39,786 nucleotides of DNA from an uncultured Gammaproteobacteria bacterium (GTDB lineage Bacteria; Pseudomonadota; Gammaproteobacteria; GCA-002705445; GCA-002716945), in assembly GCA_913048065.1 (NCBI GenBank), contig CAJWVG010000006.1, positions 1 to 39,786 on the forward strand, in the 5' to 3' direction. This document shows, in pieces, positions 1 to 39,786 of the stretch (positions are counted from its first letter, which is position 1; every line of letters starts with the position of its first letter). The position numbers were made by a program, and so were the translations under genes. The notes below the pieces were generated by a model. The model was not told where the DNA came from and did no database searches. It saw only the letters and a list, made by a program, of their open reading frames with translations.

Positions 1-896
1 ATTACAAAAATTTACAGAATATAGAATTAAAAAATGATAAATATCAATTATTTGAAAATATATTATTATACAAAAGTGGCATTGAATGCTTTGACTTTTG
101 GACCAAGGAATTAATCGAAACTAATTATCTACATAATCATGCTCGTATGTGGTATGCAAGCATTTGGATTCATACCTTCAAACTACCCTGGCATCTTGGT
201 GCAGATCTATTTTTAAATAATCTGCTTGATGGAGATCCAGCATCTAACACGCTAAGCTGGAGATGGGTTGCTGGATTACAAACAAAAGGTAAAGCATATT
301 TGGCAAAAGACTGGAATATTCAAAAATTTACCAATGGTCGCTTTACACCGAAAGAGACTGATTTCTCCTCTACTCCGATTATTGAGCCTTTTATAGAATA
401 TAAAATGAATTCTGTAAAATTTCATGAGACAAAAGAAATTGATTGGAGAAATTCAGGCCTTTTGATAACGACAGAAGACATGGATGTGTTGAGTTGCGAT
501 AAAATTAGATTTCCATTAAAAAACGCATATATATTGGCTCTCTCTGAAGTTGAAGAAGAGAAATATTCTGAAAGTGTTTCTGACTTTAAACGCAAAATAG
601 CTGATTCAAGTAAAAAAACATTATCTGAAAACATTGATAATATTGAAATTCAGTCAAAAGGTGCAAATCAAATCAAACAAATCATTAATTGGGCAAAAGA
701 AAATAGGTTGAAAAGTATAGTGACTCTGGCTTGTCCGTATGGTCACATAAGAGATTTTATTAATTTATTAAAAAAAGAATTGAACAAAGAGTCTATAGAA
801 ATCATAAAGTTATATAGAGATTATGACATGAAGTATTGGAATTTAGCTAGTGCAAGTTTCTTTAATTTTTTCAAAAAAGCTATTCAAAAAATATAG
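1..896 (+). CDS. Photolyase/cryptochrome-family protein, FAD-binding domain (5' end outside window)
   Basis: The reading frame is open from base 3 to the stop at 894-896, giving 297 visible residues with no start, so the gene begins left of the window. Visible motifs are TNYLHNHARMWYASIW followed by LDGDPASNTLSWRWVAGLQ, the conserved FAD-binding helical core of DNA photolyases and cryptochromes. By family such proteins repair UV-induced pyrimidine dimers or sense blue light. The N-terminal antenna domain would lie outside the window. After the GRF motif comes a tail of roughly 180 residues, including IVTLACPYGHIRDF and ending in YWNLASASFFNFFKKAI, which is not part of the classical core. The class (CPD photolyase or cryptochrome-like) cannot be decided from this fragment. 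The next gene on this strand is the glycosyltransferase, after tRNA-Arg and rmuC on the other strand. Confidence 0.85.
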   Translation, partial: YKNLQNIELKNDKYQLFENILLYKSGIECFDFWTKELIETNYLHNHARMWYASIWIHTFKLPWHLGADLFLNNLLDGDPASNTLSWRWVAGLQTKGKAYLAKDWNIQKFTNGRFTPKETDFSSTPIIEPFIEYKMNSVKFHETKEIDWRNSGLLITTEDMDVLSCDKIRFPLKNAYILALSEVEEEKYSESVSDFKRKIADSSKKTLSENIDNIEIQSKGANQIKQIINWAKENRLKSIVTLACPYGHIRDFINLLKKELNKESIEIIKLYRDYDMKYWNLASASFFNFFKKAIQKI

Positions 897-964
897 ACTT
901 ATTTTGATGAAAGGTTAATCCCACTTAAATTTACCTAAGCGACTTTGAGTATTTTGAGAATAAG

Positions 965-1038
965 CACGCCCAGAGAGATTCGAACTCCCGACCCCAAGCT
1001 TAGAAGGCTTGTGCTCTATCCAGCTGAGCTATGGGCGC
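965..1038 (-). tRNA. tRNA-Arg (anticodon TCT)
   Basis: On the minus strand a 74-nt cloverleaf can be folded. It has a 7-bp acceptor (GCGCCCA with TGGGCGT, the first pair a G-U wobble), a GCTC/GAGC D stem, an anticodon stem CAAGC/GCTTG around loop CTTCTAA, and a T arm GGGAG-TTCGAAT-CTCTC. Anticodon TCT reads AGA. The discriminator is G and CCA is not encoded. The 5' end lies 2 nt after the rmuC stop codon on the same strand, so the tRNA is probably cut out of the rmuC transcript. Confidence 0.95.
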
Positions 1039-1040
1039 AT

Positions 1041-2144
1041 TTATTTATCTGATTCTTTATTGATAGTTGATTGATCATTTAAGCCTAGGTTGTTTATGTC
1101 ATGATCTTCCTCAACCTCAATTCCCCCCATTTTACCCATTTTAACAGCTTTTTCATTTAGTCTTGTCAATCTTGCTCCGGCTTTACTTATCTCATCTAGA
1201 AACTGCTTGAGTTTTACATGCATTCTTGCGTATTCTTTTGCGGTTGTGGATATAGCTGAAATCATATTTTCAACCGACTCCATAACCTCAGCAACATTAT
1301 CATTTTGTGTTTTTATTTTCCAATACATTTGGACTATTTTAATGATTGGCATAACAGTGGTAGGACCAACAATTGCAATTTTATGTTCTATACTAAATTG
1401 ATGAAGGTCTCTTAAGGCCTCGATATATGCTCCTTCTGAGGCCATAAACATTACTGTCATCTCTAGACTTTCTCCTTCATCCAAATGTTCATGATATGAT
1501 TTTTTTGATAATGCTTTGATATGATTTTCCACAGCATTACAATGAGCTTCTCTGTATTGCTCTACAACATCTTTTGATGCATTTTCTGAAAGTGCATTTA
1601 AAAATTGTGAATAAGCCGCAAGAGAAAGCTTAGAATCAATGATTATTTTCTTATTTTCAGGTAAGAACAATAAAATATCCGGTCTTTGGACCTTTCCATC
1701 AGAGTCTACCCCTGATTTCTCATCAACTAGATACTGCCCGACCCCGCCTTTCTTTTTAATTCTTTGTAAACCAGCAGACTCTAGGATAGTTTCTAGTATT
1801 GTTTCTCCAATATCTCCTACTTTTGTTCCCCCTTGCGTTAATAACTGTTTTATATTTCTTAAGGCTTCAAATTCTAATTTCCATTGATCCTTAAGTAAAT
1901 CAAGTTGATTTCTTATGCTCTCTTTATCAGATTCTAATCTTGTTCTTTCCTGTTCGGCCTTATTTAAACTATCTTTTGTGCTATCCACTTCTGCCTTCAA
2001 ACTGCCTTTCTCTTCGGCATTTTTGGCTAACTCTTCTTTTTTTGCTTCCTCATCTTTTTTAGATTTATTAAAAAAATAGACATTCGTCACCACAGATACC
2101 ACTAATACCACAAAGAGAACAATAATATTGGAAAAGTCTGCCAT
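1041..2144 (-). CDS. rmuC: DNA recombination protein RmuC
   Basis: This is a 367-residue RmuC-family protein. RmuC proteins limit recombination at inverted repeats and carry a nuclease-like PD-(D/E)XK fold, although their biochemical role is poorly known. The N terminus has one membrane segment (IIVLFVVLVVSVVTNVYFF). A charged coiled coil follows for about 80 residues, rich in K, E and Q. The RmuC domain then begins near GDIGETILETILESAGL and includes PDILLFLPENKKIIIDSKLS, where the D...DSK pattern fits the nuclease-like core. I chose the ATG at 2144 because the membrane segment then starts the protein. An in-frame ATG at 2183 would add 13 residues and leave only 13 nt to the divergent glycosyltransferase start. 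The stop codon nearly touches tRNA-Arg. Confidence 0.9.
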   Translation of the reverse strand: MADFSNIIVLFVVLVVSVVTNVYFFNKSKKDEEAKKEELAKNAEEKGSLKAEVDSTKDSLNKAEQERTRLESDKESIRNQLDLLKDQWKLEFEALRNIKQLLTQGGTKVGDIGETILETILESAGLQRIKKKGGVGQYLVDEKSGVDSDGKVQRPDILLFLPENKKIIIDSKLSLAAYSQFLNALSENASKDVVEQYREAHCNAVENHIKALSKKSYHEHLDEGESLEMTVMFMASEGAYIEALRDLHQFSIEHKIAIVGPTTVMPIIKIVQMYWKIKTQNDNVAEVMESVENMISAISTTAKEYARMHVKLKQFLDEISKAGARLTRLNEKAVKMGKMGGIEVEEDHDINNLGLNDQSTINKESDK

Positions 2145-2196
2145 AGTCTTATTTACAATAAGGTTTATAATAACATGAGACACGATGGCCTAATAA

Positions 2197-3402
2197 ATGA
2201 AAATTATCATCTTTACAGAAAACAATAGAGCTGGCGGTATGGATACCTTTATTACGTCATTAATAAATAACTGGCCAATAAAAGAAGATTCTTTTACCGT
2301 CATATGCAATCAGAGCCACCCTGGTATTCCATATATGGCAAATCTATTGCCAGATGAAGCAAAACTAATAACTCACAAAATGCCACTAAATTGGTCTTTG
2401 GGCTCTAAAATTTTAACAAAACTACCCTTTTTAGTACAAAGGGTATTTAGACAATCATTTAGAATCCTTTTGTCTCCATTACAATATATTTTGATTAAAA
2501 AACTTCTCAAAAGCCAAGATGGTGATTATCTTTTTTCAGTAAATGGTGGGTATCCTGGTGGCGAGACATGTAGATTGGCCAATATTGTTTGGCATAGACT
2601 TAACAATAAGCGATCCATGCATAATATTCACAATTTTGCTGTGAGCTATAGAAAAATATTTTCTTTCTATGAAACGTTTATAGACAAACAGCTCGAACGT
2701 TCATGTAACCAAATTGTGACTGTCTCAAAAGCATGTTCCAATAGTTTGATGGTAAGGCCTGTATTTAAAAAATCAAATAAAATATTACATATTTACAATG
2801 GTTTAAACAATAAATCTAAAGTAAATATTAAGAATGAAATTAGAGACACTATTAAAATCAAAAAAGAAGACAAGTTGCTAGTTATGGTTGGCACATTTGA
2901 GGAAAGGAAAGGCCACGAATTTTTATTCAAGGCTATGTCTTATGTTTACCAAAAACATCCTAGTGTTCATTTAGCGATAGTTGGTGCTGGTTCTAAATCT
3001 GAAACTCAAAGAATAAATGAATATATTCAAAAATATACTCCTGGAAAAAATATTCACCTCACTGGCTTTCTTGATAATGCATATCATGCAATAGCAAGCG
3101 CGGATATATTAGTTGTTCCCAGTCAGGATTTTGAATCATTTGGTATGACAGCTTTGGAGGGTATGTCACATGCTATACCGGTAGTTTCTACAGACCATGG
3201 AGGCCTCCCTGAAACACTAGGAGAAAATGGGATCACGGGATTATATAGTGCTAGCGATAATCCTGAATTATTTTCCAAAAATATTATATATCTTCTTGAT
3301 AATAATGAAATAAGTAGGAAAATTGGATTAAATGGTAAAATCAGAGCAGAAAAATTTTTTTCATCTATAGAGATGGCAAAAAAATACCAAAATTTACTAT
3401 GA
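2197..3402 (+). CDS. Glycosyltransferase family 4 (GT-B fold)
   Basis: This 401-residue protein has the two-lobed layout of GT4 enzymes. It has an N-terminal acceptor lobe with a glycine loop (NNRAGGMDTF, residues 10-18) and a C-terminal donor lobe starting around residue 225 with VGTFEERKGHEFLFKAM. The EX7E nucleotide-sugar motif is present (E313 and E321, in ESFGMTALE), followed by VVSTDHGGLPE. Such enzymes transfer a sugar from a nucleotide-sugar donor in building LPS, capsule or other glycans in the cytoplasm. The actual donor and acceptor cannot be read from sequence. It stands alone, divergent from rmuC, with no other glycan genes adjacent, so its pathway is unknown. No clear Shine-Dalgarno precedes the ATG. 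Confidence 0.85.
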   Translation: MKIIIFTENNRAGGMDTFITSLINNWPIKEDSFTVICNQSHPGIPYMANLLPDEAKLITHKMPLNWSLGSKILTKLPFLVQRVFRQSFRILLSPLQYILIKKLLKSQDGDYLFSVNGGYPGGETCRLANIVWHRLNNKRSMHNIHNFAVSYRKIFSFYETFIDKQLERSCNQIVTVSKACSNSLMVRPVFKKSNKILHIYNGLNNKSKVNIKNEIRDTIKIKKEDKLLVMVGTFEERKGHEFLFKAMSYVYQKHPSVHLAIVGAGSKSETQRINEYIQKYTPGKNIHLTGFLDNAYHAIASADILVVPSQDFESFGMTALEGMSHAIPVVSTDHGGLPETLGENGITGLYSASDNPELFSKNIIYLLDNNEISRKIGLNGKIRAEKFFSSIEMAKKYQNLL

Positions 3403-3472
3403 CTTAAGTCAATTTTTATTAGCAAATTCTCTAGAATAGCGCACTCAGAGTATCCTGTAATAATACAATACT

Positions 3473-3561
3473 TGGAGAAGGAGGGATTCGAACCCTCGAT
3501 AGAGTTTAAACCCTATAACACCTTAGCAGGGTGCCGCTTTCAACCACTCAGCCACTTCTCC
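3473..3561 (-). tRNA. tRNA-Ser (anticodon GCT)
   Basis: This is an 89-nt class II tRNA. It has a 7-bp acceptor GGAGAAG/CTTCTCC, an anticodon stem CACCC/GGGTG-like with loop CTGCTAA (anticodon GCT, reads AGC/AGU), a long variable arm ATAGGG-TTTAAA-CTCTAT and a T arm GAGGG-TTCGAAT-CCCTC. The base after the acceptor is A rather than the G usual for bacterial tRNA-Ser. CCA is not encoded. It lies 20 nt downstream of csrA on the same strand, the arrangement found in pseudomonads and many other gammaproteobacteria. Confidence 0.95.
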
Positions 3562-3581
3562 AGAGTTTGTTTTACGTAATT

Positions 3582-3770
3582 TTACTTGGACTTAATCTCA
3601 ACAGAATCATCATTTTGGATTTTGTCGAAAATTTCTTCCCTGTGAACCACTACATTCTTTGGTGCATTAATTCCAAGGCGTATTTGACTACCCTTTACAC
3701 CTAAGACAACAATTTTGGTATCATTACCAACCATCAAAGCTTCGCCTACTCTTCGTGTGAGTATAAGCAT
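3582..3770 (-). CDS. csrA: Carbon storage regulator CsrA/RsmA
   Basis: The 62-residue product is a full-length CsrA. It starts [15 protein letters not shown] and carries the conserved [24 protein letters not shown] core, including the Leu4 and Arg44-type RNA-contact positions. CsrA is a homodimeric RNA-binding protein that blocks or stabilises mRNAs by binding GGA motifs near ribosome binding sites, thereby controlling carbon flux and lifestyle switches. The gene sits between lysC and tRNA-Ser, as in Pseudomonas and E. coli relatives. Its leader carries an unusually G-rich ribosome binding region for this AT-rich genome (3771-3784), which may be its own CsrA target. Confidence 0.97.
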
Positions 3771-3784
3771 GACATCCCCCTCCC
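3771..3784 (-). promoter_or_regulatory. csrA ribosome binding site with CsrA-type GGA motif
   Basis: Reading towards csrA the leader is GGGAGGGGGATGTC followed directly by the ATG. GGAGG serves as Shine-Dalgarno with 8 nt to the start. GGGGATGT, lying between the two, matches seven of the last eight bases of the known CsrA SELEX consensus RUACARGGAUGU. Binding there would block initiation, as in E. coli csrA autoregulation. The regulatory role is inferred. Confidence 0.5.
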
Positions 3785-3819
3785 TTTTTATATAAGCTAG
3801 TGTATATTCCTTATTATTA

Positions 3820-5037
3820 TTATTTATTTTCTAGCTTAAATTCATTATGTAATGCATTAACAGCTAATTCTAGGTTTTTTTGATCAATTACCACAGATAT
3901 TTTAATTTCCGATGTTGAAATCATACGGATATTGACCTTGTTCTTAGCTAAACACTTGAACATCCTGCCCGCTATACCGGCATGTGATCTCATTCCTACG
4001 CCAACAATAGAAACTTTAACAATATTTCTTTTTGATATGACACTTTCATACATCATGGTTTTCTTATTTTTTTCAATAACTTGTAGAGCTTTTTTTAATG
4101 TATTTCTACTGACAGTAAATGTGAAATCTGCTAAACCATTTGAGCCAACATTTTGAACAATCATGTCTACTTCGATTTTAGCATCACCAATGGGTCCGAG
4201 TATTTTTGCTGCAACACCCGGTTGGTCTTTAACACCTTTAATCATTACCTCTGCTTCATCTTTAGTGAATGCAATCCCAGATATCAGAGCTCCTTCCATT
4301 TTTTTCTCCTCTTTTGTAATTAATGTACCAGAACCTATATTATGAGCATTTAAAACTCTGATTGGCACTTTATGCTTACTTGCAAATTCCACAGATCTTA
4401 ATTGTAGCACTTTAGATCCAAGACCTGCCATTTCCAACATCTCTTCATAGGTTAATTTATTCAATTTCCTGGCTTTTATACATAACCTAGGGTCAGTAGT
4501 ATAAACACCATCCACATCTGTATAAATTTGACATTCATCTGCTTTTAAAGCTGCAGCTAAAGCTACTGCGGTTGTATCAGAGCCACCTCTTCCAAGTGTT
4601 GTAATATTATCTTTATCGTCAACCCCTTGAAAGCCAGCCACCACAACTATGTTCTTTTTCATAAATTCAGATTTAATTTTTTTAACATTGATAGCCTCTA
4701 TTCTCGCCATCATAGAAGTAGAATCTGTTCTAATTCCGGCCTGCCAACCAGTAAAAGAGATTGAGTTAACATTAATATTATTTAATATCATAGATAAAAC
4801 AGCAACACTCACCTGCTCGCCTGTAGACAGTAGCATATCATAGTCTCGGGGATTAGGCTGTTTAGATACCTTGTTAGATAGAGTTACAAGCTTATCTGTA
4901 GTGTCACCCATAGCAGATAAAACAATTAAATAGTTGACACCAGATACTCTATCTCTAGCGATTTTTTCAGCAATTTTTTTGAGTTTCTGGATACTTGATA
5001 CAGAAGTACCGCCATATTTTTGAACAATCGTTTTCAT
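3820..5037 (-). CDS. lysC: Aspartate kinase (monofunctional)
   Basis: This 405-residue aspartokinase phosphorylates L-aspartate to 4-phospho-aspartate, the first step towards lysine, threonine, methionine and diaminopimelate for peptidoglycan. It starts with the kinase motif KYGGTSVSS and carries [18 protein letters not shown] and the [11 protein letters not shown] loop of the amino-acid kinase fold. The C-terminal 150 residues hold tandem ACT domains ([16 protein letters not shown] and [19 protein letters not shown]), which mediate feedback by pathway amino acids. There is no fused homoserine dehydrogenase. It lies 10 nt downstream of alaS and 49 nt upstream of csrA on the same strand, matching the conserved gammaproteobacterial alaS-lysC-csrA order. 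Confidence 0.96.
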
Positions 5038-5047
5038 TTACATCAAC

Positions 5048-7612
5048 CTAAAGAATTTTATTTAAATAATCAATGATAGTTTTAGCATCTTGATTAGGAA
5101 TCACAGAAGTTGCAAAAGTTGGGCTTCCTCCACCCTTTGACATAAACTTTTTGCTTAGTTCTTCTATAATTTGTTTGGCATTATATCTGTGTTTACATTG
5201 TTTGGAAACACCAACATAACAATTAATTATATCTTTAGAATGTTTTAATAAAACTGATATGGAGTCTTTATGATTAGCCTTGACAACATCAGATAAAATT
5301 TTTATCTGATCTATAGAAATATCGGAACAATCTTCTATATAACAAAAGGTTTGTTTAATTTTATTTTTTTTAAAAGATATTTTTTCAAAATATAATTTTG
5401 CGATTTGTTTATTTAAATCATTAATTGACGACATACTGTTTTCTTCGGATTGCTTTATAAGATTAATCTTGTCTAAAATATTTGTATTTTTGATATTTAG
5501 CACTTTAGATATTTTTTTCATTTCATCATGAAGTGATTGATAAGAATGAAAAGCCTCATCACCCGTCAATGCTTCTATTCTACGAATACCAGTAGAGATG
5601 CTTGATTCATTTAATATTTTAAACAAGCGAATTGTTGTAGTATTTTCTACATGAGTTCCGCCGCAAAGCTCCATTGACTTTGTTCCAATATTGACAACTC
5701 TTACATTATCAGAATATTTTTCATCAAAAAAAGCTAGTGCTCCACTGCTAATTGCATCTTTATATGGCATCACTTTTTCTTGAGTATCTCTATTAGAATT
5801 AATTTCAAAAGATATTATAGATTCTATTTTTCTTAATTCATCAGAGGTGAGGGCCTTGTTATGTGAAAAATCAAATCTAAGATATTTATCAGTAACCAGC
5901 GAACCTTTTTGTTCAACATGATCACCAAGAGTATCTCGTAACGCTTGATTCAAAAGATGTGTTGCTGAGTGATTCACCGTAATCTTTCCTCTTCTTGCTG
6001 CGTCAATTTCTAGTTCATACTCATCTCGAATGGAAACTGTTCCTTTCTTTAATACAGCATGATGGATGATTGTGTTTTTGACTTTTTGTACATTCTTGAC
6101 TTCTAAAACTGACGAATTATTACTTGCTTTACCAACATCTGAAATTTGTCCCCCACCTTCCGGATAAAAAGGTGTCTTTTCAAATACAACCATAAGTTCT
6201 GTATCTGCCTTATCAATTTTTTCAACTTTCTTGTCATCTATATAAAGCGCTAGTATCTTTGAAGTAAATTGATATTCATTATAGCCGGAAAAACTAGAGA
6301 GTCCTGCGTCTATAAAAGAAGCATCTTTGATGTCAAAATTACTCGCTTTCCTACTTGTTAGCTTTTGTTTATCCATTAAACTGTTAAATTGCTTCATATC
6401 AAGCTTTAATTTCTTTTCTGCTGCTATCTCTTGGATAATTTCCGAAGGAAACCCAAAAGTATCATATAGCTTAAAAATATTTTCACCACTGAGCTCATTT
6501 TTGCTTTTAGTTAGTTTATTTATTAAATCCAAGCCTTTGCTCAAAGTATTAAGATAGTTTTCTTCTTCATCTTTTAATGTTTCTTGTATCAATTTATTTT
6601 TATTTATTAAGCCACTATAAGTTCCACCCATTGTTTGTTTCAATATCTCAGCACATGAATAAATAAATGGTTCTTGAATACCTGCATTATATAAAAACCT
6701 AGTGGCTCTCCTTATAATTCTCCTTAAGACATATCCTCTACCTTCACTTGAAGGTATTACTCCATCAGATATTAAAAAGCATGCAGATCTGCAGTGATCC
6801 ATGATGATTTTTTTTATTGTATAGTTAATATTTTTAGTATTTAATGATTCATCTAAATATTTTTCTAAATCTAAGAATAGTGATGATTTAAAATTATCTG
6901 TTTTTCCCTCTACCACAGCATGTATTCGTTCTAGTCCCATACCAGTATCAACGCATTTTTTTGGAAGATCTGTTAATGCACCTTTTACATCTTTATTATA
7001 TTGAGTAAATACAAGGTTCCAAATTTCGACATATCGATCGCCAGTATCTCCTTGAGATGGCATTAAACCCTTAAGTTTTTCTCCTAGATCATAATATATT
7101 TCAGTACATGGTCCGCATGGACCCGTCGAACCCATTTGCCAAAAATTATCAGCATCATCAAGGTACCATAATTTTTGTGGGTCGAGCTTGATTGTATTTA
7201 GCCAGATTTTTGCAGTTTCATCATCATCTTTATGAACTGAAACATAAAGTCTTTTTTTATCCAGGCCAAGCTCAGTAGTGAGAAAATCCCAAGCAAAATA
7301 AATTGCCTCCTCTTTAAAATAATCTCCAAAACTAAAATTACCTAACATTTCAAAAAATGAATGATGTCTATTGGTATAGCCAATATTTTCTAAGTCATTA
7401 TGCTTACCTCCAGCTCTTACACATTTTTGGCAACTTACAATTCTTTTATTCTTAGCTTTTTTTGTGCCCAAGAAGATATCTTTAAATTGAACCATTCCGG
7501 AATTAGTAAATAATAAAGTTTTATCTTCTGGTGGAATTAATGAACTTGATTCAATTATAGCATGTTGCTTTTTTTGGAAGTAATCTAGAAATAAAGATCT
7601 TATATTTAACAT
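5048..7612 (-). CDS. alaS: Alanyl-tRNA synthetase
   Basis: The 854-residue AlaRS charges tRNA-Ala. The class II catalytic domain occupies the first ~250 residues (FTNSGMVQFKDIFLG, then RHHSFFEMLGNFSFGDYF, then GMGLERI). The editing domain near residues 545-655 has the zinc-binding HSATH and CGGTH elements, which remove mischarged Ser and Gly. The C-Ala domain ends with the glycine-rich GGGSPTFA. Length is near the family norm of about 870. I chose the ATG at 7612 ([12 protein letters not shown]). A TTG two codons upstream is less likely. The start overlaps the recX stop by 7 nt, implying coupled translation. A rather lysine- and isoleucine-rich linker (residues about 700-790) reflects local AT bias. 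Confidence 0.97.
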   Translation of the reverse strand: MLNIRSLFLDYFQKKQHAIIESSSLIPPEDKTLLFTNSGMVQFKDIFLGTKKAKNKRIVSCQKCVRAGGKHNDLENIGYTNRHHSFFEMLGNFSFGDYFKEEAIYFAWDFLTTELGLDKKRLYVSVHKDDDETAKIWLNTIKLDPQKLWYLDDADNFWQMGSTGPCGPCTEIYYDLGEKLKGLMPSQGDTGDRYVEIWNLVFTQYNKDVKGALTDLPKKCVDTGMGLERIHAVVEGKTDNFKSSLFLDLEKYLDESLNTKNINYTIKKIIMDHCRSACFLISDGVIPSSEGRGYVLRRIIRRATRFLYNAGIQEPFIYSCAEILKQTMGGTYSGLINKNKLIQETLKDEEENYLNTLSKGLDLINKLTKSKNELSGENIFKLYDTFGFPSEIIQEIAAEKKLKLDMKQFNSLMDKQKLTSRKASNFDIKDASFIDAGLSSFSGYNEYQFTSKILALYIDDKKVEKIDKADTELMVVFEKTPFYPEGGGQISDVGKASNNSSVLEVKNVQKVKNTIIHHAVLKKGTVSIRDEYELEIDAARRGKITVNHSATHLLNQALRDTLGDHVEQKGSLVTDKYLRFDFSHNKALTSDELRKIESIISFEINSNRDTQEKVMPYKDAISSGALAFFDEKYSDNVRVVNIGTKSMELCGGTHVENTTTIRLFKILNESSISTGIRRIEALTGDEAFHSYQSLHDEMKKISKVLNIKNTNILDKINLIKQSEENSMSSINDLNKQIAKLYFEKISFKKNKIKQTFCYIEDCSDISIDQIKILSDVVKANHKDSISVLLKHSKDIINCYVGVSKQCKHRYNAKQIIEELSKKFMSKGGGSPTFATSVIPNQDAKTIIDYLNKIL

Positions 7613-8067
7613 TTCCAATAGTCTCTGATTGCTTTTTCTATTGTTTTATAAGAGAAACCTCTATTTGATAAAAAAAGTTTTTGTTTAGTCTTGCATACCG
7701 ATGGTTCTAGTGATTTATTAATACTCTTTTTCTCTAATGCATTTTTTGCAATTGCATCCCAATCTTCGCTACTGTAGTTCCTCAAAACATCATCTATAAT
7801 TTTTGCATCAACACCATTTGCCTTAAGGGAAGCAGTAATAAAATTAGGGCCTTTATGTGCATTAAATTTTGATCTTATGAAAGACTCAGCATAGCGTAAA
7901 TCTGATTGTAAATCTTTTTCTGAGAATTCATTGATACAAGATAGAATATTTTCTTTATCAAAATTTTTTTTTGAAAGCTTAATAAATAGTTCCGATTTAG
8001 AATGTTCTCTCATACTAAGGTATCGTGATATTGAGTTTTTTATATCCTCAATTTGGCTGTTGCTCAT
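7606..8067 (-). CDS. recX: Regulatory protein RecX
   Basis: RecX binds and inhibits RecA filaments. The product is 153 residues when started at the ATG at 8067 ([20 protein letters not shown]), the normal family length. It shows the tandem three-helix repeats, with typical motifs [36 protein letters not shown] and a repeated [13 protein letters not shown] near the end. A longer frame opens at 8115, but that would place 68 nt inside recA and give an atypical basic leader. The chosen start overlaps the recA end by 20 nt, so translation probably follows recA. The recA-recX-alaS order is typical of gammaproteobacteria. Confidence 0.9.
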
Positions 8068-9103
8068 CACTTTTAGCTTCAGAAACATCTTTTTCAATTT
8101 TACTAGCCGAATCATCTCCTGCTATTATATCTCGAAGTTTATTTTCTACTTCTAGGGCTATTTCTGGATTATCTTTTAGGAATATCCTGGAATTATCTTT
8201 ACCTTGACCAATTCTATCTTTGCCGTAGCTATACCAGGCTCCAGCTTTCTCGATAAGATTGTGCTTTACACCAAGATCAATCAGCTCAGACTCTTTAGAT
8301 ACCCCTTCTCCATATAAAATGTCGAATTCAGCTATTCTAAATGGTGGAGCGACTTTATTTTTCACAATCTTAACTCTGGTTTCATTTCCTACAATCTCAT
8401 CCCCTTTCTTAATTGCTCCAATTCTACGAATATCCAGTCGGACTGATGAGTAGAATTTTAGCGCATTACCACCAGTTGTAGTTTCTGGGCTTCCAAACAT
8501 TACACCGATTTTCATACGAATTTGGTTTATAAATATCACCAAAGTATTTGATTTCTTTATATTTGCTGATAATTTTCTAAGAGCTTGAGACATTAGCCTG
8601 GCTTGGAGACCCATATGGGAGTCACCCATATCTCCATCAATCTCAGCCTTTGGTGTTAAAGCGGCAACAGAATCTACAACTATGGTATTCACTGCCCCTG
8701 ATCTCACTAATGTATCTGTAATTTCCAGAGCTTGTTCCCCAGAATCTGGTTGTGATAATAACAAATCATCAATATTCACTCCTAAATTTTCAGCATATTT
8801 AGGGTCTAAAGCATGTTCAGCATCAATAAAAGCAGCAGTGCCACCTTGTTTTTGGGTTTCAGCGATGACTTGTAACGTCATAGTTGTTTTTCCAGAAGAC
8901 TCAGGACCATATATTTCTACAACACGGCCTTTGGGAAGCCCTCCTATGCCAAGCGCGGCATCCAGGGTTAGTGAGCCAGTTGAAACAGCTTCAATATCAG
9001 GGTAAAGCGAACCTTCTCCTAGCTTCATTAGTGCGCCTTTACCATGATCCTTTTCAATTTGACCGATTGCCATATTTAGTGCTTTTTGCTTATTTTCATC
9101 CAT
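8048..9103 (-). CDS. recA: Recombinase RecA
   Basis: This is a full-length 351-residue RecA, the ATP-dependent strand-exchange protein that also triggers SOS cleavage of LexA where LexA exists. Walker A is GPESSGKTT (residues 66-74). Walker B lies in [10 protein letters not shown], and the loop and filament motifs [29 protein letters not shown] and [17 protein letters not shown] are all intact. The C-terminal tail (KSDEQQPN) is short and moderately acidic. A GAGG ribosome binding site lies about 11 nt before the ATG. The upstream region has no canonical CTG-N10-CAG LexA box, only an imperfect palindrome at 9129-9148. The next gene downstream, recX, overlaps its end. Confidence 0.98.
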
Positions 9104-9128
9104 AGAATTCTTGATGCCTCATTAAAAT

Positions 9129-9148
9129 TTAGTATTTCTATATAGTAA
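9129..9148. promoter_or_regulatory. Imperfect palindrome upstream of recA (possible operator)
   Basis: Between pncC and recA, on the recA-sense strand, lies TTACTAT-N6-ATACTAA, whose half sites are inverted copies except for one C/G position. It ends 25 nt before the recA start, a usual place for an SOS operator, but it lacks the CTG...CAG ends of gammaproteobacterial LexA sites. It may be a diverged operator or chance in AT-rich DNA. Confidence 0.25.
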
Positions 9149-9151
9149 CAA

Positions 9152-9637
9152 TTAAAGCTCCTTAATGAAATCATATAAATTCAATAATGCTATTTTCGCA
9201 GTTTTCTCTCTGTTCTCGATTCTTGTGCCTGTTAAGACGGTATGGTAAGTTTTTGTAATCTCATCAGACATGATACAAATCCAAACAGAGCCAGCTTCTT
9301 TGTCTGTATCATTTTTCAACGACCCCATTATCCCAGACACAGACACAGCTATAGATGATTGAAGATTTTTCAACAAACCAGAAGACATTTCCTCTACAAC
9401 AGCTTTTGAAACAGCGCCATGTTGTAGTAGAGTTTGTTTTTTAACGCCAAGTAAAGAAATTTTTGAATCATTTGAGTAAACAACAATAGATGAATCAAAA
9501 AAAAGAGATGAACCATCTAAGTCAGTCAGATACTTAGATATCAAGCCACCCGTACAAGATTCAGCTGTAGATATTAGCATTTTTTTAGCTACAGCTACAT
9601 TACTTATATTATTTACTATCTCCAAGATATTATTCAT
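9152..9637 (-). CDS. pncC: Nicotinamide-nucleotide amidase (CinA C-terminal domain family)
   Basis: The 161-residue protein is a stand-alone CinA C-terminal domain. In E. coli and relatives PncC deamidates NMN to nicotinate mononucleotide, recycling the NMN released by NAD-dependent DNA ligase. AESCTGGLISKYLTDLDGSS near residue 26 and YSNDSKISLLGV are typical, as are the C-terminal helices. One point is odd. The conserved loop after VSG, usually close to A-G-P-x-G-G, reads IMGSLKNDTDKEAGSVW here and keeps little of the consensus. The gene lies directly upstream of recA on the same strand (48 nt gap), a neighbourhood also seen in pseudomonads and E. coli (ygaD-recA). Confidence 0.88.
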   Translation of the reverse strand: MNNILEIVNNISNVAVAKKMLISTAESCTGGLISKYLTDLDGSSLFFDSSIVVYSNDSKISLLGVKKQTLLQHGAVSKAVVEEMSSGLLKNLQSSIAVSVSGIMGSLKNDTDKEAGSVWICIMSDEITKTYHTVLTGTRIENREKTAKIALLNLYDFIKEL

Positions 9638-9712
9638 TTAAATACTATGATAAGTTAAACTATAAAGTTTGTTAATAGAAATATTATTAAGTACTGATTA
9701 GGTCAAGGAACA

Positions 9713-10603
9713 ATGAAGAAAATTAAAAAAGTAATCTTATTTACTCATGACAAATATCAAAAAAATAAAGATATTATTAAGCTATCAGCGTTTCTAAAAA
9801 GGAAAAAAATTGACACAGAAATCCTCTTGCAATCATCAAAAAATGTAAAGGTGATATCAACTGGAGAAAACGTTCAACCCTCTTCAAAAATTAATACTAC
9901 TTCCTTAAAATCTTATGGTTTGATTATAGTTTTCGGCGGAGACGGTTTATTTTTATCAGCTTCTAAATTTGCCTATTTCTTAAATATTCCGATACTTGGC
10001 ATTAATTTTGGTAAAATAGGATTTCTTGTTGATGTAGATAAAAAGGATATTCTTAAAAAAGTATATGAAATTATTATGGGAGACTACATTATTGACAAGC
10101 GTATGTTAATTGATGCAAACGTACAAGATGCAAATGATAATAAAATCACATCAACATCGCTGAATGATATTGTTGTTTATAATTATGGTCTGCTAAAAAT
10201 GATTCAAGCAAAAATTTATATTAATAACTTCCTTGTAAACATCCAAAGATCAGATGGAGTTATAATATCAACACCTACAGGTTCAACCGCATACTCAATG
10301 TCTAATGGATGTCCAATCGTAAGTCCAGATGCAAAAGTGATAAGTATTACCCCAATATCGCCACATACATATAGTCATAGGCCATTAATAATTAATCATC
10401 GCGACAAGATTAGAATTGAAATTGATAAAAATTCTGTTAAAAATACTCTTGTTACTTTTGATGGAGCTAATAATCTAAATGTTGCACACCCAAAAATTAT
10501 TGATATTAAAAAGAGCAACAAAACGCTAATGATTGCTCATCCTCTTGATTATAATTATTTTAAAATACTGAATCAGAAACTAAAATGGGGCGGGCGATCA
10601 TAG
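9713..10603 (+). CDS. nadK: NAD kinase
   Basis: The 296-residue enzyme phosphorylates NAD to NADP in the cytosol. Diagnostic motifs are FGGDGLFLSASK (the GGDG nucleotide motif) and STPTGSTAYSMSNG with the following IVSPDAKVISITPISPHTYSHRP, which bind NAD and ATP. The second motif reads LND in place of the commoner NE. AAGGA five bases before the ATG is a good ribosome binding site. It is divergent from pncC, giving two NAD-related genes back to back. Its stop lies 3 nt from the fur stop on the other strand, leaving no space for a separate terminator. Confidence 0.96.
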   Translation: MKKIKKVILFTHDKYQKNKDIIKLSAFLKRKKIDTEILLQSSKNVKVISTGENVQPSSKINTTSLKSYGLIIVFGGDGLFLSASKFAYFLNIPILGINFGKIGFLVDVDKKDILKKVYEIIMGDYIIDKRMLIDANVQDANDNKITSTSLNDIVVYNYGLLKMIQAKIYINNFLVNIQRSDGVIISTPTGSTAYSMSNGCPIVSPDAKVISITPISPHTYSHRPLIINHRDKIRIEIDKNSVKNTLVTFDGANNLNVAHPKIIDIKKSNKTLMIAHPLDYNYFKILNQKLKWGGRS

Positions 10604-10606
10604 CTG

Positions 10607-11032
10607 TTATTTTTTATTTGAGCAGTTACCGTCTTTGCATTCGCCAAACAAAGTCATTACATGACTATCTAAACGAAATTGAAACTTTTCAGATATCTTT
10701 TCTTGAAGTTTTTCCAAATCATCATTAACAAACTCAATAATTTTTCCACATTTTGTACAAATCAAATGATCATGATGTTTTTTTTGGATTTCATAGGATG
10801 ACTGATTATCGGAAAATTGGTTTTTTTGAATCAGACCTGCTAATTCCAGTTGAGTTAATACTCTATAAACAGTGGCTAACCCAATAGACTCGTTGTCTCT
10901 AGTTAAATAAGCATGTATTTCATCTGCGCTCAAATGGTCATCTGGATGTGATTGAAGCAGCTCAAGGATTTTACTTCTTGGGTGAGTAACCTTTAAACCG
11001 GCGTCTTTGAGTGTATTAGTATTATCCTTCAT
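10607..11032 (-). CDS. fur: Ferric uptake regulator Fur
   Basis: Fur is the iron-responsive homodimeric repressor of iron uptake genes. The 141-residue product has the winged-helix DNA-binding half (LKVTHPRSKILELL, then IGLATVYRVLTQLELAGLI) and the metal-binding half with HHDHLICTKCGKIIEF. A C-terminal CKDGNC pairs with CTKC to form the structural zinc site. The ATG at 11032 is preceded by AAGGA and a promoter match. No classical Fur box was seen in the 53-nt leader, so autoregulation is not evident. It follows rnfH on the same strand. In pseudomonads bamE lies between fur and rnfH, but it is absent here. Confidence 0.96.
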   Translation of the reverse strand: MKDNTNTLKDAGLKVTHPRSKILELLQSHPDDHLSADEIHAYLTRDNESIGLATVYRVLTQLELAGLIQKNQFSDNQSSYEIQKKHHDHLICTKCGKIIEFVNDDLEKLQEKISEKFQFRLDSHVMTLFGECKDGNCSNKK

Positions 11033-11051
11033 TAAGCATTCCTTAGTAATA

Positions 11052-11080
11052 AATATAATCCTCTAGATATTTAAATTCAA
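11052..11080 (-). promoter_or_regulatory. Predicted sigma-70 promoter of fur
   Basis: In the rnfH-fur gap, reading towards fur, TTGAAT (-35, 11075-11080) and TATATT (-10, 11052-11057) are separated by exactly 17 bp. The predicted transcript start lies about 12 nt before the AAGGA ribosome binding site. It would let fur be expressed apart from ratA-rnfH. Pattern match only. Confidence 0.45.
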
Positions 11081-11085
11081 CTATT

Positions 11086-11376
11086 TTAATCTTTTTTATT
11101 TTTACTGGCTATTAATTTTCTGCGCTCTTTTGGATCCAAAAGAATATGCTCATATATCTCCAATCTGTCTCCTTTTTGTATAATATAATCCTCAGATTTG
11201 ATTTTTCCAAATACCCCAATAAAATAATTTTGATTATCAAATTCAGGATAGAAAGAAGTAACATCGATCAAATCCCATAGATTTTTTATAGAAGTATTAT
11301 CTGTTATGGTAAAGATTTTTGAATGTAATAATTTTTGTTTACTATAATATAATTTAATTTTGAATTTATTATCCAT
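11086..11376 (-). CDS. rnfH: RnfH family protein (RatB, ubiquitin-like fold)
   Basis: A 96-residue member of the RnfH/RatB family, small beta-grasp proteins of uncertain function found next to ratA. Typical features are the early strand KIKLYYSKQKLL, the central phrase FDNQNYFIGVFGKIKSEDYIIQKGDRLEIYEHILLDPKERRK (family signature from GD-R-EIY to DPKE-RR) and a lysine-rich tail. Its start overlaps the ratA stop by 8 nt, so the two are translationally coupled. No Rnf electron-transport genes are in the window, so a role in that complex is not supported here. Confidence 0.85.
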   Translation of the reverse strand: MDNKFKIKLYYSKQKLLHSKIFTITDNTSIKNLWDLIDVTSFYPEFDNQNYFIGVFGKIKSEDYIIQKGDRLEIYEHILLDPKERRKLIASKNKKD

Positions 11377-11806
11377 TATTTTTAAGTCTAAATGCCTCAG
11401 AAATAAATGAATCGAGAATCGAAGACATTATTCCAGAAAAAATTGGCTTAATAGATAATTCAACTAGCTTATTATCAAATTCATACTCTAAATAGAGTTG
11501 CACTGAAGTATTATGTTCATTTAATAGCTCAAACTTCCAATATCCTTCTAAATGACTAAATGGCCCATCTTTTAATCTTAGCTCTATTATTTTATTTTTT
11601 TTATAATTATTTTCAGTTTTGAATTTCCAATTTATAAAATTTTTCGAAATTTCAATTTCTGCTAACATGGTATTTTTAACATCCGATAGCACCTTTGAGT
11701 CTGAGCACCATGGTAAAAATTTATGATAATTCTCTACATTATTAATTAATTTGAAAATTAAGTTTATGTCAACATTAATTTCTTCAAATTTATTAATATA
11801 ATTCAT
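11369..11806 (-). CDS. ratA: RatA / Coq10-type START-domain protein
   Basis: The 145-residue product belongs to the Coq10/RatA START-like family: a lipid- or quinone-binding helix-grip fold. In E. coli RatA was reported to block 70S ribosome association, while the mitochondrial homologue Coq10 binds ubiquinone. Supporting sequence is INNVENYHKFLPWCSDSKVL near the start, the middle strands GPFSHLEGYWKFELL and the C-terminal helix SGIMSSILDSFISEAF. It lies 3 nt downstream of the sodium-dependent transporter gene and overlaps rnfH. Because ratA-rnfH is conserved and not mobile, I read it as a housekeeping gene, not part of a plasmid-type toxin-antitoxin module. Confidence 0.88.
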   Translation of the reverse strand: MNYINKFEEINVDINLIFKLINNVENYHKFLPWCSDSKVLSDVKNTMLAEIEISKNFINWKFKTENNYKKNKIIELRLKDGPFSHLEGYWKFELLNEHNTSVQLYLEYEFDNKLVELSIKPIFSGIMSSILDSFISEAFRLKNNG

Positions 11807-11809
11807 TGA

Positions 11810-13243
11810 TTAAATAAATCCTTTAACAAAAATTAATGTTACTGCTACAGGCGCAACATATCTGACTAAAGTTCTCCAAAGCATAAATCTCTTTGAGCTA
11901 ATGTTAAGTTCATCAGAAATAATTTTCTTTTTTACAATGTAACCAGTAAAAATTGCCATCAATAAACCACCTAAAGGCAACATAATTTTTGAGGTAAAAT
12001 TATCTAGAAGGTTAAAAAAGTTCATTCCAAGAACTTGTAGGTCCGCAGCATAGTTAAATGATAAAATTGTACCAATTCCAAGAAACCATGTCAGAAAACC
12101 TATTTTGATACTCGCTTTTGATCTACTGATTGATTTTTCTTCTATCATAAAACTTATAGCAGGTTCAATTAGAGAAATAGAAGAAGTAATGGCTGCAAAA
12201 AATAATAGTATGAAAAAAAGTATCGCAATAATTTCACCTCCAGGCATTGCACCAAAGGCAATTGGCAAAGTTTGGAAAATTAATCCTGGTCCTGCTGTGG
12301 ATGGATCCAGATTGTAAGTGAAAACTATCGGAAATATTATTATTCCTGCTAAAATTGCTACAAATGTATCTGCAAAAGCAACAATAGAAGTAACCTCAGT
12401 GATTGATGACTCATTTGATAAATAGGAACCATATATCATTAATGAGCCCATGCCTATACTCAAGGAAAAGAATGCCATTCCCATAGCGCTTAATACTACT
12501 TCAGAAGTAATTTTAGATAAGTCAGGGATAAACATATAGCCAAGACCATCATAGAAACCACTTAGCGTTGTCGAATAAATAGCAAGACCAATAAGAATAA
12601 TAAAAAGTCCTGGTATCAAAATTTTTACCGCCTTTTCTAATCCACCCTTTACACCCTGAGATATTATGTAACAAGTCAGAAGCATGAATATTGTATGCCA
12701 AGCTAATAATCGTGTCGGGTCTGAGATAAAGCTATTAAAAATGCCCTGCGACTGTTCAAGAGTAATTAAATTAAATACCCCAGAAAAAGCTTTAAAAATA
12801 TAAGCTATTGTCCAACCAGCAATCACGCTATAGAAAGATAATATTAAGATACCTGCTATTATACCCATCCATCCCACTAACTGCCAATTTGTGAAATCAT
12901 CAGAATTGGAATATTTCTGTTTTTTTGTTTTAATTCTTTTTAAATCAGAATCTATCTGTGTAAATGCGAAACTACTAGACTCATTTGAAAGATATTTCAA
13001 ACTTGCTACTGGATTCTGTTTGCCATGACGACCTATAAAAACTTCTGCAATCATTATAGGCAATGCAATCACTATAATACTTATAATATATATTAATACA
13101 AATGCCCCACCACCATTTTCACTTGTCATCCAAGGAAATTTCCAAATATTACCGAGGCCTACTGCTGAACCAGTCGCAGCGAATATAAATATTAATTTAG
13201 ATGACCACTGCCCATGTATTGATTGTCTCTGATTAGCTTTAAT
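11810..13243 (-). CDS. Sodium-dependent neurotransmitter-symporter (NSS) family transporter, apparent ATT start
   Basis: A LeuT-fold, sodium-coupled amino-acid or amine transporter of about 477 residues with roughly 12 membrane helices. The first ATG (13129) cannot be the start. The frame upstream encodes QSIHGQWSSKLIFIFAATG then SAVGLGNIWKFPW, which is the conserved first helix with its unwound sodium-binding loop. Between the upstream in-frame stop (13280-13282) and that ATG there is no ATG, GTG or TTG. An ATT at 13243 follows GGAG by 6 nt and gives a normal family N terminus (I/M-KANQRQSIHGQW). Substrate is unknown. It sits between smpB (divergent) and ratA, where many relatives have nothing. 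Confidence 0.85.
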   Translation of the reverse strand: MKANQRQSIHGQWSSKLIFIFAATGSAVGLGNIWKFPWMTSENGGGAFVLIYIISIIVIALPIMIAEVFIGRHGKQNPVASLKYLSNESSSFAFTQIDSDLKRIKTKKQKYSNSDDFTNWQLVGWMGIIAGILILSFYSVIAGWTIAYIFKAFSGVFNLITLEQSQGIFNSFISDPTRLLAWHTIFMLLTCYIISQGVKGGLEKAVKILIPGLFIILIGLAIYSTTLSGFYDGLGYMFIPDLSKITSEVVLSAMGMAFFSLSIGMGSLMIYGSYLSNESSITEVTSIVAFADTFVAILAGIIIFPIVFTYNLDPSTAGPGLIFQTLPIAFGAMPGGEIIAILFFILLFFAAITSSISLIEPAISFMIEEKSISRSKASIKIGFLTWFLGIGTILSFNYAADLQVLGMNFFNLLDNFTSKIMLPLGGLLMAIFTGYIVKKKIISDELNISSKRFMLWRTLVRYVAPVAVTLIFVKGFI

Positions 13244-13301
13244 ATCTTTCTCCAGAAATTTTATGATACTATATATGTATTATACATAATGTCATAAATA
13301 T

Positions 13302-13748
13302 ATGAATATCTTGTGCACTAATAAAAAAGCAACTTTTAAATATTCTCTTTTAAAAAAAATAGAGGCTGGCATGAATTTACATGGATGGGAAGTTAAGAGT
13401 ATCAAATCTGGGCATGCTCAAATTTCTGAAAGCTATATAACAATAAAAAATAATGAAGCCTATCTAGTTAATGCGCATTTGAAGGTTTTAGCAACTACTT
13501 CAGAACCTGAAAAAGCTAATTCTAAAAGATCAAGGAAGTTGCTACTTAACAAAAGAGAAATAATAAATCTCAATAATGAGATTAAGCAAAATGGACATGC
13601 AATTATCCCAACAAAAATATATCTAAAAAACTCACTGATTAAATTAGAAATTGCAGTTGGAAAAGGAAAAAAAATTCATGATAAAAGAGCAGATATAAAA
13701 AATCGAGAATGGGAAAGAGCTAAAAATAGAGTTCTAAAAAAGAAATAA
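13302..13748 (+). CDS. smpB: SsrA-binding protein SmpB
   Basis: SmpB binds tmRNA and brings it to stalled ribosomes for trans-translation. The 148-residue product shows the family motifs NKKATFKYSLLKKIEAGMNLHGWEVKSIK, then AHISESY-like HAQISESYI and EAYLVNAHL, and the basic C-terminal tail RADIKNREWERAKNRVLKKK that enters the mRNA channel. It is divergent from the NSS transporter, and the 58-nt space between them holds AT-rich sequence for both promoters. No Shine-Dalgarno is visible before the ATG. The ssrA RNA itself is not in the window. The gene ends immediately before the dnaQ stop on the other strand. Confidence 0.95.
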   Translation: MNILCTNKKATFKYSLLKKIEAGMNLHGWEVKSIKSGHAQISESYITIKNNEAYLVNAHLKVLATTSEPEKANSKRSRKLLLNKREIINLNNEIKQNGHAIIPTKIYLKNSLIKLEIAVGKGKKIHDKRADIKNREWERAKNRVLKKK

Positions 13749-14405
13749 TTATTTGAAGTAATTAGTATGCTTGTGCATGTCTTCCTCACTTGCTTCTATA
13801 ATACGCTGTGTTCTATTGCTCAAGATATTCATGCTTTCAGGACTTGGTTTTTTTTCAGCTTCATTTAGGCCCGCAATATCTGTTTGCCCTTGGGTCATTT
13901 TTAAATATACCTGAGCTAGAAGCTCAGCATCCATTAGCGCTCCATGAAGATTCCTTTCTGTATTGTCAACAAAAAAACGGCTGCATAACGCGTCAAGTGT
14001 ATTTCTCTTACCGGGGGAATTTTTTCTTGCGAGCTTTAGAGTATCAATAACTTTTCTATTGTTAACTAATTCACCCTGACTATGATGAGCTGATTCATAT
14101 TCAGCCTTCAAAAAAGCCATATCAAAAGGCGCATTATGTATAATTAAAGTAGAGTTAGAGATGTATTCAATAAAATTTTCAATGATTTCATCAAAGCTTG
14201 GCTCGTTTCTGAGTTGTTCATTCGATATTCCATGTACTTCAAAAGCTTTCTCGTCTATCTGTCTTTTGGGGTTTATGTATTGATGATAAAAGTTGGAGGT
14301 AATGGTGCGACCTAAAATCTCTACACATCCAATTTCAATAATCTTATGTCCATCATCAACATCAAGTCCTGTGGTTTCTGTATCTAAAACAACTAACCTT
14401 TCCAT
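13749..14405 (-). CDS. dnaQ: DNA polymerase III epsilon subunit (3'-5' proofreading exonuclease)
   Basis: The 218-residue DEDDh exonuclease proofreads for the replicative polymerase. Exo I is LDTETTGLD near the start, Exo II is IHNAPFDMAFLKAE, and Exo III is HGALMDAELLAQVYL, with the catalytic His and Asp present. The C-terminal ~40 residues form the linker that binds the alpha subunit and are shorter than in E. coli (243 residues in total there). Its ATG shares one base with the rnhA stop (TAATG), so the genes are coupled. In E. coli rnhA and dnaQ are adjacent but divergent; here they run the same way. Confidence 0.93.
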   Translation of the reverse strand: MERLVVLDTETTGLDVDDGHKIIEIGCVEILGRTITSNFYHQYINPKRQIDEKAFEVHGISNEQLRNEPSFDEIIENFIEYISNSTLIIHNAPFDMAFLKAEYESAHHSQGELVNNRKVIDTLKLARKNSPGKRNTLDALCSRFFVDNTERNLHGALMDAELLAQVYLKMTQGQTDIAGLNEAEKKPSPESMNILSNRTQRIIEASEEDMHKHTNYFK

Positions 14406-14845
14406 TATGTTATTGCACTCCTAGCAAGTTGATCTGCCATATTATTATATTTACTTTCCTCAGTATTATCATCTTGATGTGCTTTAACCCATGCCCATGT
14501 AATAGAATAATTATTATTTAAATCATCCAATTTCTTCCATAAATCTTTATTTTTTACAGGTTTTTTAGCGCTAGTCATCCAGTTATTTGTTTTCCAATTT
14601 CCAACCCAAGTCGTTATGCCATCCTTAACATATTTTGAGTCGGTGCTGAGTATAATTTTAGTTTCAATAGAAATTTTACTAATCCCCTCAATTGCAGCTC
14701 TTAACTCCATCCTATTATTTGTGGTTGCTTTCTCATATCCGCTGAATTTTAATATATCTTTATCATTAATAATTACAACGCCCCAACCCCCAGCTCCTGG
14801 ATTACCACTGCATGCACCATCGGTATAAATTTTTACATCTTTCAT
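14405..14845 (-). CDS. rnhA: Ribonuclease HI
   Basis: RNase HI cuts the RNA strand of RNA-DNA hybrids, removing R-loops and primers. The 146-residue protein contains the four acidic catalytic positions in order: Asp in IYTDGACSGNPG, Glu in NNRMELRAAIEG, Asp in LSTDSKYVKDGI and the C-terminal Asp in MADQLARSA. The basic handle region WKTNNWMTSAKKPVKNKDLWKKL is retained. It overlaps the upstream methyltransferase by 4 nt and dnaQ by 1 nt, forming a tight three-gene unit. Confidence 0.96.
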   Translation of the reverse strand: MKDVKIYTDGACSGNPGAGGWGVVIINDKDILKFSGYEKATTNNRMELRAAIEGISKISIETKIILSTDSKYVKDGITTWVGNWKTNNWMTSAKKPVKNKDLWKKLDDLNNNYSITWAWVKAHQDDNTEESKYNNMADQLARSAIT

Positions 14846-15570
14846 TTGACTCTATTCACAGTTGATTTAGGAAATGTTGAAATCATATATTTATTTTTGA
14901 ATTTTAGCTTAACGGGTGTTAAGGGAATCATTTTTTTATCAAATATTAAAAAATATAATCCACCAAAATTAGAAGCAAATATCTTTTGAATTATACTAAC
15001 TTTTTCCAAATATTTTGAAATATTTTTTGATATCATAGGTAGAAATCCGCTCGTATCTTTGTATGATGCCTCGTATCCTAAAATTTTGAACCATTCTCTG
15101 ACACTATATAGGGAGTGAAAATTTAGAATCCAGGGCATCATTGTTTTATTCATTAAAGGTTTTATTAAACCCCATAAACTAAACTTATTGAAACCCACAA
15201 GAATTACTTTGGCGTCATCTGTAGCAATTCTATCAATCTCCCTGACTAATTCATACGGGTTATCGGTGTAATCCAATGCGTGAATTATTATTATTACATC
15301 ATGTGAATTATCCTCAAAAGGCAGTCTTTTTGATTCGGCAAGGTAATCTGACGATGTAATTTGGTCAATCGCAATAAAACTTAGATATTTTGGCGATTCA
15401 AATTTTTTTTTAAATTCTGAAAGACCGACAAACAAAGTATTGTTGCCAGAAATATGTTTTTTAAGTGTTGGAATAGAATCATTGAGTAATTTTTTTATTG
15501 GTTGATTAATTGGCTTTCGATACCATTTTATTAATTCTTTATATTTAGTATTATTTGTATTTAATTTCAT
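14842..15570 (-). CDS. YafS-like SAM-dependent methyltransferase
   Basis: A class I methyltransferase-like protein of 242 residues. SAM-fold elements visible are AIDQITSSDYLAESKRLPFE (loop and strand), DVIIIIHALDYTDNPYELVREIDRIATDDAKVI (motif IV and following helix) and GFNKFSLWGL, the family's characteristic phrase. In E. coli the homologous yafS lies next to gloB and rnhA. Its substrate is not known. The glycine-rich SAM loop usual at the start of the fold is weak here (LFVGLSEFKKKF), so catalytic activity is uncertain. I chose the ATG at 15570, since the preceding in-frame codon is TTG. It is divergent from mltD with about 50 nt between them. Confidence 0.8.
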   Translation of the reverse strand: MKLNTNNTKYKELIKWYRKPINQPIKKLLNDSIPTLKKHISGNNTLFVGLSEFKKKFESPKYLSFIAIDQITSSDYLAESKRLPFEDNSHDVIIIIHALDYTDNPYELVREIDRIATDDAKVILVGFNKFSLWGLIKPLMNKTMMPWILNFHSLYSVREWFKILGYEASYKDTSGFLPMISKNISKYLEKVSIIQKIFASNFGGLYFLIFDKKMIPLTPVKLKFKNKYMISTFPKSTVNRVK

Positions 15571-15621
15571 CAATTATTAGTTAGTAAAAAATGCGCATGT
15601 TTGATAGTCTATAATTACAGT

Positions 15622-17130
15622 ATGACACTTAAAAAAATAAATAAACTTATCATAATTATATTATGCATCGGCTTTATTTCAAGCTGTAACCAATCTATTA
15701 GCTATAAACGTCCTCAGATATTAGCAAATTTCGGAAGTTTTGAGTGCGATACACAAAAATTAAGCAAAAGATCATACTCCCAAATTTGGGACAAATTGAG
15801 AAGTGGGTTTTGCCTCGACTCGGTTCATTCGCCACGTGTTGATAAAGAAATTGAATGGTTCATGAAAAATAAAGCATTTATATATAGGTCAATTGAAAGA
15901 GCCAGACCGTTTTTATATCATGTTGTAATTGAATTGGAAAAGAATAATCTTCCATTTGAACTTGCATTACTACCTATAGTTGAAAGCGGTTATCAACCAT
16001 ATGCATATTCGCCATCTAAGGCAGCAGGAATATGGCAATTTATACCTCCTACTGCAAAGGAATATGGTTTAAGGCGAAACTGGTGGTATGACGGCAGAAG
16101 AGATATAGATAAATCCACTAAAGCTGCTGCTCATTTTTTAAAAGATATGCATAGACATTTTAAAAGGGACTGGTTACTTGCAATAGCCTCCTATAATACT
16201 GGTGCAGGCAAAGTTGGAAGATCCATTAAGAAAGCGAATTATACTCTAGGCGACAAGACATTTTGGGATTTAGATTTACCAAGAGAAACAGAGGTTTATG
16301 TGCCAAAACTGATTGCTCTAAGAGATATAATATCTAACCCATCAGCTTATGGTGTGAAATTACCAAATCTAAGAAATAAACCTACAACATCTTTCGTTCA
16401 AGTAAAATATCCCATAGATTTCTTCACAATCTCTATACTCTCCGATGTAGATGAAAAATTAATTCATCAACTCAATCCTGGTTTCAGCTCTTGGTATTTT
16501 ATACCTTCTATGAACCAAAAATTACTATTGCCCAACAAAAGCATAAAAGTATTTAAAAAAAGATATGCTGAGCTGGCAAAAATTATATATACAAACAAGA
16601 CACATACTGTGATTAAAGGGGATACATTATCCAGAATATCTAGACTATACAATGTCTCAATAAAATCTATAAAGGTCTTAAATAATCTCAAATCTGACTT
16701 AATAAGAATTGGTGCTAATTTAAAACTACCAATTAAGAGTACCTCTGAAAATTTATCTCAAGTTACTATTGGAAATAAAGACTATAAAATTCACGATAAA
16801 ACAATCACATATAGGCATATCGTTAAAAGATATGATAATTGGTATAAAATAGCTAAATTTTACAATGTTAATCTAAAGTCATTGTTAAAGTGGAATAATG
16901 CAACGAAAAAAACAACCCTCAAAGTTTCTCAAAAATTAAAAATTATCATGAAAACACCTGTTCTATCTAAGTCAGATGGAGTGAAATTACGATATGTAGT
17001 AAATACTGGAGATACAGTGAACTTAATTTCGACTGGCTTTAGTATAAGCAGAGAAGATTTACTAAACTCAAATAAATTGAGTAACTCAAGGTATTTAACA
17101 GCAGGCAAAAACCTTATAATTATGAAATAA
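15622..17130 (+). CDS. mltD: Membrane-bound lytic transglycosylase D-like lipoprotein with three LysM repeats
   Basis: This 502-residue lipoprotein cleaves the MurNAc-GlcNAc bond of peptidoglycan, forming 1,6-anhydro ends. The signal peptide KKINKLIIIILCIGFISSC ends in a lipobox (ISSC). The SLT family 1E domain (residues about 90-240) has catalytic Glu in LPIVESGYQP, then SKAAGIWQFIPPTAKEYGL and ASYNTGAGKV. Three LysM modules follow, starting near HTVIKGDTLSRISRLYNV, YRHIVKRYDNWYKIAKFYNV and RYVVNTGDTVNLI, for glycan binding. The ATG at 15622 is preferred over an upstream TTG because it gives a normal signal peptide. In E. coli gloB sits beside mltD; it is missing here. Anhydro-muropeptides made by this enzyme are later substrates for NagZ, encoded in this window. 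Confidence 0.9.
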   Translation: MTLKKINKLIIIILCIGFISSCNQSISYKRPQILANFGSFECDTQKLSKRSYSQIWDKLRSGFCLDSVHSPRVDKEIEWFMKNKAFIYRSIERARPFLYHVVIELEKNNLPFELALLPIVESGYQPYAYSPSKAAGIWQFIPPTAKEYGLRRNWWYDGRRDIDKSTKAAAHFLKDMHRHFKRDWLLAIASYNTGAGKVGRSIKKANYTLGDKTFWDLDLPRETEVYVPKLIALRDIISNPSAYGVKLPNLRNKPTTSFVQVKYPIDFFTISILSDVDEKLIHQLNPGFSSWYFIPSMNQKLLLPNKSIKVFKKRYAELAKIIYTNKTHTVIKGDTLSRISRLYNVSIKSIKVLNNLKSDLIRIGANLKLPIKSTSENLSQVTIGNKDYKIHDKTITYRHIVKRYDNWYKIAKFYNVNLKSLLKWNNATKKTTLKVSQKLKIIMKTPVLSKSDGVKLRYVVNTGDTVNLISTGFSISREDLLNSNKLSNSRYLTAGKNLIIMK

Positions 17131-17131
17131 C

Positions 17132-18013
17132 TCAAAGTTTAGAGATGTACCGATCGCCTCTATCACATAGCACAGTTACTATGACTGCATTTTTTGTATC
17201 CATAGCTACTTTTCTGGCTATAAAAATATTTGCTGCTGCCGAGACACCGCAAAATATACCATTTTCTTTCGCTAAATTATTTGAAGTTTTTTCTGCATCT
17301 TCTTGTTTTATATCAATAATTTCATCTATGATTGCTTGCTTTCTTATTAGAGGCTCATATCCTTTTTTCCACCTTCTTATACCGGGAATCCGAGAGCCGT
17401 CTGTAGGTTGAACGCCAATTATTCTAATATTTTTATTTTTAGATTTTAGGTATCGTGATACTCCAGTTATAGTGCCTGTGGTCCCCATAGCAGAGATGAA
17501 ATGTGTTATTTTTCCTGAACTCTGCTCCCAAATCTCAGGACCTGTTCCCTCGTAATGGGCAAGATAATTTGAAGCATTAGAGAATTGATCTAAAACCATA
17601 CCTTCTCCATTTGACTGCATTTTCATAGCTAAGTCGCGAGCCCCTTCCATGTCCTCTTCTTTGGAAACCAGTATTATTTTAGCTCCATATGCCTCCATTG
17701 TTTTTATACGCTCTATGGAAACAGTCTCTGGCATAATAATGATAATTTTATAACCCTTTATGGAGGCGACCATGGATAGTGCTATTCCTGTATTTCCACT
17801 TGTGGCTTCTATGAGAGTTCCTCCTTTTTTTAGAACTCCTGAATTCTCAGCATCCTCAATCATCTTTAGAGCAGGTCTATCCTTCACTGATCCTCCGGGG
17901 TTGTTGCCCTCTAACTTAGCTAAAATGATACTACTTGAGGCTTCTGATGGAATCTGAATCATGGCTGTGTTTCCGATACTATCCTGAATACTTTTAAAAT
18001 ACACTTTATCCAC
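17132..18013 (-). CDS. cysM: Cysteine synthase B (O-acetylserine sulfhydrylase)
   Basis: A 293-residue PLP enzyme of fold type II that makes cysteine from O-acetylserine and sulfide or thiosulfate. The PLP lysine is K44 in NNPGGSVKDRPALKM. The substrate loop is EATSGNTGIALS, and the phosphate-binding loop is AMGTTGTITGVSRYLK. Features favouring CysM over CysK are RRWKKGYEPLI and the short length. It overlaps acpS by 8 nt and is the last gene of the long sdh-pdxJ-acpS run. The gap to the mltD stop on the other strand is 1 nt. A cysM neighbour of the pdxJ region is also found in pseudomonads. Confidence 0.93.
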   Translation of the reverse strand: MDKVYFKSIQDSIGNTAMIQIPSEASSSIILAKLEGNNPGGSVKDRPALKMIEDAENSGVLKKGGTLIEATSGNTGIALSMVASIKGYKIIIIMPETVSIERIKTMEAYGAKIILVSKEEDMEGARDLAMKMQSNGEGMVLDQFSNASNYLAHYEGTGPEIWEQSSGKITHFISAMGTTGTITGVSRYLKSKNKNIRIIGVQPTDGSRIPGIRRWKKGYEPLIRKQAIIDEIIDIKQEDAEKTSNNLAKENGIFCGVSAAANIFIARKVAMDTKNAVIVTVLCDRGDRYISKL

Positions 18014-18383
18014 CTATTACTATTGCTGTTGAGTAATTTGTAGTATCAGATATAGATAAGAATAATGATGTAATTGATTTATTAGAAATAATGCTTTCAA
18101 GACTAGCATCGATTACAAACTCTGGTTTACCCATAGAATCATGAGTGATCGTTATATTTGAAGGAAATACTCCATGTCTATAAAGACCAGTTCCCAAAAC
18201 TTTAGATAGAGCTTCTTTTGAGGCAAAATGTTTTGATAAGTAATTAACCGGTTCTTTAGATACCAGAAATTCTCTTAATTCATCTACAGACAAAATCTTT
18301 TTCGCAAATGATAAGCCATACTTTTTATAAAGAATCTTAATTCTTTTATTTTCTATCAGATCTATACCAATGCCTTTAATCAC
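18006..18383 (-). CDS. acpS: Holo-[acyl-carrier-protein] synthase
   Basis: AcpS transfers 4'-phosphopantetheine from CoA to a serine of acyl carrier protein, turning on fatty-acid synthesis. The 125-residue product has the magnesium-binding GIGIDLIENKRI at the N terminus and FASKEALSKVLGTGL in the middle, both family signatures. A third conserved region is ITHDSMGKPEFVI. It overlaps pdxJ by 8 nt upstream and cysM by 8 nt downstream. The pdxJ-acpS pair is conserved in E. coli. Confidence 0.94.
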   Translation of the reverse strand: MIKGIGIDLIENKRIKILYKKYGLSFAKKILSVDELREFLVSKEPVNYLSKHFASKEALSKVLGTGLYRHGVFPSNITITHDSMGKPEFVIDASLESIISNKSITSLFLSISDTTNYSTAIVIGG

Positions 18384-19119
18384 AGTTGTTTATTATACTG
18401 ATGATTTTTTTAATTGCATCTTTTAAACCTGTAAATACAGCTTGAGAAATGATGGAATGACCTATATTCAACTCATTAAGAGATTGGATTTTACAGAGTT
18501 GATTAAGATTTTCATAATTTAATCCATGACCAGCATTTACAAGCAAACCTAGCTTATCAGCAAATTCCGCTGATGACGTAATATTGTCAATCATTTCAAA
18601 CTCATTAATTGTATTAAACTCATTTGCATAATGTCCAGTATGTAACTCAACAATATCTGCGCCTAGATCTTTTGAGACTTGAACTGATTCAATATTTGGG
18701 TCAATAAATAGTGAGACTTTAATTCCTTCATTAGATAGTTTTTTAATGTTGTCACTAAAATTTTTAAATTTCAATGTATTTGTAGATGGGAGAATTAATC
18801 CTCCTTCGGTTGTTTTTTCATCTCTTTTTTCTGGAACTATGCAGCAATAATCTGGTTTAAGTTTTAGCGCGAAATCAATCATCTCCGTTGTATTTGCCAT
18901 TTCAAAATTTAAAACTTTTGCACACTCTCTAATTTCAATCGCATCTTTATCCTGAATATGTCTTCTATCTTCCCGCAGATGTATTGTGATAGAATCCGCA
19001 CCGGCCTCTTCAGTTATTTTAACTGCATCAGCCAAGTTAGGATACATTGTATCTCTTGATTTTTTTATAAATGCTATGTGGTCAAGATTGACACCTAGCT
19101 TTATCTTTCTATTTCTCAT
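18376..19119 (-). CDS. pdxJ: Pyridoxine 5'-phosphate synthase
   Basis: PdxJ condenses 1-deoxyxylulose 5-phosphate with 3-amino-1-hydroxyacetone phosphate to give pyridoxine 5'-phosphate, the last ring-forming step of the DXP-dependent vitamin B6 route. The 247-residue TIM barrel shows LGVNLDHIA, HLREDRRHIQDKD (catalytic and phosphate contacts), ELHTGHYANEF and NAGHGLNYENL, all in expected order. It starts 12 nt after sdhE. The B6 product is the cofactor of CysM encoded two genes downstream. Confidence 0.96.
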   Translation of the reverse strand: MRNRKIKLGVNLDHIAFIKKSRDTMYPNLADAVKITEEAGADSITIHLREDRRHIQDKDAIEIRECAKVLNFEMANTTEMIDFALKLKPDYCCIVPEKRDEKTTEGGLILPSTNTLKFKNFSDNIKKLSNEGIKVSLFIDPNIESVQVSKDLGADIVELHTGHYANEFNTINEFEMIDNITSSAEFADKLGLLVNAGHGLNYENLNQLCKIQSLNELNIGHSIISQAVFTGLKDAIKKIISIINNCD

Positions 19120-19131
19120 TATATAATGATA

Positions 19132-19362
19132 CTAATTAAATGATTTTAAGGCTTGCACTATCTTCAAAAATTTTGCATCTATAGGTTTGTCGTTTATAAG
19201 GACATCCAGGATTTCAAAAGTATCCTGTTCTATAAACTCAACATAATTTTTTTGTTCTATTTCAGAAAGTTTTGGATAAACTTCTTGTGTATAACGCGAC
19301 AATAAAATATCAATTTCTCTGATTCCTTTTCTGCATTTCCAGATTACTTCAGATAAGCGCAT
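19132..19362 (-). CDS. sdhE: Succinate dehydrogenase assembly factor SdhE (YgfY)
   Basis: A 76-residue SdhE/SDHAF2 family protein. These proteins help attach FAD covalently to SdhA. The helical core WKCRKGIREIDILLSRYTQE is recognisable. The functional RGxxE motif of the family appears as KGIRE, with Lys for Arg. The downstream phrase FEILDVLINDKP also fits. It follows sdhB by 2 nt in the sdh operon. In E. coli the gene is located apart from sdh and beside ygfZ. Here ygfZ is divergent at the other end of the same operon. Confidence 0.9.
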   Translation of the reverse strand: MRLSEVIWKCRKGIREIDILLSRYTQEVYPKLSEIEQKNYVEFIEQDTFEILDVLINDKPIDAKFLKIVQALKSFN

Positions 19363-19364
19363 TA

Positions 19365-20132
19365 TTAATCAGATGCCAACATTTGCTTTATATGAGAGAT
19401 AGCTTTAGCAGGGTTAAGATTTTTGGGACAAGTTTTTGTACAATTCATAATTGTGTGACATCTAAAAAGTTTAAACTTATCAGCTAGAGCAGAAAGTCTT
19501 TCTTTTTTTGCATTGTCACGACTGTCAATAATCCATCTGTAAGCATGAAGTAGAGTTGCTGGACCTAAATACTTATCAGAATTCCACCAATAACTTGGGC
19601 AACTTGTGGAACAACATGCGCACAATACACACTCTATGAGCCCATCAAGCTTTTCTCTATCTTCCTGTGACTGATAATGCTCTCTCTCAGGTTTAGTATC
19701 ATTAATTAACCAAGGCTTGATTGATTCATATTGTTTATAAAAATCCTTCATATCTGGCACCAAATCTTTAACCACAGGCATATGCGGTAGCGGGTATATT
19801 TTAAGATGTGTTTCTTCGGCGATATTTAAAATACACGCTAGAGTATTAGTTCCATTTATATTCATCGAACAAGACCCACAAATCCCCTCTCTACATGATC
19901 TTCTAAAAGTTAGAGTCGGATCAATATTGTTTTTAATATAAAGAAGCACATCTAAACCCATTGGTCCAAAGTCATTTTTGTCTAATATGTAAGTGTCCAA
20001 ATATGGATTAGAGTTCAAATCTGGATTGTATCTATATACATCTACCCGTAATTTATTTTTAGGCTCAACAGCAGGCTTAAAAGTTTTTCCTTCAGTAACT
20101 CTAGAATTAATTGGTAATGTAAATTTTGCCAT
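19365..20132 (-). CDS. sdhB: Succinate dehydrogenase iron-sulfur subunit
   Basis: The 255-residue electron-transfer subunit of complex II. Its N-terminal ferredoxin domain has the [2Fe-2S] ligands in [22 protein letters not shown]. The C-terminal domain holds the [4Fe-4S] and [3Fe-4S] ligands in [16 protein letters not shown] and [17 protein letters not shown]. It passes electrons from the SdhA flavin to ubiquinone. The gene lies 1 nt after sdhA and 2 nt before sdhE. Confidence 0.97.
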
Positions 20133-20133
20133 T

Positions 20134-21909
20134 TTAATATGTCCTTGCTTTTAGCTTAACTGTTTCTACTTCATCAGTTAATGTTTCTAATTGTACAGGC
20201 TTGTAATCAAAATCATACCCCCCTTCATTATCAATTCGAACTAATGTATGTTTTAACCAATCATTATCATTTCTATCTGGATGATCATCTCTTGCATGGC
20301 TGCCTCGACTTTCCTTTCTTTCATGCGCTGAGTGGAGTGTTGCTAATGATTGATAAAGAAGATTATTTAATTCAAGTGTTTCAACAAGATCAGAATTCCA
20401 AATCAATGATTTATCGCTAACAGAAACATTTTTAAAATCTTTAAATAATCCCGTCATTATCTCTATTCCTTTCTTTAAAGTCTCTTCATCCCTATATACA
20501 GGAGCATATCTTTGCATTGTTTTTTGCATTGTATCTCGGAGTTCTGCGGTTCTTATGTCTCCAGAAGAATTTCTAGTTGACTCAAAATTATCAATAAGTT
20601 GATCAACTGTAGACGACTTAATCTTTATATGGTTTTTTGTTTTTTTATCTAGTATTGAACAGGCTCTTTCTGCTGCAGATTTTCCAAATACTATTAGGTC
20701 CAATAGAGAATTTGATCCTAATCTATTTGCACCATGAACAGAAACACAAGCCCCTTCTCCCAATGCCATTAATCCTTCTACAATTGTGCCATCACCATTA
20801 GCTATAACTTCTGTATTGTGATTAGTGGGGGTCCCTCCCATGTTATAGTGAACAGTAGGGATAACTGGAATAGGCTCCTTTGTTGCATCTACGCCTGCAA
20901 ATATTTTAGCTGTCTCAGTTATGCCAGGTAGTTTTTCATGAATTAAACTGGATTCCAGATGTTCTAAGTGCAATAAGGCATGATCTTTGTCTTTGCCAAC
21001 TCCTCTTCCCGCATTAACTTCCATTTGTATAGCTCTACTTACCACGTCCCTGGAAGCTAAATCTTTTGCATTAGGAGCGTATTTCGGCATAAATCTTTCA
21101 CCTTCAGAGTTAGTTAAGTAACCACCCTCGCCTCTTGCTCCTTCTGTTATTAAACAACCAGCACCATATATTCCTGTAGGATGAAATTGGATAAACTCCA
21201 TATCCATGAGAGGTAAATTCGCTCTTAAAATCATGCCATTTCCATCACCAGTACACGAGTGGGCTGAAGTGGATGACTGATAAGTCCTTCCATGTCCGCC
21301 AGTTGCTAGTATGATAATATGCGATTGAAACAAGTGTATTGAACCATCATCTAAACACCACGCTAAAACACCTACGCATTTATTTTCCTCGAACACTAAA
21401 TCTATGACAAAGTATTCAATAAAAAAATCTACATCATTCTTAAGTGCTTGCGTATAGAGTGTATGTAAAATTGCATGACCAGTTCTATCAGCAGCGGCAC
21501 AAGTTCTCTGTGCAATTCCTTTCCCGTATTCTGTTGTCATTCCACCAAATGGTCTCTGATAGATTTTTCCTTCCTCAGTGCGGGAAAAAGGAACCCCAAA
21601 GTGCTCTAACTCAATTATTGATTCCACTGCATTTTTGCACATATATTCTATTGAATCTTGATCGCCTAGCCAATCTGAACCTTTAACTGTGTCATACATG
21701 TGCCAGCGCCAATCATCCTCTCCCATATTACCCAACGCACCACTAATACCGCCTTGAGCGGCAACTGTATGACTTCTAGTTGGAAAAACTTTTGAAATAC
21801 AAGCAACGCTATGTTCAGACTGAGAAATACCCATGGTTGCACGCAAACCAGAGCCACCTGCTCCTATGACTATTACATCATGTTCATGTTTTATAATTTT
21901 ACTGCTCAT
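20134..21909 (-). CDS. sdhA: Succinate dehydrogenase flavoprotein subunit
   Basis: The 591-residue catalytic subunit oxidises succinate to fumarate in the TCA cycle. It has the FAD-binding GAGGSGLRA loop and the covalent-flavin His in [18 protein letters not shown]. The second dinucleotide motif is [13 protein letters not shown], the active-site segment is [13 protein letters not shown], and the C-terminal domain includes [20 protein letters not shown]. Length and motif wording match the family shared by alphaproteobacteria, mitochondria and many gammaproteobacteria. It is 1 nt from sdhD and 1 nt from sdhB. Confidence 0.98.
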
Positions 21910-21910
21910 A

Positions 21911-22237
21911 TTAAATCCCTTTAATTAAAGTTAGTGAAATAAGTGTTGTTAACAATAATATAACATGAATAACCTTGGAGAGATTAATAAATAATCTTTG
22001 CAAAAAGTTGTCATGAATATAATCCTCCATGATCGTCTCTATACCAAGCGAACTATGGGTAAATAAAACAATTGCAACAAATATAATAAATAAGATACCA
22101 AAGTTTGAAGTTATATCATTAATAACTTCTAGATAAGACAGGCTACCTATGTTTAAAAAATAAAACGTAATATATATGACAGCAGGGACTAGCAAAATTG
22201 CACTGATTCTTTGTATTTTCCAATGATATATTGCCAT
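21911..22237 (-). CDS. sdhD: Succinate dehydrogenase membrane anchor SdhD
   Basis: The 108-residue second membrane anchor of complex II contributes to haem b and ubiquinone binding. Three hydrophobic segments are visible (about residues 12-32, 46-65 and 86-106). The characteristic phrase [17 protein letters not shown] carries the haem-ligand His region and the conserved Asp-Tyr near the quinone pocket. It is placed between sdhC (10 nt) and sdhA (1 nt) as expected. Confidence 0.92.
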
Positions 22238-22247
22238 ATGCTTACCT

Positions 22248-22634
22248 TTAATTTAAATAAAAAACTGAAATTATTGTTATAACGACAGATATCAAAATTA
22301 CTAAATATCCAGAGATATAGCTATTTCTTAGGCTCAACCCTAAGCCTAAGTCCCAAAATAAATGCCTAATGCCATTTGATAGGTGATAAACTACAACAAA
22401 AATTGTACCTGCTAGAATAACCTTAATAAAAAAATTATCCATTATTCTTAATAATAAATTGTAGTAATCAGCTCCAAGCGAAAGAAATAGTAAAAAAATG
22501 GGTATTAGTATAGAAAAAATTGACAAAATAACACCTGTTATTCTATGGGAAATAGATAATACAGAAGTTAGCTGCGGCTTGTAAATTTGCAAGTGTGGTG
22601 ACAAAGGTCTTTTGGTGTTCATGGCTCTATCCAT
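22248..22634 (-). CDS. sdhC: Succinate dehydrogenase cytochrome b556 subunit
   Basis: The 128-residue first membrane anchor of complex II. RPLSPHLQIYKPQLTSVLS followed by ISHRITG is the quinone-site N terminus of the alphaproteobacterial and mitochondrial-like SdhC type. HLSNGIRHLFWDLGLGL carries the haem b ligand His. Three membrane segments are visible. The ATG at 22634 is 1 nt after the SdhAF4 stop (TGA-G-ATG), suggesting re-initiation. A second ATG at 22622 starts MNTKRPLSPH and fits family alignments slightly better. Confidence 0.93.
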   Translation of the reverse strand: MDRAMNTKRPLSPHLQIYKPQLTSVLSISHRITGVILSIFSILIPIFLLFLSLGADYYNLLLRIMDNFFIKVILAGTIFVVVYHLSNGIRHLFWDLGLGLSLRNSYISGYLVILISVVITIISVFYLN

Positions 22635-22635
22635 C

Positions 22636-22782
22636 TCAAAAATCTATACAACGACCATTCTTTTCCCAATCACCATACCTTGTTGGGTCTGGGCCCTTTC
22701 TACCACCAATTTCCTTAATTTTTTTAGTAGTATTTTTCTTTGGTTTTATTTTATTTGTTTTATGACTATGATCTTGATTCAT
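22636..22782 (-). CDS. Succinate dehydrogenase assembly factor 4 homologue (DUF1674)
   Basis: A 48-residue gene at the head of the sdh operon, easily missed because of its length. The N-terminal half is charged and low in complexity (NQDHSHKTNKIKPKKNTTKK). The C-terminal half carries the DUF1674/SDHAF4 signature GRKGPDPTRYGDWEKNGR, then CIDF at the very end. In eukaryotes SDHAF4 binds the flavinylated catalytic subunit before SdhB joins and protects it. The bacterial role is inferred from homology. GGAG lies 8 nt before the ATG at 22782. The stop lies 1 nt before the sdhC start. With sdhE at the other end, the operon encodes two assembly factors of the flavoprotein. Confidence 0.88.
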   Translation of the reverse strand: MNQDHSHKTNKIKPKKNTTKKIKEIGGRKGPDPTRYGDWEKNGRCIDF

Positions 22783-22873
22783 GTGTTCTCTCCAACACGT
22801 ATTATATGCAAATATAAATTAAATAAATAGTACTTTATTAGTATATACTTATTTTGATTAATGGATGATTAAA

Positions 22874-22879
22874 TATAAT
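22874..22879 (+). promoter_or_regulatory. Possible -10 element of ygfZ
   Basis: A perfect TATAAT stands 58 nt before the ygfZ start in the 155-nt gap between ygfZ and the sdh operon. No good -35 lies at 17 bp, so this is a weak prediction in AT-rich DNA. The rest of the gap shows no coding frame and would also hold the sdh promoter on the other strand. Confidence 0.3.
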
Positions 22880-22937
22880 AAGTAGAGATAATATTTGTAG
22901 ATGCTATAAATAATTAATAGATAAATCAGTAATTTAT

Positions 22938-23834
22938 ATGAATATTAAAGAATTAAACGGCTATTCGAGAGATAATGAAATTGTTTGCATAAAAGTAGCT
23001 GGAACAGATGCTGAAAAATTTCTGCAAGGTCAATTTAGTAATGATATAAGTTCTATTAAAGAAGATTCTTATCAATTTTCATCTTATTCAACTAACCAAG
23101 GTAAGGTAATTTCACTATTAAGAATAATAAAGGATCAAGATTCCTTTTTACTACTACTGACCACGGACATAAGTGAATACTTTATGTCAAAGTTGTCAAT
23201 GTATGTATTAATGTCAAAAGTAGAAATAGAAATTATGAGCAACTATAAAGTTTATGGGTTAAGTGGAACTGCATCCGCGGAAATAATAAAGAATAATAAT
23301 TATGAAAATTCAGTGTTTGAAAAAGAAGATTGTTATGTTTTAAATAACACTAGTGAAAGAGTCTCATCTGCAATAGTAATCCATAAGAGTAATGATAAAT
23401 TAGATAGTCTCCCTAGATTTTTTACATCAATGAGTTTTTCAAGCCTAGAATTTAATACGAACAAATTAGCAGATATGATGCGTGGTTTTTTAAGAATCGA
23501 TATGACAACAAAAGAAAAATATATCCCTCAGGTTTTAAATATGGAAATCTTAAATGGTATCAGTTATAAAAAGGGATGTTATACTGGACAGGAAATTGTC
23601 GCTAGAACTCACTATCTCGGAAAAATCAAAAAAAGAATATTTAGTATAGAAACAGAATCAGAATCTATGAAATATGGTGATGTAATTCACAATATAGATA
23701 GTGAGTCAATTGGCGAAGTTATTAGTAATACGCAAGATGTCCAATCATTAAATATTTCACTTGCAATATTAAGACTTGATTCTTTAGATAAGGAGTTATA
23801 TGTAAATAATGAAAAAATAAAAAAGATTAATTAG
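22938..23834 (+). CDS. ygfZ: Folate-binding Fe-S/tRNA-modification protein YgfZ
   Basis: YgfZ (human IBA57 family) is a tetrahydrofolate-binding protein that assists some [4Fe-4S] enzymes and tRNA thiomodification. The 298-residue product has the conserved KGCYTGQE motif at residues 212-219 with its functional Cys, and a GcvT-like N-terminal domain with FLQGQFSNDISSI. Its placement opposite the sdh operon, whose last SDH gene is sdhE (ygfY), recalls the E. coli ygfY-ygfZ neighbourhood and fits a role around complex II and its clusters. Its stop codon TAG overlaps the mdh stop on the other strand. Confidence 0.92.
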   Translation: MNIKELNGYSRDNEIVCIKVAGTDAEKFLQGQFSNDISSIKEDSYQFSSYSTNQGKVISLLRIIKDQDSFLLLLTTDISEYFMSKLSMYVLMSKVEIEIMSNYKVYGLSGTASAEIIKNNNYENSVFEKEDCYVLNNTSERVSSAIVIHKSNDKLDSLPRFFTSMSFSSLEFNTNKLADMMRGFLRIDMTTKEKYIPQVLNMEILNGISYKKGCYTGQEIVARTHYLGKIKKRIFSIETESESMKYGDVIHNIDSESIGEVISNTQDVQSLNISLAILRLDSLDKELYVNNEKIKKIN

Positions 23835-24808
23835 TCTTTTAAAATACTTCTAATAATATTTCTTTCCGTTAATAATTCAGCTTCTGATTCTTTTATATAT
23901 TTAAATGAATCATCAGTTAATTTTAAATCATTATTAATGGATATGATAGAATTTTCAATAATTAATGGGTATGAAAAAAATATTTCGTTGCTGATATCAT
24001 AATCATTACTTCTCATTACTCCCATTGACTCCCAATCATTAGAACTATTTACTAAGGCATTTAAATGATCATAAATTGCAGATGCAGCAGATGCTGCGCT
24101 AGACTTACCTCTATGTTCAATTATTTCTGCACCTCTTTTTTGAACTCTAGGAATGAAAGTCTCAATAATCCAAGTCATATCAATTTTTTTGACTAGCGAA
24201 TCATCTCCAGATATTAATGTATTCGTAAGATCTGGATATTGTGTAGCTGAGTGGTTTCCCCATACAATTAATCTTGAAATAGAATCAACTGTTTGTTTTA
24301 GTTTGTTCGATAAAATACTTTTAGCTCTATTCTGATCCAGCCTCATTAGAGATGTAATATTTTCATCAGGTATATTTTTTGCAAAATGTTGAACAATTAA
24401 TGCATTTGTGTTTGCTGGGTTACCAACAACGATAATTTGACTAGTTTTTTTTGCAACTTCATTAATAATTATTGCCTGTTTTTGAAATATGCTCGCATTG
24501 TCTAGCAGTAAATCGGCTCTTTGCATTCCTTTAGACCTAGGTTTAGCTCCAACTAGTAAAATATAATCAGAATCTGCAAAGGCTTCATCAGGTTTGTCTG
24601 TTATTATTATTGAGTCTAATTTTTCAAAAGCACAATCCTCAATTTCATATTTCACACCCTTCAGAATACCAAGGGCTGGTGTTATGTCTAAAAGATTTAT
24701 TTGAATTTTTACATTATCCGAAAAAATGCTCCCTGAAAGAATTCTAAAGATAAGAGAGTAAGCTATATTACCTGCTGCGCCCGTGATTGTAATAATTTGC
24801 TTATTCAT
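23831..24808 (-). CDS. mdh: Malate dehydrogenase (NAD-dependent, type 2)
   Basis: The 325-residue enzyme interconverts malate and oxaloacetate, the TCA step two after succinate dehydrogenase. It belongs to the cytosolic/chloroplast-like type 2 group: TGAAGNIAYSLIFRILSG at the N terminus, VGAKPRSKGMQRADLL in the mobile loop with the substrate Arg residues, GNPANTNALI and LIVWGNHSATQYPDL with the catalytic His. The Rossmann loop reads GAAGNIA where the family usually has GAAGxIG, so the third glycine is Ala. It overlaps ygfZ by 4 nt tail to tail and lies 2 nt after kdsB. Confidence 0.93.
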   Translation of the reverse strand: MNKQIITITGAAGNIAYSLIFRILSGSIFSDNVKIQINLLDITPALGILKGVKYEIEDCAFEKLDSIIITDKPDEAFADSDYILLVGAKPRSKGMQRADLLLDNASIFQKQAIIINEVAKKTSQIIVVGNPANTNALIVQHFAKNIPDENITSLMRLDQNRAKSILSNKLKQTVDSISRLIVWGNHSATQYPDLTNTLISGDDSLVKKIDMTWIIETFIPRVQKRGAEIIEHRGKSSAASAASAIYDHLNALVNSSNDWESMGVMRSNDYDISNEIFFSYPLIIENSIISINNDLKLTDDSFKYIKESEAELLTERNIIRSILKD

Positions 24809-24810
24809 AA

Positions 24811-25524
24811 CTATTTCTTCCTCGCTAATTTTAAATCAATGGGAGAATTAATGCTAACTGAATTATGAATATTTATTTTAATACACTTAATAGGTATACA
24901 ATTCCACAAGAAACGCAACTGTTCAAGTTTCTCAATAGATTCTTCAGGACATTTTTTTAATTTAGGATAAATATGCAATATTGAGCATCTATAAGCATAA
25001 ATTCCAATATGGCATAATGTGTGTGGTGTTAACCCAAAAGGTATTATCGATCTTGAAAAGTATTGTGCATAATTATTTTTATCTATAATGACTTTAACTG
25101 TATTTTTATTTTGATATGATTTCTGATTAATATTACGAAATATTAAAGTTGCCAAATCATCAGTTTTGGATGTTCGTAAATAATTTATTAACTTTTTAGC
25201 GCCTGTAATTGAAAAATTGTATTCATCACCTTGTATATTGATAATAATATCTTTTTTATTAAATTTATAATCCTTTACTAATCCGGCAATTCTCTCCGTC
25301 CCACTATTATATTTCTTTTTTGAATACCATACCTCTATTTTATTGTTTTCAACAATCTCTTTAATTACAACACTATCGGTAGCAACGACTAGTGAGTCAG
25401 GTTTTAACTTTTTTGCTCTGAGACAAACATGTTCAATAAGAGTTTTTCCATTAATCATTTTAATAAGTTTTTTTGGAAATCTTGAAGAGTCAAGTCTTGC
25501 AGGTATAATGATTCTAACTTTCAT
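24811..25524 (-). CDS. kdsB: 3-deoxy-manno-octulosonate cytidylyltransferase (CMP-KDO synthetase)
   Basis: KdsB activates KDO as CMP-KDO for the LPS inner core. The 237-residue product has the nucleotide-binding start IIIPARLDSSRFPKKLIKMI, the ATDS motif (LVVATDSVVIKEI), the magnesium/CMP motif NIQGDEYNF in place of the more usual NxQGDEP, and IGIYAYRCSIL. The C terminus is about 10 residues shorter than in E. coli (248). It overlaps the lpxK end by 11 nt, so the LPS genes msbA-lpxK-kdsB form one unit. Confidence 0.92.
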   Translation of the reverse strand: MKVRIIIPARLDSSRFPKKLIKMINGKTLIEHVCLRAKKLKPDSLVVATDSVVIKEIVENNKIEVWYSKKKYNSGTERIAGLVKDYKFNKKDIIINIQGDEYNFSITGAKKLINYLRTSKTDDLATLIFRNINQKSYQNKNTVKVIIDKNNYAQYFSRSIIPFGLTPHTLCHIGIYAYRCSILHIYPKLKKCPEESIEKLEQLRFLWNCIPIKCIKINIHNSVSINSPIDLKLARKK

Positions 25525-26506
25525 AGTTAATGTTACTCAAGTCTTTATTTAATTTCTCAATGAAATACTCATTTGGTTCCACATAATGTTGCATTACCCA
25601 TATTTTTTCATTGCCAGAAGATTTTAATTTAACATAATCTTTCATAGTTAGAAAGACAGACTTCTCATCATGAAATTCACATTCATTACCAGTATATGCA
25701 TAGTGATCATTATAATGATGTAAAGTAGTTTTAATATTTTTTATTTTTAAGTTATTTAAGATTCTACTTATATTTGCAATACCAATTACAAGATGAATTT
25801 CCTTTCCACTAAATTCATCAAGACTTTTAATTTCTTTAGTGATAGAGTTTTGAACAAAATTACATTTTGAGAATATACTCGGTTTTTTTATATCATGCTT
25901 ACTTGCATTACTATATGCAATCATGTCGCACTTATTTATTCTATTACTAGGCTCTCTTAACGGGCCATAAGGTAATAAAAACCCATTTCCAAAAAATCTA
26001 TCAGCATCAATAATGCCAATCTCATAACTTCTTGCTAAAGCATAATGTTGTAAACCATCATCATGTATTATGATGTCACATTCAGATGATTCTAATAAAT
26101 ATCTTGTAGCAGCAACTCTATCTCCACCACTCACAATAATTGCCTTGGTTTGTAAATATAATAAAACAGCTTCATCACCAACTATTGATGGGTCTGAATT
26201 ATTTCCTATGAGTTGAGGTTCTGTCGAAGATGATTTATATCCAGAAGATACAATCCCTACTCTAACTTTTTTACTAAGTAAATAATTTGCAAGCCAGATA
26301 CAAAGCGGTGTTTTGCCAGAACCCCCAACAGTTAAGTTTCCTATAATAATTATGGGTATGTTAAATTTTGTTATTTTAAAAAACTTTATATTATATAAAA
26401 ATAATCTTAGCGAAATAATTAACCAGTAGATGAAAGTTACTGGTAACAAAACAACAATAAAAATACTAAATCGTGAATACCAAATGTTATTAAAAAATTT
26501 TTCCAT
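25514..26506 (-). CDS. lpxK: Tetraacyldisaccharide 4'-kinase
   Basis: LpxK phosphorylates the 4' position of tetraacyldisaccharide 1-phosphate to give lipid IVA on the inner face of the cytoplasmic membrane. The 330-residue protein has an N-terminal membrane anchor (FSIFIVVLLPVTFIYWLI), a P-loop GNLTVGGSGKTPLCIWLA and the family signature IIHDDGLQHYALAR. The sequence IDADRFFGNGFLLPYGPLREP is also characteristic. It starts 2 nt after msbA. Confidence 0.95.
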   Translation of the reverse strand: MEKFFNNIWYSRFSIFIVVLLPVTFIYWLIISLRLFLYNIKFFKITKFNIPIIIIGNLTVGGSGKTPLCIWLANYLLSKKVRVGIVSSGYKSSSTEPQLIGNNSDPSIVGDEAVLLYLQTKAIIVSGGDRVAATRYLLESSECDIIIHDDGLQHYALARSYEIGIIDADRFFGNGFLLPYGPLREPSNRINKCDMIAYSNASKHDIKKPSIFSKCNFVQNSITKEIKSLDEFSGKEIHLVIGIANISRILNNLKIKNIKTTLHHYNDHYAYTGNECEFHDEKSVFLTMKDYVKLKSSGNEKIWVMQHYVEPNEYFIEKLNKDLSNINYES

Positions 26507-26508
26507 TA

Positions 26509-28278
26509 TTATTCTGAGGCTGGAAATTGAATCTTATGAAGATTAGCATATAAGCCTTTTAAGTTAATCAACTCTTCGTGTTTACCTTTCTCTATAATTT
26601 TACCTTTATCTAGCACAATAATTAAATCTGCGTTTTCGATAGTTGATAATCTATGTGCTATAACAATGGTTGTCCTATTCTTTTGTAGTTCAGCTAGAGC
26701 TGTTTGAATAAGTTTCTCTGATTCTGAATCTAGAGAACTAGTTGCTTCGTCTAGGAGAAGTATTGGAGCATCTTTAAGTATAGCTCTAGCAATTGCTATA
26801 CGTTGTCTTTGCCCTCCTGAAAGTAAAACCCCATTGTCACCAACAAATGTCTCATAGCCATCTGTGTAGTCATTGATAAATTTATCTGCATTTGCACTTT
26901 TTGCAGCCGCTACTATATCATCTAACGATTTATTTTCTAAAGACCCATATGCAATATTATTTCTTATTGAGTCGTTAAATAAAGTTAAATCTTGCCCGAC
27001 ATAAGCAATCATTCCTCTTAACTCACTCAATGAAAAAGTATTTATATTTTCGAGATCAATAGTTATATCTCCGTTTTTAATTTCATAAAATCGAGGCAAT
27101 AAATTAACAAGTGTTGATTTTCCACTCCCAGATTTACCAACAATAGCGCAGGTTGAACCCTTTGGTATTGAAAACGAAATATCTTCTAGTACTAAGTCAT
27201 TGTTATCATAATATGAGAAGTTTATTTTATTAAAATTGATTGACGAAAATTCTTTATTAAATTTTTTATTATCTTTGTTAATGATTACATCAGATTCTGA
27301 TTTTGAGTCTAGTAACTCAAAAATTGACTCACTCGCGGCTAGACCTCTTTGTAAAACTACATTAATCTCGGCCAATCTTTTTATTGGAGCAAAAATTAAA
27401 ATCATAGCCGTAATAAATGACATAAATGTCCCTACTGAAATCACTTCAAGATATTCATCAGAGGTAACAAAATATATAACACCTGCCAAGAAAAGTGCGA
27501 CTATAAACTGAACGAGAGGAATGCTTATACCTTGTATCAGAGCTAACTTCATGTGTCTGTCTCTATTATTTACATTGACATAATTAAATGACTTCTTTTC
27601 GCTATGCTCTCCACCAAATATTTTTACTACGCGATGACCAGCAATTAACTCCTCTACTACATTTGTAATAAAACCCATAGATTTTTGTATGTGCTTGCTA
27701 GTATCCCTAAATCTAACACTCATAAATTTTACAAATATTGCAATGACCGGGCCTATAACAAAAAGACCAATGGACAGAATAAAACTTTGATAAAACATTA
27801 ATCCCAATAGTCCAATAACGGTTAAACCATCTCTAACTAAGACAGTTATTGCCTTGGTAGCAGCTTCAGCAACTTGTTCAGTATCATATGTAAGTTTTGA
27901 CAGTAGTTCTCCTGAGGAGGCAAAATCATAAGTTTTTGTGGGCATATGGACAAGTTTATCGAACATCTCTTGTCTGATTTTCATAATTACACTTCTACCA
28001 ACATAGGCTATACCATATGTAGAGACGAAACCCGAGATACTTCTTATTAGAAATAATGCAATTAAAACGAAAGGAAATAGTCTTATTGTTTCTGGATCCT
28101 TTGATACAAAACTTCCATCCAGTAAAGGTTTAATCAATGCTGCAAATGCTGTATCTGTGACTGCAAACATAGCCATAGCAATTATAGATGCTATAAAAAT
28201 TAATTTATGCTGAAAAGTGTAGCTTAAGAGTCTTAAATATAGATTAGAATTAATTTTCTTATTTTTAGGTTTTTGCAT
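26509..28278 (-). CDS. msbA: Lipid A export ATP-binding/permease MsbA
   Basis: MsbA flips lipid A-core across the inner membrane. This 589-residue half-transporter has six membrane helices in the first ~330 residues. The nucleotide-binding domain has Walker A GKSGSGKST (near residue 380), the Q-loop in YVGQDLTLF, the ABC signature LLSGGQRQRIAIARAIL, Walker B ILLLDEATSSLD and the switch His in VIAHRLSTI. Its position in front of lpxK and kdsB supports MsbA over other exporters. The 97-nt gap to the divergent DUF2062 gene presumably holds the promoters. Confidence 0.95.
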   Translation of the reverse strand: MQKPKNKKINSNLYLRLLSYTFQHKLIFIASIIAMAMFAVTDTAFAALIKPLLDGSFVSKDPETIRLFPFVLIALFLIRSISGFVSTYGIAYVGRSVIMKIRQEMFDKLVHMPTKTYDFASSGELLSKLTYDTEQVAEAATKAITVLVRDGLTVIGLLGLMFYQSFILSIGLFVIGPVIAIFVKFMSVRFRDTSKHIQKSMGFITNVVEELIAGHRVVKIFGGEHSEKKSFNYVNVNNRDRHMKLALIQGISIPLVQFIVALFLAGVIYFVTSDEYLEVISVGTFMSFITAMILIFAPIKRLAEINVVLQRGLAASESIFELLDSKSESDVIINKDNKKFNKEFSSINFNKINFSYYDNNDLVLEDISFSIPKGSTCAIVGKSGSGKSTLVNLLPRFYEIKNGDITIDLENINTFSLSELRGMIAYVGQDLTLFNDSIRNNIAYGSLENKSLDDIVAAAKSANADKFINDYTDGYETFVGDNGVLLSGGQRQRIAIARAILKDAPILLLDEATSSLDSESEKLIQTALAELQKNRTTIVIAHRLSTIENADLIIVLDKGKIIEKGKHEELINLKGLYANLHKIQFPASE

Positions 28279-28375
28279 ATTTTATTTAACAAAATAATCA
28301 AGAATATGTAGTAGTATATGATATTAATGCATTTTATAAGAGAAAAATCTATATTTATTAATATAACTATGTAAT

Positions 28376-28876
28376 ATGAAAAGTTTTTTTAAAAAATATA
28401 TACCGAATCAAGATGTTCTAAAAAGTTATAAAATGCTTAATTTTTTAGGAAACTCACTATTTCATGAAGATCTGTGGAGATTTAATCGCAAATCCTTTTG
28501 TCGAGCAACTGTTATAGGACTTTTTTGGGGATGGATGCCAATGTTTTTTCAAATGATACCAGCGGCATATTGCGCTGTGTTATTTAGGGCAAATCTACCA
28601 TTATCTGTAGCTGGTGTTTGGGTTAGTAATCCAATCACGATGCCTGCGATGATGTATTTTGGATATTTATTTGGTAACTTAGTTTTAAACTTAGACCCGG
28701 TCTATGATGAATTCCAAATGAATATGGATTGGATTATGAGTGCTATGAGCAATATATGGGAGCCTTTACTTGTTGGAACATTAATAATAGGGATTATTTC
28801 TAGTATAGTTGGTTATTTTCTAATGCATTTAGCCTGGAGAGTTTATGCGTATAAAAGATTAAAAAAACGAAATTAA
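28376..28876 (+). CDS. DUF2062 membrane protein
   Basis: A 166-residue DUF2062 protein. The family is widespread in Proteobacteria and without established function. It shows a soluble N-terminal ~45 residues (PNQDVLKSYKMLNFLGNS), then the conserved core RATVIGLFWGWMPMFFQMIP and AGVWVSNPITMPAMMYFGY. Three or so membrane segments end in a basic tail YAYKRLKKRN. In pseudomonads a DUF2062 gene also neighbours the lol genes, so a link to the envelope is plausible but unproven. Its stop is 2 nt from the lolD stop on the other strand. Confidence 0.85.
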   Translation: MKSFFKKYIPNQDVLKSYKMLNFLGNSLFHEDLWRFNRKSFCRATVIGLFWGWMPMFFQMIPAAYCAVLFRANLPLSVAGVWVSNPITMPAMMYFGYLFGNLVLNLDPVYDEFQMNMDWIMSAMSNIWEPLLVGTLIIGIISSIVGYFLMHLAWRVYAYKRLKKRN

Positions 28877-28878
28877 TT

Positions 28879-29547
28879 CTACTTAATCTTCCCAGATTCT
28901 AATTCTAAAATATTATCAAAATATGAAAGCAAATCATCATCATGTGTAACCAATAACAAAGAAGAATCATATGTTCTACATGATTCTATAAGAATTTCGA
29001 TAATCTTTTTAGAATTAGTTTTATCAAGGTTGCCTGTGGGTTCATCTGCAAGAATAAGCCTAGGATGTGAAATCAATGCTCTGCCAATTGCGACTCTTTG
29101 AGATTCGCCTCCAGATAATAAGTTTGTTTTAAAATTCCTTCTATCCCAAAGACCTAGCTTATTTATCATCTCATTAGTTTGTTCATTAATAAATGATTTT
29201 TTTTCGCCGCATAAAGCTAAGGGTAGTGAAATATTTTCAAAAACTGTTAAATCTTTGATTAGATTAAAGAATTGGAAAACAATACCAATATTTTTATTTC
29301 TGAAAGCACATAGCTGATCAGTGCTCATTTTTGTTATATCTAATTCATTAAAAATTATATTCCCGGAACTTACTTTATCGAGCCCACATATTAAATTTAA
29401 TAAAGTGCTTTTACCACTACCAGATGGTCCTTTTAAAGCGGTAAGTGATTTTTCTTTAATAGTCAAATTAACATCTATCAGCACATCTTCTTTTCGAATC
29501 AAATCATCCATAAGAAACGATTTATTTATTTTTGAGCACCTTAACAT
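28879..29547 (-). CDS. lolD: Lipoprotein-releasing ABC transporter ATP-binding protein LolD
   Basis: LolD powers release of outer-membrane lipoproteins from the inner membrane to LolA. The 222-residue ATPase has Walker A GPSGSGKST (residues 40-48), Q-loop GIVFQFFNLIKDLTV, signature LLSGGESQRVAIGRALI, Walker B LILADEPTGNLD and the switch His in LVTHDDDL. The Q-loop and spacing match the MacB/LolD group. The ATG shares one base with the stop of the upstream permease gene, so the two are coupled. Confidence 0.93.
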   Translation of the reverse strand: MLRCSKINKSFLMDDLIRKEDVLIDVNLTIKEKSLTALKGPSGSGKSTLLNLICGLDKVSSGNIIFNELDITKMSTDQLCAFRNKNIGIVFQFFNLIKDLTVFENISLPLALCGEKKSFINEQTNEMINKLGLWDRRNFKTNLLSGGESQRVAIGRALISHPRLILADEPTGNLDKTNSKKIIEILIESCRTYDSSLLLVTHDDDLLSYFDNILELESGKIK

Positions 29548-30794
29548 TAGTTCATACCTCTAAAAATTTCAGATGGGCGTATGGAGGAAGCTTTTAAAGC
29601 TGGGTATATTGCTGAAAACAAAGTAAGAATGAATGTGAAAAATACTATGTAACTAATATCACTATATTTTATTAGAGAAGGTATTTCTGTCAGATGATAT
29701 ATTTCAGCCGGCATTAAATTAATATGAAATATTTGCTCTATTGTCGTAATGATAGCATCAATATTCACTGAGAGAATAATTCCAAAAAATACCCCTAAAA
29801 CAATTCCTATTAATCCTAAGAAAAGACCTTGGAATAAAAATATCAAAAGCACGTCAAGTTTTTTTGCTCCAAGTGTTATTAATATTGCTATCTCTTTTTC
29901 TTTATGTGTAACCAGCATGAGCAAAGATGAAACTATATTAAAAGCTGCAACTGCAACTATCAGCATTAAAATTATAAACATAACACGTTTTTCATTATTA
30001 ATTGCCACAAATAAGGATTGATGGGTAAAACTCCAATCTTGTGCATAATAATCCATTGAAGTCTGATTAAAATTAGAAGAAAAATTATATGAATCAAGTG
30101 GGTTCTCAAGTTTTATCCTTATAGCATCAATGTTTATATGTGATTTATTAGATTTTTTTAGTGAATATAATAGATTATTAAGATTGATAAATGCATATGC
30201 ATTGTTATATTCATAAATACCAACATCAAAAATTCCAGCTACTCGATAAGTATTTTTGAACTGAACAAGTTTAGAGCCATTTCTAGATGGGAATTGCATA
30301 AATAACTCAACATCATCATCTAGCTTAACATTTAATTTTAATGCTATTCCATTACCTAGTATTATATTATCTTGAGAATCTTCCAGTTCTGCATATGATC
30401 CAGAAGTTATATTTTTATGTGTTATACCAACATTTCTTTCCAGTTCTGGTTCTATAGCCCTAACCATTGCATTGGTGCTAGAGATGTTAGATGATATAAG
30501 AGATTCTCTCTCAATATATGGAGAATAGCCCAAGATTTTATTTTTATTTTTAAGATTTTTAAACTCTGACAAGTCGTAATTTTCAGATGTAGGATTTTTA
30601 TATACAGTGACATGAGAGGTAAAACCTAACACCTTTTCTCTCAACTCTTTCTCGAATCCATTCATAACTGATATTACAGTTATTAAAATAGAGATGCCTA
30701 TTACTATACCTAGTACGGAGATTTTTGATATGATGTTTATGAAACTGGAATTATGTTTCGACCGCATGAACCTATATGCTAATAACAATCGCAT
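29547..30794 (-). CDS. lolC: Lipoprotein-releasing ABC transporter permease LolC/LolE
   Basis: A 415-residue permease with four membrane helices: one at the N terminus (ISKISVLGIVIGISILITVISVMNGFE) and three at the C terminus around residues 270-400, with a large periplasmic domain between. This is the LolC/LolE/MacB arrangement. The N-terminal pattern AYRFMRSK followed by a helix and ELREKVLGFTSHVT is typical. Only one permease gene is present beside lolD, so the complex may use a single LolF-like permease as a homodimer, or a second gene may lie elsewhere. LolC versus LolE cannot be settled from sequence reading alone. Confidence 0.88.
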   Translation of the reverse strand: MRLLLAYRFMRSKHNSSFINIISKISVLGIVIGISILITVISVMNGFEKELREKVLGFTSHVTVYKNPTSENYDLSEFKNLKNKNKILGYSPYIERESLISSNISSTNAMVRAIEPELERNVGITHKNITSGSYAELEDSQDNIILGNGIALKLNVKLDDDVELFMQFPSRNGSKLVQFKNTYRVAGIFDVGIYEYNNAYAFINLNNLLYSLKKSNKSHINIDAIRIKLENPLDSYNFSSNFNQTSMDYYAQDWSFTHQSLFVAINNEKRVMFIILMLIVAVAAFNIVSSLLMLVTHKEKEIAILITLGAKKLDVLLIFLFQGLFLGLIGIVLGVFFGIILSVNIDAIITTIEQIFHINLMPAEIYHLTEIPSLIKYSDISYIVFFTFILTLFSAIYPALKASSIRPSEIFRGMN

Positions 30795-30834
30795 GTTAGA
30801 ATTATATCATAGCTTGATGATTAACAAAATAACT

Positions 30835-31905
30835 ATGGAAATAGATAATTTAAATACAGAATTTGAATCAAATACGCTAATTATGAATTGGCCGTCTTGT
30901 TATAAATTAGAATATTATTGGAATGATTTGTTAATAATATACTATCAGATCTTAGATATATTAATAAAAAATAATAAACAAATTATCCTAGCATACCAAC
31001 CTGGCGATGATATTGAAAAAGATTTAAAAAATATAGGTTATTGCTTAAGTAATATCAAAAGTAATTATCTAAAAAATATTCTTCTTCATGAAATGGAATA
31101 TGATGATATTTGGGTGAGAGATTTTGCACCACTACAACTTTTTAATGATGCGATTAATAAATATAAATTTTATAAGCTTAAATTTAATGGATATGGTAAG
31201 AAATATATATTTAAAAAGGATGCATTATTTTCAAAAAATATTATAACTTATCTTCAAAGCATTGACAGAGTCATAAAAAGCCATAAAAATATTGAATTGC
31301 TTGAGTTATGTGAAGATTTGGTAGTAGAAGGAGGTAATATTACAAATGATGAGCAATGTTTGATTATGAATAAAAATCCACTAATAATACATAATGATAT
31401 GTCTTGGTCAAAAATACATCCAATTTTAGAAAAAGCATTTAAAAAAAATAATCTTAATAAATATTATACAATTGATGTTAAAGGGTTAATTGGAGATGAC
31501 ACAAATGGACATATAGATAATTTAGTCAGGATATATGATGATAAAATATTATATATGTCTATAAAAGATGTTAATCATCCTAATTATCTAAGAATCAAAA
31601 ACCTTCAAAAACAACTTCAAGAAATAATTCAGAGGCCCAATAATTTTAATGAAATAATTCCAATTCACCATGACAATGATGATGTGGTAAGAAATAAAAT
31701 AGGAAATATTTTGCCATTCTCATATTTAAACTATATAAGAGTTGAGGATATCGTAATTATTCCAGTCAATAAAAAAACGAATGAACAAAAGAAAAAGTTT
31801 CTTAGGGATGTTTTCTCTGATTCTAACATTTACTTTATTGAATGTTCAGCCTTATTGAATCAATTTGGAAGTCTACATTGTTGTACAGCAAATATAAATA
31901 TATGA
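30835..31905 (+). CDS. aguA: Agmatine deiminase family protein
   Basis: This 356-residue member of the peptidyl-arginine-deiminase-like (PPAD/AguA) family would hydrolyse agmatine to N-carbamoylputrescine and ammonia. Matching motifs are TLIMNWPSC near the start, DDIWVRDFAPL (substrate Asp region), VEGGNI, DTNGHIDNLVR (catalytic Asp/His) and GSLHCCTANI at the C terminus with nucleophile Cys349. The ATG at 30835 is chosen: the frame is open further upstream, but those codons run antisense through the lolC start. The neighbouring gene encodes the next enzyme of the pathway, and ATGA couples their translation. Sequence identity with well-known AguA is visibly low. Confidence 0.85.
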   Translation: MEIDNLNTEFESNTLIMNWPSCYKLEYYWNDLLIIYYQILDILIKNNKQIILAYQPGDDIEKDLKNIGYCLSNIKSNYLKNILLHEMEYDDIWVRDFAPLQLFNDAINKYKFYKLKFNGYGKKYIFKKDALFSKNIITYLQSIDRVIKSHKNIELLELCEDLVVEGGNITNDEQCLIMNKNPLIIHNDMSWSKIHPILEKAFKKNNLNKYYTIDVKGLIGDDTNGHIDNLVRIYDDKILYMSIKDVNHPNYLRIKNLQKQLQEIIQRPNNFNEIIPIHHDNDDVVRNKIGNILPFSYLNYIRVEDIVIIPVNKKTNEQKKKFLRDVFSDSNIYFIECSALLNQFGSLHCCTANINI

Positions 31906-32762
31906 ATAATAAACTAAAAATAAAAAATAAAGACTTGATTGATATTGTATTGATTCAAAATAAGATTAAATTAAGCTATAAAAAAAATATTGATTTATTA
32001 CATAATACCATCAGAAGCATTAAAATAAAAAATACCACGATAATTGTCTTGCATGAGCTTTCATATTTGCGATATATAGGAATAACGAAAAATTCTGAAT
32101 ATAAATCTCATGCAATTAGTATAGAGTCGAATATTATAAAAAATCTTACTGCTCTCTGTAAAAAGAAGAATGTGTATCTCTTATTTCCATTCTTTGAAAA
32201 ATCTAGAAACAGATTATATAACTCAACAATCATGATCTCTTCCAATGGGGAAATAGTTGGAAGGTATAGAAAAAAAAATATACCAGACGAGACATGTTTC
32301 AATGAAAAATATTACTTTAACAATTCTAGTAATAAATTTCAGGTTATAAAAATTAATAACTATAAAGTTGGACTGATGATTTGCTGGGATCAGTGGCATG
32401 CTGAATCTTATATTCAACTAAAAAAATTAAAAGCCGATATCATATTATGCCCGACATCCATAGGTGTGGCTTTTAATAAAAATAAAAATATTAGTATACC
32501 TAATGAGAAACAAAAATGGATTAATGTAATATCAGCAAATAGTCTTATGACAAATATACCAGTCGTTGTGGTTAACAGAATAGGTTTAGAGAAACTTAAT
32601 GATAATATGATAAAATTCTGGGGTATGAGTTTCGTGACAAATGCATGTGGGGATATAATATATAGAGCTGGAACAAAACCAGTAGTAAAGACTTTAACCA
32701 TGAACCTCAAAGAAAATAAAAACTCAAAAAAAATGTGGAATTTCATTGAAAAATTGTCATAA
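31902..32762 (+). CDS. aguB: N-carbamoylputrescine amidase (nitrilase superfamily)
   Basis: The 286-residue enzyme would cleave N-carbamoylputrescine to putrescine, CO2 and ammonia. The nitrilase triad is visible: E52 in LHELSYLRYIG, K124 in GRYRKKNIPDE and C161 in MICWDQWHAESY. The CWDQW wording is typical of the AguB branch. The start ATG overlaps the agmatine deiminase stop (ATGA), so an earlier in-frame ATG at 31842 is rejected. The pair forms a two-step arginine-decarboxylase-dependent route to putrescine. No speA/adiA is in the window. Confidence 0.88.
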   Translation: MNNKLKIKNKDLIDIVLIQNKIKLSYKKNIDLLHNTIRSIKIKNTTIIVLHELSYLRYIGITKNSEYKSHAISIESNIIKNLTALCKKKNVYLLFPFFEKSRNRLYNSTIMISSNGEIVGRYRKKNIPDETCFNEKYYFNNSSNKFQVIKINNYKVGLMICWDQWHAESYIQLKKLKADIILCPTSIGVAFNKNKNISIPNEKQKWINVISANSLMTNIPVVVVNRIGLEKLNDNMIKFWGMSFVTNACGDIIYRAGTKPVVKTLTMNLKENKNSKKMWNFIEKLS

Positions 32763-32820
32763 TTTTGCAACAAATTAGCCATTAACGAGCTTATATGCGT
32801 TTAAATTCTAAATAAATATG

Positions 32821-32849
32821 TTCATTTAAATATCTATATACTGTAGAAT
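32821..32849 (+). promoter_or_regulatory. Possible promoter of the secreted peptide/rhodanese cassette
   Basis: TTCATT and TAGAAT are separated by 17 bp in the 142-nt gap after aguB, 55 nt before the small secreted peptide. The match to the -35 consensus is poor. The gap contains no other coding frame that I can support. Confidence 0.25.
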
Positions 32850-32904
32850 TATCTTTAAAGATGGCTCTAAAAGCTTATCTATCACTCTCTATTAGAGGAG
32901 ATAT

Positions 32905-33063
32905 ATGAAAATATTAACAATGATTGTTATAGGTATGTTTGGTATAAGCAATTCTTATGCTGATGTTGTCGGTTCAGACTTTGAATCAAATGCACCAAAA
33001 GTAAAAGAAATGATATTTGCTGATGAAGAACCTGCTGAAGAAGAAGAGCCAGATTGTGAATAA
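32905..33063 (+). CDS. Small secreted acidic peptide, unknown function
   Basis: A 52-residue gene with an excellent ribosome binding site (GAGGAG, 4 nt before the ATG). Residues 1-19 form a signal peptide (basic start, hydrophobic ILTMIVIGMFGI, then SYA cleavage pattern). The predicted mature part is 33 residues with 13 acidic and only 2 basic residues, ending EEPAEEEEPDCE, with a single cysteine next to last. I do not recognise the family. It is 20 nt upstream of the exported rhodanese-like gene and probably co-transcribed with it. Its coding character is supported by the ribosome binding site, signal peptide and operon position. No homology is claimed. Confidence 0.75.
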   Translation: MKILTMIVIGMFGISNSYADVVGSDFESNAPKVKEMIFADEEPAEEEEPDCE

Positions 33064-33083
33064 AAGTATTAAGGGAGACGAGT

Positions 33084-33755
33084 ATGAAAATTAAATCGAT
33101 ATTAAGTGTTATTGCATTATCAGTATTTACTTTCTCTACTGCATTTGCCGATAAACCGGTAGCAATTTCAAAAGCTGATGGACCCAATTCATTAGAAATA
33201 GGAATTTCAGTAGATGTTGGAAATCATAAGATAATGAGAAATCAAAATAATAAAAACACAGTAAATCCTGCGTTCGCTAAAACATCAAGACCATGTCCGC
33301 CATTTTGCGTACAACCTATGCAGCTAAGACCTGGAGTTGAAACTATAGGTGAACAAGAGATTATTCATTATGCTGTAATGATGAGCAAAGGTATGAAAAT
33401 GCCAGATGGATCAGAAATTATGATAATTGACTCAAGAACACCAGATTGGACAGCTAAAGGAATGATTCCTGGTGCAGTAAATATTCCATGGACAGACCTA
33501 AGCGAAGCTAAAGGTGCTGACCCAATATCAATAGCAGAAATCATGACAGAAAAATTTGGTGCTGAAGAACAAAATGGTTTGTTTTATTACAACAATGCCA
33601 AAACTTTAGTGATGTATTGTAATGGAATGTGGTGTGGTCAATCACCTAATAATATTAAAAGCTTGCTTAAATATGGGTATCCAGCTGATAAAATCAAATG
33701 GTTCCGTGGTGGCATGCAAACCTGGGAAATCCTTGGTTTTAATACTGTAAAATAA
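33084..33755 (+). CDS. Exported rhodanese-like domain protein
   Basis: A 223-residue periplasmic protein. The signal peptide ends AFA after residue 22. The middle holds a CPPFC motif (Cys71 and Cys75) inside RPCPPFCVQPMQLRPGVETI. The C-terminal rhodanese domain includes IMIIDSRTPDWTAKGMIPGA and the active loop YCNGMWCGQSPNN with Cys179 and Cys184, then GYPADKIKWFRGGMQTWEILG. Rhodaneses carry sulfur as a cysteine persulfide or act in redox or structural roles. The extra cysteines suggest disulfide or sulfur exchange in the periplasm, which is inference. GGGAG lies before the ATG. A strong terminator follows the gene. Confidence 0.88.
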   Translation: MKIKSILSVIALSVFTFSTAFADKPVAISKADGPNSLEIGISVDVGNHKIMRNQNNKNTVNPAFAKTSRPCPPFCVQPMQLRPGVETIGEQEIIHYAVMMSKGMKMPDGSEIMIIDSRTPDWTAKGMIPGAVNIPWTDLSEAKGADPISIAEIMTEKFGAEEQNGLFYYNNAKTLVMYCNGMWCGQSPNNIKSLLKYGYPADKIKWFRGGMQTWEILGFNTVK

Positions 33756-33773
33756 CTAGTATTAAATTAATTA

Positions 33774-33804
33774 AAAGCAGTACAGAAATGTGCTGCTTTT
33801 TTTT
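33774..33804 (+). terminator. Strong rho-independent terminator after the rhodanese gene
   Basis: AAAGCAGTACA pairs with TGTGCTGCTTT (11 bp with one G-T pair) around a GAAA tetraloop and is followed by eight or more T residues up to 33804. This is the clearest terminator in the window. Its T-tract runs directly into the mfd start codon at 33805. Confidence 0.9.
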
Positions 33805-36800
33805 ATGATGAAACATATATTTAAAAATAATAAAGAACATTATACTTATGGGGGTCTATATGGATCCTCAGGATCTTATATTCTTGGTAAAATTGCTAGA
33901 GAATTTAATACCGTGTTTATTGTTCTAAGCAATAATAGTGAAATAGTAAATTTATCAAAAGAATTGAAGATTTTTCTACATAAAGATACAAAACTTAATC
34001 AATTTTTCGATTTAGAATCATTTCCATATGAAAGCACCATTTATGATAATGAAGTAATATCTGGAAGACTTTTTACTTATTACAATCTAATGAACTATCC
34101 AAAAAATGTAATTATTACAACAAGTAATGCTATTTCCAAAAAAATATTACCCAAAGAAAGTATTGTGTCTTATTTTTATTATATTAATTTAAATAATAAA
34201 TATGATGAAATTATCAATACATTAGTAGATATGCAATATGAAAGAACTGAAAGAGTCTTGAATAAAGGAGAATTTTCAGTAAGAGGTCCTATAATAGATA
34301 TCTATTCCCCCATCCATGACAAGCCAATGAGAGTTACATTTGATGATATAAGAATAGAAACAATTAAAGAAATTGAAATAGAATCACAACAATCAATGAA
34401 TGAAGTAAGTTCATTAATCATATGTGCAGCTAAAGAAATTATCATCAATGATGAAATGATTAAATCTTATAAGAGTAAATCTAAAAAAATCTTTGATGAT
34501 GAATATTTAGATGATATAGAGTTTAATAAAATCACTAACCATTTATTTCATCCATCAATATATAATGTATTGCCATTATTATATAAAAAATTAGATACTA
34601 TATTTGACCTTGTTAATAGCAAAGACAATATTATATTGACAACAAAAAATATCGATTGTGAAATCAAAAATATTAGCCAACGATACGATGAATATTATAA
34701 AAAATACAAAGAAGAACAATATATTTTAAATCCCAAACTTTTATTGATGAACCATATTGAGTATGAAAAAATTTCTAGGTTATACCAAAAGGTAGAATTA
34801 TCAGTTTTAAAAGTTAATGATAATCCAATTTCAACTAACTCATCAATAAGAAGACTCCCTACATTGTTAGTTAACAATACATATAAAGAGCCTTTTCAGA
34901 ATTTCAGGGATTTTGTTAAAAGAGATATCAACAAGCTTGTGATATTTGTAGATAGAAAAAGTTTGAAACTAGAAATAATAAAGGTTTTGAATGACTTAGA
35001 TTTAAAGTATCAAATATATGATAATTACTTAGATAAAAGCGTGACAAAAGATAAAATCCTAATTATTGAACAGCATTTAGAGCAAGGTTATATTGATTAT
35101 GCAGAGAAAATAGCCATAGTGACTGCAAAAGATATTTTTGGATCAAGATCAGTTAGTAAGCCCCATAAGAACAAAAATAGATTAATGGACAATTATATAA
35201 ATGATATTTCTTCTTTAGAAGTTAATTCTCCTGTTGTACATGATAATTATGGTGTGGGGAGATATAAAGGTTTAATCAACATGGATGTAGAAGGGATAAA
35301 GACAGAATTAATTAAAATCGAATATTCGGATGATGACATTTTATATATACCTATCACATCGATTAATTTGTTAAAAAAATATACAGGTCACACAGGGTTA
35401 AATATACCACTACATAGTCTTGGAACTGACAATTGGACAAAAATTAAGAGTAAAGCTAAAAAAAGGATAAATGATATCGCTGTTGAATTATTAGAGATTG
35501 AATCAAAAAGATTAGCAAGTAAGGGATATATATTTAAAAAAGACCTCAATGAATATGATAAATTTGTGGAGTATTTCCCATTCACGGAAACAGAAGATCA
35601 AACTCATGCAATCAATGATGTATTATATGATATGCAATCAAATAAGCCAATGGATAGATTGATTTGCGGAGATGTTGGCTTTGGTAAAACAGAAATTATA
35701 ATGAGAGCAGCATTTATAGCCGCATCCAATAATGTTCAAACAATGATTTTAGCACCTACAACAATATTAGTTGAACAACATTATAAATCATTTATAAAAA
35801 GATTTTCAGAAACAGCAATTAATATTAGCAAACTATCTAGATTACAAAAAATTAAAGAGAAAAAAGATACAATAGATAAATTAAAATCAGGTGCAATAGA
35901 TATTATAATTGGTACTCACGCATTATTATCAAAAAATATAGAATTTAAGGAAATTAAATTACTTATTATTGATGAAGAACATAAATTTGGTGTTGCAGAT
36001 AAAGAAAAAATTAAAAAATTAAAACATAGCATTGATGTAATTACATTAACAGCAACTCCAATTCCGAGAACTTTAAATTCAGCATTATCACAAATAAAGG
36101 ATTTAAGCATTATAGAAACACCTCCTCAGAATAGGAAGTCTATTGTGACGAGAATTATTAAATGGAATAAAGAGATAATAAAGGAAGCAATAGAAAGAGA
36201 GATGCAGCGTGGCGGTCAAGTTTATTTTGTTCATAATGAAATACAATCAATGGATGAAGAAATAAGTAATTTAAATAATTTACTATCAAATATAAAAATA
36301 GGAAAAATACATGGACAACTTGATGCAAAACATATTGAAGGTGAAATGGAAAAGTTCGTGAATAGAGAATATGATGTTTTAGTCTGTACTAGCATAATAG
36401 AAAGTGGTTTAGATATTCAAAACGTTAACACTATTATTATAAATCACAGTAGTAAGTTTGGATTAGCTCAACTGCATCAGATTAGAGGTAGAGTGGGAAG
36501 AACAAATAGACAAGCATACGCATATTTAATTATTGGTGATAAGAACAATCTCACTAAGGAAGCTGAAAGAAGATTAGAGGCGATAGATTCTGTAGATAGC
36601 TTAGGTGGTGGCCTAGAATTATCAACACATGATCTTGAGATAAGAGGTGCAGGTGAGATTCTTGGCGCTGAACAAAGTGGTCAAATATATGAAATAGGAT
36701 ATGCAATGTTTACAGATATGTTGAACAAAAGTATCGAGTTTTTAAAGGATGGAGACATAGCTAATAATATTGATAATATTGAAATAGACAACAATTATTC

Positions 36801-37197
36801 ATGTTTAATCACAGAAGACTATATGAGTGATGTATTATCTCGTTTAAAGTACTATAAAAAAATTTCTTCATGTGAAAATGAAAAAGATATTATTCGTCTT
36901 AAAGATGAGCTTATTGATATTTATGGGCCAATACCAGAGTATCTTGATAATCTTTTATCTTTAACAATCCTTAAATTGAAATTAAAGAATCAAAACATCA
37001 AATATATGAAAATAATTGATAATTTAATTAAGATTGAGTTCAAAAATAAAGATTTAATAAAAATTGATAATATTGTTAGTTCAACAAAAAATATGGATTT
37101 AAAAATTATGAAAAACAATATGATTCAATTAAAGGTCGATGCAATAAGCTTTTATTCTTTATGTGATGAGATAGCTAATATTATTGCCAAGTTTTAA
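33805..37197 (+). CDS. mfd: Transcription-repair coupling factor Mfd
   Basis: Mfd removes RNA polymerase stalled at lesions and recruits UvrA. The 1130-residue protein has an N-terminal UvrB-like module (FPYESTIYDNEVISGRLFTYYNL, then GEFSVRGPIIDIYSP), the RNA-polymerase-interacting domain around HDNYGVGRYKGLINMD (near residue 477), and RecG-like helicase motifs GDVGFGKTE (near 623), DEEHKFG (near 722), TATPIPRTLNSAL and QIRGRVGRTNRQAYAYL. The C-terminal autoinhibitory domain has RLKYYKKISSC and LIDIYGPIPEYLDNLL. The start is ATG 33805 or 33808. Earlier codons lie within the terminator. No Shine-Dalgarno is present. The stop overlaps the mscS stop on the other strand. Confidence 0.96.
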   Translation: MMKHIFKNNKEHYTYGGLYGSSGSYILGKIAREFNTVFIVLSNNSEIVNLSKELKIFLHKDTKLNQFFDLESFPYESTIYDNEVISGRLFTYYNLMNYPKNVIITTSNAISKKILPKESIVSYFYYINLNNKYDEIINTLVDMQYERTERVLNKGEFSVRGPIIDIYSPIHDKPMRVTFDDIRIETIKEIEIESQQSMNEVSSLIICAAKEIIINDEMIKSYKSKSKKIFDDEYLDDIEFNKITNHLFHPSIYNVLPLLYKKLDTIFDLVNSKDNIILTTKNIDCEIKNISQRYDEYYKKYKEEQYILNPKLLLMNHIEYEKISRLYQKVELSVLKVNDNPISTNSSIRRLPTLLVNNTYKEPFQNFRDFVKRDINKLVIFVDRKSLKLEIIKVLNDLDLKYQIYDNYLDKSVTKDKILIIEQHLEQGYIDYAEKIAIVTAKDIFGSRSVSKPHKNKNRLMDNYINDISSLEVNSPVVHDNYGVGRYKGLINMDVEGIKTELIKIEYSDDDILYIPITSINLLKKYTGHTGLNIPLHSLGTDNWTKIKSKAKKRINDIAVELLEIESKRLASKGYIFKKDLNEYDKFVEYFPFTETEDQTHAINDVLYDMQSNKPMDRLICGDVGFGKTEIIMRAAFIAASNNVQTMILAPTTILVEQHYKSFIKRFSETAINISKLSRLQKIKEKKDTIDKLKSGAIDIIIGTHALLSKNIEFKEIKLLIIDEEHKFGVADKEKIKKLKHSIDVITLTATPIPRTLNSALSQIKDLSIIETPPQNRKSIVTRIIKWNKEIIKEAIEREMQRGGQVYFVHNEIQSMDEEISNLNNLLSNIKIGKIHGQLDAKHIEGEMEKFVNREYDVLVCTSIIESGLDIQNVNTIIINHSSKFGLAQLHQIRGRVGRTNRQAYAYLIIGDKNNLTKEAERRLEAIDSVDSLGGGLELSTHDLEIRGAGEILGAEQSGQIYEIGYAMFTDMLNKSIEFLKDGDIANNIDNIEIDNNYSCLITEDYMSDVLSRLKYYKKISSCENEKDIIRLKDELIDIYGPIPEYLDNLLSLTILKLKLKNQNIKYMKIIDNLIKIEFKNKDLIKIDNIVSSTKNMDLKIMKNNMIQLKVDAISFYSLCDEIANIIAKF

Positions 37198-38270
37198 TCT
37201 TTTTTATTATCCCAATCAATTGTTGTTGTAGGAAATGCAATTGCAGCATTATTAGTATCAATGATATCTGCCACTTTAAACAAAATCTGCTCCTTTATCA
37301 TTAAGAATTCTCTCCAGTCTTTAGTATTTGTAAAAGCATATATAAAAAAATCACACGATGAGGCTGAGAAACTTTTAAAATAGACAATTGGTGGATTAGA
37401 TTGATCTATTCCAGGCAAGCTAGATAGATAATCCCTAACTCCAGCAACAATTAAAGGTATTTTACTAAGATCATCATATCGCAAGCCAATAATCTCATTT
37501 ATTCTTCTATTTGTCATCCTCGTTGCATTTTCTACTATAATATTCGCAAATGCTGAATTTGGTATATATAAAACATTTTTAGAAAAAGTACGAACAACTG
37601 TTAATCTCCATCCTATACTTTCTACAATACCTTCAATATTTCTATCTGGTGATTTAATAAATTCACCAACCTTGAATGGCCGATCAAAATATATCATTAA
37701 ACCGCCAAAAAAATTAGATAATAAGTCTTTAGCTGCTAAACCAACGACTAACCCGCCTACCCCACCAAAAGCTAGTAAGCCAGATATACTTAAACCCAAT
37801 TCTTGCATCAAAGTTAATGCGGCAATTATTATAATAATTATTTTTAATATTCGGAGACTTATCTCATATGTCTGCTCTATTAGAACTGGGTCATCATTGT
37901 CGGCAAGATTTCGAAGAAAAGATTTATTAATATAATAACTGTCTATGATTCTTATAAGGGTCCAAGAGATTAATATAACTATCAATATATAAATAATTTT
38001 ATGAGTCTGGAAATTTGGAAGTAACGAATACACATTATTTAAAGATTCAATGATTAAGATAATTGAGGTTAATACTATTAAATATGTTGATGGTTTTTGT
38101 AGTGACTTAATGACGATATCATCAAATTCAGTACCAGTTTTATTTGTAATGCCAGAAAATAATAAGATAATTTTATTTTTGACGAATAATAAAGATAGAG
38201 CTATTAATAGTATTAATGCAATTTGTGTCGACAAATCTGTTTCAAATATTTTGTTAATCAAAGCATTCAT
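37194..38270 (-). CDS. MscS-family mechanosensitive ion channel
   Basis: A 358-residue channel with about five membrane helices. The pore-lining helix and following beta domain are clear: SGLLAFGGVGGLVVGLAAKD, then LLSNFFGGLMIYFDRPFKVGEFI, then VRTFSKNVLYIPNSAF. The extra N-terminal helices put it in the YnaI/MscMJ-like group, not the short E. coli MscS (286). Such channels open under membrane tension during osmotic downshock. The ATG overlaps the nagZ stop (ATGA), so the two are coupled, and the 3' end overlaps mfd by 4 nt tail to tail. Confidence 0.9.
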   Translation of the reverse strand: MNALINKIFETDLSTQIALILLIALSLLFVKNKIILLFSGITNKTGTEFDDIVIKSLQKPSTYLIVLTSIILIIESLNNVYSLLPNFQTHKIIYILIVILISWTLIRIIDSYYINKSFLRNLADNDDPVLIEQTYEISLRILKIIIIIIAALTLMQELGLSISGLLAFGGVGGLVVGLAAKDLLSNFFGGLMIYFDRPFKVGEFIKSPDRNIEGIVESIGWRLTVVRTFSKNVLYIPNSAFANIIVENATRMTNRRINEIIGLRYDDLSKIPLIVAGVRDYLSSLPGIDQSNPPIVYFKSFSASSCDFFIYAFTNTKDWREFLMIKEQILFKVADIIDTNNAAIAFPTTTIDWDNKKD

Positions 38271-39337
38271 AATTTGCTACTCCATTTATTCAAATTCATT
38301 AAAGTTGAATTATAAACTGTTAAATCACTATTTAGCATATCAGGCAACTCTATATCAAACATCTTATCACGATTTTTTTCATAGTACTCAATGATATTTT
38401 TTGTAAGATATTTTTCTGAAAAGTACTTATGGGAAAGTTTTTCATTAATAAGCATATTATTTTGCATGGTTGTGGCTATGATAAGTCTACATCCTGCACT
38501 TAAAGCCATAATAACTCTTTCATCACAAGGAATCTCTTTATTATTTTTAGATTTTGCAGAATACATTTCAATATCATCACTTATAAAAAAAGCTTTTTTC
38601 GAGAATATTAAACTCGCCTTATCTTCCAGCCATTTTCTTGAATATGTTACAATTTTATCGTCAATATTTTTATATTGAACATGACTCGTCATAATGGGTA
38701 TTTGAGGCTTAGTAAAAGTATTCGCTAATTCTTGAAAAGGCATTAAATCAGATATCTTCAAATCATCATATGAAACATCAGAGATGCAATGAGAAACATG
38801 ACTATCTGATATAACTCTACCATGCCCAGGGTAATGTTTAAGAACAGGAAGTATGCCACCTTTTAATGTTCCTTTAATATACTCGCTAGCTAGAGATATT
38901 ATAGTTGTTAAATCATTCCCAAAAGTACGATCTTTTAACAATTTATTTTCATTAAAATGATTAATATCAACTATTGGGGAAAAGTTAATATTAATACCGA
39001 CATTAGATAACTCATAAGATCCTATATATCCGGATGCATATGCAATATCTTTTGCTAATGCTTTATCATTAATATTAGAGATTGATTCTAGGCTAGGTAA
39101 ATGTGTGAAATCATTCAAAAGTCTTTGTACTCTTCCACCTTCATGATCAATAGAAATGTGTATGTTGTTTTTAATTGATTTAATTTCATTAATTAGATCT
39201 ATTAACTGTTCTTTTGATGAATAATTATGCGAAAAAAGTATTATACCTCCTATCAAATCATGTTTTATAACTAATTTTTCATTCTTAGATAATGTAATAT
39301 CGTCAATATTTATTATGAGTGGGCCAATATTCTTCAT
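38267..39337 (-). CDS. nagZ: Beta-N-acetylhexosaminidase NagZ
   Basis: NagZ is a cytoplasmic GH3 enzyme that removes GlcNAc from 1,6-anhydroMurNAc-peptides in peptidoglycan recycling. The 356-residue product shows IGGIILFSHNYSS-like strand LIGGIILFSHNY, IDHEGGRVQRL, the family loop KHYPGHGRVISDSH with the acid/base His, and the nucleophile Asp in FISDDIEMYSA. The C-terminal end is slightly longer than in E. coli (341). It begins 3 nt after the ispF stop and overlaps the mscS start. It would act on products released by the MltD-like enzyme encoded at 15.6 kb. Confidence 0.93.
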   Translation of the reverse strand: MKNIGPLIINIDDITLSKNEKLVIKHDLIGGIILFSHNYSSKEQLIDLINEIKSIKNNIHISIDHEGGRVQRLLNDFTHLPSLESISNINDKALAKDIAYASGYIGSYELSNVGININFSPIVDINHFNENKLLKDRTFGNDLTTIISLASEYIKGTLKGGILPVLKHYPGHGRVISDSHVSHCISDVSYDDLKISDLMPFQELANTFTKPQIPIMTSHVQYKNIDDKIVTYSRKWLEDKASLIFSKKAFFISDDIEMYSAKSKNNKEIPCDERVIMALSAGCRLIIATTMQNNMLINEKLSHKYFSEKYLTKNIIEYYEKNRDKMFDIELPDMLNSDLTVYNSTLMNLNKWSSKL

Positions 39338-39340
39338 AGA

Positions 39341-39786
39341 TTATTTCACAAGAGACACTATACAATAACATGTAACTCCCTCTCCTTTTCCAATAAAACC
39401 CAATGATTCAGAGGTTGAGGCTTTTATATTAACTGAACTATTAGCAATTTTAAGTAAATTTGCAAGGTTTTGTATCATTTTCTCCTTGTAAGGAGTTAGC
39501 TTTGGCGCCTCTAACATAATCGTAATATCAATATTATTAACTTTAAACCCCAATTCAGAAATTAATTTATATGAATGTAAAATGATTGTTTCACTATTGA
39601 GGTTTTTATTCATGGGATCACTATCGGGAAAATGTTCTCCTATATCACCCAATGAAGCGGCACCATAAATAGCATCTGCACAAGCATGATAAATGATATC
39701 GCCGTCAGAATGAGCCTTAATCTTCTTATTGAAAGGTATTGTAATCCCACACAATTTTAATTGCGACCCTGCTATTAGCTGATGGG
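39341..39786 (-). CDS. ispF: 2-C-methyl-D-erythritol 2,4-cyclodiphosphate synthase (5' end outside window)
   Basis: IspF makes MEcPP in the MEP isoprenoid pathway. The frame stays open to the right edge, so the start is outside the window. An internal TTG at 39754 is not the start because the codons before it encode HQLIAGSQLKLCGI, matching the conserved DxHxL...LxLGGVxIP region. Visible motifs are AHSDGDIIYHACADAIYGAA with a zinc His, GDIGEHFPDSDP, APKLTPYK and the C-terminal TSESLGFIGKGEGVTCYC. The first zinc Asp would lie just beyond the edge. It is followed by nagZ and mscS, not by the usual truD or surE. Confidence 0.95.
   Translation of the reverse strand, partial: HQLIAGSQLKLCGITIPFNKKIKAHSDGDIIYHACADAIYGAASLGDIGEHFPDSDPMNKNLNSETIILHSYKLISELGFKVNNIDITIMLEAPKLTPYKEKMIQNLANLLKIANSSVNIKASTSESLGFIGKGEGVTCYCIVSLVK

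Follow-up and report, generated by a model that had tools for sequence, protein, structure and literature searches.

A family of small, predicted secreted peptides ending in E-P-x-C-x is encoded before SoxL-type rhodaneses and may carry sulfane sulfur

SoxCD is absent from a large number of sulfur oxidisers, some of them marine or symbiotic, and the question addressed here is by which route the sulfane sulfur of SoxY reaches storage or the cytoplasmic Dsr pathway without it. SoxY, the folded carrier subunit of SoxYZ, acts in the periplasm together with its partner SoxZ and bears its reactive Cys on a flexible C-terminal arm ending in GGCGG. DsrC and TusA are small, folded cytoplasmic proteins that carry sulfur on Cys; DsrC has a Cys in the penultimate position. 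The sulfur globule proteins (Sgp), small secreted proteins of sulfur oxidisers, form a structural envelope and abound in Gly, Asn and aromatic residues. In Allochromatium vinosum, the exported rhodanese SoxL (Alvin_2171; D3RVS9) is encoded in the gene order soxX-A-K-L (PMC3368242). The protein has been proposed to take the place of SoxCD by shifting the sulfane atom off SoxY and onto sulfur globules (PMC3368242; see also PMC5573963), and the SoxL passages of the literature searched name no acceptor of the sulfane sulfur from SoxL. A predicted secreted peptide with one terminal Cys, encoded before SoxL and elsewhere before a DsrE-family protein, offers a concrete and testable candidate for this acceptor, and its family goes unrecognised by the protein libraries searched.

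The peptide gene was found in a 39,786-nucleotide stretch of DNA from an uncultured gammaproteobacterium (here called the window), with the following features:

32895..32900, + strand: Shine-Dalgarno sequence GAGGAG of the peptide gene (-9.1 kcal/mol, the window's strongest)
32905..33063, + strand: gene of the SoxL-associated EPxC peptide, 52 residues, conserved upstream of soxL
32905..32961, + strand: predicted signal peptide of the peptide, cut between SYA and D (read from the sequence; helix at residues 2-28 in the model)
33043..33060, + strand: C-terminal motif E-E-P-D-C-E with the invariant Cys51, the sole invariant column in 41 peptides
33073..33077, + strand: Shine-Dalgarno sequence GGGAG of soxL (-8.4 kcal/mol, second strongest in the window)
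33084..33755, + strand: soxL-type rhodanese gene, 223 residues, predicted signal peptide cut between AFA and D (PF00581; relatives in sox operons)
33294..33308, + strand: CPPFC motif with C71 and C75, both invariant in 49 homologues
33618..33644, + strand: active-site loop CNGMWCGQS with C179 and C184, both invariant in 49 homologues
33773..33800, + strand: intrinsic terminator closing the pair (12-pair stem and T run, the window's best)

The two genes are adjacent on the same strand with a gap of 20 nt. Ribosome-site strength was calculated as the energy of the duplex with the anti-Shine-Dalgarno sequence; 31 longer genes of the window were scored, and the peptide gene separately. Compared to the values listed for the peptide and rhodanese genes, the best of the other 30 genes reached -6.8 kcal/mol. 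The terminator at 33773-33800 ranked best among those found, and the terminator search of the window detected none between the peptide gene and soxL. We infer that the two genes are co-transcribed as one unit, and the secreted pair is probably well translated. The energies and the terminator ranking agree with the first-pass annotation, which had singled out an adjacent pair with signal peptides, strong ribosome sites, a short gap and the best terminator.

The rhodanese matches PF00581 with an E value of 5e-12 (46.6 bits versus a cut-off of 22.2). Its AlphaFold model has a mean pLDDT of 85.8 and was matched to ordinary rhodaneses in a fold search; a search of solved structures gave one weak match, to a single-domain rhodanese. 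Homologues were gathered from 80 genome contigs and relatives. C71, C75, C179 and C184 occur in every one of 49 aligned homologues, the first two inside T-S-R-x-C-P-P-F-C and the last two inside C-N-G-x-W-C-G-Q-S. The CPPFC motif and the two-Cys active loop pointed out earlier are both present and conserved. A signal-like N-terminus with an AFA cut site can be read in the window rhodanese and in homologues, and export is predicted. The PQQ_CXXCW family (TIGR03865) likewise consists of exported rhodanese-like domains with two active-loop Cys, but the match to it is weak (24.7 bits versus a cut-off of 128), and loop spacing and gene context differ.

The exported, four-cysteine rhodanese of the first-pass annotation stands; what had been missed is its SoxL-type identity, as indicated by relatives in sox operons. 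A relative with 73% identity over 182 residues (in G026) belongs to a cluster that reads soxC, soxD-like cytochrome, soxX, soxY (ending GGCGG), soxZ, soxA, soxK, rhodanese, soxB. SoxC and SoxB of this cluster reach the NCBIfam cut-offs; the match to the SoxAX-binding protein does not. A Methylophaga MAG (L069) carries the same cluster, soxA-K-L-B included, and in another genome (G287) the genes run peptide, soxL, soxY, soxZ, soxA. Since the place of the relatives after soxK matches the A. vinosum order, we classify the window rhodanese as SoxL-type, an assignment made by gene context. In contrast to the A. vinosum gene, the window copy lies away from the sox cluster: it adjoins mfd and is preceded by the peptide, with soxXYZA on another contig.

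SoxL also co-occurs with SoxY. In a sample of 274 genomes spread evenly over the class, SoxL (threshold, E below 1e-25) was detected in 66 and SoxY in 146, with SoxY present in 62 of the 66 genomes containing SoxL (odds ratio 23, p 4e-16, kinship ignored). Viral contigs contained one remote rhodanese only. Plasmid matches were alphaproteobacterial rhodaneses with 30-39% identity, and no sox genes are annotated beside the three that were inspected. Note that on the Thioclava plasmid the second gene before the rhodanese is small and hypothetical.

The host genome (gammaproteobacterial, 1.04 Mb, 83% complete) has soxXYZA on contig C2 together with a sulfur transporter of PF04143, SoxB on contig C18, and three DsrC-family proteins. 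No SoxC over the cut-off was detected in this 83%-complete genome, with a weak 34-bit match beside soxB, and relatives that are 90-99% complete repeat this pattern of sox genes without SoxC over the cut-off. The host looks like one of the thiosulfate oxidisers without SoxCD, whose sulfane sulfur would have to exit SoxY by another route. On contig C2, a gene for a 184-residue lipoprotein-like protein without a Pfam or NCBIfam match (L115:7663-8217) overlaps the end of soxA and is kept beside soxA in G011.

To describe the pairing of peptide and rhodanese, we took a census of 11,558 stop-to-stop frames from the fetched loci, in which some genomes are counted twice. The C-terminal motif ends 66 of these frames; 64 of the 66 have a signal-like N-terminus, and 65 sit just upstream of a rhodanese of the SoxL family. 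The two frames lacking a signal-like N-terminus are one upstream of soxL with its N-terminus out of frame (L109) and an unrelated frame on the minus strand (L071), the only one of the 66 not upstream of soxL. Manual counting in the window's family found an intact peptide directly upstream of soxL in 20/20 testable genomes (the contig of G003, which ends inside the peptide-soxL gap, falls outside this set), and a search for broken peptide frames in close relatives returned none at these 20 loci. Outside the family, the peptide precedes soxL at ~41 of 64 testable loci of Gamma- and Betaproteobacteria, a figure comprising 31 EPxC peptides, one variant, seven Litorivicinus-type variants and two near-misses beyond the strict pattern. 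Thus, the conserved small frame that the first-pass annotation had suggested seeking upstream of homologous rhodaneses exists. In one close relative (L022; G004 contig C6, 49589-50256), the peptide is intact and soxL is split into two frames, by a frameshift or an assembly error.

Many soxL loci are without the peptide, including the complete, soxCD-containing sox clusters of G026 and L069, and the peptide is therefore not essential to SoxL as such. Some genomes with a peptide-less soxL locus carry another soxL copy that is preceded by the peptide (L117, L118, L120, L121). Tandem soxL genes, often behind a single peptide gene, occur at L047-L049, L057, L060, L072, L073, L075, L077, L078, L085, L095 and L108; the first encodes a soluble exported protein and the second a lipoprotein with a lipobox.

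SoxL and SoxY are both present in 17/17 compiled peptide-bearing genomes (kinship ignored). Because a few of these genomes were found by looking beside SoxL, the peptide-SoxL figure is partly biased. A peptide HMM had low sensitivity (at E 0.001 it matched 12 of 274 genomes, including some false ones), and scans of reading frames and a search with a degenerate DNA pattern were therefore added. The search with the DNA pattern, which is independent of SoxL position and free of that bias, gave 23 matches in 18 of 369 genomes, versus 6 for a reversed control. Of these 23, 15 neighbour SoxL and two neighbour a DsrE-family protein that is secreted; the remaining matches are lone copies, fall at contig ends or are spurious.

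The peptides form a conserved gene family linked to sox and other sulfur genes, with a pattern in the upstream frame scan of a signal-like N-terminus, a variable disordered spacer and the end E-P-[DEN]-C-[DEN]. Among 41 aligned members, the Cys is the only invariant column. In the set of 41 peptides from the locus count, lengths span 49-96 residues, Glu stands at -3 in all 41 and Pro at -2 in 40, and a single Cys follows residue 22 in 24. After the predicted cut, the window peptide has 33 residues, 13 of them acidic, and one penultimate Cys at position 51, exactly as counted in the first-pass annotation. Acidity holds for this copy but not as a family hallmark: over their last 25 residues, 15 of the 41 peptides in the latter set carry a net charge of 0 to -2 with E-P-x-C still kept, and the conserved core is the C-terminal E-P-x-C-x. 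Median dN/dS was 0.35 for the last 12 peptide residues, 0.70 for the remainder and 0.065 for SoxL, placing the last 12 residues, on sequence comparison, under stronger constraint than the rest. In the predicted model, the peptide has no secondary structure beyond residue 28. Litorivicinus-type peptides before soxL (L076, L079, L087, L089, L091, L092, L093, L097) end in EDSCSDEGESL and carry an extra CADGKPC. Marinobacterium-type peptides (L046-L049) share CDDGSLC and end in EPECD, thereby bridging the Litorivicinus-type and EPxC variants.

No tested peptide reached the curated cut-off of a Pfam or NCBIfam family, and the SoxL passages of the literature searched contain no description of it. 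The family appears to be undescribed in these libraries and in the parts of the papers covered. The enzyme is of a known kind, and so is the likely job of the peptide, protein-borne sulfur transfer, which would here be done by an unusual, unfolded secreted molecule.

A second partner was identified in three genomes, where a peptide copy lies immediately before the gene of a secreted DsrE-family protein:

L119:1119-3171, peptide and DsrE-family locus of G097
L187:1010-1662, peptide and DsrE-family locus of G162
L206:1366-2011, peptide and DsrE-family locus of G211

All three DsrE-family proteins exceed the PF02635 cut-off. They are close relatives of one another (51-61% identity) and share, in the alignment of the three, one conserved Cys and no CXXC. 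At L119, a gene for flavocytochrome c sulfide dehydrogenase lies upstream of the pair. The wider DsrE-like family is mostly without the peptide, which is present at 2 of 30 inspected loci. The rhodanese-peptide pairing noted earlier is a conserved pair, but this second partner had been missed. Thus, the peptide tracks periplasmic sulfur-handling proteins, not the rhodanese alone.

Of the readings considered we favour, at about even odds, a sulfur relay of the kind suggested in the first-pass annotation: the peptide would be a small periplasmic persulfide carrier, its terminal Cys taking sulfane sulfur from SoxL and hence from SoxY. The pair would then belong to the periplasmic thiosulfate-oxidation machinery. 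Where SoxCD is absent, SoxL would strip the sulfane sulfur off the SoxY arm, hold it as a persulfide on C179 and pass it to the peptide Cys. The peptide would act as a secreted carrier with little structure, its disordered tether closing with E-P-[DE]-C-[DE] and providing a diffusible thiol. In some genomes its Cys may take sulfur from the secreted DsrE-family protein instead. As a next step, the peptide persulfide would either enter stored sulfur or serve as a donor that feeds import towards the Dsr route of the cytoplasm. The gene family, its conservation, its linkage to sox and other sulfur genes and the invariant Cys are observed, whereas the transfer of sulfur, the way it runs and the place where it ends are proposed. 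As in sulfur carriers, a conserved Cys (invariant in the 41 peptides) sits on a mobile segment (the tail unstructured in the model), and the genes are linked to those of sulfurtransferases, mostly soxL and in three genomes the DsrE-family gene. The peptide-less soxL genes beside soxCD in G026 and L069, two cases, fit a peptide that matters where SoxCD is absent. More tentatively, the EPxC peptides might represent a new class of secreted, disordered persulfide carriers for two or more unrelated periplasmic sulfur proteins (SoxL and a DsrE-family protein), and the missing acceptor of SoxYZ sulfane sulfur in organisms without SoxCD.

The peptide resembles SoxY in its predicted periplasmic location, its Sox context and a Cys on a flexible C-terminal end, but it has no folded domain, no Pfam match to SoxY and no GGCGG end, ending in EEPDCE. 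With DsrC and TusA it shares small size and a Cys that would carry sulfur; in contrast to them, it is predicted to lack structure and to be secreted, and it matches neither in Pfam, the DsrC fold PF04358 included. Like Sgp, it is small, secreted and from sulfur oxidisers, but it has a Cys terminus and no Gly/Asn/aromatic-rich repeats.

The terminal Cys could alternatively serve in redox chemistry, making mixed disulfides either with the DsrE-family protein or with SoxL, at CPPFC or at the second Cys of the loop; it would thereby protect, resolve or reduce the enzyme rather than carry sulfur. The four invariant Cys of SoxL, arranged as two pairs, are consistent with such a thiol partner, as are the mostly lone Cys of the mature peptides, which would suit intermolecular disulfides, and a thioredoxin-like gene after soxL at L044. 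However, a disordered peptide with a lone Cys would be unusual as a reductant, general linkage to redox genes was not seen, and the DsrE-family partner offers one conserved Cys without a CXXC in the three sequences; we consider this role unlikely. The acidic tail in the window's family (13/33 residues) and the acidic neighbours of the Cys would also suit a peptide that binds metals or cations, or one that tethers or scaffolds SoxL with its Cys as metal ligand or covalent anchor. With acidity unconserved among members that keep E-P-x-C and metal genes absent from the inspected neighbourhoods, such a function seems quite improbable.

The frame is very short, and everything before its last 12 residues changes quickly (dN/dS about 0.70), as might be expected of a leader or chance frame that makes no working protein. 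We reject this reading as highly implausible, since the signal peptide and C-terminus are kept across Gamma- and Betaproteobacteria, the gene has the window's strongest Shine-Dalgarno sequence with no terminator before soxL, and the peptide also occurs with another partner. A RiPP precursor seems unlikely, since the inspected neighbours (agmatine deiminase, N-carbamoylputrescine amidase, Mfd, MscS) include no maturation enzyme, and a lipoprotein anchor was rejected because the window peptide is without a lipobox. A partnership with Mfd or the putrescine genes was likewise discarded: the genes flanking soxL differ between loci, and Mfd is still its neighbour in some remote loci that lack the peptide. 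These genes are therefore taken as neighbourhood only. Note that overlapping agmatine deiminase-like and N-carbamoylputrescine amidase-like genes lie upstream of the pair (window 30694-32762). They score far below the curated NCBIfam cut-offs, and some remote loci show them in the same arrangement ahead of soxL.

A few partnerless copies of the peptide were also found, which weigh against the carrier reading. Those at L180/L195, and perhaps L205, lie beside an endonuclease-like gene, and those at L181/L197 beside a convergent gene for a W/N/G/P-rich secreted protein. This protein (L181:817-1326), which has no family match, resembles a sulfur globule protein.
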